From contig QHVV01000011.1 of NCBI GenBank assembly GCA_003222385.1, positions 1 to 47,101 of the forward strand: a DNA stretch of 47,101 nt. Direction: 5' to 3'. The notes under the pieces were generated by a model that saw only the letters and a program-made list of their open reading frames with translations, had not been told where the DNA came from and did not search any database. This DNA comes from Acidobacteriota bacterium (GTDB taxonomy: Bacteria; Acidobacteriota; Thermoanaerobaculia; UBA5066; Gp7-AA6). Of the stretch, positions 1 to 47,101 are shown piece after piece. A program made the position numbers and the translations under genes. Numbering within the stretch: the first letter of the stretch is position 1; every line of letters begins with the position of its first letter.

Positions 1-992
1 CTCATGCAGTTCACGAAGAAGATCTGACCCTCGGTGTAGGCGAAAGTACCGGTAATTCCGCCGGTCGCCTGGAGGATCGCGAAGCTGTCCCCCACTGCCG
101 GGGTGAACCCGAGATCGACCTGAAGGTTCGTGCCCATGAGCTGCATCGCTCCGTCGATGCTCAATTGGTCGTACTGTGAGCCGACCGTCGTCCCGTTCAG
201 CCGAACCCGAAGCACGGCGTCCTGCGCGAACTGGCCGTCGCCGGTCGAGTGGAGAACCCCGGTGGCGGTGGAGGTGCCGGGCGCAATGAGAAAGAAGTTC
301 AGAGGTCCGACTGTGCCGGTGCCGCTCAACTGGGCGGCCTGAGTGTTCCCGCCTGTGACGGGGCTCGCCGGCTGGGACCCCATCACGAAGAGGCGAACGA
401 ACCCGCCGAAGCCGGCGGAGATCATCGTCGCGCCCATGTACGTGTTGTTGCCGGAGAGGGTCACGTCGAGGTTCCCGTTCGATAAAAGGCCGCCGGAGGA
501 GGAAAACGTAAGCGGGTCCGACGCCAGACCGCTGATGACGCCCGAGATCGTCAGCTCGGCAGGAAGACAGCACGAAGGGGCAGGCTTGTAGACGGCGTGG
601 TTGACTCCGCCGTAGAGCGCGATCGGAAGCGCGATCAGTGCGGTTCCCCCGGTCGAAGTGATGTTTCCGGCGAGAGCGATCGAATTTCCCGGCAGCGCGT
701 TGATCGTGTAACCGGAACCCGTGAGCTGGATGGAATTGACGAACGTCACCCCGGGAATGTCATCGGTGCTCACCAACTGACTCGAGCTCGGAAAGACCAG
801 GTCGGCGGCGGGGTCGCCCGCCGGAGTGCCGCCGCTCCAGTTGGCATTATTCGACCAAAAGGAGCTGACCGCCCCGGTCCAGGTATGCGTCGCCGCAGAT
901 AGCAAAGCGGGAAACAGTAACGCGCACACCACGCCGATTGATCGACGAACCGCCGATCCCTTCCGACTCGGCAACGGCGCCACGGACGTCAT
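1..992 (-). CDS. Secreted protein with autotransporter-associated beta-strand repeats (partial, 3' end outside window)
   Basis: An open frame reads from an ATG at 992 down through the left edge with no stop, giving at least 330 residues. The N-terminus has a basic stretch (SRKGSAVRRS) then a hydrophobic segment (IGVVCALLFPALLSAA), which fits a signal peptide. The mature part is rich in Gly, Thr, Ser and Asn and low in charge. It has features of autotransporter-associated beta-strand repeat proteins: WTGAVSSFWSNNANW near the start, and NGTTVGSQYDQLSIDGAM then LGFTPAVGDSFAILQATG near residues 265-315. Such proteins form extended secreted or surface beta-helices; no catalytic motif is visible. 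It starts 13 nt after the dehydrogenase pseudogene on the same strand, so it may be the last gene of that operon. The family call is by resemblance; the specific role is unknown. Confidence 0.75.
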   Translation of the reverse strand, partial: MTSVAPLPSRKGSAVRRSIGVVCALLFPALLSAATHTWTGAVSSFWSNNANWSGGTPAGDPAADLVFPSSSQLVSTDDIPGVTFVNSIQLTGSGYTINALPGNSIALAGNITSTGGTALIALPIALYGGVNHAVYKPAPSCCLPAELTISGVISGLASDPLTFSSSGGLLSNGNLDVTLSGNNTYMGATMISAGFGGFVRLFVMGSQPASPVTGGNTQAAQLSGTGTVGPLNFFLIAPGTSTATGVLHSTGDGQFAQDAVLRVRLNGTTVGSQYDQLSIDGAMQLMGTNLQVDLGFTPAVGDSFAILQATGGITGTFAYTEGQIFFVNCM

Positions 993-1005
993 TGCTTGGG
1001 AGAGT

Positions 1006-2158
1006 CTAGCCCCGATAAGAAATTCGATAGATCGTTCCGCTCTCGTCGTCGGAGACGAGCATCGCGCCGTCGGGAGTGAACAGGAGATCCACGGGACGGC
1101 CCCACGCCTTCTCTCCCTGCAGCCATCCTTCGGCGAAGACCTCGTATCCCGCGGGCCGGCCGTTCTGGAGCGGCACGAACATCACGCGGTACCCGATCTT
1201 GGATCTTGTGCGTCCGGTTCCACGAGCCGTGCTCGGCGATGAAGATCCCGCCGCGATACTTCTCGGGGAACGTCCGACCCGTGTAGAACCGCATTCCGAG
1301 CGCGGCGACGTGGGGGCCCAGCTCGAGCGCGGGCGGCGTCGTCGCGGAGCAGGGCCTCCGGCGACCCAGTCCCGGGTCCGAAATGTTGCGGCCGTGGCAG
1401 GTCGGAAACCCGAAGTCCATTCCGGCCCGGGGAGCGACGTTCAGCTCGTCGGGCGGCACGTCGTCGCCGAGCATGTCGCGCCCGTTGTCGGTGAACCAGA
1501 GCTCGTGCGTGTCGGGGTGCCAGTCGAAGCCGACCGTGTTGCGGATGCCGCGCGCGAACGTCTCGAAACCCGAGCCGTCCGGCCGCATCCGGTGGATCGC
1601 CGCGTAGATCGGCTCGGGCTGGCAGATGTTGCAGGGCGCTCCCACCGGGACGTAGAGCAGCCCGTCCGGCCCGAAGGCGATGAACTTCCAGCCGTGGTGG
1701 TGGTCGGGGGGAAACTCGCGGACCACCGCGGGCGACGGCGGGTTCTCGAGGCGGGACTCGATCGCGTCGTATCGCAGGACCCGGTGGACCTCGGCGACGT
1801 ACAGGGCGCCGTCCCGAAACGCCACGCCGTTCGGCATGTTCAGGCCGCGCGCAATCCGGACGACCGACTCCGGACGGCCGGAGTCGTCGCGGACCGCGTA
1901 GACGCCGCCGTCTTCCCGCGTCCCGACGAAGAGCGTTCCCTTCGGGCTGCGGGAGAGCGATCGGGCGTCCGGGATGCGGGCGAAGACCCGGATCTCGAAA
2001 CCCGCCGGGAGGCGGATCTTCTCAAGAGGGAGACTGCTCTCCCCCTTCGCCGAGAGGAAGACGGGGATCACCGCGGCCCCGAAGAGAACCGCGACCGCGA
2101 GAACCAGGCCCCGCCGGCGGTTCCTGCCGGTCTCCGGAGACGTCGCGCCGCTCTTCAG
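1006..2158 (-). pseudogene. PQQ-dependent sugar (sorbosone/glucose) dehydrogenase-like protein, frameshifted
   Basis: The gene resembles the soluble-glucose-dehydrogenase/L-sorbosone-dehydrogenase beta-propeller family, which oxidises sugars with PQQ in the periplasm. Visible family features are LPAGFEIRVFA after the signal peptide, LNMPNGVAFRDGALYVAE, the HHGWKFIAFGPDGLLYVPVG strand pair, RGIRNTVGFDWHP, LWFTDNGRD and IFIAEHGSWNRTHKI. After HKI the frame is lost at a tandem 7-bp duplication (1195-1208). Removing one copy restores the expected ending GYRVMFVPLQNGRPAGYEVF through ESGTIYRISYRG and a stop at 1006-1008, about 381 residues. No ATG, GTG or TTG precedes the signal peptide. The best start is CTG at 2158, inside a CTGA overlap with the upstream lipoprotein stop, with GGAG 8 nt before it. 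Family assignment is firm; whether the gene is functional is open. Confidence 0.8.
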
Positions 2159-3024
2159 CGGGTCATCTCCGAAAGCCGGTCGAGGAGCCGGAGGACCTCC
2201 GCCCAGTCGCCCCCGGCGCGCGAGTACGCGCTGGAATCCCGGAGAGCGCCGTCGATCCGACGCGCGTCGTCGGAGAGCCGGTCCACGAAGGGAGCGATGT
2301 CCCGCCGGTCCACGGTCGAGGTCGTCACGCGCGAGTCGAAGTCCCGCGCTCCCGACACGAAATAGGAGAGGTCCGCGAGGAGCCTCCGATCGGAGTCGGC
2401 GGAGCCCGGTCCCGAGCGCTGCGCCGTGTCGCGGGCGAGAGATGCCCGAACGACGATCTCGTGCGCGGTTCGACGAAGATCCTCGAGCGCGCTGCCCGAG
2501 ATCACGCCTCCGCCGTACGGAGAGGTCTCCGGCGCGCGATACGGTCCTCCATCCGGCGGGAGATCGACGTCCGAGCCCGCTGCCAGCCGCCGCATCCGGT
2601 CGATCGTCCGGAGGGACTCCTGCCAGCTTTCGACGGCCACGTCGGACGCTCGGACCTCGCGGGTCCGCGCCTCGTAGTCGCGCGCCATGCGATCGAGCTC
2701 GGCGACGTCGTCGCGGACGTAGCGCGGCGGGTTCGCCGTGTCCTCCATCCGATCCCGGAAGCGACGCGCGCTCTCGAGCAGGTCGGACAGGAGCGGCATC
2801 TCCGCTTCCGAGACGCGCGAGGCGCGGAGCTCCTCCCGCGTGGCCTGGAGCCGATCGACCAGCCGACCCGACAGGATGCGCATCCGGTCGTACCGCGATC
2901 CGCCGAGATCGCCGTATGCGGGCTCGGGGGGAGGCGAGGAGTACGACACGCCGCAGGCAACCAGGAAGAGCGGCGCGAGAAGAACCGGGAGCACGAGAAG
3001 CCGACTCGACGCTTTCCCTCTCAT
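2155..3024 (-). CDS. Putative helical lipoprotein
   Basis: About 289 residues. The ATG at 3024 is chosen over an upstream in-frame ATG (3117) because a GGGAGG ribosome site lies just before it and because translation from here begins directly with a lipoprotein signal: MRGKASSR, a hydrophobic core, and the lipobox LVAC. The mature protein should be lipid-anchored on the periplasmic side. The rest is charged and rich in Arg, Asp and Glu with few aromatics, suggesting a helical bundle or coiled-coil (for example RRFRDRMEDTANPP and WQESLRTIDRMRRL). No family is recognised. It is divergent from kinase 1 (86-bp gap) and its TGA overlaps the putative CTG start of the dehydrogenase gene, so the two are probably co-translated. 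Confidence 0.8.
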   Translation of the reverse strand: MRGKASSRLLVLPVLLAPLFLVACGVSYSSPPPEPAYGDLGGSRYDRMRILSGRLVDRLQATREELRASRVSEAEMPLLSDLLESARRFRDRMEDTANPPRYVRDDVAELDRMARDYEARTREVRASDVAVESWQESLRTIDRMRRLAAGSDVDLPPDGGPYRAPETSPYGGGVISGSALEDLRRTAHEIVVRASLARDTAQRSGPGSADSDRRLLADLSYFVSGARDFDSRVTTSTVDRRDIAPFVDRLSDDARRIDGALRDSSAYSRAGGDWAEVLRLLDRLSEMTR

Positions 3025-3110
3025 ATCTGCCTCCCCGAAACGAACAGGAGAGCAAGATCCTTTCCAACCGCTCGTTCGCCGGACACTAGAATCGAGCCGG
3101 TCATCCGCGT

Positions 3111-5492
3111 ATGCCAATTTCCACCGGGACGCGCCTCGGTCCCTACGAGGTCCTTTCGCCCCTGGGGGCCGGGGGCATGGGCGAGGTCTACCGGGGCCGC
3201 GACCCGCGGATCGGCCGCGACGTCGCGATCAAGGTCCTGCCGGAAGCCTTCTCCAAAGACGTCGAGCGGCTGCATCGCTTCGAGAAGGAAGCGCGGTCCG
3301 CCGGAGTCTTGAACCATCCGAACGTCCTCGTCGTCTACGACGTCGGCGAGCAGGATGGTTGTCCGTACATCGTCGAGGAGCTTCTGGAGGGAGAGACTCT
3401 CCGCGAGCGGCTCGTGCGGGGTGGTCTGTCTGCGGACGAGGTGGTCGGCTATGGCGTGCAGATCGCGAGCGGGCTCGCGGCGGCGCACGAGAAGGGGGTC
3501 GTCCATCGGGACTTGAAGCCGGAGAACCTGTTCCTGACCCGCGATGGCCGTCTCAAGATCCTCGACTTCGGCCTGGCGAAGCTCACGCAGCCCGAGACGA
3601 AGGACGGCGCCGCGGCGGAGGCGGCGACCCTCTCCGCCGGGACGGAGGCAGGAGTGACGCTGGGAACCGTGGGTTACATGTCTCCCGAGCAGGTTCGCGG
3701 GATGTCCGCCGACGCGCGCTCGGACATCTTCTCCCTGGGCACTGTCCTCTACGAGATGGCCACAGGTCAGCGCGCATTCCGCGGGAGCTCGCCGGCGGAG
3801 ACGATGAGCCGGATCCTGACGGACCAACCTCCCTCGGTCACCGACACGCGACCCGACGCGCCGCGGGCGCTCGACCGCGTGGTCCGACGCTGCCTGGAGA
3901 AGGAACCGGCCCGCCGCTTCCAGTCCGCGAACGACGTCGCGTTCGCGCTGACCGACGCCTCGTCCGAAACGGTCACGGCACCCGGCTTTCCCGCTTCGCG
4001 GTTTCGCCCGAGGCGCCTGTTACCGCTCGCCGCCGCGGCCGCGCTTCTCGCGATCGGCTTTCTGCTGTGGCAACGCATTTCGACGTCAACCCGCGGCGGA
4101 GCGCCGCCTCGGCTTTCGTCGCTCGCCGTCCTGCCGCTCCGGAACCTGTCGCGCGATCCGGCGCAGGAATACTTCTCGGATGGAATGACCGAAGCGCTCA
4201 TCTCCCGGCTCGCACAGATCGGGACGCTGCGGATCATCTCCCGGACGTCGGTAATGCAGTACAAGGACACGCGGAAGCCTCTCCGTCAGATCGCGCAGGA
4301 GCTGAACGTCGACGGGGTCATCGAAGGGTCGGTCATGCGCTCCGGGGACCGCGTCCGGGTGACGGCGCAGCTGATCGACGCGCGGAAGGACGAGCATCTC
4401 TGGGCAAGAGACTACGAGCGCGATCTCCGCGACGTCCTCGGGCTCCAGGCGGAGGTCGCCCAGGCGATCGCTCAGGAAGTTCGCGCGAAGCTGAATCCCG
4501 GAGAGGAAGCCCGGCTGGCGAGAAGTCGTCCCGTCGTGCCGGAGGCACAGGAGGCCTATCTCAAGGGGCGCTTCTACCTGGGCCAGGGGACGGAAGACTC
4601 GATCGAAAAGGCGATCGCGCACTTCAATGACGCGATCGCGAAGGACCCCCTCGATGCTCGCGCCTACGCGGGCCTCTCGGACTCCTATTCCGGCCTCCGG
4701 AGCATCTACCGCGCGCCGAGCGAGGTGATGCCGAAGGCCAAAGCAGCGGCACAGAAGGCGGTCGAGCTCGACGACGCTCTCGCCGAAGGACACGTCTCTC
4801 TCGCTCTCTCCCGGATGTACTACGACTTCGACTGGCCTGGAGCAGAGCGGGAGTTCCGTCGGGCCCTCGACTTGAACCCCAACCTCGCCGAGGCCCACGA
4901 CGGCCTGGCCCTCTACCTGATGGCGAACGAGCGCCACGGCGAGGCGATCGCAGAAGTCGAGTTGGCGAAACGACTCGACCCGCTATCTCCGACCATCCTG
5001 GCGGACGCATCGTGGGTCTACTACGGGGCGCGGAGGTACGACCGAGCGCTGCAGGTCGCGCGGGAGTGGGTCGAGCTCGCCCCGAGCTCGCCGTGGGCGC
5101 ACACGTATCTGGGCCTTGCGCTTCAAAAGACCGGAAAGATCGACGAGGGGATCCGCGAGCTCGAGCGCGCGGCCAGGATGGATCGAAGCGTGACGATCCT
5201 CGAGTGGCTGGGCGGCGCCTACGCCGCCGCGGGGCGCACGGTCGACGCGAACCGCATCGTGGCCGAGCTGACCGGCCGCGCCGAGCAGCGTTACGTCTGT
5301 CCCTACGAAATCGCGACGGTCTACATCGGCCTCGGGAAGAAGGACGCCGCCTTCGAATGGCTCCGAAAAGGGGTCCGGGAACGCGCCGACTGCATGCCGT
5401 GGATCCAGGCGGACTCGAAGATCGATCCTCTTCGCCGCGACCCGAGATTTCCGGAGATCCTGCGGGGCGTCGGTTTCCGCCCGTCTCAGTAG
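3111..5492 (+). CDS. Ser/Thr protein kinase with TolB-like and TPR domains (kinase 1)
   Basis: 793 residues. An N-terminal eukaryotic-like kinase domain (about 12-275) has the glycine loop GAGGMGEVY (19-27), ATP lysine K41, the catalytic HRDLKPEN with D134, DFGLAK with D152 and an activation segment ending [13 protein letters not shown], so all key catalytic residues are present. A single membrane segment follows (about 303-322). The external half starts with a TolB/FlgO-like alpha-beta domain (LAVLPLRNLSRDPAQEYFSDG, then VDGVIEGSVMRSGDRVRVTA). From about residue 480 come TPR-like helical repeats (QEAYLKGRFYLGQG, AYAGLSDSYSG, AHTYLGLALQKTGKIDEGI). It likely senses an envelope signal and phosphorylates cytoplasmic targets; targets are unknown. 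Its 3' end overlaps the convergent gene at 5486 by 7 bp. It is monocistronic on this strand, with its promoter presumably in 3025-3110. Confidence 0.93.
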   Translation: MPISTGTRLGPYEVLSPLGAGGMGEVYRGRDPRIGRDVAIKVLPEAFSKDVERLHRFEKEARSAGVLNHPNVLVVYDVGEQDGCPYIVEELLEGETLRERLVRGGLSADEVVGYGVQIASGLAAAHEKGVVHRDLKPENLFLTRDGRLKILDFGLAKLTQPETKDGAAAEAATLSAGTEAGVTLGTVGYMSPEQVRGMSADARSDIFSLGTVLYEMATGQRAFRGSSPAETMSRILTDQPPSVTDTRPDAPRALDRVVRRCLEKEPARRFQSANDVAFALTDASSETVTAPGFPASRFRPRRLLPLAAAAALLAIGFLLWQRISTSTRGGAPPRLSSLAVLPLRNLSRDPAQEYFSDGMTEALISRLAQIGTLRIISRTSVMQYKDTRKPLRQIAQELNVDGVIEGSVMRSGDRVRVTAQLIDARKDEHLWARDYERDLRDVLGLQAEVAQAIAQEVRAKLNPGEEARLARSRPVVPEAQEAYLKGRFYLGQGTEDSIEKAIAHFNDAIAKDPLDARAYAGLSDSYSGLRSIYRAPSEVMPKAKAAAQKAVELDDALAEGHVSLALSRMYYDFDWPGAEREFRRALDLNPNLAEAHDGLALYLMANERHGEAIAEVELAKRLDPLSPTILADASWVYYGARRYDRALQVAREWVELAPSSPWAHTYLGLALQKTGKIDEGIRELERAARMDRSVTILEWLGGAYAAAGRTVDANRIVAELTGRAEQRYVCPYEIATVYIGLGKKDAAFEWLRKGVRERADCMPWIQADSKIDPLRRDPRFPEILRGVGFRPSQ

Positions 5493-6484
5493 AACGGGTG
5501 GGTCCGCGGAAGCGGCTGGACGTCCGGAGTCCAGGGCAGCGGCGCCGTGCCCTCGGAGAGCATCGGCCGCCTCCAGATCATCGGGTGGGGAGCGAACAGG
5601 CGACCGGTCTCGTCCAGGAACTCGACACGCAGGACTCCTCCTTGCGTGACGGCGTTCGAGTCGAGCGCGAAGCAGAGCGCGAAGCGCTGATATTGATCGG
5701 TCAGTTGTGTGCCGAGGAAGCTCGTCCGGTAGACCCGGACGGAGCCGAGCGCCGCGGTCACGATCAACGTCAACTTCTGCCGGTCGTTGGTCGGCTCCGT
5801 CACTCTCGCCTCGATCGAAAGACAGAGGTTCTCCCCCGGCTCGAAGAGCGAGCCCTCGATCTCCTGGGACGCGAAGCTGTTCACGAGCGTCGGGTCGGGG
5901 ACCGTCGGAAGCTGCGGGAACGTGTAGATCTCGCCGGTCGCGACACCGCCGTCGATGCGGAAGAACTCGCTCTGCGGAAACGCCGCCGGGCCCGAGAACC
6001 AGGGCGTCCAGAGAAGGTCCCCCTTCTCGTCCGCGGGTCCCGGGGGCGGCGGCTGGCCGGCCGCCGGAAAGACCGAGCCTCCGCCGTCATACGTTCCGTT
6101 GCCGTTCGAGCCGTCGAGCGCGAAGGTCGTCGGCGATCGGACCGTGATCTTCCACCATCCGTTCGCCGCGGTGTTGCCCGAGACCCCCTTGATGCCGACG
6201 GTGTCTCCGTCCGAGAGACCGTGCGGGATTCCGGTCGCGATCTCGATTGGCGAGGCGTTCGTCGCGCCCCGGATCGAGAACCACTGCGGCAGCGGCAGGC
6301 TCTCCGTCGCCGCGCCGCTCGTGAAGGAAGAGTTCGCGAGCTTGTTGAAGTGAAGCCGCTCGACCGCGAGCGAGCGATCCCGCGGCGAATCGTCGGAGGC
6401 GCGCTCCGCGTCGACGCGCGAAGAGTCGAGCGCGGCGAGCACGAGTCCCGCCGCGAGCAGCCCGGACGCTTTCTTCGCCGGCAC
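5486..6484 (-). CDS. Secreted protein with an FCCH-like (phage-tail type) beta domain
   Basis: About 332 residues from a GTG at 6484, chosen because it gives a signal peptide (PAKKASGLLAAGLVLAALDS); longer readings run into the DUF3309 gene in another frame. Residues about 70-140 contain IATGIPHGLSDGDTVGIKG, then GNTAANGWWKITV and FALDGSNGNGTYDGGG. This pattern resembles the FCCH-like domain seen in phage tail and some secreted proteins, where HGL-D-D-V-I-G-NG-W-V repeats are typical. The C-terminal half (GENLCLSIEARVTEPTNDRQ, then FALCFALDSNAVTQGGVLRV) looks like a jelly-roll, carbohydrate-binding-type sandwich. No catalytic motif is visible. It may bind polymers or other cells outside the membrane, which is inference. 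The ribosome site is weak, so the exact start is uncertain. Confidence 0.65.
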   Translation of the reverse strand: MPAKKASGLLAAGLVLAALDSSRVDAERASDDSPRDRSLAVERLHFNKLANSSFTSGAATESLPLPQWFSIRGATNASPIEIATGIPHGLSDGDTVGIKGVSGNTAANGWWKITVRSPTTFALDGSNGNGTYDGGGSVFPAAGQPPPPGPADEKGDLLWTPWFSGPAAFPQSEFFRIDGGVATGEIYTFPQLPTVPDPTLVNSFASQEIEGSLFEPGENLCLSIEARVTEPTNDRQKLTLIVTAALGSVRVYRTSFLGTQLTDQYQRFALCFALDSNAVTQGGVLRVEFLDETGRLFAPHPMIWRRPMLSEGTAPLPWTPDVQPLPRTHPFY

Positions 6485-6537
6485 GCCGACGGACCGTGCC
6501 AACCGGGTGCCAGCCGCCCGGAGCCCAGTCGCTTCGG

Positions 6538-6690
6538 TTACAGGCGTCCGGTGATCAACAGGATGATGACGACCAAGAGAATCAGCCCGAGAAGACCGCT
6601 CGGCCAGTAACCCCACCCCCTGCTGTAGGGCCAGGTGGGAACCACTCCGAGGACCAGCAAGATCAGGATAATGAGCAGAATCAAGCCCAT
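6538..6690 (-). CDS. DUF3309 family membrane micro-protein
   Basis: A 50-residue protein, found by translating the minus strand directly. ATG at 6690 is preceded at good spacing by GGAGG (6696-6700). The sequence is a hydrophobic segment (MGLILLIILILLVLGVVP), the conserved centre TWPYSRGWGYWPSG, and a second hydrophobic segment (LLGLILLVVIILLITGRL). This two-helix hairpin with the TWPYSRGWGY core is diagnostic of DUF3309. These small inner-membrane proteins are widespread in Proteobacteria and Acidobacteria and have no established function. It lies between the permease (60 bp upstream) and the FCCH-like gene (53 bp downstream) on the same strand. Confidence 0.9.
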   Translation of the reverse strand: MGLILLIILILLVLGVVPTWPYSRGWGYWPSGLLGLILLVVIILLITGRL

Positions 6691-6749
6691 GACGGCCTCC
6701 TGTCACCTCGCCAGAGCATTGGTCGTGCCAGAGGTGTCCTCACAGAAGG

Positions 6750-8114
6750 TCACCGGCCGCGGCGCCGCGCGATCCAGCAGGCGAGACCGAGGGCCGACCA
6801 GAGGCCGAAGGCGATCCACTCGGCCGCGGTGAAGCTTCCCGGGACACCCGGAACGACCTTAATCGCGACGACCGACGCCGCGACGAGTGCGCCGGCGGCC
6901 GCGGCGAACCGACCCGGCTCACCCCGTTGCCGAAGCGCGAGCGCAGCGACACAGCTCGCGAGCCACCCGACGCCGACGGCGAGCGAACCGACTTCGGAGA
7001 TCGGGACGAGCACGGCATCCCCGAGGAGCGCTCCCAGGACGGAGAGGACCGCCATCAGCAGGATCGCGTTCTGCGGAGTTCCGCGGAGCGGATGCACGCG
7101 GGCGAGGCCGGGATGGACGAGGCCCCGCCGCGCGATGCCGTACAGCATCCGCGTCGCGGCCACGAAGTTGCCGTTGAAGATCTTCACCAGCGAAAGAAAC
7201 GCGGCGAAAACGACGAGGCGAGCGATCGCCGATGAGCCGAAGGCACGCGCGAACGCCGCCTCCGTGCCGAGGTGGCCGGTCACGAGATCTCTCCACGGAA
7301 AGATCCAGGCGACCGCGAGGATGATCGTCGCGTAAAACAGAAATCCGGCGACTTCGGCGAGCGTGATCGCCCGCCCGAACCGGCGGGGCGGAAAGCCGGG
7401 ACGCGCCTCCTCCGATTCCTTTCCAACCGATTCGAAGCCGGTCAGGAAGTACGGCACGATCTGGAGGACGAGAAACATCGACAGCCAGGCGCCGGACGAC
7501 CCGGCGTGAGCGAAGAGCGGCGGGAGACGGGCCGGGCTTCCCCGGACGAACGCGAGCGCCGCGAAAATGCCGACCAGCGCGAGGAGCCCGAAGGTCGCGA
7601 TGTCCTGCAGAACGCCGGAAAACTTCATTCCCCGCGCGTTCAGCCATGCGATTGCAGCCGTCAACGCGAGCCCCAGCGCCAGGCGCGGGGCGAAGATGGT
7701 CCGTCCGGCGACTTCGTAGAGGGGAGCCGTGTTGAGAGCGGGGATCACGCGGGCGAGCAGGTTGCCGATCGCGGCCGTTTCCCACGGGCAGACGATCGCG
7801 TAGGAGAGCACCATGGTCCACGCCGCGGCGAAGGCGACGGACGGGGGAAGGACGCGCTCGGTGTATGCGATCTCGCCGCCGGCATCCGGAAAGCGCGCGA
7901 CGAGCCGACCGTAGGTCCGCGCGACCGGCAGGAGAAGCACTCCCCCGAGGAGAAAGCCGAGCGCGGCGCCGCCGGGCCCGCCCCGCCCGAGCCAGTCGTC
8001 CATGAGGACGACCCACCCGACGCCGACCATCGTCCCGAAGCCGAACGTGAAGTACTCGACGAGCGAGAGAGTCCGGTGGAGACCGGAGGAAGACGTCGGC
8101 TCGGTCGGCGTCAC
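6750..8114 (-). CDS. APC-superfamily amino acid permease
   Basis: About 454 residues with some twelve hydrophobic segments. The first helix carries the APC signature region LSLVEYFTFGFGTMVGVGWV, the unwound glycine-rich helix 1 that binds the amino group. Later segments include FPDAGGEIAYTERVLPPSVAF (helix 3 region) and VPYFLTGFESVGKESEEA (helix 6 region). It likely imports or exchanges amino acids across the inner membrane; specificity cannot be read. The frame opens at a TTG at 8171, but that start would overlap the divergent aminotransferase, so GTG at 8114 is preferred here with modest certainty; the conserved core begins shortly after it. The divergent aminotransferase suggests a shared amino-acid catabolic role. 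Confidence 0.88.
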   Translation of the reverse strand: MTPTEPTSSSGLHRTLSLVEYFTFGFGTMVGVGWVVLMDDWLGRGGPGGAALGFLLGGVLLLPVARTYGRLVARFPDAGGEIAYTERVLPPSVAFAAAWTMVLSYAIVCPWETAAIGNLLARVIPALNTAPLYEVAGRTIFAPRLALGLALTAAIAWLNARGMKFSGVLQDIATFGLLALVGIFAALAFVRGSPARLPPLFAHAGSSGAWLSMFLVLQIVPYFLTGFESVGKESEEARPGFPPRRFGRAITLAEVAGFLFYATIILAVAWIFPWRDLVTGHLGTEAAFARAFGSSAIARLVVFAAFLSLVKIFNGNFVAATRMLYGIARRGLVHPGLARVHPLRGTPQNAILLMAVLSVLGALLGDAVLVPISEVGSLAVGVGWLASCVAALALRQRGEPGRFAAAAGALVAASVVAIKVVPGVPGSFTAAEWIAFGLWSALGLACWIARRRGR

Positions 8115-8158
8115 GGTGTGCAAAGGGATCTCGTAGGGGATACTTCCGGCCGAGTCTA

Positions 8159-9394
8159 ATGGGGAGCGCAAAGAGAACGGGGCGTTCCTCCGGGCGCCGG
8201 CCCCGGGTGGGCACCCGCTCGCGGCCGCTGGCGCGCCGCACCGACGGATTCGGCGAGTCCGTCATCCGAGAGATGAGCCGGTTCGGCGCGGAAGTCGGAG
8301 GGGTCAACCTCGCCCAGGGCCTGCCGGACTTCGAGCCGCCCCGCGAAGTCCTCGACGCGCTTTCGAAGGCGATCTCGGACCCGGAGCACCACCAGTACTC
8401 CTTCACCTGGGGCTCCGCCGCGTTTCGGAGCGCTGTCGCCGCCAAGTACGCGCGGATGAATGGCATGCGGCCCGACCCCGAAACGGAAGTCACGATCACC
8501 TGCGGAGTCTCGGAAGCCGAGGTCGCCGCGATCCTCGCGCTCACCGAGCCGGGCGACGAAGCGATCGTCTTCGAGCCGTGGTACGAGAACTACCTGCCCG
8601 CGTGCATCCTCGCCGGAGTCAAGCCGCGCTTCGTCCCGCTCCGGGAGCCCGACTACGCGCTCGACTTCGACGCGCTCGAAAAAGCGCTGCGCCGCCGAAC
8701 CCGTCTCCTGCTCCTGAACACGCCGGGGAACCCCTCCGGCCGCGTGCTGACCCGCGACGAGCTCTCACAGATCGCGCGAATTTGCTCGCGGGCCGGAGTC
8801 ATCGCCGTCGTGGACGAAATCTACGAGCACATCTGGTTCGACGGCCACGAGCACGTCTCGCTCGGATCGCTGCCCGGAATGGAGCACTCGACAGTGACGC
8901 TATCCGGCCTCGGAAAGAGCTACGCCGTCACCGGCTGGCGCATCGGGTGGGCAGTCGCGTCCGCGCCGCTGACCTCTCGGATCCGAAAGGTTCACGACTA
9001 CCTGACGATCTGCGCGCCCGCCCCGTTCCAGGAGGCGGGCCGGGCCGCGCTCGCGCTTCCGGATTCCTACTACGGGAACCTTCGCCGGGAATACGCGGCG
9101 AGGCGCGAGATCCTGCTCGCGGGGCTCGACGCTGCCGGGCTCGCTTTCACGCCGCCGCAGGGGGCGTACTACGTGATGGCCGACGCGGCGGCGCTCGGAT
9201 GGCGGGACGACCGGGCGTTCGTCGAGTTCCTGGCGCGGCGGGCCGGAGTCGTGGCCGTTCCCGGCTCCAGCTTCTACGCGAGGAACGGTGGACGCACGCG
9301 CGCTCGCTTCAACTTCGCGAAAAGGAAAGAGACGCTCGAGGAAGCCGCGCGGCGGCTGGCGAAGACGGACCTGTCGGCGAAGATGCCGCGCTGA
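8159..9394 (+). CDS. PLP-dependent class I/II aminotransferase
   Basis: 411 residues of fold-type I aminotransferase, most like the methionine/kynurenine aminotransferase subgroup. Features are VNLAQGLPDFEPP near the start, HHQYSFTWGSAAFRSAVAAK, PWYENYLPACILAG, the cofactor-contacting LLLNTPGNPSGRVL, VVDEIYEHI, and the Schiff-base lysine K253 within LSGLGKSYAVTGWRIGWAVA. The C-terminus has PGSSFY and ARFNFAKRKETLEEAA, where the Arg binds the substrate alpha-carboxylate. It transfers an amino group from an amino acid to a 2-oxo acid in the cytoplasm. ATG at 8159 leaves a basic 17-residue leader; GTG at 8207 is an alternative start that would free space for a promoter facing the permease. It ends in a 12-bp hairpin that begins within the stop codon. 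Confidence 0.93.
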   Translation: MGSAKRTGRSSGRRPRVGTRSRPLARRTDGFGESVIREMSRFGAEVGGVNLAQGLPDFEPPREVLDALSKAISDPEHHQYSFTWGSAAFRSAVAAKYARMNGMRPDPETEVTITCGVSEAEVAAILALTEPGDEAIVFEPWYENYLPACILAGVKPRFVPLREPDYALDFDALEKALRRRTRLLLLNTPGNPSGRVLTRDELSQIARICSRAGVIAVVDEIYEHIWFDGHEHVSLGSLPGMEHSTVTLSGLGKSYAVTGWRIGWAVASAPLTSRIRKVHDYLTICAPAPFQEAGRAALALPDSYYGNLRREYAARREILLAGLDAAGLAFTPPQGAYYVMADAAALGWRDDRAFVEFLARRAGVVAVPGSSFYARNGGRTRARFNFAKRKETLEEAARRLAKTDLSAKMPR

Positions 9395-9419
9395 GGCAGG
9401 CTGCCGGGCAGCCTGCCTC
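9393..9419. terminator. Bidirectional hairpin between convergent genes
   Basis: GAGGCAGGCTGC, loop CGG, then GCAGCCTGCCTC form a perfect 12-bp stem. It sits between the convergent aminotransferase and the 9431-10147 gene, starting inside the aminotransferase stop codon. There is no T-tract on either side, so it is a terminator-like hairpin rather than a classical intrinsic terminator. Confidence 0.6.
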
Positions 9420-9430
9420 GCGCGGGAGAG

Positions 9431-10147
9431 TTACGCAGCCTTACGGGCTCTCTTGCTCTTCATCGTCTTGACGAGCGAGACGACCGTGACGTGGTTTCCC
9501 ATGTCGCCCTTGGTGTATTCGACCTTGACCCGCTGGCCGACCGCGACGTTCCCCTTCATCGAGACGTCCTTGTCCAGATCGAAGGAGAAGTCCTTGTCGT
9601 TCGGACCTGTGACCTTGATCTTCTTGCCCGCCTCGTATTCCTTGACGGTCCCGACGACGGTCTCGGTCTTGGTCTTGACGTCCGGTCCCGGCTGGTGGAC
9701 GACCTTTTCGGTCTTCTGGTGTACGGTCTCGCCCGACGCAGGCATCGTCTTCGCGGTGCCTCTCGCTGCCGGCTTCGACGTGCTGGCGGCGGTACCGACT
9801 CCCATCGGCGCCGTGTAGAGCGCGATGACGGTCACGTGCTCCTTGCCGTCGTTCCCCTTCATCCACTCGACTTTCGCCATCTGGCCCGTGGCGACCGCGC
9901 CGTCGATGCGGACGGATTCGTCGAGATCGAACGAGTAGTCCTTGTTGTTCGGGCCCGTGAGCTTGATCTTCTTACCCGCCTCATATTCCTTGACGGTCCC
10001 GACGACCGTCTCCGTTTTCGTCTTCACGTTCGGGCCCGGGCCCGTCTGCTTCGTCTTCGACTCCGTGTGGAGCTTTGTCTGCGCGAGGGCCGCCTGTGCT
10101 CCGGCCAGAAAGCAGAGAGCGGCTGCAATTCCTAAAATGCGCTTCAT
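9431..10147 (-). CDS. Periplasmic protein with tandem duplicated DUF5666-like domain
   Basis: 238 residues. ATG at 10147 has a strong GGAGG site upstream, and the first 22 residues (MKRILGIAAALCFLAGAQAALA) are a signal peptide ending AxA. The mature protein holds two copies of one roughly 75-residue unit, about 36-110 and 153-227, joined by an Ala/Thr/Lys-rich linker. Both copies contain VKTKTETVVGTVKEYEAGKK, then a TGPN-KD--FDLD turn and a VTV strand. The pattern (a short OB-like barrel with GTV and V--G--VKVE) resembles DUF5666-type periplasmic domains. A single-unit relative is encoded at 29209-29529. The duplication is also visible in the DNA (around 9633-9690 and 9982-10040). Function unknown. 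It is divergent from the beta-barrel gene at 10285. Confidence 0.85.
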   Translation of the reverse strand: MKRILGIAAALCFLAGAQAALAQTKLHTESKTKQTGPGPNVKTKTETVVGTVKEYEAGKKIKLTGPNNKDYSFDLDESVRIDGAVATGQMAKVEWMKGNDGKEHVTVIALYTAPMGVGTAASTSKPAARGTAKTMPASGETVHQKTEKVVHQPGPDVKTKTETVVGTVKEYEAGKKIKVTGPNDKDFSFDLDKDVSMKGNVAVGQRVKVEYTKGDMGNHVTVVSLVKTMKSKRARKAA

Positions 10148-10284
10148 GGATTGTCACCCTCCTGGCCAACGGAATGGTGGCCACAAGCAGACAGAGCAAA
10201 AAGCGTGACAGGCTTTCGCCGAGATGAACAGACAGTGAACAGGCGCTCCGTTCCGGAAGTGACACGACCGACTAGGATTCGGCG

Positions 10285-10992
10285 ATGAGTCTCGGCAGGG
10301 CTGCGGCGGGAGCCACCGGGCTCGCCCTGTGGCTGCTCCCCGCTGCGCTTCTCGCGCACAAAGACGACTACCTCGGGGACACCTTCGTTTTCGTGACCCT
10401 CGAGGCCCGCGAGCTCGAGCTCGAGTACTGGCTGGACGCGCAGGACGAGCCCCGCGGGCTGCGGCACACGACCGGAATCGAATACGGCATCACGAACCAC
10501 CTCATGGCCGACGTATCGGCGCGGTGGCTGCAACGAGCCGGAGGCCCCTTCGCGTTTTCGCAGGGGTTCGTCGAGCTTCGTTATCGTTTCGGAGAGGAGG
10601 GCCGCCACCTGATCGATCCTGCGGCTTCCCTCGAGTACGAGGTGCGCCGCGATCCCGAAGGACGCCGGCGGCGCCTCCTGGAGCCACGCCTGGTCCTCTC
10701 ACGCGACTTCGCGGGATGGAACGTCACGACGAACTTCTTCTACTCGATCGTGCTGGACGAGCCGGGCCGATCATCGTTGGAAGCCGCCGCCGGGATTCGC
10801 TCGCCCGCTTTCGGACGTTGGAGCACCGGCCTCGAGTTCCGGCGCGAGGTCGCTCTGGAAAACGAGACGCTCGTCATCCCGCAGATCTGGTACCGGATAT
10901 CGCCCGAAGCGTACGTCAAGGCGGGGGGCGGCAAGAACTTCGCAGGCGAGAAAGGCAACTTCGTTCGAATCGCCTTCGAGGTCGAATTCTAG
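10285..10992 (+). CDS. Putative outer-membrane beta-barrel protein
   Basis: 235 residues: a signal peptide (MSLGRAAAGATGLALWLLPAALLA), then HKDDYLGDTFVFVTLEARELE and alternating hydrophobic/polar strands such as ELEYWLDAQDEP, GFVELRYRFGEEG, ASLEYEVRRDPEG and PRLVLSRDFAGWNVTTNFFYS. It ends VRIAFEVEF with a terminal Phe, the usual signal for BAM-mediated insertion. Together these fit a barrel of about ten strands in the outer membrane. No specific family is recognised; it could be a porin-like or transport-associated protein. The 137-bp upstream region is shared with the divergent DUF5666-like gene and holds no further gene. Confidence 0.72.
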   Translation: MSLGRAAAGATGLALWLLPAALLAHKDDYLGDTFVFVTLEARELELEYWLDAQDEPRGLRHTTGIEYGITNHLMADVSARWLQRAGGPFAFSQGFVELRYRFGEEGRHLIDPAASLEYEVRRDPEGRRRRLLEPRLVLSRDFAGWNVTTNFFYSIVLDEPGRSSLEAAAGIRSPAFGRWSTGLEFRREVALENETLVIPQIWYRISPEAYVKAGGGKNFAGEKGNFVRIAFEVEF

Positions 10993-11056
10993 GCGGCGCC
11001 GATCCGTTTGGCATCGGAGACCTCCGCTCCCTCTGAAGCAAGTCGCGGTCCGCGGA

Positions 11057-12232
11057 TCACGCCGCGTAGCGCTCTTCGACCGTCAGCGCAAAAAGAACTG
11101 TTCCGGCCAGGCCCACCGCGCCGGCCGCCAGAAACGGCACGGTCGGCGCGATTCGCCAGAGGAGGCCGCCCGCGAAGGCTGCCGGCGCGATGGCGCAGCT
11201 GCGAACCAGGTAGTACAGGCCAATCGAGCGGGCGCGAACCCCTTCGCGGGAGAGGTCGACGATCATGGCCTTGCGCGCGGGCTCGCCGAGCTCACGAAGC
11301 CCGCCGATCGCGAACGCCGCGACGAGCCCGGGGAAGCTCCTCGAGAGGGCGACGGCCACGGGAAACGCCGCGAAACACAGGAAGGTCGCGATCACGAATG
11401 GTTTCCTTCCGGTGCGGTCGGCGATCTTCGATGCGGGAACGTAGACCAGGATGGACGTCGCCATCTGAACGGCGATGAGCGCTCCGTAGCGCGGCGCGTC
11501 GACTCCCACGACGTTCGTCGCGAAGAGGACGAGAAAGACGTCGACGAGGCCTTCGCATGTCCGGATGAAGATGTCGGAGAAGAGGAGCCATCGCAGCGGA
11601 CCGGGGAGCGACCGCCACACGTCCCGGATTCCGCTCACGGCCGGTTCTCGCACGAGAGGGATGCGGACGCGGGCGACGAGAGCGAGCGTGGCGAAAGCGA
11701 GCGCGATCGTGATCGCGAGGGAGACGCGCACCCCGCCCTTCACTCCGCGGAGAGCGATCAGAAACCCTCCGAGCGTGGGCGCGACCACGATCGGGAGCCG
11801 GCGGAGAATGGCCTGCACGGTGAAACCCATCGCGCGCCGCCCCCGCGGAAGAGCGTCCCCCACGACCGCGAAGAGGGCGGGGCTCGCCATGCTGGCCCAT
11901 GCCATGGTGAAGAAGAGACCGGCGAGAACGAACGGCCAGGAGGGGGCGAGGGCGTAGATCGCGTAACCGACCGACGCGAGACTCACGAAAACGAGCAGCG
12001 CACGCCTCCGCCCGTAACGGTCCGCGATCCATCCCCCGGGGTACTGGTACGCGCCGTCCAGGAAGTCCTTCAACGTTCCGTACAGGCCGATCGCGAGCAC
12101 GGGCGCGCCGAGCGCCTGGAGATATTTCGGCAGGAAGCCCTTCCACAGGTTTTCCCCCAGACCGAGGAGGAACATCGCGGACCCGACCGCCACGACGTTG
12201 CGCTCGAGCCCCAGCGAGGCCATCCTTCGCAT
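11057..12232 (-). CDS. MFS transporter
   Basis: About 391 residues with twelve predicted helices in two halves. The helix 2-3 loop carries a motif-A variant, GGWIADRYGRRRALL, and the second half repeats it as ASKIADRTGRKPFVI, both diagnostic of the major facilitator superfamily. ATG at 12232 is preferred; the frame can also open at TTG 12259 (which would overlap a palindrome in the promoter region) or ATG 12223. Substrate cannot be inferred from sequence alone. It is transcribed divergently from the ChrB-type gene across a short AT-rich region with inverted repeats, so the two are probably co-regulated and the pump may export an oxyanion or metal-related toxicant. That link is inference from context. 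Confidence 0.88.
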   Translation of the reverse strand: MRRMASLGLERNVVAVGSAMFLLGLGENLWKGFLPKYLQALGAPVLAIGLYGTLKDFLDGAYQYPGGWIADRYGRRRALLVFVSLASVGYAIYALAPSWPFVLAGLFFTMAWASMASPALFAVVGDALPRGRRAMGFTVQAILRRLPIVVAPTLGGFLIALRGVKGGVRVSLAITIALAFATLALVARVRIPLVREPAVSGIRDVWRSLPGPLRWLLFSDIFIRTCEGLVDVFLVLFATNVVGVDAPRYGALIAVQMATSILVYVPASKIADRTGRKPFVIATFLCFAAFPVAVALSRSFPGLVAAFAIGGLRELGEPARKAMIVDLSREGVRARSIGLYYLVRSCAIAPAAFAGGLLWRIAPTVPFLAAGAVGLAGTVLFALTVEERYAA

Positions 12233-12255
12233 CCGGAGACGAGACAAGAGCCGGT

Positions 12256-12304
12256 TCAATCAGATTGATACTAGCAGTTGCTATCTAATTATGGCTGTTG
12301 CTAG
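12256..12304. promoter_or_regulatory. Divergent promoter/operator region of MFS and ChrB-type genes
   Basis: This is the most AT-rich short stretch in the window. It holds a perfect palindrome TCAATC-A-GATTGA (12256-12268), a second palindrome TAGCA-GT-TGCTA (12272-12283), and an inverted pair CTAGCA (12271-12276) / TGCTAG (12299-12304). GTTGCT is also directly repeated at a 20-bp spacing. TAATTA (12286-12291) could serve as a -10 element. The arrangement fits operators for a regulator acting on both genes; ChrB itself is the natural candidate. Confidence 0.45.
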
Positions 12305-12314
12305 AGTCATACTT

Positions 12315-13286
12315 ATGGCCCGGGTCTCCGGTCTCGCGTGGTACGTGCTGGTCCATCAGCTCCCGCCCCGGCCGCTCTACCTGCGGGCGAAGATCCGTCA
12401 GAGGCTGGCCCGGGTCGGAGCAATCGCTCTGAAGAGCTCGGTCTACGTCCTGCCTCGCCGGGAAGACTGCCTGGAAGACCTCGAGTGGATCGCGGAGGAA
12501 GCGCGGTCGGGAAACGGAGAGGCCTGGATCGGTGAGGCGCGCTTCGTGGATCGGAAGGTCGACGAGGAGCTCGTGCGGAGATCGCGGGCCGGGCGGAACG
12601 CCGATTATCGGGAGCTTTCCGGTGAGCTCCGCGGCGCCCCTTCCGGCGTCGACGGCGCGGCCCGCCTCGCCCGGGCTCGAAAACGGCTGGACGAAATCGC
12701 GGGCATCGATTTCTTTGCAGCGCCCGGACGCATCTCGACGGAAGCCGCGATCGAACGGCTGCAGAAGCGGCTCGAAAGGAGGGATCGGACCATGAAAACG
12801 CAGAAGAAGGCTCGTACGAAAGACCTCGTCGGACGCACGTGGGTGACCCGCCGGGGGATCAAGGTGGACCGGATCTCCTCGGCCTGGTTCGTCCGGAGGT
12901 TCGTCGATCCTAAGGCGCGGTTCCGCTTCATCGATCCGAAGAGCGAGACGGCGCGACCGAACGAGATCGGGTTCGACATGACGGGCGGTGAGTTCACCCA
13001 CGAGGGGGACCGGTGCACGCTGGAGACGCTGGTCCATCGGACGGCGGTCGCGGATGCGGGCCTGCGGCCGATCGTTCAGATCGTTCACGACATCGACTTG
13101 AAAGACGAGAAGTTCGGACGTCCCGAAACCATCGGGATTTCGCAGGTCCTGGCGGGACTCTTCGCGGCGACGTCGGACGACCAGCGCCGTCTGGAGCGCG
13201 GCTTCGCTCTGTTCGACGACCTTTACGCGTCTTTTCGGATGGAATCGCGGCCCGCGAGCCGGCCGGACGGATCGAGCCGCCGATAG
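12315..13286 (+). CDS. chrB: ChrB-type chromate resistance/regulatory protein, two-domain
   Basis: About 323 residues from ATG 12315, chosen because the family begins close to the WYVLVHQLPP motif seen at residues 7-16; ATG 12291 is an alternative. The N-terminal domain (about 1-165) has LPPRPLYLRAKIRQRL and SSVYVLPRREDCLEDLEWIA, typical of the ChrB N-terminal winged-helix domain. The C-terminal domain (about 175-310) has WVTRRGIKVDRISSAWFVRR, then FDMTGGEFTHEGDRCTLETL and IVHDIDLKDEKF, the ChrB C-terminal domain. In Ochrobactrum, ChrB is a chromate-responsive regulator next to chrA. No chrA is visible here; the partner is the divergent MFS gene instead. Its last 64 bp overlap the 3' end of the convergent RND gene. 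Confidence 0.88.
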   Translation: MARVSGLAWYVLVHQLPPRPLYLRAKIRQRLARVGAIALKSSVYVLPRREDCLEDLEWIAEEARSGNGEAWIGEARFVDRKVDEELVRRSRAGRNADYRELSGELRGAPSGVDGAARLARARKRLDEIAGIDFFAAPGRISTEAAIERLQKRLERRDRTMKTQKKARTKDLVGRTWVTRRGIKVDRISSAWFVRRFVDPKARFRFIDPKSETARPNEIGFDMTGGEFTHEGDRCTLETLVHRTAVADAGLRPIVQIVHDIDLKDEKFGRPETIGISQVLAGLFAATSDDQRRLERGFALFDDLYASFRMESRPASRPDGSSRR

Positions 13287-16200
13287 AGGCCCGGCAGCAC
13301 CAGCAGCACGAGCGGCCCCGAGAGAACGAACCCTCCGATGACCGCGATCGCCAGCGGCTGCTGGAGCTGCGATCCCGCTCCGAGCGCGAGCGCCAGCGGA
13401 GCGAGAGCGAACGCGGTCGCGCAGATCGTCATTGCGACCGGCCGGAACCGTCGCTTTGCCGCGAGCCGCCACGCCTCGTCCACGGCCGAGCCGGAGCGGA
13501 GCGCCGTCCGCGCCTCCTGGATCACGAACACCGCGTTCTCGCCGACGATGCCGACCATCATGATCGCGCCGACGAAGCTCGAAACGTTCAACGTCATGCC
13601 GGTGACGATGAGCGCGCCGAAAACTCCCGCCAGCACCGCCAGCGCGATCAACCCGGTCAAGACAGGCGCACGCCAGTCGCCGAACTCGAAGAGCAGGACG
13701 ACCCCGACTAAGAGCAGACCTCCTACCAGGACGAGCAGGAGTCCCTTGAACGAGCTCTGTTGCTGCTCGTAGAGACCGCCGAACTGAAGCGACATGCCGG
13801 CCGGCAGCGCGAGGCTCGAAGAAAGCTTCGATCGGATCTCCCCGATCGCCCCTCCGAGGTCGCGCCCGGAAAGGCGCCCGGTCACTCCGAGGAAGGTCTT
13901 CAGGTTGTCCCGGTCGATCTCGGACTCCGGCTCTCCGGTGGAGATCGAGGCGACACTCGAGAGCGGCACGAGCGCTCCGGAGGGCGAACGGACCTTCAAG
14001 TCCGGAAGTCCTGTCTGGCCCCTCTCGAAGACGCGCACGTCGTAGATCCGCTCCCCGATGCGCAGCGTTCCGGCGACCGTTCCGACGACCGCCGGCTCGA
14101 TCGCGGCGTGCAGGTCGTCCACCGTCAGACCGAAGCGACTCGGCTCGACCTCGCCGGCTCCTCCGCCCGGGACGCGCGTCCGTGGACGGATCTCGAGCGC
14201 GGGTCCGGCGACGACGATTCCGTCGAAGACGTCCTCGACGCCCTGCACCTTCCGAACGATCGCCGCAGCCGACCTCGCCTTTTCTTTCAGGAGCGCCTGA
14301 TCCTCGCCGTAGATCTTCACATCCACCGGCTGCGGGACGTCGCCGGTCAGGTCGCCGATGTCGTCCTCGAGGAGCTGGCCGAAATCGGCGCGGATCCCGG
14401 GCTGCGATGCGGCGAGCTTCGCTCTGAGATCGTCGATCACTTCATCGACCGGCCGCCGCTTCGATCGCGGCTTCAGCTTGATCACGTAGTCTCCGCTGTT
14501 CGGCTCCGTGATGAAGAACCCGAGCTGCGTTCCGGTGCGGCGCGAATACGTCTCGACGTCCGGAAGCGCGCGGATAATCCTTTCCGCTTCGTTCAACATC
14601 GCGTCCGTGTCGGTGAGCGACGTTCCGGCGGGAGTCCAGTAGTCGAGAATGATCGAGCCCTCGTCCATCGACGGGAGGAAATCGGTGCCGATCGCCCGAT
14701 ACAGGAGAAAGCCTCCGGCAAGGAGCACGAGCGTGACGGCGATGCCCGGCCAGGCGTGGCCGACGAAGAACCCCGCGACTCGGTCGAACCTTCCACGGTC
14801 CCGAGATTTTCGGGGCCCGGTCGGCTTCGGATGCCCGATCTCCGAGGCGGCCGGGACGACGAGGGCGGCGAGAAGGAAGGACACCGCCAGAGCGAGCGCC
14901 ATGGTCAGCGCGAGCGGCCGGAAGAACGCCCCCGCGACTCCGGTCAGGAGCGCGAACGGAACGAAGATCACGATCGTCGAAAGGCTCGATCCGACGAGCG
15001 CCGGGGCGAGATCGGTCAGTCCTTCCCCGGCCGGGTCGTCGACCCCTTCTTCCCGGTTGCGGTGGATCTTCTCGACCACGACGATGGCGTCGTCCGCGAT
15101 GAGGCCGAGGGCCGCCGCGATCCCGCCGAGAGTCATCAGGTTGACCGTCTGGCCGGTCGCGGAGAGCAGCAGCAGAACGACCGCGACGCACAGCGGGATC
15201 ATCAGGATCGCGATCAAGGACAGCCGGAAGCTGCGGAGGAAGACCAGGAGGACGAGCGCCGCCAGCGCGACGCCGATCAAGATCGCGTCCCGGACGCCGC
15301 GGACCGACTGGGAGACGAACTCGGCCTGGTCGTAGAAGGGCGTCCAGCGAGCTCCCGGCGGCAGCAGCGTCGGCTGGTCCCGGAACAGCTTTTGGATCCC
15401 GTCCGCGATCGCCACCGTGTTCGCCGCGGGCTGCCGCACGATGTTGACCAGGACCGCCGGACGGCCGTTCGCGGTCGTGCGGATGTAGGAAACGGCGTCC
15501 GCCGCCGCGATCGTGCCGAGCTCGTCCAGGTGCGCGGGAACGCCTCCTCCCGCGAGCGGCACGGCGATCCGGGAAAGAGCGTCCACCCCGCCGACGCGGC
15601 CGTCGACCAGGGACAGGTAGAGCTCGTGGTTCGCCTCCGTCAGGCCGGCCGAGAGCACCTGGTTGTTCTTGCGGATCGCCTCCACCACGCTCGCCGCCGA
15701 CAGCTGCCGGGCCGCGAGGGCGTGCGCGTCGAGGTTCACCTGGAACTCGCGTTTGCGCCCTCCCTGCACCTGGACCTGCGCGACGCCGGGGATGCGGATC
15801 AGCTCCGGCTTCAGGCGGTACTCCGCCAGCGCCCAGAGCTCCGACTGGCCGAGGGTATCGGACGTGATGGCGAAGCCGAGGATCGGGAAAATCGCGGTGT
15901 TCATCCACTCGACGTCCACTTCGGTGTCGGCCGGCAGCCGTGTCCGGACCCTCGCGATTTCCCCCTGGACGCGCTGCAGCGCCACCTGCATGTCGGTGCC
16001 CCACTCGAAATGGCCGGAGAGCTCGCTCGAGCCACGGGAGGTCGTGGAGAGGATCTTCAAGATGCCCGGTACCCGGAGCACCGCTTCTTCGAGCGGGCGG
16101 GTCACCGTCGTCATCATGTGGGCCGCGGGCTCTTCGCCGACGTCGGCGATGACCTTGATCACCGGAAAAGTCACGGAAGGAAAGATGGACGACGGAAGCC

Positions 16201-16291
16201 GGAGCGCCGCGAAGACCCCTCCCGCCGCGAGCAGGAGGAAGAACAGAAAGATCGCGGCCCGCCGTTCGCGGGCCAGACGCAGGGGGCTCAA
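13223..16291 (-). CDS. RND-family efflux transporter permease subunit
   Basis: 1022 residues, the normal length for an AcrB/CusA-like inner-membrane RND pump. The start is TTG 16291, which overlaps the preceding stop as TTGA; it is followed by SPLRLARERRAAIFLFFLLL, the first membrane helix. A periplasmic porter region follows (PSSIFPSVTFPVIKVIADVG, then TRPLEEAVLRVPGI). The central helices contain GLIADDAIVVVEKIHRN, whose two Asp residues are the proton-relay pair of helix 4, then a second periplasmic half (GTDFLPSMDEGSIILDYW) and five final helices. It is driven by the proton gradient and works with the fusion lipoprotein and TolC-like protein encoded just upstream. The substrate, drug or metal, cannot be read. 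It is last in a coupled operon that begins with vapB and kinase 2. Confidence 0.93.
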   Translation of the reverse strand: MSPLRLARERRAAIFLFFLLLAAGGVFAALRLPSSIFPSVTFPVIKVIADVGEEPAAHMMTTVTRPLEEAVLRVPGILKILSTTSRGSSELSGHFEWGTDMQVALQRVQGEIARVRTRLPADTEVDVEWMNTAIFPILGFAITSDTLGQSELWALAEYRLKPELIRIPGVAQVQVQGGRKREFQVNLDAHALAARQLSAASVVEAIRKNNQVLSAGLTEANHELYLSLVDGRVGGVDALSRIAVPLAGGGVPAHLDELGTIAAADAVSYIRTTANGRPAVLVNIVRQPAANTVAIADGIQKLFRDQPTLLPPGARWTPFYDQAEFVSQSVRGVRDAILIGVALAALVLLVFLRSFRLSLIAILMIPLCVAVVLLLLSATGQTVNLMTLGGIAAALGLIADDAIVVVEKIHRNREEGVDDPAGEGLTDLAPALVGSSLSTIVIFVPFALLTGVAGAFFRPLALTMALALAVSFLLAALVVPAASEIGHPKPTGPRKSRDRGRFDRVAGFFVGHAWPGIAVTLVLLAGGFLLYRAIGTDFLPSMDEGSIILDYWTPAGTSLTDTDAMLNEAERIIRALPDVETYSRRTGTQLGFFITEPNSGDYVIKLKPRSKRRPVDEVIDDLRAKLAASQPGIRADFGQLLEDDIGDLTGDVPQPVDVKIYGEDQALLKEKARSAAAIVRKVQGVEDVFDGIVVAGPALEIRPRTRVPGGGAGEVEPSRFGLTVDDLHAAIEPAVVGTVAGTLRIGERIYDVRVFERGQTGLPDLKVRSPSGALVPLSSVASISTGEPESEIDRDNLKTFLGVTGRLSGRDLGGAIGEIRSKLSSSLALPAGMSLQFGGLYEQQQSSFKGLLLVLVGGLLLVGVVLLFEFGDWRAPVLTGLIALAVLAGVFGALIVTGMTLNVSSFVGAIMMVGIVGENAVFVIQEARTALRSGSAVDEAWRLAAKRRFRPVAMTICATAFALAPLALALGAGSQLQQPLAIAVIGGFVLSGPLVLLVLPGLYRRLDPSGRLAGRDSIRKDA

Positions 16292-17280
16292 GGGCGCACG
16301 ACGACCGGCTGGGACTCGGGCAGCCCGACGAGGCCCGACACGATCACCGGCTGCCCTTCCGCGAGCGCCGGCTGCCTGATCTCCGTCCGGCCGCCTTCGC
16401 GGAGGCCCGTCTGCACCGAAATCCAGTGCGCGCGGCTCTCCTGCACGACCGCGATGCGCGAGATGCCGGTCACGTCGTCCCGGAGGATCGCGGCATCCGG
16501 AACGGTGGCGACTCCCGCGCGCTCGCCGACGACGATGCGGGCCGTTCCAAAGAGGCCGAGTCCCATGTCGGGCGCCGACCCGGAGAGGTCGAGGCGGACG
16601 GAGCCCGTGAAGTCGGCGGGATTTGCGGTCGGAAGGATCCCGTGGACGCTGGCCGGAATCGGTCGGGGGCGTCCCGCGATCTCGATCGTGGCGGGCTGCA
16701 CCGCGTGAACTCTGGGCAGATCGGCCTGAGAGACGTCGGCGAGAAACACGACGGACGCCGTGTCCTGGATCGTCAGGATTTCCTGGTCTTCCGCCAGGCG
16801 GTCGCCCGCGCTCGCCGCGCGGCCGGAGACCCCACCGCTCCAGGCGGCCACGAGCGGCTTGCGCACGAGGTTCTTTTCGGCGAGCGCGAGGGCGCGCCGC
16901 GCGTCCTCTTTCTCCGCGGGAGTCGATGCCTGTCGCGACATCTCTCGCGCCCCGGAGACGGCGGCCTCGCTCTCGCGCGCGACCATCGTGCCGAGAAGCT
17001 GTCCGCGATGGACGACGTCCCCGTCGGCGACGCGTAGTTCCGTCAGCGTCCCGGCGAAAGGCGCCCGCAGTTTCTGGGAGCTCAACACCGCGGTCTTGCC
17101 AGGAGCGGAAACGACCTCGGAGAGGTTCGTCCTCTCGACCTTCGCGACCTTGACCGGCGTCGCCGGCGCCGGCGTTTTTTCCGCGGAGCGCTCCGCCCCG
17201 GAAGGTTTCGAAGACTCCTCCTTCCGGTGGCAGGCCGCCGCGAGCAGGACGGCCGCGAGGACGAGGCGCGCCCGACTCAG
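16288..17280 (-). CDS. RND periplasmic membrane fusion lipoprotein (HlyD/AcrA type), CTG start
   Basis: 330 residues. No ATG, GTG or TTG lies anywhere suitable. Starting at CTG 17280, which overlaps the tolC stop as CTGA, gives a textbook lipoprotein signal: SRAR, a hydrophobic core LVLAAVLLAA and lipobox AAAC. A GGGGGA stretch precedes the CTG. The mature protein has PVKVAKVERTNLSEVVSAPG (beta-barrel), LRAPFAGTLTELRVADGDVV (biotinyl-lipoyl half), a short charged helical hairpin, the second lipoyl half LVAAWSGGVSGRAASAGDRL, and a C-terminal barrel and proximal domain. The family joins the inner-membrane pump to the outer-membrane channel in the periplasm. The hairpin is short, as in metal-efflux-type fusion proteins. 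Downstream, RND starts at TTGA over its stop. Confidence 0.9.
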   Translation of the reverse strand: MSRARLVLAAVLLAAACHRKEESSKPSGAERSAEKTPAPATPVKVAKVERTNLSEVVSAPGKTAVLSSQKLRAPFAGTLTELRVADGDVVHRGQLLGTMVARESEAAVSGAREMSRQASTPAEKEDARRALALAEKNLVRKPLVAAWSGGVSGRAASAGDRLAEDQEILTIQDTASVVFLADVSQADLPRVHAVQPATIEIAGRPRPIPASVHGILPTANPADFTGSVRLDLSGSAPDMGLGLFGTARIVVGERAGVATVPDAAILRDDVTGISRIAVVQESRAHWISVQTGLREGGRTEIRQPALAEGQPVIVSGLVGLPESQPVVVRP

Positions 17281-18572
17281 GGAGTCCCCCAGCGCTCGGC
17301 GAGGGCGCGCGAAATCCGGTAGCGGGACACCGCCTCGGAGAGTCGCACGGTCGCTTCGATCGAAGCGGCATACGCGTCGATGACCTCGAGCGAGCTCGCC
17401 GCGCCCCCGCGATAACGGCTCTCCGCCTCGAGGTAGGCGTCCCGCGCCGCCGGCTCCGCCCTCGCAAGGAGCGCGATCTCCTGCGAGAGCGCGCGAAGCG
17501 CCGAGCGGGCCTGCTCCCACTGCCGGTGGGAGTCCCGCCTCGCGAGCTCCACCTTCGCCTTCGCCTGGGCCAGAGTGTGGTTCGCTTGGGCAACGCGGGC
17601 GCGGATCGCTCCGAAATCGAAGATTGGCCAGCTGAGCGAGAGCGTGAAGGAGTATCCGGCGTCGCGGCGCACCCGATCCCAGAACGTGGCGTCGGGATGC
17701 ATCGCCTTCAAGTCGGCGGGCACGAGGTGCGAGGTATCCGATCCCCAGAACCCGACGTCCGCCGACAGATCGAGGTGCGGCTTGCGCTCGGCGCGCGCGA
17801 CCGTCAGCGCGGCGTCGGCCGAGCGGACTTCCGCGAGCGCTTCCGCGACTTCCGGGGTTTCTCCCCACGCCGCCGATTCCGGCGGCGCAAGATCCGGAAA
17901 GGCCGGAGACGCGAGCTCCAGAGGCGCGGCGGGAGGGCGCCCCATGAGATCGTTCAACGCGATCCGCGAGTCATCGACCCGCCGCTGCGCTTCCAGGAGG
18001 CTGGCTTCCTCGGACGCGACGCGAACGTCCGTCTTCAGGAGATCCGCGGCGACCGCCTGTCCCGAGGCCTGCCGGCTCTTCAGCGACGTCCGGTAGCTCT
18101 CCAGTCGCGCGATCCCGGCTCGGCGGGCAAGCATCTCTTCGCGCGCGGTCAACATCTCGTTGAACTGTGTGACGACTTCCAGGTAGAGGTCCTTCTCGGC
18201 GATGCGGTAGCGCCCGCCCGCCGCCGCGAGATCCGCCCGGGCACGCGCCACCGCGGCGCGGCGGGCCCCGCCGTCGGTCAGGGGCTGGCGCCCGAGGGCC
18301 TGGAGTCGAAACTCGCCCGCGTTCGTCACGACCGGGTCGTACCCGGACGGCGGGGCGTAGGTGAATCCTCCTTCGACCGCGACCTTCAGCCATCGCTCCG
18401 CGCGCGCCTCTTCGACCTTGTCCTGAGCGATCGCGACGTCGTACGCGGGGATGGGCAGGCGGGCATTCGCCGCGCGCGCCTCGCGCAGAGCCTGATCGAG
18501 GGTGACCGGCTCCTGCGCCGTGGCGGCGGAGGCGAGAAGCGAGGCCGACAGCAGCAGGAGCGCGAGCTTCAT
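17277..18572 (-). CDS. TolC-family outer-membrane efflux protein
   Basis: 431 residues from ATG 18572, with signal peptide [20 protein letters not shown]. The mature protein starts with the family motif VTLDQALREARAANARL. Two tandem repeats of long amphipathic helices follow (for example ARADLAAAGGRYRIAEKDLY and ALAEVRSADAALTVARAERK). Strand segments include LDLSADVGFWG and YSFTLSLSWPIFDFGAIRAR, the usual SWPIFDFG strand of TolC channels. It forms the trimeric outer-membrane exit duct for the RND pump. Its ATG overlaps the stop of the kinase gene (ATGA at 18569-18572) and its stop overlaps the CTG of the fusion lipoprotein (CTGA at 17277-17280), so expression of all four genes is likely linked. 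Confidence 0.93.
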   Translation of the reverse strand: MKLALLLLSASLLASAATAQEPVTLDQALREARAANARLPIPAYDVAIAQDKVEEARAERWLKVAVEGGFTYAPPSGYDPVVTNAGEFRLQALGRQPLTDGGARRAAVARARADLAAAGGRYRIAEKDLYLEVVTQFNEMLTAREEMLARRAGIARLESYRTSLKSRQASGQAVAADLLKTDVRVASEEASLLEAQRRVDDSRIALNDLMGRPPAAPLELASPAFPDLAPPESAAWGETPEVAEALAEVRSADAALTVARAERKPHLDLSADVGFWGSDTSHLVPADLKAMHPDATFWDRVRRDAGYSFTLSLSWPIFDFGAIRARVAQANHTLAQAKAKVELARRDSHRQWEQARSALRALSQEIALLARAEPAARDAYLEAESRYRGGAASSLEVIDAYAASIEATVRLSEAVSRYRISRALAERWGTP

Positions 18573-20889
18573 GCTGCGGTCTCGGCGGAGCCGCTGTGCG
18601 ACCGGCGTAATTCCTCGTAAAGCCGCCGATACCCGGCGCACTCCTCCCGGAGCTCGGACATCAGGCCGCGGAATCTCTCCTCTCCGCGAATCGACTCGAG
18701 CAGCGGATCGATCTCGAAGAAGCCATGGCACGGGAATCCGTTGTGCGCTGCATCGGCGAGCCAGCGCAGGGCGTCGTCCTTTTCTCCGAGCAACGCATGG
18801 ATGCAGGCGATGTCGTACTGAGCATGGTGATAGTGGACGAACGATTTCTTGTTCTGGATCGTGAGCTGGATCTGCTGGCGCGCGCGTTCGGCATCCCGCT
18901 CGGAGGCGGCAATGACGCCGCGGACGGGATAGAACAGGACGTCGTTGGGGAACTGACGCGAGGTGCGGTCCACCACAGCCGCGGCCTCGGACCGCCGACC
19001 GAGCCGGATGAGGCAGTGCGCGATCTGGTGGTAGATCCAGGCGGCCGGCGTTTGAGTCGACGCCTGCTCGGACATTCCGAGCGCCCTCTCGTACTGACCC
19101 AAGTGATAGTGCGCAAGACCGCGGTGGATCAGCGCCAAGCCGTCCGCTGGGTCGATGGCCACTGCGGCTTGGGACGCGCTCAAGGACTCTTCGAACATCG
19201 ATGCGTGGTCGAGCACGACGGACAAACGAGTGTGCGCTTCCGACAGACTCGGTCGTCCCGCGATCGCCGCGACCAACTCGCGCATCGCGCCAACGTGGTC
19301 GAATCCGCTGCGCGGAGTCCAGAGAAGAGAGCCGCGGAGATACCGCCCCTCCGGCAGGTGAGGGTCGACCGATAGCGCTCGCTCGCACATCTCCGACGCG
19401 CGCGCTTGCCAGTCGCCTTCCGGTTCGTAGTTCAATGCCATCTGGAGGTAGGCGGCCGAAAGTCCCGCCCAGGCCAGCGCGAACCGAGGATCCGCGTCGC
19501 GGGCTTGCTCGAATGCCTCGATGGCGCTATTGACGTCGGACAGCGTGCCATGGAAGAGGCTTGCTCGCCCTTTGAGATACAGCTCGTAGGCCTCTCCGGC
19601 CGGACGCGGAGTCCGAGCGAGGCGGCGCTCCTCGGAAGGTGTCAGCTCGACCTCGAGGGCCTCGGCGATCTTTCTCGAGACTTGGTCCTGCATCTCGAAG
19701 ATGTCGTCGAGCGAGGTGTCGATCTTCGATCCCCACAGGGACCGCCCGTCGGAAGTTCGGATGAGCTGGACCGTGACCCGAAGCCTCGACGCGGAGCGCT
19801 GAAAGCTTCCATCGAGAACGGCGTCTACACCGAGCTCGCGGCCCGCCTGCTGCGGATCCACGGAGAGGTCCGTGTAGCGGAGAATCGCCGCGGTCGGACG
19901 CACGAGGAGCGACCGGACCGTTGCGAGCTCGGTGATCGTCGCGTCGGCAAGCCCGACTCCGAGATGAGCATTTTCGGGGTTACGCGCCAGGTCCTTGAAG
20001 AGAAGGACGGCGATGGATCGTTTCCGGGACGGATCGTCGGGCGAGGCCAGCAGCGGCGGCGCCGATTCCGCGGCGGACACTCCCGAGACGGCTTCGATTC
20101 TTTCTCCAGGCACCTCCGGACGATTCTCTCCAGACCCGAGGAGACGTCGCGGACTTTGACTTCGGCGAAATCGGAGGGTTCTTCGGTCAGGATGGCGTTC
20201 ATCGTTTCGACCGCGGAGTCGGCGCGGAAGGCGCGCCGGCCCGTCAGCATCTCGTAGAGGATCGTCCCGAAGGCGAAGATGTCGCAACGGTGGTCCACCG
20301 GCTGTCCGCGCACCTGCTCGGGCGACATGTATCCGACGGTTCCCAGGATAGTCCCCGGCTCGGTCGCGTGAGCGACGGTCGGCGCCTGCGTGGTGCGGAG
20401 GGCCACCGGGTCGATGGATTTCGCCAGACCGAAGTCGAGGATTTTCACGTGGCCGTCCCGCGTCACGAAGACGTTCTCGGGCTTCAGGTCCCGGTGCACG
20501 ATCCCCCGTTCGTGCGCCGCTGCGAGTCCGCGCGCGATCTCGAGGCCGTGCTCCGTCGCTTTCCGGACGCCGATCGGCCCTCCCTCGAGGTGTCCACGGA
20601 GCGTCGCGCCTTCCAAGAGCTCCGTGACCGCGTAACGGACTCCCTCGTACGTCCCGAAGTCGTAGATCGCGAGGATGTTCGGGTGCGAGAGCGCCGCGAC
20701 GGCCTTGCATTCACGCTCGAAGCGGGAGAGAGCGTTTACGTCCTCGGTGAGCCGCTCGGGAAGAACCTTTACGGCGACGTCGCGGTCGAGCCGGCGATCG
20801 CGGGCGCGGTAGACCTCGCCCATGCCTCCGGCACCGAGAGGCGCCAGGATCTCGTAGGGACCGAGGCCGGTTCCCGGAGAGAGGCTCAT
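18569..20889 (-). CDS. Ser/Thr protein kinase with TolB-like and TPR domains, frameshifted (kinase 2)
   Basis: The kinase domain reads from ATG 20889: [10 protein letters not shown]41 in [27 protein letters not shown] and [13 protein letters not shown]. It is complete to VRRCLEKE at about 20100, where the frame changes. The remainder ([18 protein letters not shown], then the TolB-like [20 protein letters not shown], then TPR repeats such as [18 protein letters not shown]) reads one frame over, down to 18569. The full span is 2321 nt, one short of a multiple of three, so a single missing nucleotide explains the break. Unlike kinases 1 and 3, no membrane helix lies between the halves, so a repaired protein would be cytosolic. 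Its ATG overlaps the stop of a vapC stub and its stop overlaps tolC, placing it inside the efflux operon. Sequencing error or real inactivation are both possible. Confidence 0.82.
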
Positions 20890-20969
20890 GGGGCTATCGG
20901 ACCGCGCCGCTCCGGACTCAAGACCACGCGAGCTTCACGCGGCGGAGCGGAGTTTTCAACGAGAACCAT
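20886..20969 (-). pseudogene. vapC toxin remnant (27-codon stub)
   Basis: An ATG at 20969 inside the end of vapB opens a 27-codon frame beginning MVLVENSA, which matches the usual VapC opening MVLVDxSV. It loses all similarity after residue 8, before any PIN-domain acidic residues. Its TGA overlaps the ATG of kinase 2 (ATGA at 20886-20889). It is best read as a deleted vapC whose start region now bridges vapB and the kinase. Confidence 0.5.
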
Positions 20970-21168
20970 GTCGCAACGCCCGGAGGGCTTTGTGGTCGAA
21001 GTCCTTGCGAAGACGGATTCGCCCGGCAAGCTCCGTGAGATCCTTCTTGCGACGGACTCGGACCAGCTCCCGAAGCGCCATGTCGATCAGCTCGCGCTTC
21101 GTTCGTGCACCAGTCAGACGGAAGGCCTCCCGGACGAGCTCGCCATCCAGGACCACATTGGTTCGCAT
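20956..21168 (-). CDS. vapB: VapB-type ribbon-helix-helix antitoxin (orphan)
   Basis: 70 residues from ATG 21168, chosen over the upstream in-frame ATG at 21207 because GGAGGGAG lies directly before it. The sequence is a classic VapB: MRTNVVLDGELVREAFRLTG (beta strand and first helix), TKRELIDMALRELVRVRRKK (second helix) and a C-terminal toxin-binding tail ending ALRALRHGSR. VapB normally represses its own promoter and neutralises the VapC ribonuclease encoded directly downstream. Here only a 27-codon vapC stub follows, then a kinase. The gene may survive as an autoregulated repressor driving the kinase/efflux operon, which is inference. It may also be a simple relic. Confidence 0.88.
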   Translation of the reverse strand: MRTNVVLDGELVREAFRLTGARTKRELIDMALRELVRVRRKKDLTELAGRIRLRKDFDHKALRALRHGSR

Positions 21169-21241
21169 TGCTCCCTCCTCGATGTGCAGAGGAATGCGTA
21201 TTCTCACATCGAGGCCGGCGGCAGTCCGGATCGGCAGTCGG

Positions 21242-22636
21242 CTACAGCTTCACGAGGCACCACTCCTCGGACCATGGGAGGCGCGACATCTGGAGAGAGG
21301 GCTTGCCACCTGACTGCACCGCGAAGCCGTCGCTGAAATTCACCCCGAACCCGTTCTCCGGGTCGTAGAGACCCGGCTCGACCGAGAAGATCATTCCGGG
21401 CTCCAGCATCGTGTAGTCGCCGAGCGCGAGATACGGCGGCTGATGCCCCTCCATCCCCATGCCGTGCGCCGGGCGGTGGTAGATGTACTTCTGCATCCCT
21501 TCCTTCACCTGGTGCTGATGGATCTGATAGGCGACGGTCGAGCACGCGATGCCCTCGCGGGAGAGGTCCTTCTGCATCACGCAGCAATCGCGGGAGACCG
21601 TCCAGACTTTCTTCTGGTGATCCGTCCACGGAGCCAGGAGAAAGGCGCGGTACAGCTCGCCGCCGCATCCGCCGATCTCGACGCCCCCGGCGATCTGCAG
21701 AGCCTGGCCTTTCTGGATGCGGTTGTGATGGAACTGGTTCGGGTGGGGATAGCCGGTTCCCCGGCCGACGCGGACCCCGACCCCGAGCTCGACGCCGACT
21801 GCGGTATGCGGTGTTCCGTCGCGCCTGATCCCCTTGAGCAGGAGGTTCGTCCCGAACTCCTCGGCCGCGTGGCCGAGCTCGTAGTCCGTCAGGTCCGTCC
21901 CCTTCGCGAGCAGGAGGTCGCGCGCGAAGGCGTGCGTCTCGTCGAAAACGCGATACGCGCGCCGCCAGAGCGCGAGCTCCTCGGGAGTCTTGACCATACG
22001 CATCTTTTCGCAGCGATCCGAGATCGATCCGAACTCGGTCGTCTTGATGAAGATCTTCGCGGCCGACTCCTTCTGCCGGCTGTTCTGCTCGCGGTCGGTC
22101 GCGATGCGCTTCCCGTCGTAGCCCCGCTTTTTCAGCCCCTTCAACACCCACTCGTAGAGATTGACCTTTTCTCCCTGCTGGACCTTGCCGAGGTTGGGGA
22201 ACGCTCCTTCGGCGTGCTGGAAGTCGAAGTAGGACTCAGTCTCCGTGGCCCACCAGCTCTTGACGAGGTCGCGGTCGAGCCCCGGATGGAACCAGATCGC
22301 CGCCATCTTGTCGGCGGGGAGGAAGACCATGAAGGGGCGCTCCGTCGTGGAGTGAAAGAGGCCCGTGAAATAGATGATGTTCCAGCGGTCCGACAGCAGA
22401 GCGCCCGAGTAGCCCTGGTCCTGGAGATACTCCTGCAGGACCTTGACGCGGCCCTTGTGCCATTCGAGCGGCAGGCGGTCGACCGTGGCGGGAACGAGGC
22501 CGTCGTCCTCTTTGAGGAAGAGCGCCGCGGACTTGGAACCATCGACCCCGGCCTGAGCAGCGGCCGTCCGCGCGAGGAGAGATCCCGCCGCGGCCGCACC
22601 CGTCGTCGCGAGAAGCGAGCGCCGACTGATCTTCAT
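21242..22636 (-). CDS. Tat-exported M24 (Xaa-Pro aminopeptidase/creatinase fold) protein
   Basis: 464 residues. The N-terminus has a twin-arginine signal: KISRRSLLATTGAAAAGSLL, then ARTAAAQA. The fold is an N-terminal creatinase-like domain (YSGALLSDRWNIIYFTGLFH) then an M24 pita-bread domain with MRMVKTPEELALWRRA and, further on, HRPAHGMGMEGHQPP and MIFSVEPGLYDPENGFG. In active metal-dependent M24 enzymes five ligands (D, D, H, E, E) are expected. Here the His and the first Glu are present, but the two Asp sites read as VEIGG and GELYR, and the final Glu site reads GVNFSDG. It may therefore be a metal-free hydrolase like creatinase, or an altered enzyme. It lies 33 bp downstream of kinase 3 on the same strand. 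Confidence 0.85.
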   Translation of the reverse strand: MKISRRSLLATTGAAAAGSLLARTAAAQAGVDGSKSAALFLKEDDGLVPATVDRLPLEWHKGRVKVLQEYLQDQGYSGALLSDRWNIIYFTGLFHSTTERPFMVFLPADKMAAIWFHPGLDRDLVKSWWATETESYFDFQHAEGAFPNLGKVQQGEKVNLYEWVLKGLKKRGYDGKRIATDREQNSRQKESAAKIFIKTTEFGSISDRCEKMRMVKTPEELALWRRAYRVFDETHAFARDLLLAKGTDLTDYELGHAAEEFGTNLLLKGIRRDGTPHTAVGVELGVGVRVGRGTGYPHPNQFHHNRIQKGQALQIAGGVEIGGCGGELYRAFLLAPWTDHQKKVWTVSRDCCVMQKDLSREGIACSTVAYQIHQHQVKEGMQKYIYHRPAHGMGMEGHQPPYLALGDYTMLEPGMIFSVEPGLYDPENGFGVNFSDGFAVQSGGKPSLQMSRLPWSEEWCLVKL

Positions 22637-22670
22637 TGGTCCCTCCGTGAAGAAGCGGAATCGTATCGGA

Positions 22671-25280
22671 TCAGCGGAGTCCCGCCACGACGTAGAGCTG
22701 GGAATGGCCTCGCCGCAGGCCGTACGCGAGAGCCCGACCGTCGGGGGCTACGACGATACGGTTTACGTTGCCGGCCGCCTCCGCCAGCCGGATCTCCCTG
22801 ACGACGACTCTTCGGCCGGTATCCGGATCCAGGCGCAGAATGGTTTTGACCGGCTGCACCGCCCGGATCGCGATCGGCACCCTGAGACCCTCGGAGACGA
22901 AGATCGTCCGGCCGTCCGACGTCCAGCCGATCGGGACTTCCCGCGCCGCGAGGCCCGCGATCGGACGCGACGTTCCGCCGGCGACCGGATACCGAACGAA
23001 ATTGCCGGGACTCTGCGCCGCGAGCAGAAAGCGGCCGTCCGGTGAGAGGGCGCCCGTCACGAAATAGGGAATGGCGAAACCCTCCGGGCTCACCGGACGC
23101 GGCTTGCCGTCCGGAAGATCGACCCTGTGGATCCTCCAGTTTTTCCGGGGCTCGCGCGCGGAAACGAGGAACGATTTCCCTTCGGGCAGCCAGACGGCGT
23201 TGGAGATTTCTTCGAATCGGAGTAAGGGCAGGGTGCGAGGTTCTCCCGTGCCCGTCGGGATGAGACGGAGCCCTTCCGCCGGATCGGGGAGCTTGACCAG
23301 CACGGTGCTCCCGTCGGTCGAGAGCGCCAGGCCACGGCCCTCTCCCAGGCGGACCGCGGGAGACCCATCCATCTTACGGAGATAGACGGATGCAGTTCGC
23401 CCGCCGGCTTCGCCGATCTCGTTGAACAGGACCGCCTTCCCGTCGGAGGTGAGATCGAAAGGCTCGGGCCAGTCGAGCCACGTCAGGTCACGCTCGGCGG
23501 AGTCGCCGGGGCCGGAACCCCACAGCCCATTGATGATCGAGTGATGAGCGAGGAGCACGTGGCCGTCGCGCGAGATGTCGTCGAGCTCGAGCTCGCCCGG
23601 CATTTGAGCCACCAGCCGCAGCTTTCCCCGGCGATCGACGGCGTGGAGCCCGCTCGGTTTTCCCGGCTCGGACGATCCGGTGAACCAGACCTCCTTACCG
23701 TCGAGAGACCAGCAGGGAGCGCCGCCCGGCAGGTTGAATCCCCTGACGAGCGCGCGCGGAGGGCCGCCAGTTCTCCCGACGACCATCACCGACCCGCTGT
23801 CGTAATCGAAGAACGCGATCTGGTCGCCTCCCGGGGAGAACCGTGGCGACCCGATCTGCCCTCCTTCGTACAGGACTTTCCCGACCGGGAACTCGAGCCG
23901 TACACGCCCGCCCACGCCCCGAACGATCGCGAGCTCCTCGCCGCCGGACGAAAAATCGGCTCCGGCATACGGGACGTGCTCGATCGTCGGCCGGGGGGTC
24001 CCGCCGGCGAACGGGACACGGGCCAGGGTTCCGAAGGGGCCGACTTCATTTATCAGAACCGCCATTTCGCCGGAGCGCGAGATCGCCAGAATGTCCGCGT
24101 CCATGCCGAACGAGCGGGATTCGGGACTCTCCGGACGAACGGCATACAACCCTCGCGGCTCACCGCCGAGCGCTGCGCCGTAGACGATCGTCTGGCCGTC
24201 CGGCGTGAAGCGGGCGTTCTCCAGCGCGGCGGTGCGGAACGTCAGGCGCTGGAAAGTGGGCGCGGAGGTCCCGGCAATCTGCTTCGAAGCGACGAGCCAT
24301 CCGGCGACGGCACCGACGAGGAGCAGAAGGAGAGCCGACGCGAGAACCGTGGACCGCCGGAGCCGGCGGAGGGGACTCGGTCCCAATGAAAATGCCTGCT
24401 CCGGCGCGCTCGTGATCTCCGAGACATGATCGCGGACGCTCGCGAGGTCCCGCGCGAGATCGCGGGTCGAGGCAAAGCGCTCCTCCGGATCCTTCGCCAG
24501 GCATCGCTCGACGATCCATCGCAGCGGCGGCGGCACCTCGGCGCGCACTTTCCCGATCGGTTCGGGCTCCTCCCGGATGATCGCCGACATCGTCTCGGCC
24601 GCCGTCTTGCGCTGAAACGGCTTCCGGCCCGTCGCGATCTCGTAGAGGATCGATCCGAACGAGAACTGATCCGACCGGAAGTCGAGCGGCTCCCCGCTCG
24701 CCTGCTCGGGTGACATGTATCCGACGGTCCCCATCACGACGCCGGGATGCGTCTCCGGCTTCGCGAGCGTCGGCATCACCGATACGCCGCCCGACTCGGG
24801 CTCGACGAGCTTTGCCAGGCCAAAGTCGAGGATCTTCGCGAACCCGTCTTTCGAGACCATGACATTTTCGGGCTTCAAGTCCCGGTGCACGATCCCCGCG
24901 GCGTGCGCCTTCGCGAGTCCGTCGGCGATCTGCCCTGCGAGCGCGAGCACACGGCGAACGGGCAACGCGCCTCCGGCGGAGAGCTCCCGCAGCGTCCGTC
25001 CGTCCACGAGCTCCATCGCGATGTAGGAGGTCGAGTCGGAGCGGCCGATGTCGTGGACCGTGACGATGTTCGGGTGGTTGAGCGCCGACGCGGATCGGGC
25101 TTCCTGCTCGAAGCGCGAGAGCCGATCGGCATTCTCCGAGAGCTCGGGCGGAAGAACCTTCAGCGCGACCTCGCGGCCGAGCCGGGCGTCCCGCGCGCGA
25201 TAGACCTCGCCCATTCCGCCCGAACCGAGCGGAGCGAGGATCTCGTAGGGACCCAGCCGGGATCCGATGGGAAGCGTCAT
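22671..25280 (-). CDS. Ser/Thr protein kinase with WD40/TolB-like beta-propeller sensor (kinase 3)
   Basis: 869 residues. The kinase domain has GSGGMGEVY (19-27), K41 in [27 protein letters not shown] and [13 protein letters not shown], all intact. A juxtamembrane stretch and one membrane helix (STVLASALLLLLVGAVAGWL, about residue 310) follow. The outer half is made of PD40/TolB-like propeller blades: ENARFTPDGQTIVYGAA, ISRSGEMAVLI, SPRFSPGGDQIAFFDYDSGS, APCWSLDGKEVWFTGSS and GALSPDGRFLLAAQSPGN. This is the common Acidobacteriota kinase plan in which a periplasmic propeller may sense ligand. The M24 gene follows after 34 bp. The upstream 98 bp carries a strong palindrome at 25341-25371. Confidence 0.93.
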   Translation of the reverse strand: MTLPIGSRLGPYEILAPLGSGGMGEVYRARDARLGREVALKVLPPELSENADRLSRFEQEARSASALNHPNIVTVHDIGRSDSTSYIAMELVDGRTLRELSAGGALPVRRVLALAGQIADGLAKAHAAGIVHRDLKPENVMVSKDGFAKILDFGLAKLVEPESGGVSVMPTLAKPETHPGVVMGTVGYMSPEQASGEPLDFRSDQFSFGSILYEIATGRKPFQRKTAAETMSAIIREEPEPIGKVRAEVPPPLRWIVERCLAKDPEERFASTRDLARDLASVRDHVSEITSAPEQAFSLGPSPLRRLRRSTVLASALLLLLVGAVAGWLVASKQIAGTSAPTFQRLTFRTAALENARFTPDGQTIVYGAALGGEPRGLYAVRPESPESRSFGMDADILAISRSGEMAVLINEVGPFGTLARVPFAGGTPRPTIEHVPYAGADFSSGGEELAIVRGVGGRVRLEFPVGKVLYEGGQIGSPRFSPGGDQIAFFDYDSGSVMVVGRTGGPPRALVRGFNLPGGAPCWSLDGKEVWFTGSSEPGKPSGLHAVDRRGKLRLVAQMPGELELDDISRDGHVLLAHHSIINGLWGSGPGDSAERDLTWLDWPEPFDLTSDGKAVLFNEIGEAGGRTASVYLRKMDGSPAVRLGEGRGLALSTDGSTVLVKLPDPAEGLRLIPTGTGEPRTLPLLRFEEISNAVWLPEGKSFLVSAREPRKNWRIHRVDLPDGKPRPVSPEGFAIPYFVTGALSPDGRFLLAAQSPGNFVRYPVAGGTSRPIAGLAAREVPIGWTSDGRTIFVSEGLRVPIAIRAVQPVKTILRLDPDTGRRVVVREIRLAEAAGNVNRIVVAPDGRALAYGLRRGHSQLYVVAGLR

Positions 25281-25340
25281 CGTGAAGGAGCGAGCCTTCT
25301 TCGAAGAATCCTACCGCCCGGAGCGGGCGAGTGGACGGCG

Positions 25341-25371
25341 GCGGGTGCAGGCCCGCAGGGCCTGCACCCGC
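25341..25371. terminator. Perfect 14-bp hairpin between Omp85 and kinase 3 genes
   Basis: GCGGGTGCAGGCCC, loop GCA, then GGGCCTGCACCCGC form a perfect 14-bp stem in the 98-bp gap downstream of the Omp85 gene and upstream of kinase 3. No T-tract follows on either strand, so it may be a terminator-like or REP-like element. Confidence 0.5.
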
Positions 25372-25378
25372 GACTTCT

Positions 25379-26989
25379 TCAGAATGCCTGCGAGCTCGAG
25401 AAGGAGACGAGCCACCCGCGGCGGCCCTTCAGATCCGGCCGCAAAGCGTAGGCGACGTCGAAGCGGACGAGCGCATGCCTCGACGCGCGCGGCAGGCCCA
25501 CGCGCAATCCCACGCCGGCGTCGGCGCGCAGATCGGAGAGCCGCATGGGGCTTCCCGGCGGCCAGGCATACCCCGCATCCACGAAAGCCGCGGCGCCCAG
25601 CACGATCAGGTGGAGGAGCTCGGGGGTCAGACGGACGCGGTCTTCCAGGTTCACGATCAAGCGCCGGTCGCCCGCGAACGCGTGGAGACGGTAGGCGCGC
25701 AAACCGTTCGCGCCGTCGGCCTCGAGCTGGACTTCTTTGTCGAGGCGATCTCCCCACGAGAGAAGGACGCGCCCGGCGAACGTCTGGGCCGAGCCCTCGT
25801 CCGGGCGCCAGATGCCGAAGACCTGTCCTTCGGCGAGCGTGTTCTCGAAAGAGCTTCCACGGGCGCGGGTCGCCGCGGAGAGGGAGCCCACCAGGAACCC
25901 TCGCGGGAAGACGAGCCCGTGCGACCACTGCAGCGTCGCCCGGACCGCCTCCTGCGCGCGCCAGACCTGAGGGGAATAGCCGAGCTCGAGGGAGAGCGCG
26001 TCCCCCAGGTCGAAGTCCTCGTCGCGCAGAAAGAAGGCCACGTCGTGCTGAACCGAAAAAACCGGCCGCGCGAGCTCGAGCCTCGCGAAGAAGAAACCGA
26101 AGCGGCGCTCGTCCGGAAGGACGAAGCCGTCGGGTTCGCGAAGGACCGGTCCGAAAGTCACCTCCTCGCGGCGGTAGCCGGCAAAGAGCCGCATCACGGG
26201 ACGGTCGCCTTCGTCCGAGAGCCTCTGCCCGCCCGACAGCTCGTAGGATCGCGTGCGCATCGCGAAGCGCGCGACCTCGCTTCCTTCCGCGTAGAGCCGG
26301 GTCTGCTGTCTCCCCTGGTCGTAAAGGAGCGTCCCTCCCGCCGGGGAATCGAGGGAACGGAATCCGCTCGTGAAATCGAAGAGGCGCCGATCGCCGTCGC
26401 TGTTATGGTCGTAAAGGAGGTCGAGTGAGAGGCGCCTTCCGAGAAACTGCGGGTCGGAGTAGGAGACCTCGCGCGTCGACCGTTCCGGCCGTTCGTCCGC
26501 GCCGAGCGACACCTTCTTGCCCAGTCCGAAGATGTTCTTTTCCACGAGCGAGACCCCGTAATGCACCTTGCCGCCCGCCCGGCCGAGAGACCCGGAGACT
26601 TCCGTGGTCCAGGAGTCGCGGACCCGGACCAGAACGTCGACCTCCCCTTCACCGACCGGCTGGGAGGTGATGCTCACGGTCCGAAAGAGCCCGAGCGCGC
26701 GCAGGTTTCTCTCGGTCTCGGCGAGCCTGGGCGGATCGAGCGCGTTCCCCTCGGCGAAGAGCAGCTCGCGACGGACGACTTCCGCCCGCGTGACCCCGTG
26801 GATGGCGTCGGCGGCCCGGGCCAGGAAGGAAGACTCCGCGTCCTGGAAGACGTTCTCTGTCTCGATGCGGATGTATCGGATGCGCGGGGGCGCCTGCGCG
26901 GACGCCGGGGCGATCGCGACCGCCGCGGAAAACAGGGTCCCGAAGAGAAACGCGCGGACGCATCCCCGGCTCCCGTGCAAAGGCCGCAC
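25379..26989 (-). CDS. Omp85/BamA-TamA family outer-membrane protein with one POTRA domain
   Basis: About 536 residues from GTG 26989 (TTG 26980 is an alternative); an earlier ATG at 27094 would run into the divergent regulator gene. A signal peptide (FLFGTLFSAAVAIAPASAQA) is followed by a single POTRA-like domain with IRYIRIETENVFQD, AEVVRRELLFAEGNALD, RNLRALGLFRTVSI and GEVDVLVRVRDSW. The rest is a 16-strand-type barrel: VSLVEKNIFGLGKKVSLGAD, REVSYSDPQFLGRRLSLDLL, YAWPPGSPMRLSDLRADAG and a C-terminal Phe. BamA itself has five POTRA domains, so this shorter protein is more likely an accessory Omp85, for example for secretion or lipid transport. It is divergent from a two-component system with about 41 bp between starts. 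Confidence 0.85.
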   Translation of the reverse strand: MRPLHGSRGCVRAFLFGTLFSAAVAIAPASAQAPPRIRYIRIETENVFQDAESSFLARAADAIHGVTRAEVVRRELLFAEGNALDPPRLAETERNLRALGLFRTVSITSQPVGEGEVDVLVRVRDSWTTEVSGSLGRAGGKVHYGVSLVEKNIFGLGKKVSLGADERPERSTREVSYSDPQFLGRRLSLDLLYDHNSDGDRRLFDFTSGFRSLDSPAGGTLLYDQGRQQTRLYAEGSEVARFAMRTRSYELSGGQRLSDEGDRPVMRLFAGYRREEVTFGPVLREPDGFVLPDERRFGFFFARLELARPVFSVQHDVAFFLRDEDFDLGDALSLELGYSPQVWRAQEAVRATLQWSHGLVFPRGFLVGSLSAATRARGSSFENTLAEGQVFGIWRPDEGSAQTFAGRVLLSWGDRLDKEVQLEADGANGLRAYRLHAFAGDRRLIVNLEDRVRLTPELLHLIVLGAAAFVDAGYAWPPGSPMRLSDLRADAGVGLRVGLPRASRHALVRFDVAYALRPDLKGRRGWLVSFSSSQAF

Positions 26990-27030
26990 ACTAAGATTCG
27001 AGGGATGCGCGGGGTGAGGGGGTCGTCGTC

Positions 27031-27696
27031 GTGAGAGCACTGGTGGTCGAAGACGATCAGCGGCTCCGTTCGCTGGTCGTGAGGACATTAGCACGCGCCG
27101 GGCTTGCCTGCGACGAGGCCGCGCGAATCTCGGAGGCCGAAGAGCTCCTCTCGGTCCACGACTACGACCTCCTCGTGCTCGACCGGCGCCTGCCGGACGG
27201 CGACGGCCTCGAGGTCTGCCGGCGGGCGCGTCGGAACGGGTTCGGCCGGTCGATCCTGGTCTTGACGGCGCTGGACGATCCGACGTCGACCGTCGAAGGA
27301 CTGTCCGACGGCGCGGACGACTACCTGGGCAAGCCCTTCGACCTGGACGTGCTGGTCGCGCGAGCCCACGCTCTCCTGCGCCGCAACGAGCGCCGGGCGC
27401 CGTCGCAGCTCGTTTCCGGCGACCTGCGGCTCGACCCCGGACGGCGCATGGCGTGGCACGACGGCTCCGAGCTCTCTCTGACCGCCCGCGAGTTCGCGAT
27501 CTTAGAAACGCTCATGCGGCGCGCGGGCAGCGTCCTGTCGCGCGAAGACATCCTCGAGCAGGCCTGGGGCGAACGCGAAGAGCCGATGAGCAACACGATC
27601 GACGTATTGATCGCCCGTCTCCGGAAAAAGCTCGATGCGCGGGGATCGTCGTCGCGGATCGAGACCGTGCGCGGAGTGGGATACCGCCTGACGTGA
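27031..27696 (+). CDS. OmpR-family response regulator
   Basis: 221 residues from GTG 27031. The receiver domain has RALVVEDDQ (acidic pocket D8/D9), the phospho-acceptor D51 in LLVLDRRLPDGDG, the conserved Thr region SILVLTALD, and GADDYLGKPFDLDVLVARA with the conserved Lys. The DNA-binding winged helix has LSLTAREFAILETLMRRAG, SREDILEQAWG, NTIDVLIARLRKKLD and VRGVGYRLT. It should activate or repress target promoters when phosphorylated by the kinase encoded next. Its stop overlaps the kinase start as GTGA (27693-27696). The likely target nearest by is the divergent Omp85 gene. Confidence 0.95.
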   Translation: MRALVVEDDQRLRSLVVRTLARAGLACDEAARISEAEELLSVHDYDLLVLDRRLPDGDGLEVCRRARRNGFGRSILVLTALDDPTSTVEGLSDGADDYLGKPFDLDVLVARAHALLRRNERRAPSQLVSGDLRLDPGRRMAWHDGSELSLTAREFAILETLMRRAGSVLSREDILEQAWGEREEPMSNTIDVLIARLRKKLDARGSSSRIETVRGVGYRLT

Positions 27697-29096
27697 TCCT
27701 GCCCCGGCCCCAGAAGGCGCGCACGCGGATCGCGCTCGCGGGCGCGGCTCTCTCCGCGCTCCTCCTGCTGCTTCTCGGGGTGGGCGCGCGCACGACGGTC
27801 CGGGAGCTGACCTTCCGCGACATCGACGAGGAACTGCGGACGCTCGCAATCGCGGTCGGCTCCGACTTCGAGATGGAAGGTCTCGGCTACCAGGAGTCGC
27901 TCGCGAAAGGCCTGGAGGCGAACGTCTTCGAATTCCGCCTGCAGCACCACTCCGCGATTCTCTTCGACGGAAAGCGCGCTCTGACGATCTCGGGAGATCT
28001 GGTTCGCGGGAGCCGCTCGTTCAGCGTCGCTCCATACAAGGGCCGGCCGGAGGACGCATATACCGCGGTCGAACCGTACAGCGGACAGCGCCGGATCTGC
28101 CGGTTCCTGGTCCTGCACCTGGGAGGAAAAGCAGTCGGCGCGACGCTGGTGATCTTCCGATCGATCGAGCCGGCGCTCAAGGCGCTCGCCCGCCTGGACC
28201 GGACGCTCGCCGGACTGGTGCTGATCGGATTCGTCGGGACGGCCGCGATTCTCGCGTTCGTGCTCGATCGGGCGTTGCGCCCGGTCGAGCGGGTCACGCG
28301 GCTGGCGGAATCCGTCGAGGCCTCCGACCTCTCGCGCCGCGTCCGGGTCTCCTCGGGAGGAGAGGAATTCCAGAGGTTGACGAACGTCATCAACTCGCTG
28401 CTCGAACGGCTCCAGGGCGCGTTCCAGGCGCAGCGCCGACTCGTCGCCGATGCCGCACATGAGTTGAAGACTCCCATCGCCGTGCTCCTCGGCGAGGCCC
28501 AGGACGCGCTCCGGCCGGAAACTGCCCGCGAGGAGCGCCGCCGCTCGCTCGAGACGATCGAACGGACCGCTCGCGGACTCGCGCGCGAAGCCGAGAACCT
28601 GCTTTCGCTGGCGCGGGCGGACACGGCTCCGGCGCCTCCGTCCGAGGTGGTGGACTTCGGCGTGATCGCCGAGAGGTCGGTCGAGGCCTCCCGCGGACTC
28701 GCCGCTCTCCGCGACGTGCAGATCGACCTCTTCCGTGAGAACGGGGCGCGCGTCCGGGGCGATCCGGCCGCGCTCTACCGGCTCGCGACCAACCTCGTCT
28801 CGAACGCGGCGGTCTATTCCGATCCCGGGACGTCGGTCGAGGTCGTGTCGGGAACCCGCGGCGGAGAAGTCTTCCTCGAAGTGCGCGATCGCGGGCCGGG
28901 CGTGCCGGAGATCGATCGGTCCCGCATCTTCGAGCGATTCGTGCGGCTCGACACCGCCCGCGCGAGGCATCCGGAGGGATCCGGTCTCGGCCTGGCGATC
29001 GTCCAGCAGGTCGCGAGCACGCACGGCGGCCACGTCGAGGTCGAAGAGCGGTCCGGGGGAGGAGCGATCTTTCGGGCGGTGCTCCCGGCTGCCTGA
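27693..29096 (+). CDS. Sensor histidine kinase
   Basis: 467 residues from GTG 27693, overlapping the regulator stop. Two membrane helices (IALAGAALSALLLLLLGVGA and LAGLVLIGFVGTAAILAFVL) flank a periplasmic sensing domain of about 130 residues. A HAMP segment (RALRPVERVTRLAESVEASD) leads to the HisKA box LVADAAHELKTPIAVLLGEA with phospho-acceptor H256. The ATPase part has the N box NLVSNAAVYS, G1 RDRGPGVPEIDRSRIFERF and G2 GSGLGLAIVQQVASTHGGHV. The general plan is that of OmpR-partner kinases, such as those responding to envelope, metal or cationic-peptide stress. No ligand can be assigned. Confidence 0.95.
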   Translation: MILPRPQKARTRIALAGAALSALLLLLLGVGARTTVRELTFRDIDEELRTLAIAVGSDFEMEGLGYQESLAKGLEANVFEFRLQHHSAILFDGKRALTISGDLVRGSRSFSVAPYKGRPEDAYTAVEPYSGQRRICRFLVLHLGGKAVGATLVIFRSIEPALKALARLDRTLAGLVLIGFVGTAAILAFVLDRALRPVERVTRLAESVEASDLSRRVRVSSGGEEFQRLTNVINSLLERLQGAFQAQRRLVADAAHELKTPIAVLLGEAQDALRPETAREERRRSLETIERTARGLAREAENLLSLARADTAPAPPSEVVDFGVIAERSVEASRGLAALRDVQIDLFRENGARVRGDPAALYRLATNLVSNAAVYSDPGTSVEVVSGTRGGEVFLEVRDRGPGVPEIDRSRIFERFVRLDTARARHPEGSGLGLAIVQQVASTHGGHVEVEERSGGGAIFRAVLPAA

Positions 29097-29112
29097 GGGT
29101 TCTCGGGTATCC

Positions 29113-29145
29113 AAAAAAGGGGCCGAAGCCTTTCGGCTCCGGCCC
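29113..29145 (-). terminator. Rho-independent terminator of the 29209-29529 gene
   Basis: On the minus strand, GGGCCGGAGCC, a GAAA tetraloop, then GGCTTCGGCCC form an 11-bp stem (one G-U pair) followed by C and TTTTTT. On the plus strand the stem has an A/C mismatch and no T-tract, so it serves the minus-strand gene, although it may also stop transcripts from the histidine kinase. Confidence 0.85.
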
Positions 29146-29208
29146 ATTGGAGGGGGGATGTGCTTCCGCAGATCGGTGGCACGGGAAACCGAAGGGCCCC
29201 CGTTCAAG

Positions 29209-29529
29209 CTAAGACGCTTTTGCCACCATCTTTGCGGACGCAATCCGAATCGAGGTCGCGATGTTCTTGCCGTCCTTCTTCAGCACGCTCACGTTGGCGC
29301 GCTCGCCAACTTTAAGCTCTCCGCCCCGCACCTGCGTGGCAGCAGTCCAGGAGATCGGCGTCGCCTTTCCCGCTTTGTCCTTGAGCGAAAAAGTCTTCGC
29401 ATTCTGATCGACGGAAGAAACCGTTCCCTCCATCGTCATCGCATGGTTCTTCCCTTTTGCGGTCGAGGTGGAAGCGACGCCGATCGCGAGAACGAACGCG
29501 ATCAACGAGAGCCAGGCCGTTTTCTTCAT
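29209..29529 (-). CDS. Small periplasmic protein, DUF5666-like
   Basis: 106 residues. ATG 29529 has an AGGAGA site upstream and the signal peptide MKKTAWLSLIAFVLAIGVAS. The mature part reads MTMEGTVSSVDQNAKTFSLK, then TPISWTAATQVRGGELKVGE and VSVLKKDGKNIATSI: one small beta-barrel-like unit of the same pattern as the doubled domain at 9431-10147 (a GTV strand, K/T turn, then G-V-V strand). Function unknown; such proteins are often abundant periplasmic stress proteins. It ends in a strong intrinsic terminator at 29113-29145 and is followed upstream by a 114-bp gap with no gene. Confidence 0.8.
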   Translation of the reverse strand: MKKTAWLSLIAFVLAIGVASTSTAKGKNHAMTMEGTVSSVDQNAKTFSLKDKAGKATPISWTAATQVRGGELKVGERANVSVLKKDGKNIATSIRIASAKMVAKAS

Positions 29530-29643
29530 GGGGGATTCTCCTTTCCCGGGGGCAGCGTAAGGAGGGCGCGGTGAACGCCGCGTGAATGGATTCGGGCGGG
29601 GAAACGATGAACCGAAGGTGAACGCCGATCGCCTCGCTTGGGG

Positions 29644-29946
29644 CTACTCGGGCTCGAGAGAGATCTGTGTCAGGGTGGGGTTGCGGTTGGGGTCGTTCAC
29701 GGCGTCGAGCGCGGCGAAAACGATCCCGTCGTGGAAGAAGCTCCGATCCGACGCCCGCAGGTTGAGCACGAGCAGGCCAACACCAAAGACCTCGAAGTCG
29801 CCCGGAAGCCCGTTTTCCTGGATGAGCCGGCAGGCGATCGACGCGAGGCGATCGAGCGCTTCACCCGACGCCGGCTCCCCTTCGTCCTCGATCACGAAGA
29901 TCCTTTTTCCGGGCGCCGCGTCGCGCATACTTTTCAACTTGAGCAC
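29644..29946 (-). CDS. Hypothetical protein
   Basis: 100 residues from GTG 29946; an internal ATG (MRDAAPGK) 6 codons later is an alternative start. The composition is balanced with a plausible alpha/beta pattern (KRIFVIEDEGEPASGEALDR, LIQENGLPGDFEVFGVG, HDGIVFAALDAVNDPNRNPT). No signal peptide, membrane helix or family is recognised. Coding potential is moderate: the opposite strand also has frames of similar length here, but they show no family features. The nested palindromic repeat begins 14 bp upstream of its start. Confidence 0.55.
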   Translation of the reverse strand: MLKLKSMRDAAPGKRIFVIEDEGEPASGEALDRLASIACRLIQENGLPGDFEVFGVGLLVLNLRASDRSFFHDGIVFAALDAVNDPNRNPTLTQISLEPE

Positions 29947-29959
29947 GGCTTTTAGTCTA

Positions 29960-30133
29960 TGGGGTCAGGTCTCCACTTGCCAGAAATAGGGGACAGACCA
30001 CGGTTTCACACCAACCCCTTGTTTCTCGGACCTCTGCTTCTCTGAAACCGTGGTCTGTCCCCGGTTTTCACGAAGATGGCAAGACCACGGTAGCAAGGCT
30101 CGCCTCGTGGTGACTCGTGAAGACCTGACCCCA
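29960..30133. repeat. Nested palindromic element (MITE/REP-like), about 174 bp
   Basis: Three nested inverted pairs: outer TGGGGTCAGGTCT (29960-29972) with its complement AGACCTGACCCCA (30121-30133); middle CTTGCCA (29976-29982) with TGGCAAG (30077-30083); and inner GGGGACAGACCACGGTTTCA (29989-30008) with its exact complement at 30043-30062. The region encodes nothing and separates two genes. It resembles REP/RAYT-type or miniature mobile elements; no transposase is in the window. Confidence 0.8.
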
Positions 30134-30139
30134 CCTGAT

Positions 30140-30649
30140 TTAAAGCGGCGGGCTGTCCGCCGGCTCGAAATGGGCGTGCTCGCGCTCGCGATCCGGCACC
30201 GCCAGGTTCTTCAGGATCCGCACGCAGCGATTCCAGCGGAGGATCGCCTCGTCGTTGCCAGCTGGGCGGATCTTCTCGGCCTCTTCGAACCACTTGAGCG
30301 CGTCCTCGAACAGGACGATGAGCGTGTGGGGCGGACGGCCCGCGGAAAGCTGCGCCTTCGCGAACCGTTCCCGCACGATCCCGGCGTAGTACAGGCGCTC
30401 GTAGGGATCCAGCAGCTTCTGAAAGGTCGCCTCGGCTTCCGCGCGGCGATCCGATGCCGCTCCGGTGAACTGGTCCGTGATGGCGAGCCCGAGGAGTCGC
30501 AGCGCGGTCTGCTCTCCCGGGTCGACGGCGAGCACGTCGCGACAGATCGATTCCGCCTCTCCCGGCTCGTTCAGCAGTCGGTACCAGTCCGCCTTGGCCG
30601 TGGCCTCGGGGATCGCCTCTCTCGAAATGGTCTTCAACTGGTGCTCCAT
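30140..30649 (-). CDS. TPR-like soluble protein linked to the sdh operon
   Basis: 169 residues; ATG 30649 has GGAGG just upstream. No signal peptide. The sequence is all-helical with TPR-like spacing: KADWYRLLNEPGEAESICRD, LAVDPGEQTALRLLGLAITD, LLDPYERLYYAGIVRERFAK, LFEDALKWFEEAEKIRPAGN and DEAILRWNRCVRILKN. It sits 10 bp after sdhB on the same strand, so it is probably the fourth gene of the succinate dehydrogenase operon. It could be an assembly or scaffold factor, but that is inference; SdhE and other known assembly factors do not resemble it. Confidence 0.8.
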   Translation of the reverse strand: MEHQLKTISREAIPEATAKADWYRLLNEPGEAESICRDVLAVDPGEQTALRLLGLAITDQFTGAASDRRAEAEATFQKLLDPYERLYYAGIVRERFAKAQLSAGRPPHTLIVLFEDALKWFEEAEKIRPAGNDEAILRWNRCVRILKNLAVPDREREHAHFEPADSPPL

Positions 30650-30659
30650 GACGCCTCCC

Positions 30660-31400
30660 TCAAGTTCGTTTCCGACCGAAGACCTTGCGCAGGAGCTTCG
30701 CCAACGGGTCGTAGAAGTCGTCGATGACGCGCTCCTTCAGAGGAATGATCGCGTTGTCCGTGATGTGGATGTCCTCGGGGCAGACCTCGGTGCAGCACTT
30801 GGTGATGTTGCAGTAGCCGAGGCCCAGCTCCTCCTTCAGGAGCTTCGTCCGGGACAGACCATCGAGCGGATGCATTTCGAGCGCGGCGACCCGCACGAAG
30901 AAGCGGGGGCCGCCGAACTCCCTCTTCTTCCCGTGGTCCCGGAGGACGTGGCAGACGTTCTGGCAGAGGAAGCACTCGATGCACTTGCGGAACTCCTGCA
31001 CGCGGTCGACGTCGGCCTGCGACATCTTCCAATCGGTGCCGGCGCGCGGCGAGAAAGGCGGGATCTTCCGGTTGACTTCGTAGTTCCAGGAAACGTCCGT
31101 CACGAGGTCCCGGAGAACCGGAAACGCCTTCATCGGCGTCACGACGATCGGCCGGTCGGCCGGCAGCGAATCCATCCGGGTTTTGCACGTCAACCGCGGC
31201 CGGCCGTTGACCTCGGCCGAGCACGACCCGCACTTGCCCGCCTTGCAGTTCCAGCGCACGGCGAGGTCCGGAGCGAGATAGCCCTGGATGTGATGGAGCG
31301 CGTCCAGGACGACCATTCCCGGCGCGACCGGGACGCGGTACTCGACGAGTTCTCCGCCGTCCGCCGTCCCGCGAAAGACCCGGAGGACCGCTTCCTTCAT
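30660..31400 (-). CDS. sdhB: Succinate dehydrogenase/fumarate reductase iron-sulfur subunit
   Basis: 246 residues from ATG 31400, which overlaps the sdhA stop as ATGA. The N-terminal ferredoxin domain has the [2Fe-2S] cysteines in WNCKAGKCGSCSAEVNG and RLTCKTRM. The C-terminal domain has CIECFLCQNVC and CNITKCCTEVCPEDI for the [4Fe-4S] and [3Fe-4S] clusters. It passes electrons from the flavoprotein to the membrane subunit. The cluster spacing and the CCTEVCPEDIHITD segment match the mycobacterial Sdh1 type (three-subunit enzyme with one large anchor) rather than the E. coli SdhCDAB type. The order sdhC-sdhA-sdhB with 10-bp and overlapping junctions is the Sdh1 arrangement. Confidence 0.95.
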   Translation of the reverse strand: MKEAVLRVFRGTADGGELVEYRVPVAPGMVVLDALHHIQGYLAPDLAVRWNCKAGKCGSCSAEVNGRPRLTCKTRMDSLPADRPIVVTPMKAFPVLRDLVTDVSWNYEVNRKIPPFSPRAGTDWKMSQADVDRVQEFRKCIECFLCQNVCHVLRDHGKKREFGGPRFFVRVAALEMHPLDGLSRTKLLKEELGLGYCNITKCCTEVCPEDIHITDNAIIPLKERVIDDFYDPLAKLLRKVFGRKRT

Positions 31401-33112
31401 GGCGCCTCCAGGATCGTCTTCAGGTCGGGGGGCGGCTCCGGCACCGGCCGCTCCGACAGCTCCATCGCGCCGCCGACGCGCTTGACGACGATGTTCTTTT
31501 TTCCCCACGTCGGATCGCTCCTGGCGAAATCCGTCCGGCTGTGGGCGCCGCGGCTCTCCTCGCGCCGGAGCGCGCTCCGCGCGACCGCCTCGGAGACGGT
31601 CAGCATCGCCTTCAGATCGCGCGCGAGGTGCCAGCCGGGGTTGAAGAGCCTCGAGCCCTCGACGCGGATTCGATCCCAGCGATCCCGGAACTCCCGGATC
31701 TTCGCGAGGCCGCTCTCGAGGTCATCCCGGTTGCGGAAGATCCCGACCAGGCTCTGCATCGTCTCGGTCAGATCCCGATGCACCGCGTACGGGCTTTCCC
31801 CGTCGGGCCGTTCGAAGAACGCGAGCATCTCCGCGGTCGCTTCGTCGATCTGTCGCTCGTCGAACGCGCCCGGCCCGGTCCGGCCCGCCCGTTCGGCCGC
31901 CGCGAGCCCGGCGCGCCGCCCGAAGACGAGCAGGTCGGAGAGCGAGTTGCCTCCCAGCCGGTTCGCCCCGTGGAGTCCCGCCGCGACCTCCCCCGCCGCG
32001 TACAGACCGGGCACACTCGTCTCCGCGGTTTCCGCGTCGACCCGCACGCCCCCCATCATGTAGTGGCAGGTGGGTCCGACCTCCATCGGTCCCTTCGTGA
32101 TGTCGACGTCGGCGAGCTCCAGGAACTGGTGGTACATGCTCGGGAGCTTGCGCTTCACGTACTCTGCCGGCTTCTGCGAGATGTCCAGGAACGCTCCGCC
32201 GTGCTCGGTTCCGCGGCCCTCTCGAACCTCCGTGTAGATCGCCCGCGCCACGACGTCGCGGGTCGAGAGGTCCAGTTTCTCCGGATCGTAGCGTTCCATG
32301 AATCGCTCGCCGAGACGGTTGCGCAGTACGCCTCCCTCTCCCCGGACCGCTTCGGTGACGAGCAGGCCCTGCACCCCGGGCGGCCAGACCATTCCCGTGG
32401 GGTGGAACTGCACGAACTCCATGTCGACGAGCTCCGCTCCCGCGTCGAACGCGAGCGCCATCCCGTCGCCGGTGTACTCCCAGGAGTTGGAGGTGATCTT
32501 CCAGGCCTTCCCGATCCCCCCGGTCGCGAGAACGACCGACTTCGCCCGGAACACGACGAAGCGTCCCTGTTCGCGCCAGTAGCCGACGGCGCCGCAGACC
32601 CGGTCTCCGTCGGTGAGCAGCTTCGTCACCGCGCATTCCATGTAGACGTGAAAGCCCATCTGGACTCCGCGGTCCTGCAGCGTGCGGATCATCTCGAGCC
32701 CGGTGCGGTCGCCCACGTGGCAGAGCCGCTTGAACGTGTGGCCGCCGAAGGCTCGCTGGAGGATGTCGCCGTCGGCGGTCCGGTCGAAGAGGGCGCCCCA
32801 CTGCTCGAGCTCGCGCACGCGGTCCGGCGCCTCCTGCGCGTGGATCTGCGCCATCCGCCAGTTGTTCAGGAACTTGCCGCCGCGCATGGTGTCGCGGAAG
32901 TGCGCGCGCCAGTCGTCGGCGGGATCCACGTTCGCCATCGCGGCGGCGATGCCGCCTTCCGCCATGACCGTGTGCGCCTTTCCCAGAAGCGACTTGCAGA
33001 CCACGCCGACGCTGGCCCCGCGCGCCAGCGCCTCGATGGCGGCGCGCAGGCCCGCGCCTCCGGCGCCCACGACCAGGACGTCGTGCTCGCGGGTCTCGTA
33101 GGGACGGCTCAT
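31397..33112 (-). CDS. sdhA: Succinate dehydrogenase/fumarate reductase flavoprotein subunit
   Basis: 571 residues. The N-terminal dinucleotide fold is VLVVGAGGAGLRAAIEA; H47 in GKAHTVMAEGGIAAAM is at the position of the covalent FAD histidine. Substrate-site segments are FVQFHPTGMVWPPG, TEAVRGEGGVLRNRLGERFM (catalytic Arg region), and PTCHYMMGGVRVD. The FAD-binding end is GLYAAGEVAAGLHGANRLGG then NSLSDLLVFGRRAG. It oxidises succinate to fumarate in the cytoplasm-facing part of complex II, or runs in reverse. It starts 10 bp after the sdhC stop; its own stop overlaps sdhB. Direction of physiological use cannot be told from sequence. Confidence 0.96.
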   Translation of the reverse strand: MSRPYETREHDVLVVGAGGAGLRAAIEALARGASVGVVCKSLLGKAHTVMAEGGIAAAMANVDPADDWRAHFRDTMRGGKFLNNWRMAQIHAQEAPDRVRELEQWGALFDRTADGDILQRAFGGHTFKRLCHVGDRTGLEMIRTLQDRGVQMGFHVYMECAVTKLLTDGDRVCGAVGYWREQGRFVVFRAKSVVLATGGIGKAWKITSNSWEYTGDGMALAFDAGAELVDMEFVQFHPTGMVWPPGVQGLLVTEAVRGEGGVLRNRLGERFMERYDPEKLDLSTRDVVARAIYTEVREGRGTEHGGAFLDISQKPAEYVKRKLPSMYHQFLELADVDITKGPMEVGPTCHYMMGGVRVDAETAETSVPGLYAAGEVAAGLHGANRLGGNSLSDLLVFGRRAGLAAAERAGRTGPGAFDERQIDEATAEMLAFFERPDGESPYAVHRDLTETMQSLVGIFRNRDDLESGLAKIREFRDRWDRIRVEGSRLFNPGWHLARDLKAMLTVSEAVARSALRREESRGAHSRTDFARSDPTWGKKNIVVKRVGGAMELSERPVPEPPPDLKTILEAP

Positions 33113-33122
33113 CGGCGGCGAA

Positions 33123-33878
33123 TCAGAGAAGCCGCAAATCGTGGATCTGGCCGCGCGCGAGCGCGCGGACGTAGAGGTCCGCGAGACCGACCCCGACGAG
33201 GCTCAGCCAGGCGAACAAACCGTGCCGCTCGTTCAGCGCGCTCGCCCATCCCCAGAGGCGGTGGCGCGCGCGGCCCGAGGCCGAACAGGAGAAGCAGTCG
33301 ACCTGCCCTCCCGCGAGATGCCTCAAAGAATGACAGGAAAACGTGTAGAGCGTCAGAAGAACGACGTTGCCGGTCAGGACCAGCGACCCGAGTCCGACGC
33401 CGAAGCGGCCGTCGAAGCGGAACGAGCGGACCGCGTCGTACGCGAGGAACCCGAGAAAGACGATCGCGACGTAGAGGAAAAACCGGTGGACGTTCTGCAG
33501 GACGAACGGAAACGAGGTCTCCCCGCGGTAGCCGTGGCGGCCCTCGCCGACCGCGCAGGCCGGGGGATCCAGGAAGAACGCCCGGTAGTACGCCTTTCGG
33601 TAGTAGTAACAGGTCGCGCGGAATCCGAGCGGGCCGCCCAGGATCAGGAGCGCCGGAGAGAACGGCCACCAGCGGTGACCCCGGTCGATGAGCGGGGAAT
33701 AGAAGGGGGAGACGTACGGTCCCCACTCGAAATACCGCCCCTCGAACGCGCGCGCCGTAGCGTAGATCGCGAAGAGGCCGAGCAGCGCGACGACCGGCAG
33801 GATCTCGACCCACCACGCGTCGCGGCGCAGGGTCGCGCCGAAACGGCTCCGAGCGGGAACGCCGCGAGCTTCCGACAT
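33123..33878 (-). CDS. sdhC: Succinate dehydrogenase membrane anchor (Sdh1-type, large single subunit)
   Basis: 251 residues with five hydrophobic segments (VEILPVVALLGLFAIYATAR, WWPFSPALLILGGPLGF, FFLYVAIVFLGFLAYDAV, LVLTGNVVLLTLYTFSCHSL, and FAWLSLVGVGLADLYVRAL). Histidines near helix ends (QNVHRFFLY, CHSLRHL, NERHGLF) are candidate haem or quinone-site ligands. The size and single-gene anchor match the mycobacterial Sdh1-type membrane subunit rather than the small paired SdhC/SdhD. It is first in the operon sdhC-sdhA-sdhB-TPR and its promoter lies in the 70-bp gap to the metallophosphoesterase gene. A parallel frame on the same strand at 33109-33888 is a shadow. Confidence 0.88.
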   Translation of the reverse strand: MSEARGVPARSRFGATLRRDAWWVEILPVVALLGLFAIYATARAFEGRYFEWGPYVSPFYSPLIDRGHRWWPFSPALLILGGPLGFRATCYYYRKAYYRAFFLDPPACAVGEGRHGYRGETSFPFVLQNVHRFFLYVAIVFLGFLAYDAVRSFRFDGRFGVGLGSLVLTGNVVLLTLYTFSCHSLRHLAGGQVDCFSCSASGRARHRLWGWASALNERHGLFAWLSLVGVGLADLYVRALARGQIHDLRLL

Positions 33879-33948
33879 CGCCGGGCACCTCTCGACGAAA
33901 AAGCCGCGCGGATTCTATCCGAGGGATCCGGGATCTGGCCCCTCCGGA

Positions 33949-34791
33949 TCAGACCCCGTTCTGGACGCGCGTGTCCCTGGGCGAGGCGCGCTCCCACCCT
34001 TCGTTCGTCCGCTCGAACGCTTCGACCGCCGCCGGGAGGAACGCGCCCTCCCCGCGCTGCCAGATGCGCCGCTCGAGCGTGATGCGCGACGGCTCCAGGG
34101 ACAGGACGTTGAAGGAGTTCGGTTCTCCCCTTTCTCTCGTCGATGTCGCGGTCCCCGCCTGGACGACGAGCGCCGAGCGTCCCGGCAGCTTGTAGCGGAT
34201 CGCGGTGTGTCCGGTGTGGAACACGTGAAGATGACCGGAGAGGATGACGTCCGCGCCACACTCGACGAACATCTCCATGGCCATCCGCGCCCGCCCGACG
34301 AGGTCCGCATCCAGGCCTCCCTCCGGCAGGTCGAAGGGATGGTGCGTGACGATGAGGCGGAGGACGTTCTCCGGAAGCGCGCAGAGCCGATCGCGCGCCC
34401 GGGCGATCTGGCGCTCGTTGATGCGTCCCTTCTTGAACGTCAGGGAGCGCGCGGTGTTCAACCCGATGACCGCGATCTCGTCGTCCTGGTAGAAGGGCTC
34501 GAGATCTTCCGAGATGTACCGCTGGAAGGTCTCGAGAGGCCGCACGAAACGGAAGAGAACGTTGTAGAGAGGCACGTCGTGGTTTCCGGGCACGACGACC
34601 TGGGGCTTCGGGAGCCTCGCGAGGAAGTCGCGGGCCTCCCGGAACTCGACGCGACGCGCGCGCTGGGTCAGGTCGCCGGAAACCACGACGACGTCGGGAT
34701 GGATCGATTGCGCCGCCGAGGCCAGAGGGTCGAGCTTCGCGCGATCGACGCGGCCGAAGTGCAGGTCGGAAAGGTGCATCACGACCTTCAC
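33949..34791 (-). CDS. Metallophosphoesterase (calcineurin-like)
   Basis: 280 residues from GTG 34791, overlapping the lipid kinase stop (GTGA at 34788-34791). The family motifs are all there: MHLSDLHFGR (D-x-H), VVVSGDLTQRA (GD), VVPGNHDVPLYN (GNHD), LIVTHHPFDLPEGG (H) and ILSGHLHVFHTG (GHxH). These residues bind two metal ions. It probably hydrolyses a phospho-mono- or diester in the cytoplasm, such as a cyclic nucleotide or a lipid-linked pyrophosphate. Tight coupling to a diacylglycerol-kinase-like gene hints at phospholipid turnover, which is inference. Confidence 0.92.
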   Translation of the reverse strand: MKVVMHLSDLHFGRVDRAKLDPLASAAQSIHPDVVVVSGDLTQRARRVEFREARDFLARLPKPQVVVPGNHDVPLYNVLFRFVRPLETFQRYISEDLEPFYQDDEIAVIGLNTARSLTFKKGRINERQIARARDRLCALPENVLRLIVTHHPFDLPEGGLDADLVGRARMAMEMFVECGADVILSGHLHVFHTGHTAIRYKLPGRSALVVQAGTATSTRERGEPNSFNVLSLEPSRITLERRIWQRGEGAFLPAAVEAFERTNEGWERASPRDTRVQNGV

Positions 34792-35705
34792 GGCGCCTCT
34801 CCCTTCCTCTTTTCGCGGGGCACGACGACGCGCAGCGTCTTCGGCCGCACCCGGTAGCGCAGCGGGGTCTCCAGGGTCGAAATCTCTCCGTCGGTCGCGA
34901 CCCGCGCGCGCCCGGACCGCGTCTCGATCGTGAGCGCGGCCGTTCGCAGCGCCTCGAAACCCCGGGCAGGCCGCAGCTGCCCCAGAAAAGCGCGGATCGC
35001 CAGGAGCACGAGGCCGCCCGGCCGCGCGCCCGGAGCGAGGTAGAGAGAGAGCTCGCCCCGGTCGATCCGATCGCGGCTGCCGATGTCGAACCCCTCGATC
35101 TCGTACGCGTTGTTTCCGACGAAGACGAACGGGGTGCTTCGCCGGATCTCGCGCCCGTCGATCGAAAGGAGCACGTCGAGCGCCGCGTGGCGGTGGAGCG
35201 CGTGAACGGTCGCCCAGACGAACGCGGGCCACTTCCCCCATTTGAGCCGCACGCGCTGCTCGTCCCGGTGTTTCACGATCCGGGGATAAAGACCGAGGCT
35301 CGAGTTGTTCACGAAGACCCGGCCGTTGACCTCTCCGACGTCGACGCGGACGACGCGGCCTTCGACGACGGTCCGCGCCGCGGCCTCCGCATCCGTCGGG
35401 ATCTCCAGGTCCTTCGCGAAATGGTTGAGCGTTCCGAGAGGGATGACTCCGAGCGCCTTTTCACCCTCCAGGAGAACGGAAGCGACGGAACCGATCGTGC
35501 CGTCCCCTCCGGCGGCGACGACTACCTCGCTCGCTCCCGCCGCGGCGCGCCGGGCGAGAGCCACTACTTCCTCGCCGGTCGCCGCGAGCTGGACGTCCGC
35601 CTCCAGGCCGGCGGAGCGGAAGGCCTTCCGGATGCGGTCGTCGGTATCGCGATCTTCGGCGCTGCCGGAAGAACGATTGAGAATGACCGGTACGGGCGGG
35701 CGCAT
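34788..35705 (-). CDS. Diacylglycerol/lipid kinase (DAGK-catalytic family)
   Basis: 305 residues from ATG 35705, selected since the conserved VPVILNRSSGSAED starts right after. The catalytic domain has the nucleotide-binding VVVAAGGDGTIGSVASVLL and LGVIPLGTLNHFAKDLEIP, both standard for DgkB/YegS-type lipid kinases. The C-terminal beta sandwich has VNGRVFVNNSSLGLYPRIV, STPFVFVGNNAYEIEG, and DGEISTLETPLRYRVRPKTL. It phosphorylates a lipid such as diacylglycerol at the inner membrane, producing phosphatidic acid. It is divergent from the serine protease gene with 85 bp between starts. Confidence 0.92.
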   Translation of the reverse strand: MRPPVPVILNRSSGSAEDRDTDDRIRKAFRSAGLEADVQLAATGEEVVALARRAAAGASEVVVAAGGDGTIGSVASVLLEGEKALGVIPLGTLNHFAKDLEIPTDAEAAARTVVEGRVVRVDVGEVNGRVFVNNSSLGLYPRIVKHRDEQRVRLKWGKWPAFVWATVHALHRHAALDVLLSIDGREIRRSTPFVFVGNNAYEIEGFDIGSRDRIDRGELSLYLAPGARPGGLVLLAIRAFLGQLRPARGFEALRTAALTIETRSGRARVATDGEISTLETPLRYRVRPKTLRVVVPREKRKGEAP

Positions 35706-35790
35706 CGAGTTCGAAGTCCTTCGGAGAAAGAGTGCAAGAGTCTCGCCGGACCGTTGTATGCTCCGCGCCTCGTCAAAAAGGGGTCGAACA

Positions 35791-37602
35791 ATGACCGTAT
35801 CGCGCCGTCTCGGGACGGACCGCGTCTTCGCGCTGGCCGTCGTCTCCGGAATCCTGTGGTGCACGCATTCCGCCGCACTCGGTCTCGACCGGACGCCGTC
35901 CCGCGCGGCGGCGCCCCTGTCGGTCGACGGAGCGTTCTCCGATCTGCCGCGGACGCTGGCGGCCGCGCCGGCGCGCGCCTCCGACCTGGTCTTCGCGGCC
36001 GACCGGCTTTCTCCGGCCGATCGGCACGAGCTGCCGGCCCTCTCGTCGGACGAACGGCGCGGGCTCGGCCGATCCGAAAAAGGCCGGACGAAAGTCGGCC
36101 TCGTCCGCCGCCTCGAGTCCGCAGCGCGCCTCTCGACGCGGCTCCCCGCGATCGCGGCGGGAGGCCGGCTCTCGGTCGACGGGGGGCTGCTGGAGAGCGA
36201 CGCGGACGATTCCCTCACCTGGACGGCCGCGTTCGTTTCGCGAGGCGCCGCCGGGATCCGTCTCCAGATCGCGGACGCGGACCTCGCCGGAGGCCGGGCC
36301 TATCTGTACGCGCGTTCCGGCGAGGTGCAGGGGCCGTACACCTTCGACCATCCGATTCCGGCCGAGGGCTTCTGGACGAACACGGTCTTCTCGGACGAAG
36401 TCTTCCTGGAGGTCCGGCTTCCGCGCTCCGGCTCGCCGCGGTTGTCGGTCGCGGCGCTGGCGCACCTGGAAGGGACGCCCCTCACTCCGATGTCGACGAC
36501 CTGCTTCGTCGACGCGAGCTGTGTCCCGGCGGGAGAGTTCGCGGGCATCGATTCGGCTTCACGCGCCGTCGCGACGCTCCTCTTCGAGGAGGGAACCGGC
36601 TTCTACGCCTGCTCCGGCGGGCTCGTCGCGACCGCCGACCGATCCTTCGAGCCTTACCTCCTGACCGCGAACCATTGCTTCAGCAGCCAGAGCGCTGCGT
36701 CCACGCTGGAGGCGGTGTTCGACTACCGCAACCCGACGTGCGGCGGCGCGTATCCCAGTATCTCCAGCTTCCCGCGGACGCTCGGAGCGACCCTTCTCGC
36801 GACCGGCGCGACGAGCGATTTCACGCTCGTGCGCCTCGCGCAATCCCCTCCGCCCGGGAGCTTCTTCCTGGGGTGGAGCACCGAGGACTATTCGCGCCGC
36901 GGCGGGACCGCGATCTATCGACTGAGTTATCCCGCGCCGGCCGTCGGGATCTGGCCGCAGTACTACTCGCGCCACACCATCTCGGCCGTCCCGACGCCGG
37001 GCTCGTGCTCGGGCGCGCCGCAGGGCCACTTCATCTACTCCAAGGACTCTTATGGCGGAACCGCGGAGGGGAGCTCCGGGTCGCCCGTGCTTCTCGCCGA
37101 CGGCCGGATCGTCGGCCAGCTGCTCGGCTCCTGCGGGTCGAACACCGGGGACGACTGCGACGCGACGAGCAACTCGACCATCGACGGCGCGTTCGCGGTC
37201 AGCTATCCGCAGCTCGAGCGATGGTTGAACGCGTCGGGAACGTCGACGCCGCCCGCCTCCACGTGCGTGCCGAACGCGACGACCCTCTGCCTGAACGGAA
37301 ACCGCTTCCAGGCGCAGGTCTCGTGGCGCGTCGCCAGCCAGGGAACCGCGGGCAACGGCACGGCCATTTCGCTGTCCGGCGACACCGGCTACTTCTGGTT
37401 CTTTTCGAGCGGCAACGTCGAGCTGGTCGTGAAGGCCCTGGACGGCCGCGCGGTGAACGGATACTTCTGGATCTTCTACGGCGCGCTGTCGGACGTCGAG
37501 TACACGCTGACGGTCACCGACACGGCTACCGGCGCCGTGAAGACGTACTCCAATCCGCAGGGACGCCTGGCGAGCACCGCGGACACATCGGCGTTCCGCT
37601 AA
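35791..37602 (+). CDS. Secreted trypsin-like serine protease with a C-terminal accessory domain
   Basis: 603 residues from ATG 35791 with signal peptide RVFALAVVSGILWCTHSAALG. An N-terminal propeptide-like region of about 200 residues precedes the protease. The triad is visible: H295 in LLTANHCFSS, D343 in ATSDFTLVRLAQ, and S429 in AEGSSGSPVLLAD. It resembles the lysyl-endopeptidase/S1 group with paired cysteines around CFVDASCVPAG and GSCSGAPQGH. The last 110 residues form a separate module beginning CVPNATTLCLNGNRFQAQVS and continuing TGYFWFFSSGNVELVVKALD and GYFWIFYGALSDVEYTLTVT, a beta-rich accessory domain. It may be exported for nutrition. The protein ends 7 bp before the convergent selenoprotein gene. 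Confidence 0.9.
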   Translation: MTVSRRLGTDRVFALAVVSGILWCTHSAALGLDRTPSRAAAPLSVDGAFSDLPRTLAAAPARASDLVFAADRLSPADRHELPALSSDERRGLGRSEKGRTKVGLVRRLESAARLSTRLPAIAAGGRLSVDGGLLESDADDSLTWTAAFVSRGAAGIRLQIADADLAGGRAYLYARSGEVQGPYTFDHPIPAEGFWTNTVFSDEVFLEVRLPRSGSPRLSVAALAHLEGTPLTPMSTTCFVDASCVPAGEFAGIDSASRAVATLLFEEGTGFYACSGGLVATADRSFEPYLLTANHCFSSQSAASTLEAVFDYRNPTCGGAYPSISSFPRTLGATLLATGATSDFTLVRLAQSPPPGSFFLGWSTEDYSRRGGTAIYRLSYPAPAVGIWPQYYSRHTISAVPTPGSCSGAPQGHFIYSKDSYGGTAEGSSGSPVLLADGRIVGQLLGSCGSNTGDDCDATSNSTIDGAFAVSYPQLERWLNASGTSTPPASTCVPNATTLCLNGNRFQAQVSWRVASQGTAGNGTAISLSGDTGYFWFFSSGNVELVVKALDGRAVNGYFWIFYGALSDVEYTLTVTDTATGAVKTYSNPQGRLASTADTSAFR

Positions 37603-37609
37603 AAGAGGC

Positions 37610-38272
37610 TCAGCCCTTCGGCGGAAATCTCTTCGCGAGCCAGGCCTCGACCTCTTCGGGGTGGTACCCGAACGGCCCGGGCTTGCCTTTGAAGACGATC
37701 GTGCCCTTCTCGTCCACGATGTAGAAGCGCTCGGGCCAGCCGGCGTAGAGCTGGTTGGCCCGGTTGTCCATGCGGTCCACCGCGAGCGGCACGTCGTAGT
37801 GAAATCGCTTCGCGAAGTCGTTGGCGATCGCCACCCGCTGCGAGAGCGTGCGCGGCTGCGGATAACAGACGCTCTCCTTCTCGTTCGATTCCATCTGCCA
37901 CTCGTCCAGAGGATGCGCCTCCTTGATGTAGATGGTGAGGAACCGGGCGCGGTCGCCGTACTCCCGGTACATCTTCCCGACGCGCTCGACCGAGCGCCGG
38001 AACGGCGGTCAGGTGTAGCTGCCGAAGACGATGACGAGCGGCTTCTCGCCGATCGCGCTCGCGATCCGGACCGGAGTGCGGCCGTCCAGAGAAACGAGGG
38101 AGACGTCCGGCGCGGGGACTCCGACCCGGAGGTCCCCCTCGCGGCGCTGGTCGTACCGCAGCATTCCGAAGACGTTCCGCGGTCCGATGACCCAGAAGAG
38201 CGCGGTCACCGCGAGGACGACGACGATCGCGAGGCCGAGCAGCGTGCGGCGGACGACCTTCCTCACGTTCAC
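37610..38272 (-). CDS. Iodothyronine deiodinase-like selenoprotein (in-frame TGA read as Sec, U88)
   Basis: 220 residues if the TGA at 38009-38011 is read as selenocysteine (residue 88). GTG 38272 overlaps the M16 gene stop as GTGA. The N-terminus is a membrane anchor (RRTLLGLAIVVVLAVTALFW), then a thioredoxin-fold domain: PAPDVSLVSLDGRTP, KPLVIVFGSYT-U-PPFRRS, ARFLTIYIKEAHPLDEW, VDRMDNRANQLYAGWPERFY, FKGKPGPFGYHPEEVEAWLA. The GSxT-U-PPF site, the EAHPxDxW motif and the PER-YV/I segment are hallmarks of the deiodinase family, whose redox centre is Sec. Both sides of the TGA are in one frame and both match the family. A hairpin with a GGUC loop follows the TGA. Bacterial members are redox enzymes of unknown substrate; thyroid hormone is not implied. 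Confidence 0.9.
37982..38011 (-). promoter_or_regulatory. Bacterial SECIS-like hairpin after UGA
   Basis: Reading the minus strand from the TGA (38011-38009), GCGCTC, loop GGTC, GAGCGC form a perfect 6-bp stem (37997-37982). The loop lies at +18 to +21 after the UGA; an outer CCG/CGG pair extends it past a GU bulge. In E. coli fdhF the SelB-binding loop, also GGUC, is at +19 to +22. This geometry supports selenocysteine insertion. Confidence 0.75.
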
Positions 38273-39750
38273 TTCGACTTCTTCTCGACCCCGAAGAGAT
38301 CGTCCACGCTCCAAGTTTTGATCGGCCCCAGGTTCAACGCCTTCACCTCGGACTCGATTTTGCCCCGGTCCCCGACGACGACGACGGCGACCTTCCCGGG
38401 ATCCACGTACTCGCTCGCGACGCGCCGGACGTCGGCGGTCGTGACCGCCCCGATGCGGGAGACATACGTCTGGATCCAGTCGTTCGGCAATCGATAGACG
38501 AACTGCTCCGCCAGCCGGGACGCGATGTCACCGGTCGTTTCCAGCGACGCGGGAAAAGACAGCGCGACGTAGTTCTTCGCCTTCGCGACTTCGGCGTCCG
38601 TGATCGTCTTCCGGATCGCCTCGAGCTCCTTGAAAAATTCGGTCAGCGCCGGGGCGGTCTTGTCCGTCTGGACGGCCGCCGCGGCGACGAAGGGACCGGA
38701 CGACAGCCGGAAGTCGAACCTCGACCTCGCGCCGTACGCGTAGCCGTGCTGCTCGCGCAGGTTCTGCATCAGGCGGGATGTGAAAGAGCCGCCGAGGATC
38801 GTGTTCATGACGGTCAGCGCGAAATAGTCGGGCGTCGAGCGCGGCGGCCCGATCCGTCCGATCCGGATCTCGGACTGCGCGGCGCCCGGCCGGTCGACGA
38901 TCCAGACTTCGCGCCCCGGCACCTGCGGCGCCGCCGGGACTTCGGCCGCCGCTCCCGGGCCGGAGGCTTTCCAGCCGCCCAGGACCTTTTCGAGCTCTCC
39001 CCGGACCGAATCGGCGCCGACGTCTCCCACCACGACGATCGCGGCATCCTCCGGCCGGAACGTTCTCGCGTGGAAAGCGGTCAGATCGCTCCGCGAAAGC
39101 GCGCGCACGGAGCTCTCCGTCCCGACGGTCGCCGTTCCGTAGCGATGGCCGGGGCCGTAGAGAGCGCGCGCGAAAGCGACGGAGGCGATCGCCGCCGGCT
39201 CATCGCGCCACTGGAGAAGCTCGGTCAAACGGTCCTTCCGCACCCGTTCGATCTCGCTGGCGGGAAACGTCGGGCGCACGAGAACGTCGGCGAAGATCGG
39301 AAGGGCTTTGTCGAGCCGCTTGACCGGAACGTGGAGCGCGACGGCGGCGGAGTCCCAGCCCGCTTCCGCCGAGAGGTCCGCGCCGAGGAAGTCGGTCTCG
39401 TCGGAGATCTCGAGCGTCCCCCTCGATCCGGCGCCTTCGTCCAGCATGTCGGCGGTCAAGCTCGCCAGGCCCGGCTTCTCGAGCGGGTCGTTTCCCGCTC
39501 CCGCGCGGACGACCGCGTCGACCTGCACGACCGGCACTTCGTGACGCTCGACCACGAAGACCGGCAGGCCGTTCGAAAGGCGGAGCTCCAGGACGGGCGG
39601 GAGCTTCAAGGGCCGCACGGGCCCGAGAGCCGGAGGTTTCGAACGATCGGGTTTCGAGCGATCCGGCTTTCCGGGAGCCGCTTTCTGCCCGGACGCCGGC
39701 AGCGCGAAGACCAGGAGGGCCAGTGCGACCGCGGGGAGTCCCCGTCTCAC
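38269..39750 (-). CDS. M16 peptidase homologue, non-catalytic subunit type
   Basis: 493 residues from GTG 39750, overlapping the upstream M16 stop as GTGA. Signal peptide RRGLPAVALALLVFALPASG, then a Lys/Pro/Ser-rich linker (KPDRSKPDRSKPP). The two M16 lobes are recognisable: LRLSNGLPVFVVERHEVPVV, GLASLTADMLDEGAG, GDVGADSVRGELEKVLGGW, and the Arg/Tyr element SRLMQNLREQHGYAYGARSR. The zinc motif HxxEH is missing: the equivalent place reads SLTADMLDE. This matches the pattern of M16 pairs in which one partner is catalytic and the other binds substrate (mitochondrial MPP, many bacterial pairs). Periplasmic. It is coupled to both the catalytic M16 gene and the selenoprotein gene. Confidence 0.92.
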   Translation of the reverse strand: MRRGLPAVALALLVFALPASGQKAAPGKPDRSKPDRSKPPALGPVRPLKLPPVLELRLSNGLPVFVVERHEVPVVQVDAVVRAGAGNDPLEKPGLASLTADMLDEGAGSRGTLEISDETDFLGADLSAEAGWDSAAVALHVPVKRLDKALPIFADVLVRPTFPASEIERVRKDRLTELLQWRDEPAAIASVAFARALYGPGHRYGTATVGTESSVRALSRSDLTAFHARTFRPEDAAIVVVGDVGADSVRGELEKVLGGWKASGPGAAAEVPAAPQVPGREVWIVDRPGAAQSEIRIGRIGPPRSTPDYFALTVMNTILGGSFTSRLMQNLREQHGYAYGARSRFDFRLSSGPFVAAAAVQTDKTAPALTEFFKELEAIRKTITDAEVAKAKNYVALSFPASLETTGDIASRLAEQFVYRLPNDWIQTYVSRIGAVTTADVRRVASEYVDPGKVAVVVVGDRGKIESEVKALNLGPIKTWSVDDLFGVEKKSK

Positions 39751-41126
39751 GGCTTCTTCTCGGCCGCCAGCGCCTTCTTCCCCTGCGGCACGACCGAGAG
39801 GACGAGCCGCGCGTCGTCGCGCAGGTAGCGATTCGCGGCGGCCTGGACGTCTCGCGGGTCGAGCGACGTGTAGCGCGCGAGGTCCTCCGCGAAATAGTCG
39901 GGCCGGCCGGCGTAGAGCTCGTACGCGTTCAACTGATCGGCCACGCCGCCGAATCCGCCGACGCGCTCGAGCCCGTTGTAGAACGCGGATTCGATCTGGT
40001 TGACGGCGCGCTCGAGCTCCCGGGCCGCCGGAGGATCGCGTTTCACCTTCGCGAGTTCCTCGACCACGACTTTTTCGATCTCGGACAGACCATGGCCTTC
40101 CCGGGCCGTGACGATCAGCAGGAAGGTGGAGCCGAGCGGGCCGGAGTTCTGGCTCGCCGACACGTCCTGCGCGATCTGGAGGTCGTAGACGAGCCTCTTG
40201 TAGAGCCTCGAGTTCTTGCCGGACGCGAGCACGCGGGAGAGGACGGTCATCGCTTCGTCGCCCGGCGCGAAGGCGACCGGCGACAGCCACGCGAGATAGA
40301 GGCGCGGCAGCTGGACGTGGTCCTCGAGAGTCAGCCGCTTCTCGGAGGTCAGGACCGCGGGGGGCGCGGCGATCGGCGGCACGGCCGCCCCGCGCGGAAC
40401 GTCGGAGAACCACTTTTCGACGAGGCGCCGGGCCTCGCGCGGATCGATGTCGCCCGCGACCACGAGGCTCGTGTTGTTCGGCCCGTACCAGCTCTTGAAG
40501 AACTGAACCACGTCTTCGTAGCTCGCCGAGGTCAGGTCTTCCATCGAACCGATGACGGGCCAGTGGTACGGATGGCTGGGAGGGAAGAGCTCCTCGGGCA
40601 GCTTCAGGAACGCCATTCCATACGGGCGGTTCTCGTAAGACTGACGCCGCTCGTTCTTGACGACGTCGCGCTGGATGTTCACTTTCTCGGGGCTCATCGC
40701 GTCGAGCAGGTAACCCATCCGATCGGATTCGAGGAAGAGAGCCAACTCCAAGGCGTTGGAAGGGACCGTCTCCCAGTAGTTCGTGCGGTCGTTGTCGGTC
40801 GAGCCGTTGTTGTCGCCGCCCGCCGCCTCCAGCCAGTTGTCGAAGTTCCCTTCGGCGACGTGGCCGGAGCCTTCGAACATGATGTGCTCGAAGAGGTGCG
40901 CGAAACCGGTCCGGCCCGGCTTTTCCCGCGCCGAGCCGACGTGGTACCAGGCGCTGACCGCGACCATAGGGACCCGGTGGTCCTCGTGGAGAATCACGTC
41001 GAGCCCGTTCGGAAGCGTGAACTGCACGTAGGGAACGGCGAGCTTTTTCGTCTCCTGGGCGCCGGCCGGCGCAGAGGCGAGAAGAGCCGCCGCGATCAGG
41101 GGGAGGAGGCCGAGGCGAACTTTCAT
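39747..41126 (-). CDS. M16 zinc metallopeptidase, catalytic subunit type
   Basis: 459 residues. ATG 41126 is chosen since it begins a signal peptide, MKVRLGLLPLIAAALLASAP, then AGAQ; an earlier start at 41153 only adds a basic stretch. The inverted zinc motif HLFEH (H77, E80, H81) is intact in GRTGFAHLFEHIMFEGSG, with ELALFLESDRMG downstream supplying the third ligand region and NERRQSYENRPYG after it. The second lobe has SRLYKRLVYDLQIAQDVSAS. It likely degrades peptides in the periplasm together with the adjacent non-catalytic partner. The three-gene operon ends in the deiodinase-like selenoprotein. Its stop overlaps the next start as GTGA. Confidence 0.94.
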   Translation of the reverse strand: MKVRLGLLPLIAAALLASAPAGAQETKKLAVPYVQFTLPNGLDVILHEDHRVPMVAVSAWYHVGSAREKPGRTGFAHLFEHIMFEGSGHVAEGNFDNWLEAAGGDNNGSTDNDRTNYWETVPSNALELALFLESDRMGYLLDAMSPEKVNIQRDVVKNERRQSYENRPYGMAFLKLPEELFPPSHPYHWPVIGSMEDLTSASYEDVVQFFKSWYGPNNTSLVVAGDIDPREARRLVEKWFSDVPRGAAVPPIAAPPAVLTSEKRLTLEDHVQLPRLYLAWLSPVAFAPGDEAMTVLSRVLASGKNSRLYKRLVYDLQIAQDVSASQNSGPLGSTFLLIVTAREGHGLSEIEKVVVEELAKVKRDPPAARELERAVNQIESAFYNGLERVGGFGGVADQLNAYELYAGRPDYFAEDLARYTSLDPRDVQAAANRYLRDDARLVLSVVPQGKKALAAEKKP

Positions 41127-41154
41127 CCTGGGCGCAATTTCACGCCGACGCATT

Positions 41155-42228
41155 CTAGCCGCGCGCGGGCGTCGCTTCGGTCCGCGGCTCGAGACACGCT
41201 TCGCCGCGCGCGAGGAGCTCCCGCACCAGGCGGACGTAGACGGCGACCGCCGCCTCGACCTCGGCGAGCTCCACCTTTTCCTCCATCCCGTGCGCGTCGC
41301 GGATCGAGCCGGGCCCGAACAGGATCGGCTCGCCCCACGCCGGCAGGAGAGGGAGATCGCACGCGAACGACACGACTTCTCCCGGCTCCCCTTTCGGACG
41401 GCGGAACGACACCGGGTCGGAGCGGTAGCCGACGGCGAGCTCCACTTTGCCCTGCGCCATCGGACGGACGTGAGCGAGAAGAGCCTCGATCGGATGGCCC
41501 GTTCGGAAGATGACCTCGGCGTGCGCGCTTTCCGCGATGACGTTCGGAGCCGTGCCCGCCTGGAGGACGCCGATGTTCATCGTCGTCCGGCCGAAGGCCG
41601 GATGCTCCGGCAGCTTCAGCTCGCGCAGGTCGTTCAAGAAATCGAGGAGCGGATCGACTGCGGACCGCCCGCTCTCCGGGATCGACGAGTGACCCGAGAC
41701 GCCGCGCGCCTCGACCTCGATGCGGAGGCAGCCCTTCGAGCCGGCGACGAAGCGGCTGCCGGTCGGCTCCCCGCCGATCAGGTAACGGGCGAGGTGCGGG
41801 CGGCGGTTCGCCGCGAGCGCGCCGTCGGATCCGCGCTCTTCCCCGACGAGCACCAGGAGCCCGACCTCCCCCGCGCCGTCCCGCGCCAGCTCCTCGAGCG
41901 CGATCGCTTGCGCGGCGAGGGACCCCTTCGCGTCGCAGGCGCCGCGGCCCACCAGCACGTCCGCCTCGCGGCGCGGCGGAAAGAACGGCGGAACGGTGTC
42001 GGCGTGCGTCGTCAGGACGACGCTCGGGTGTCCGCGGTGGATGAAGAGGTTGCGCCGATCGGGCGCGACCTCCATGGACTCGACGGTCCAGCCCGATTGC
42101 CGGTAACGGTCGTCTAAGAACGAGAGCACCGGCTTCTCCGAGCCGGTCACCGAAGGGATGGCCACCAGGCGCTCGAGGAGGTCCACCGCCCGAGCGCCGG
42201 CGCCCGTCGAAGCCGCACCCGGCCGCAT
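41155..42228 (-). CDS. M20 family metallopeptidase (ArgE/DapE-like deacylase)
   Basis: 357 residues, cytoplasmic with no signal peptide. Metal-binding residues of the M20 fold are visible: VLTTHADTVPPFF (His and Asp), VGRGACDAKGSLAAQ (bridging Asp), VLVGEERGSDG (Glu pair), LIGGEPTGSR and, near the C-terminus, RDAHGMEEKVELAE (His). The dimerisation/lid domain has LRIEVEARGVSGHSSIP and GTAPNVIAESAHAEV. The family includes acetylornithine deacetylase, succinyl-diaminopimelate desuccinylase and LysK-type hydrolases; the short length fits ArgE/LysK-like members best, but context gives no arginine or lysine genes. Its start is only 25 bp from the divergent amidohydrolase start, so one compact promoter region serves both. 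Confidence 0.9.
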   Translation of the reverse strand: MRPGAASTGAGARAVDLLERLVAIPSVTGSEKPVLSFLDDRYRQSGWTVESMEVAPDRRNLFIHRGHPSVVLTTHADTVPPFFPPRREADVLVGRGACDAKGSLAAQAIALEELARDGAGEVGLLVLVGEERGSDGALAANRRPHLARYLIGGEPTGSRFVAGSKGCLRIEVEARGVSGHSSIPESGRSAVDPLLDFLNDLRELKLPEHPAFGRTTMNIGVLQAGTAPNVIAESAHAEVIFRTGHPIEALLAHVRPMAQGKVELAVGYRSDPVSFRRPKGEPGEVVSFACDLPLLPAWGEPILFGPGSIRDAHGMEEKVELAEVEAAVAVYVRLVRELLARGEACLEPRTEATPARG

Positions 42229-42253
42229 CGGCCGCGATCATAGACTTGAAGCC

Positions 42254-43968
42254 ATGAAGAAGATTCTCGCGGTCGCAGCTCTGGCGGCGTTGCCGTCTCT
42301 CGCGCTCGTCGCGCCCCGCGCCCCGGACGTCGACGACGTCGTCTTCGAGGGGGGCCGCGTCGTGGACGGAACCGGCGCGCCGTGGTTCGTCGGGGACGTC
42401 GCGGTGCGAAACGGGCGGATCGTCGCGGTCGGGCCGCTCGGAAAACGCGCGGCGAAGCGCCGGATCGACGCGCGCGGCCTCGTCGTCGCGCCGGGGTTCA
42501 TCGATCTCTTGGGACAGTCCGAGTACAACGTGCTCGTCGACGGACGGGCCGCATCCAAGGTGACGCAGGGCATCACGACCGAAGTGACGGGCGAAGGCGT
42601 CTCGATCGCCCCGCTCAACCAGCGGCTGATCGACGAGGAGCGCGACACCTACACGAAGTACGGCGTCTGGCCGGACTGGCGGACGCTGGACGGCTACTTC
42701 AAGACGCTGGAAAAGCGCGGTACTGCGATCAACCTGGCGACGTTCATCGGCTCCGGAGGTCTGCGCAGCTACGTCGTCGGCGAGCAGAACCGCGGCGCGA
42801 CATCGACCGAGATCGCCTCGATGCAGGCGCTCCTCGAGCAGGCGATGCGCGAGGGGGCGCTCGGCATCTCGTCGTCGCTCCAGTACATCCCGAACATCTA
42901 CTCGACGACCGAGGAGCTCACCGCGCTCTCGAAGGTCGCGGCGCGCTCCGGCGGAGCGTATTTCACGCACCAGCGTTCGGAGTCTTCGCGAATCGACGCC
43001 TCTCTCGAGGAGGTCTTTCGCATCGCGCGCGACGCGAAGGTGCGGACGCAGATCTGGCACCTGAAGACCGCCTACAAGCCGAACTGGGGAAAGATGCCCG
43101 AGGTGCTCCGCAAGATCGAGGCGGCGCGCGCCGAGGGTCTCGACGTCAGCGCGAACCAGTACCCCTACAACCGCGCCTCCAACGGCCTGGACGCGTGCCT
43201 GCCGCCGTGGGTCCGCGAAGGCGGACGCGACGCGTTGTTGAAGCGCCTTTCCGACCCGGGCGAGCGCGAGCGCGCCCGGGCGGACATGGCGCGCGAGACG
43301 ACCGAGTGGGAAAACCAGTACCTCGGCTCCGGCGGCCCCGAGGGCGTGATGGTCGGCTCGGTCCTGTCCGACAAGCTCAAGGCGTACGAAGGAAAGACGA
43401 TCGCGAAGATCGCGGCGGAGGAGAAGAAGGACCCCCGAGACGCTCTGATCGACCTCGTCCTCGCGGACCGGGCCAACGCGTCCTGCATCATCTCGATCAT
43501 GGACGAGAAGGACGTCCGCGCGGCTCTTGCCCATCCGCTCGTCTCCTTCGGGACCGACTCGCCCGCGAAGGCGACCGACGGGCCCCTGTCGCACGAAGGT
43601 TCGCACCCGCGCGGCTGGGGATCCGCGGCCCGGATCCTCGGGCACTACGTGCGCGACGAAAAAGTGCTGCGGCTGGAAGAAGCGATCCGGAAGATGACGT
43701 CGTTCGCGACCGCGGTCTCGTCAAGGAAGGATTCCCGGCCGACCTCGCCGTCTTCGACCCGCGGACCGTCCGCGACGTCGCGACGTTCGAGGCGCCGAAC
43801 CGCTACAGCGAAGGGTTCCGCTTCGTCGCCGTCAACGGCGTGCTCGTCGTCGACGGCGGGAAGCTGACCGGAAAGACGCCGGGCCGGGCGCTGCGCGGGC
43901 CCGGGTGGAACCGGCCGTCAGCCTCCGGCTTCGTGCCCGCCGCTTCGATTTCGAAATCCGGCTTCTGA
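42254..43968 (+). pseudogene. N-acyl-D-amino-acid deacylase-like amidohydrolase, frameshifted near C-terminus
   Basis: ATG 42254 begins a signal peptide (MKKILAVAALAALPSLALVA). The amidohydrolase fold is clear: VVFEGGRVVDGTGAPWFVGD, LVVAPGFIDLLGQSEYNVLV (HxD of related enzymes altered to LGQ), TQGITTEVTGEGVSIAP, YFTHQRSESSRIDASLEEVF, QIWHLKTAYKPNWGKM, and LVSFGTDSPAKATDGPLS. The D-aminoacylase family normally continues MTSxPA-xxxGLxDRG-V. Here, after KMTSFA (about 43707), roughly eight codons are missing and the frame moves: DRGLVKEGFPADLAVFDP then reads in a different frame to a stop at 43966-43968. The span is 2 more than a multiple of three, consistent with one out-of-frame deletion. The last 51 bp overlap the convergent GT39 gene. 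Confidence 0.82.
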
Positions 43969-45537
43969 AGCCGCGCCCGGGAGCCGGCGCACGGTCACAA
44001 CGCCGCCGCGGAAAACGCGGCTGAAGTCGACGTCTTTCTCGGAGGTGAGCGACCGCCTCGTGTAGGCAATCACGTAGCCGTCCGGGTGCCGCGCGAACCA
44101 GCGCGACACCGCGTTGGAATCGATGACGTCGATCGAGCAGTCCAGCCGTCCCGCGAACTGGTATTCCCCGGAGTACCGACCGACGTGCGAGAGCGGGTGT
44201 CCTTCGCGCTGGAGGCGATTCAGGTGTCGACCGATGTCTTCGACGTCGTAGGTGCCGGCCGCCGCGCGGGCGATCGACCACTGGATCGCGACGACCGCGA
44301 CGACCGCGCACATCGCGATCCGTTCAACGAGCCGCGAGCGCGAGGAGGCCGGCCGCCAGGCGAGACCGAGGCCGCTCGCGGCGGAGAGGAGCGCGCCGGC
44401 GGGCGATAGGCGCGAAGCCCAGGGCGGGAGCGGAAGGCGGTCCGACACGAGGGGGACGACGGCGAGCAGGAGCGCGAGGAAGAGAAGTGCTCCCGCGATC
44501 CAGAGAGTCTCGACCCGCCTCGGCGCGATCGGGACGGACGTGCCGACGCGCATCGTGAGGAGCGCGACCGCGGGCGCGAGCGGCAGCAGGTAGTAGACCT
44601 GTTTGCCGCTGATCGCGGAGAAGAGAAGGAGACCGGTCCCCGCCCACGCCGCGCAGAGGCGGACGCCCGGGTCGCGGGAGAGAGCCTTCGCCTGCCGGAG
44701 GCCGCGCCAGAGAGAGGGCCAGAGGATCCACGGGAACGCCAGGACCGGCAGGAACGGCAGGTACCAGGCCCAGGGACGCCGATGCGCGAATGCGCGCGCC
44801 ACGCGGCCCGCCGTCTGGCCCCAGAGAATCGCGTCCCCGTAGTCCCGGCCGCCGGCGAGCGCCGCGGGAATCGCCCACGCGAGACCGATCGAGATTCCTC
44901 CGGCGACCGAGGCGAGGACGCGCGGATACCAGCGCGCGGGGCGCACCGATCCTCCCGACCACCACGGCGCGAGGAAGGCCACCGGAACGACCGGGACCAG
45001 GATCGCCGGTCCCTTCGCGAGGATGCCCAGCCCGATCCCGAGAGAGACGAGAGGCCAGCCCGCGGGCCCGCCTTCGCGCGACGCGCGGACGACCCCGGAG
45101 ATCGCGAGCAGCGCGAAGAACGCGAGCAGCATGTCGAAGAGGAGCACGGTCGAAAAGAACGACCAGAAGAAGCAGCCGAGAAGCGCGAAGGGCGCCGCGG
45201 CCGCGACGTCTTTGCGATCCGGCCAGAGCTGCCGCGCGAGCCGCGCCATCAGGAAAAGGCTTCCGAGAGCGAAGAGCGAGGGAACGAGGCGCGGCCACCA
45301 CTCGTTGACCCCGAAGACGCTCCACCCCGCCTGCATCAGCCAGAAGAGGAGCGGCGGCTTGTCGCTGTAGGGGGTGCCGTTCAGATGCGGGACGAGGAGG
45401 TCTCCGCGCTGCCACATCTCCCATCCGACCGAAAGGTAGCGGGTCTCGTCGATCGGCCAGGCCGGCCGCGCCGCGAGGCTTCCGGCCACGGCGAGCGCCC
45501 AGAGCGCGGCGAGCACGAGCGCCGCGCGGCGGCTCAT
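43918..45537 (-). CDS. GT39-family (ArnT-like) lipid-linked sugar glycosyltransferase
   Basis: 539 residues from ATG 45537, which overlaps the LAB_N stop as ATGA. The first helix is RRAALVLAALWALAVAGSLA, then the family's catalytic acidic region ARPAWPIDETRYLSVGWEMW with the DE pair, and the conserved HLNGTPYSDKPPLLFWLMQAG. About eleven more membrane helices follow, with a periplasmic C-terminal domain (LQREGHPLSHVGRYSGEYQF). Members move sugars from undecaprenyl phosphate onto lipid A, proteins or other lipids on the periplasmic face; ArnT itself transfers aminoarabinose. With the GT2 and LAB_N genes it forms a lipid-glycosylation trio. The acceptor is unknown. Confidence 0.92.
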   Translation of the reverse strand: MSRRAALVLAALWALAVAGSLAARPAWPIDETRYLSVGWEMWQRGDLLVPHLNGTPYSDKPPLLFWLMQAGWSVFGVNEWWPRLVPSLFALGSLFLMARLARQLWPDRKDVAAAAPFALLGCFFWSFFSTVLLFDMLLAFFALLAISGVVRASREGGPAGWPLVSLGIGLGILAKGPAILVPVVPVAFLAPWWSGGSVRPARWYPRVLASVAGGISIGLAWAIPAALAGGRDYGDAILWGQTAGRVARAFAHRRPWAWYLPFLPVLAFPWILWPSLWRGLRQAKALSRDPGVRLCAAWAGTGLLLFSAISGKQVYYLLPLAPAVALLTMRVGTSVPIAPRRVETLWIAGALLFLALLLAVVPLVSDRLPLPPWASRLSPAGALLSAASGLGLAWRPASSRSRLVERIAMCAVVAVVAIQWSIARAAAGTYDVEDIGRHLNRLQREGHPLSHVGRYSGEYQFAGRLDCSIDVIDSNAVSRWFARHPDGYVIAYTRRSLTSEKDVDFSRVFRGGVVTVRRLPGAASEAGFRNRSGGHEAGG

Positions 45538-45827
45538 GCGTCCAGCGGCGGCGGCGTCGCTCCGCCGCGGCGCTCCCGGGAGATGAGAGAAAGATTGCGC
45601 AGGTAGATCAGGAGGCCCCCCGCCTGTCCCAGGATGAAAACGGGATCTCGTTTGTAGATTGCGTAAACGAGGAGGACGAGACTGCCCGCGACGCTGAAGT
45701 ACCAGAACCCGATCGGGATCACGCTCCGGCCGGCGCGCTCGCTCCTCCACCACTGCAGGAAGAACCGCATCGAGAAGAGAGCCTGCCCCGCGAAACCCAC
45801 GGCCAGCCAGAACACGGGCGTTTTCAT
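45534..45827 (-). CDS. LAB_N-domain small membrane protein (lipid-A-disaccharide synthase N-terminal-like)
   Basis: 97 residues with three hydrophobic segments: PVFWLAVGFAGQALFSMRFF, VIPIGFWYFSVAGSLVLLVY and PVFILGQAGGLLIYLRNLSL. The pattern FWLAVGFAGQ, then FFLQWWRSERAGRSVIPIGF and GQAGGLLIYLRNL is diagnostic of the LAB_N family. This domain is found alone or fused to LpxB. Standalone copies sit next to GT2/GT39 genes and may help flip or present the undecaprenyl-linked sugar, which is inference. Start ATG 45827 overlaps the GT2 stop (ATGA) and its stop overlaps the GT39 start (ATGA). Confidence 0.93.
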   Translation of the reverse strand: MKTPVFWLAVGFAGQALFSMRFFLQWWRSERAGRSVIPIGFWYFSVAGSLVLLVYAIYKRDPVFILGQAGGLLIYLRNLSLISRERRGGATPPPLDA

Positions 45828-46561
45828 TCGGAGACTCCTCGTTCTCGTTCGGGCCGCCGCCCGCGCCTCTGCAGCCACAGGACCCCCAGGACGTCGGCGA
45901 TGCCGGGCCAGAGGCGATCGTGCACGCCGTAGTGCGATCGGCCGTGGCGCCGCTCGCGGTGCTTGACCGGCACGGAAACGACGTCCGCTCCGCTCGTCCG
46001 GAAGAGCGCCGGCAGGAACCGGTGCATGTGATCGAACCAGGGGAGCGCGAGAAATGCCTCGCGCGGGAAGAGCTTCAGCCCGCACCCGGCGTCGGGGACC
46101 CCGTCGCGCAGGATCCGGCGGCGGAGACCGTTGGCGATTCGCGAGGAGACCCGTCGCACCCACGGATCGCGCCGGGCGCCGCGGTCACCGCAGACGAGAA
46201 GGAGCCCGTTCGGTCGGCGCGCGTCCCGCGCCCGCAGAAGAAGAGGGATATCGGCCGGATCGTACTGGCCGTCGCCGTCGAGCATCACGATCCAGGGAGC
46301 GCGCGCGAGCCGTACGCCCGTCCAGATCGAGGCGCTCTGTCCGGACGGCGCCCGATGACGCGCCGACCGGAGCCGCGGAAACTCGAGAGCTCCTTCGCGA
46401 AGCCGGTCGGGCGTGGCGTCAACGCTTCCGTCGTCCACCACGACGACTTCGTAGTCCACGGAGCCTTCGAGCGCCGCGGAGAGGTTGGTCAGGAGAGGAA
46501 TGATGTTGTCGGCTTCGTCCCGGGCCGGGATGACGACGGACACGTCGGGGACGGCGCGCAC
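45824..46561 (-). CDS. GT2-family (dolichyl-phosphate mannosyltransferase-like) glycosyltransferase
   Basis: 245 residues from GTG 46561 with GGGAG upstream. The GT-A fold has VSVVIPARDEADNIIPLLTN, YEVVVVDDGSVDATPDRLRE (first DD), WIVMLDGDGQYDPADIPLLL (DxD metal site) and DAGCGLKLFPREAFLALPWF, then VSVPVKHRERRHGRSHYG, the usual ending of ArnC/DPM1-like enzymes. There are no obvious C-terminal membrane helices. It likely transfers a sugar from a nucleotide donor to undecaprenyl phosphate at the cytoplasmic face for use by the downstream GT39 enzyme. It begins 11 bp after atpC. Confidence 0.93.
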   Translation of the reverse strand: MRAVPDVSVVIPARDEADNIIPLLTNLSAALEGSVDYEVVVVDDGSVDATPDRLREGALEFPRLRSARHRAPSGQSASIWTGVRLARAPWIVMLDGDGQYDPADIPLLLRARDARRPNGLLLVCGDRGARRDPWVRRVSSRIANGLRRRILRDGVPDAGCGLKLFPREAFLALPWFDHMHRFLPALFRTSGADVVSVPVKHRERRHGRSHYGVHDRLWPGIADVLGVLWLQRRGRRPERERGVSE

Positions 46562-46572
46562 GGACTCCCGGG

Positions 46573-46968
46573 TCAGCGTCGCTTTGCCACCGCGAGCCTC
46601 GCTTCGGCGAGCTCCAGCCTCGACCGGATCGGCTCGAGCGTTTCCCGGCTCGCGGTCTTGATCTCCTCCTCCGCCTGCGTGCGGTCCCGCTCGGCGGCCG
46701 CCACGTCGACCTCGGAAGGCTCATCGGCCGAGTCCGCGAGGACGGTCACGACGTCGTTCGAAACTTCCGCGAAGCCGGCGGTGATCGCGACAGCGCGTTC
46801 GACGCCCCCGTTCTTGCAGGAGACGACGCCCGTCTTCAAGACCGTGATCAGCGGCGTGTGTCCCGGCAGGATGCCCAGGTAGCCGAGCTCTCCGGGCATC
46901 TCGACCTCGTCGGCCTCGGAATCGATCACGGTGCGGATCGGCGTCACGACCCGGAGCTTCAACTTCAT
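46573..46968 (-). CDS. atpC: F-type ATP synthase epsilon subunit
   Basis: 131 residues. ATG 46968 has GGGGAG upstream. The N-terminal beta sandwich has LRVVTPIRTVIDSEADEVEM, PGELGYLGILPGHTPLITVL and VAITAGFAEVSNDVVTVLAD, diagnostic of AtpC. The C-terminal helical hairpin (VDVAAAERDRTQAEEEIKTA, then LEPIRSRLELAEARLAVAKR) is complete. It sits in the central stalk of F1 and tunes ATPase activity. AtpC normally lies directly after atpD. Here the gene just upstream is the end of a short-chain dehydrogenase, so atpC is separated from the atp operon and is instead next to lipid-glycosylation genes. Confidence 0.95.
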   Translation of the reverse strand: MKLKLRVVTPIRTVIDSEADEVEMPGELGYLGILPGHTPLITVLKTGVVSCKNGGVERAVAITAGFAEVSNDVVTVLADSADEPSEVDVAAAERDRTQAEEEIKTASRETLEPIRSRLELAEARLAVAKRR

Positions 46969-46980
46969 GAGCCATTCTCC

Positions 46981-47008
46981 CCGTTTTCCGTTTCCCGTTT
47001 TCCGTTTA
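46981..47008. repeat. Heptanucleotide tandem repeat, CCGTTTN x4
   Basis: Four back-to-back copies of CCGTTTN (N = T, C, T, A) lie in the 46-bp gap between the SDR gene end and atpC. They also form two 13-bp copies of CCGTTTTCCGTTT at a 14-bp period. They lie just upstream of the atpC ribosome site. Confidence 0.75.
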
Positions 47009-47014
47009 CCGTCT

Positions 47015-47101
47015 TCAGAACGTGCTCTGAATGACGCCGCCGTCCACCTGGATCGTGGCGCCCGTGACGTAACTCGCCCGCTCGCTCGCGAGAAAAGCGA
47101 C
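47015..47101 (-). CDS. SDR-family oxidoreductase, C-terminal end (5' partial)
   Basis: The last 28 residues of a gene entering from the right edge, stop TGA at 47015-47017. The translation VAFLASERASYVTGATIQVD, then GGVIQSTF, has the ending typical of short-chain dehydrogenases of the FabG type: F-LASE-ASYVTG--I-VDGG. These act on NAD(P)H-linked alcohol/ketone substrates. The catalytic Tyr/Ser and the nucleotide-binding Gly motif are outside the window. It is likely first in, or upstream of, the atpC-GT2-LAB_N-GT39 gene set, with a 46-bp gap holding the heptamer repeat. Confidence 0.88.
   Translation of the reverse strand, partial: VAFLASERASYVTGATIQVDGGVIQSTF

Follow-up and report, generated by a model that had tools for sequence, protein, structure and literature searches.

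A deiodinase-like protein of an acidobacterium with an internal UGA that is very probably read as selenocysteine

Introduction

On the minus strand of a 47,101-nucleotide stretch of DNA from a soil-type acidobacterium (contig QHVV01000011.1; the window), two short open reading frames follow one another in the same frame, parted by a TGA. This raises the question of whether the locus holds two genes, one damaged gene or a single gene whose UGA is decoded as selenocysteine (Sec), and of what its product may do. Standard annotation would break or drop the deiodinase-like gene described here in the genomes that carry it, with the internal UGA misread as a stop.

Results

One reading frame with one internal TGA

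The minus strand from 38272 to 37610 forms a single frame, and the sequence and its translation have the TGA at 38011-38009 as its sole interruption. The start codon is GTG at 38272-38270, with a second in-frame GTG at 38266 as an equally possible start, and after the internal TGA the frame stays open up to the TGA at 37612-37610. The first-pass annotation had described two minus-strand frames (38272-38009 and 37972-37610) belonging together. We confirmed that they share one frame and lie 12 codons apart after the TGA, and the motifs named there (FGSYT-U-PPFRRS, EAHPLDEW, DRMDN, PERFYIV and GYHPEEVEAWL) are all found in the read-through translation. The gene and its putative Sec codon are delimited as follows.

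37610..38272, minus strand: predicted gene for a deiodinase-like selenoprotein of 220 aa with Sec88; start GTG at 38272 or 38266, stop TGA 37612-37610 (from translation, PF00837 and equal-length homologues with TGA at the same site)
38009..38011, minus strand: in-frame TGA, predicted to be read as Sec88 in the motif GSYT-U-PPF (from TGA in 58 of 58 covering loci and five in-class genomes, and TGC/TGT in distant homologues)

The 220-residue read-through product scored 139.9 bits against PF00837 (T4_deiodinase; gathering score 27) over residues 45-215. This match runs across the TGA with E=1.1e-40, and about 60 other loci carry a TGA at the same site, which argues that neither the frame nor its motifs arose by chance. 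The best PDB sequence matches in a phmmer search were mouse DIO2 (9h48, 6e-26) and DIO3 (4tr3, 2e-25), and the TGA codon aligned with the active-site residue of both.

A predicted deiodinase-type fold behind a membrane helix

An AlphaFold2 model built with 34 homologues (pLDDT 92.6) consists of a helix at residues 3-29 and then a thioredoxin/peroxiredoxin-type domain.

38186..38266, minus strand: predicted N-terminal transmembrane helix, residues 3-29, signal anchor (AlphaFold2 helix; hydrophobic N-terminus in most homologues)
37619..38140, minus strand: predicted thioredoxin/peroxiredoxin-fold catalytic domain with Dio-type loop insertion, residues 45-218 (VIA Z, Foldseek)

Structure comparison of the predicted fold gave a VIA Z of 23.6 to DIO2 (9h48) and 23.5 to DIO3 (4tr3), the next entry reaching 16.9, and a Foldseek search likewise placed deiodinases (Dios) best (E 4e-17). 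The Dio-type loop insertion is present, and the phmmer alignment has no gap in this loop relative to DIO2. The equivalog NF038285, "deiodinase family protein", was considered as an assignment and rejected: the score of 194.8 lies below the cut-off of 250 (E=2.7e-57), and only positions 177-340 of the 347-position model were matched, the first 176 being absent.

Membrane anchoring, which had been claimed from the first reading, agrees with the predicted helix and with the hydrophobic N-terminus of most homologues. The positive-inside signal is not clear-cut, as basic residues lie on both sides of helix 3-29. Several planctomycete homologues (L092, L093, L096 and L100) have lipobox-like N-termini, which would support an extracytoplasmic position of the domain.

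The fold also bears on whether the UGA is a real stop. Were it one, the locus would encode two proteins, the second starting from an internal ATG at 37972, and both halves are in fact open frames of more than 85 codons. However, the PPFR that directly follows the UGA is invariant in the family and would belong to no second protein, and such a split would cut the thioredoxin fold within its active site. We therefore give the two-protein reading next to no credence.

The TGA is conserved among relatives

GTDB species genomes were scanned with two peptide patterns, EAHPxDEW and YAGWPER, both of which lie outside the TGA site. It found 60 loci, spread over Acidobacteriota, Planctomycetota, Myxococcota (among them three cultured Polyangium strains) and Gemmatimonadota. 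The site is covered in 58 of these; each of the 58 has TGA there, and a Cys codon occurs in none. The gene, again with a single in-frame TGA, is also present in five genomes of the same class, two from the same family (G001, G002), one from the same order (G006) and two others (G038, G052); this set overlaps with the pattern scan, in which some of the 60 loci come from the same genomes as G001, G002 and G038. When 396 genomes of the phylum were scanned for PF00837, each of the 16 top matches had a single TGA; in more distant or weaker subfamilies this column holds TGA in some members and TGC/TGT in others. Alternation of Sec and Cys at an active-site column is a classic sign of a selenoprotein. 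The question raised earlier, whether homologues carry U, C or TGA at this site, is thus answered by TGA in all close relatives that cover it and by TGA or TGC/TGT in distant ones. Moreover, protein conservation runs through and beyond the TGA across homologues. A search of phage records for homologues gave no match, and plasmid records yielded one distant homologue of the Cys type.

These data also address the possibility that a sequencing error or nonsense mutation turned TGC/TGT into TGA in a Cys-type gene, leaving an artefact or pseudogene. The genome is indeed a draft in 231 contigs (3.6 Mb, 95% complete), but the homologues that cover the site, which stem from many studies and phyla and include isolates, all have the same TGA, and the downstream frame is conserved. 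The homologues' TGA excludes this explanation for practical purposes.

The scans also brought up variant forms of the family. A divergent deiodinase-like subfamily (L026, L031, L040) has the motif SAT-U-QPGF with an in-frame TGA at the aligned site, and further PF00837 subfamilies with an in-frame TGA (L135, L132, L128, L129) carry SFT-U-PYCG, a UxxC form, AIT-U-PPYR or SYT-U-PPFRRRAAA. Homologues L113, L117 and L120 read GSCT-U-PPFRKKIGD, with Cys two residues before Sec as in DIO3, and a GAAGATC-GGY-GATCTTC hairpin follows this site. Three genomes (G296, G310, G380) have 3 to 6 PF00837 matches each, TGA and stop-free forms together, an expansion within one family (f70). One homologue (L104, 5603-6203) has two additional in-frame stops downstream in its best frame, and this gene is broken or misassembled.

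The genome carries selenocysteine machinery

The first-pass annotation had implied that this organism can make selenoproteins and had proposed a search for selA, selB, tRNA-Sec and selD. All four were found, with the caveat of a frame change in selD of this draft. A tRNA-Sec with a UCA anticodon lies on contig C104 (73.6 bits), and SelA (E=2.6e-116), the SelB winged helix (E=5.5e-18, at a locus whose beginning is truncated) and SelD (E=4.3e-74) are encoded in the same genome; a tRNA search of the window itself gave none. selA is present in 98 of 101 relatives, and selenocysteine use therefore appears general in the lineage.

The selD gene (L011, G000:C76, 1528-2537) is a selenoprotein gene itself, with an in-frame TGA at its own N-terminus in the motif G-U-A-C-K-I. 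Its frame change near 2115 is either an assembly error or real damage. A second tRNA-Sec (L002, G000:C72, 1497-1597) sits on a 3655-base contig whose open reading frames look actinobacterial by eye; it may come from a contaminant in the draft assembly and not be a duplicate gene, and was left out of the evidence.

An altered code or a suppressor tRNA could instead insert Trp, Cys or Gly at the UGA without any selenium, and alternative UGA-decoding tRNAs are known in some bacteria. Against this stand the canonical tRNA-Sec with its UCA anticodon together with selA, selB and selD, the fact that the gene's own terminator is TGA, and Cys at this site in distant homologues, which points to Sec. We consider non-Sec decoding very improbable.

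A covarying hairpin follows the UGA

Downstream of the UGA, within the coding sequence, a candidate SECIS element was located.

37975..38002, minus strand: predicted bacterial SECIS hairpin, upper stem GCGCUC 37997-37992 / GAGCGC 37987-37982, loop GGUC 37991-37988

Published bacterial SECIS elements have a loop of 3-9 nt, an upper stem of 4-16 bp, G in the first two loop positions, a spacing of 16-37 nt and an MFE <= -7.5 (PMC13188914). The hairpin at 38002-37975 falls inside every one of these limits, with 17 nt from UGA to loop, a 6-bp upper stem, a 4-nt GGUC loop with G first, and an MFE of -15.6 kcal/mol. An Rfam search of the window gave no match. The folding energy is not unusual for this GC-rich sequence (z -0.10 for the window hairpin); the mean z was -0.74 against synonymous variants and -0.31 in control windows. 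Since energy was uninformative in this GC-rich sequence, hairpin position and covariation were used, and the support for a SECIS is thus comparative.

Covariation was scored in 29 distinct relatives with the A-G-loop hairpin type, a set chosen by loop letters and not by pairing. Across the six stem pairs, 90.2% of cells were paired, with changes on both sides in five of the six pairs. The covariation score was 0.401 against 0.105 in shuffles (0 of 500 reached it), and structures slid by 1-3 columns scored clearly lower. Joint variation of the stem pairs is also seen in the GGUC group to which the window's hairpin belongs, where, for example, one pair occurs as G-C, C-G and T-A. At this site, 31 of 54 distinct sequences have a hairpin of 6 bp or more with a G in its loop, where 5.9 were expected from synonymous shuffles; these are related sequences and not independent events. 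Stem sequences differ between groups, and the loop GG holds a constant distance from the UGA. The SECIS data clearly illustrate how an RNA signal can shape the sequence of a gene, in that stem sequence and encoded residues change together.

A Dio-type active site with two replacements

Residues F83, G84, S85, T87, U88, P89, P90, F91, R92, Y115, E118, A119, H120 and P121 are invariant in the 34 homologues, as are D123, W125, P140, R146, P180, R182 and others. A resolving Cys was sought in the same 34 sequences, and no invariant cysteine other than position 88 was found. The relay proposed for Dio2 comprises Ser127, Thr129, Tyr157, Glu160, His162 and His182, with Trp167 stacking on His162 (PMC11592359). 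By the phmmer alignment, S85, T87, U88, Y115, E118, H120 and W125 correspond to Dio2 Ser127, Thr129, Sec130, Tyr157, Glu160, His162 and Trp167 (PMC11592359). The second relay His (Dio2 His182) is not kept, being Pro140, which is invariant in the 34 homologues. The basic clamp (Dio3 Arg275 / Dio2 Lys241) is not kept either: it is Pro198 here, and Met, Asn, Thr, Glu and others, mostly non-basic, in homologues. The active site is thus of the Dio type, yet, with Pro140 and Pro198 in the places of His and Arg/Lys, two features tied to thyronine deiodination are missing.

A true reductive dehalogenase, with a selenolate that accepts a halogen atom (I or Br) from an aromatic substrate in the manner of animal Dios acting on iodothyronines, would account for DIO2 and DIO3 being the closest solved relatives and for the retention of UPPF, of a loop insertion of Dio length and of most proposed proton-relay residues. 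However, the invariant Pro140 in place of the relay His and the mostly non-basic residues at the clamp position speak against it, and thyroid hormones are not expected in bacteria (PMC1088965). We regard this activity as unlikely, though the strongest of the alternatives weighed here.

Neighbouring genes

Two peptidase genes lie upstream on the same strand.

38269..39690, minus strand: M16 peptidase gene directly upstream, its stop overlapping the GTG start as GTGA (PF05193 E=1.1e-37)
39747..41153, minus strand: second M16 peptidase gene, upstream of the first (PF05193 E=4.2e-31, PF00675 E=3.1e-15)

Coupling to this M16 pair had been put forward in the first-pass annotation. The 4-nt GTGA overlap with the M16 frame ending at 38269 is real, but a conserved partnership was not supported. 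That the selenoprotein and the pair form one functional unit would fit the overlap and one other locus (L084, 29-2441), the sole other one at which M16 peptidase genes lie directly upstream of the deiodinase-like gene. No M16 genes were found beside the other homologues: L047, from the same family, retains the M20 and amidohydrolase genes and has a two-component system at the position of the M16 pair, and in one acidobacterial group the gene instead follows inorganic pyrophosphatase-like and KDO-synthesis-like genes (names from sequence reading). A functional unit is therefore improbable. PADLOC returned no match.

Discussion

The locus very probably encodes a PF00837 deiodinase-like protein in which UGA 38011-38009 is decoded as Sec, as judged from sequence comparison. 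The core claim of a deiodinase-family selenoprotein in a selenoprotein-competent organism survived every refuting test that was run, through the sel machinery, the TGA shared by all covering loci and the covarying SECIS.

We propose that SelB and tRNA-Sec would decode this UGA under the direction of the hairpin a few bases downstream within the coding sequence. The N-terminal helix would hold the protein in the membrane and place the thioredoxin/peroxiredoxin-type domain outside the cytoplasm. There, the Sec88 selenolate may attack an electrophilic substrate in a pocket formed by Ser85, Thr87, Tyr115, Glu118, His120 and Trp125, as in animal Dios. As no resolving cysteine is conserved in the family, an external thiol would then reduce the resulting Se-X or Se-OH intermediate. 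The most likely function is that of an extracytoplasmic, thiol-dependent selenol reductase, and the redox role taken alone is moderately probable. The substrate is more likely to be a peroxide, a disulfide or a small halogenated compound than iodothyronine, which is unlikely because neither the relay His nor the basic clamp residue of the Dios is present and a conserved resolving Cys is lacking. "Deiodinase" is here a family name and not a demonstrated activity. The clade includes cultured Polyangium isolates, so the role of bacterial deiodinase-like selenoproteins becomes testable.

Membrane-anchored thioredoxins such as ResA and TlpA and the peroxiredoxin AhpE have the thioredoxin-type fold in common with this protein, and ResA-like proteins are also anchored and exported. 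However, their Z of 16-17 lies below the 23.6 of the Dios, and the present protein has a Dio-type loop insertion and no CxxC. The resemblance to NF038285 is confined to model positions 177-340, the preceding part of that model having no counterpart here.

With animal DIO1-3 (9h48, 4tr3) the protein shares about 34-35% identity, the fold, the UPPF motif, most proposed relay residues and an N-terminal membrane anchor. It differs from them in having Pro for the relay His and no clamp Arg/Lys, and its SECIS lies within the coding sequence, whereas that of the animal genes lies in the 3' UTR. The bacterial clade reads SYTU or SFTU, with no Cys two residues before Sec, where animal Dios read SCTU. 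A 58-row tree placed the mouse DIO2 and DIO3 among bacterial Sec forms rather than beside Cys forms, with weak support, and AU tests did not reject other placements of the animal Dios (p-AU 0.16-0.37). A further reading, in which the UPPF clade is a Sec-only family that strips halogen from organic compounds outside the cytoplasm and the animal thyroid deiodinases descend from such a bacterial selenoenzyme, is improbable.

Bacterial deiodinase-like selenoproteins have been known since 2005, when a Sargasso Sea set contained four Sec and six Cys forms with bacterial SECIS elements (PMC1088965), and the finding is less new than the first-pass annotation implied. Shared with those proteins are PF00837, Sec at a thioredoxin-type site, a SECIS in the coding sequence and Cys homologues elsewhere. 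The family motif is given as UxxC in reviews of 2022 and 2026 (PMC9312934, PMC13188914), and the latter states that little is known of what most such proteins do (PMC13188914). The present clade, with UPPF (UxxF), is set apart by that motif listing, and no Cys form turned up among its close homologues. What the present comparison adds is an UPPF clade that appears to be Sec-only, spread over four phyla, without a conserved resolving Cys and close to the animal Dios.
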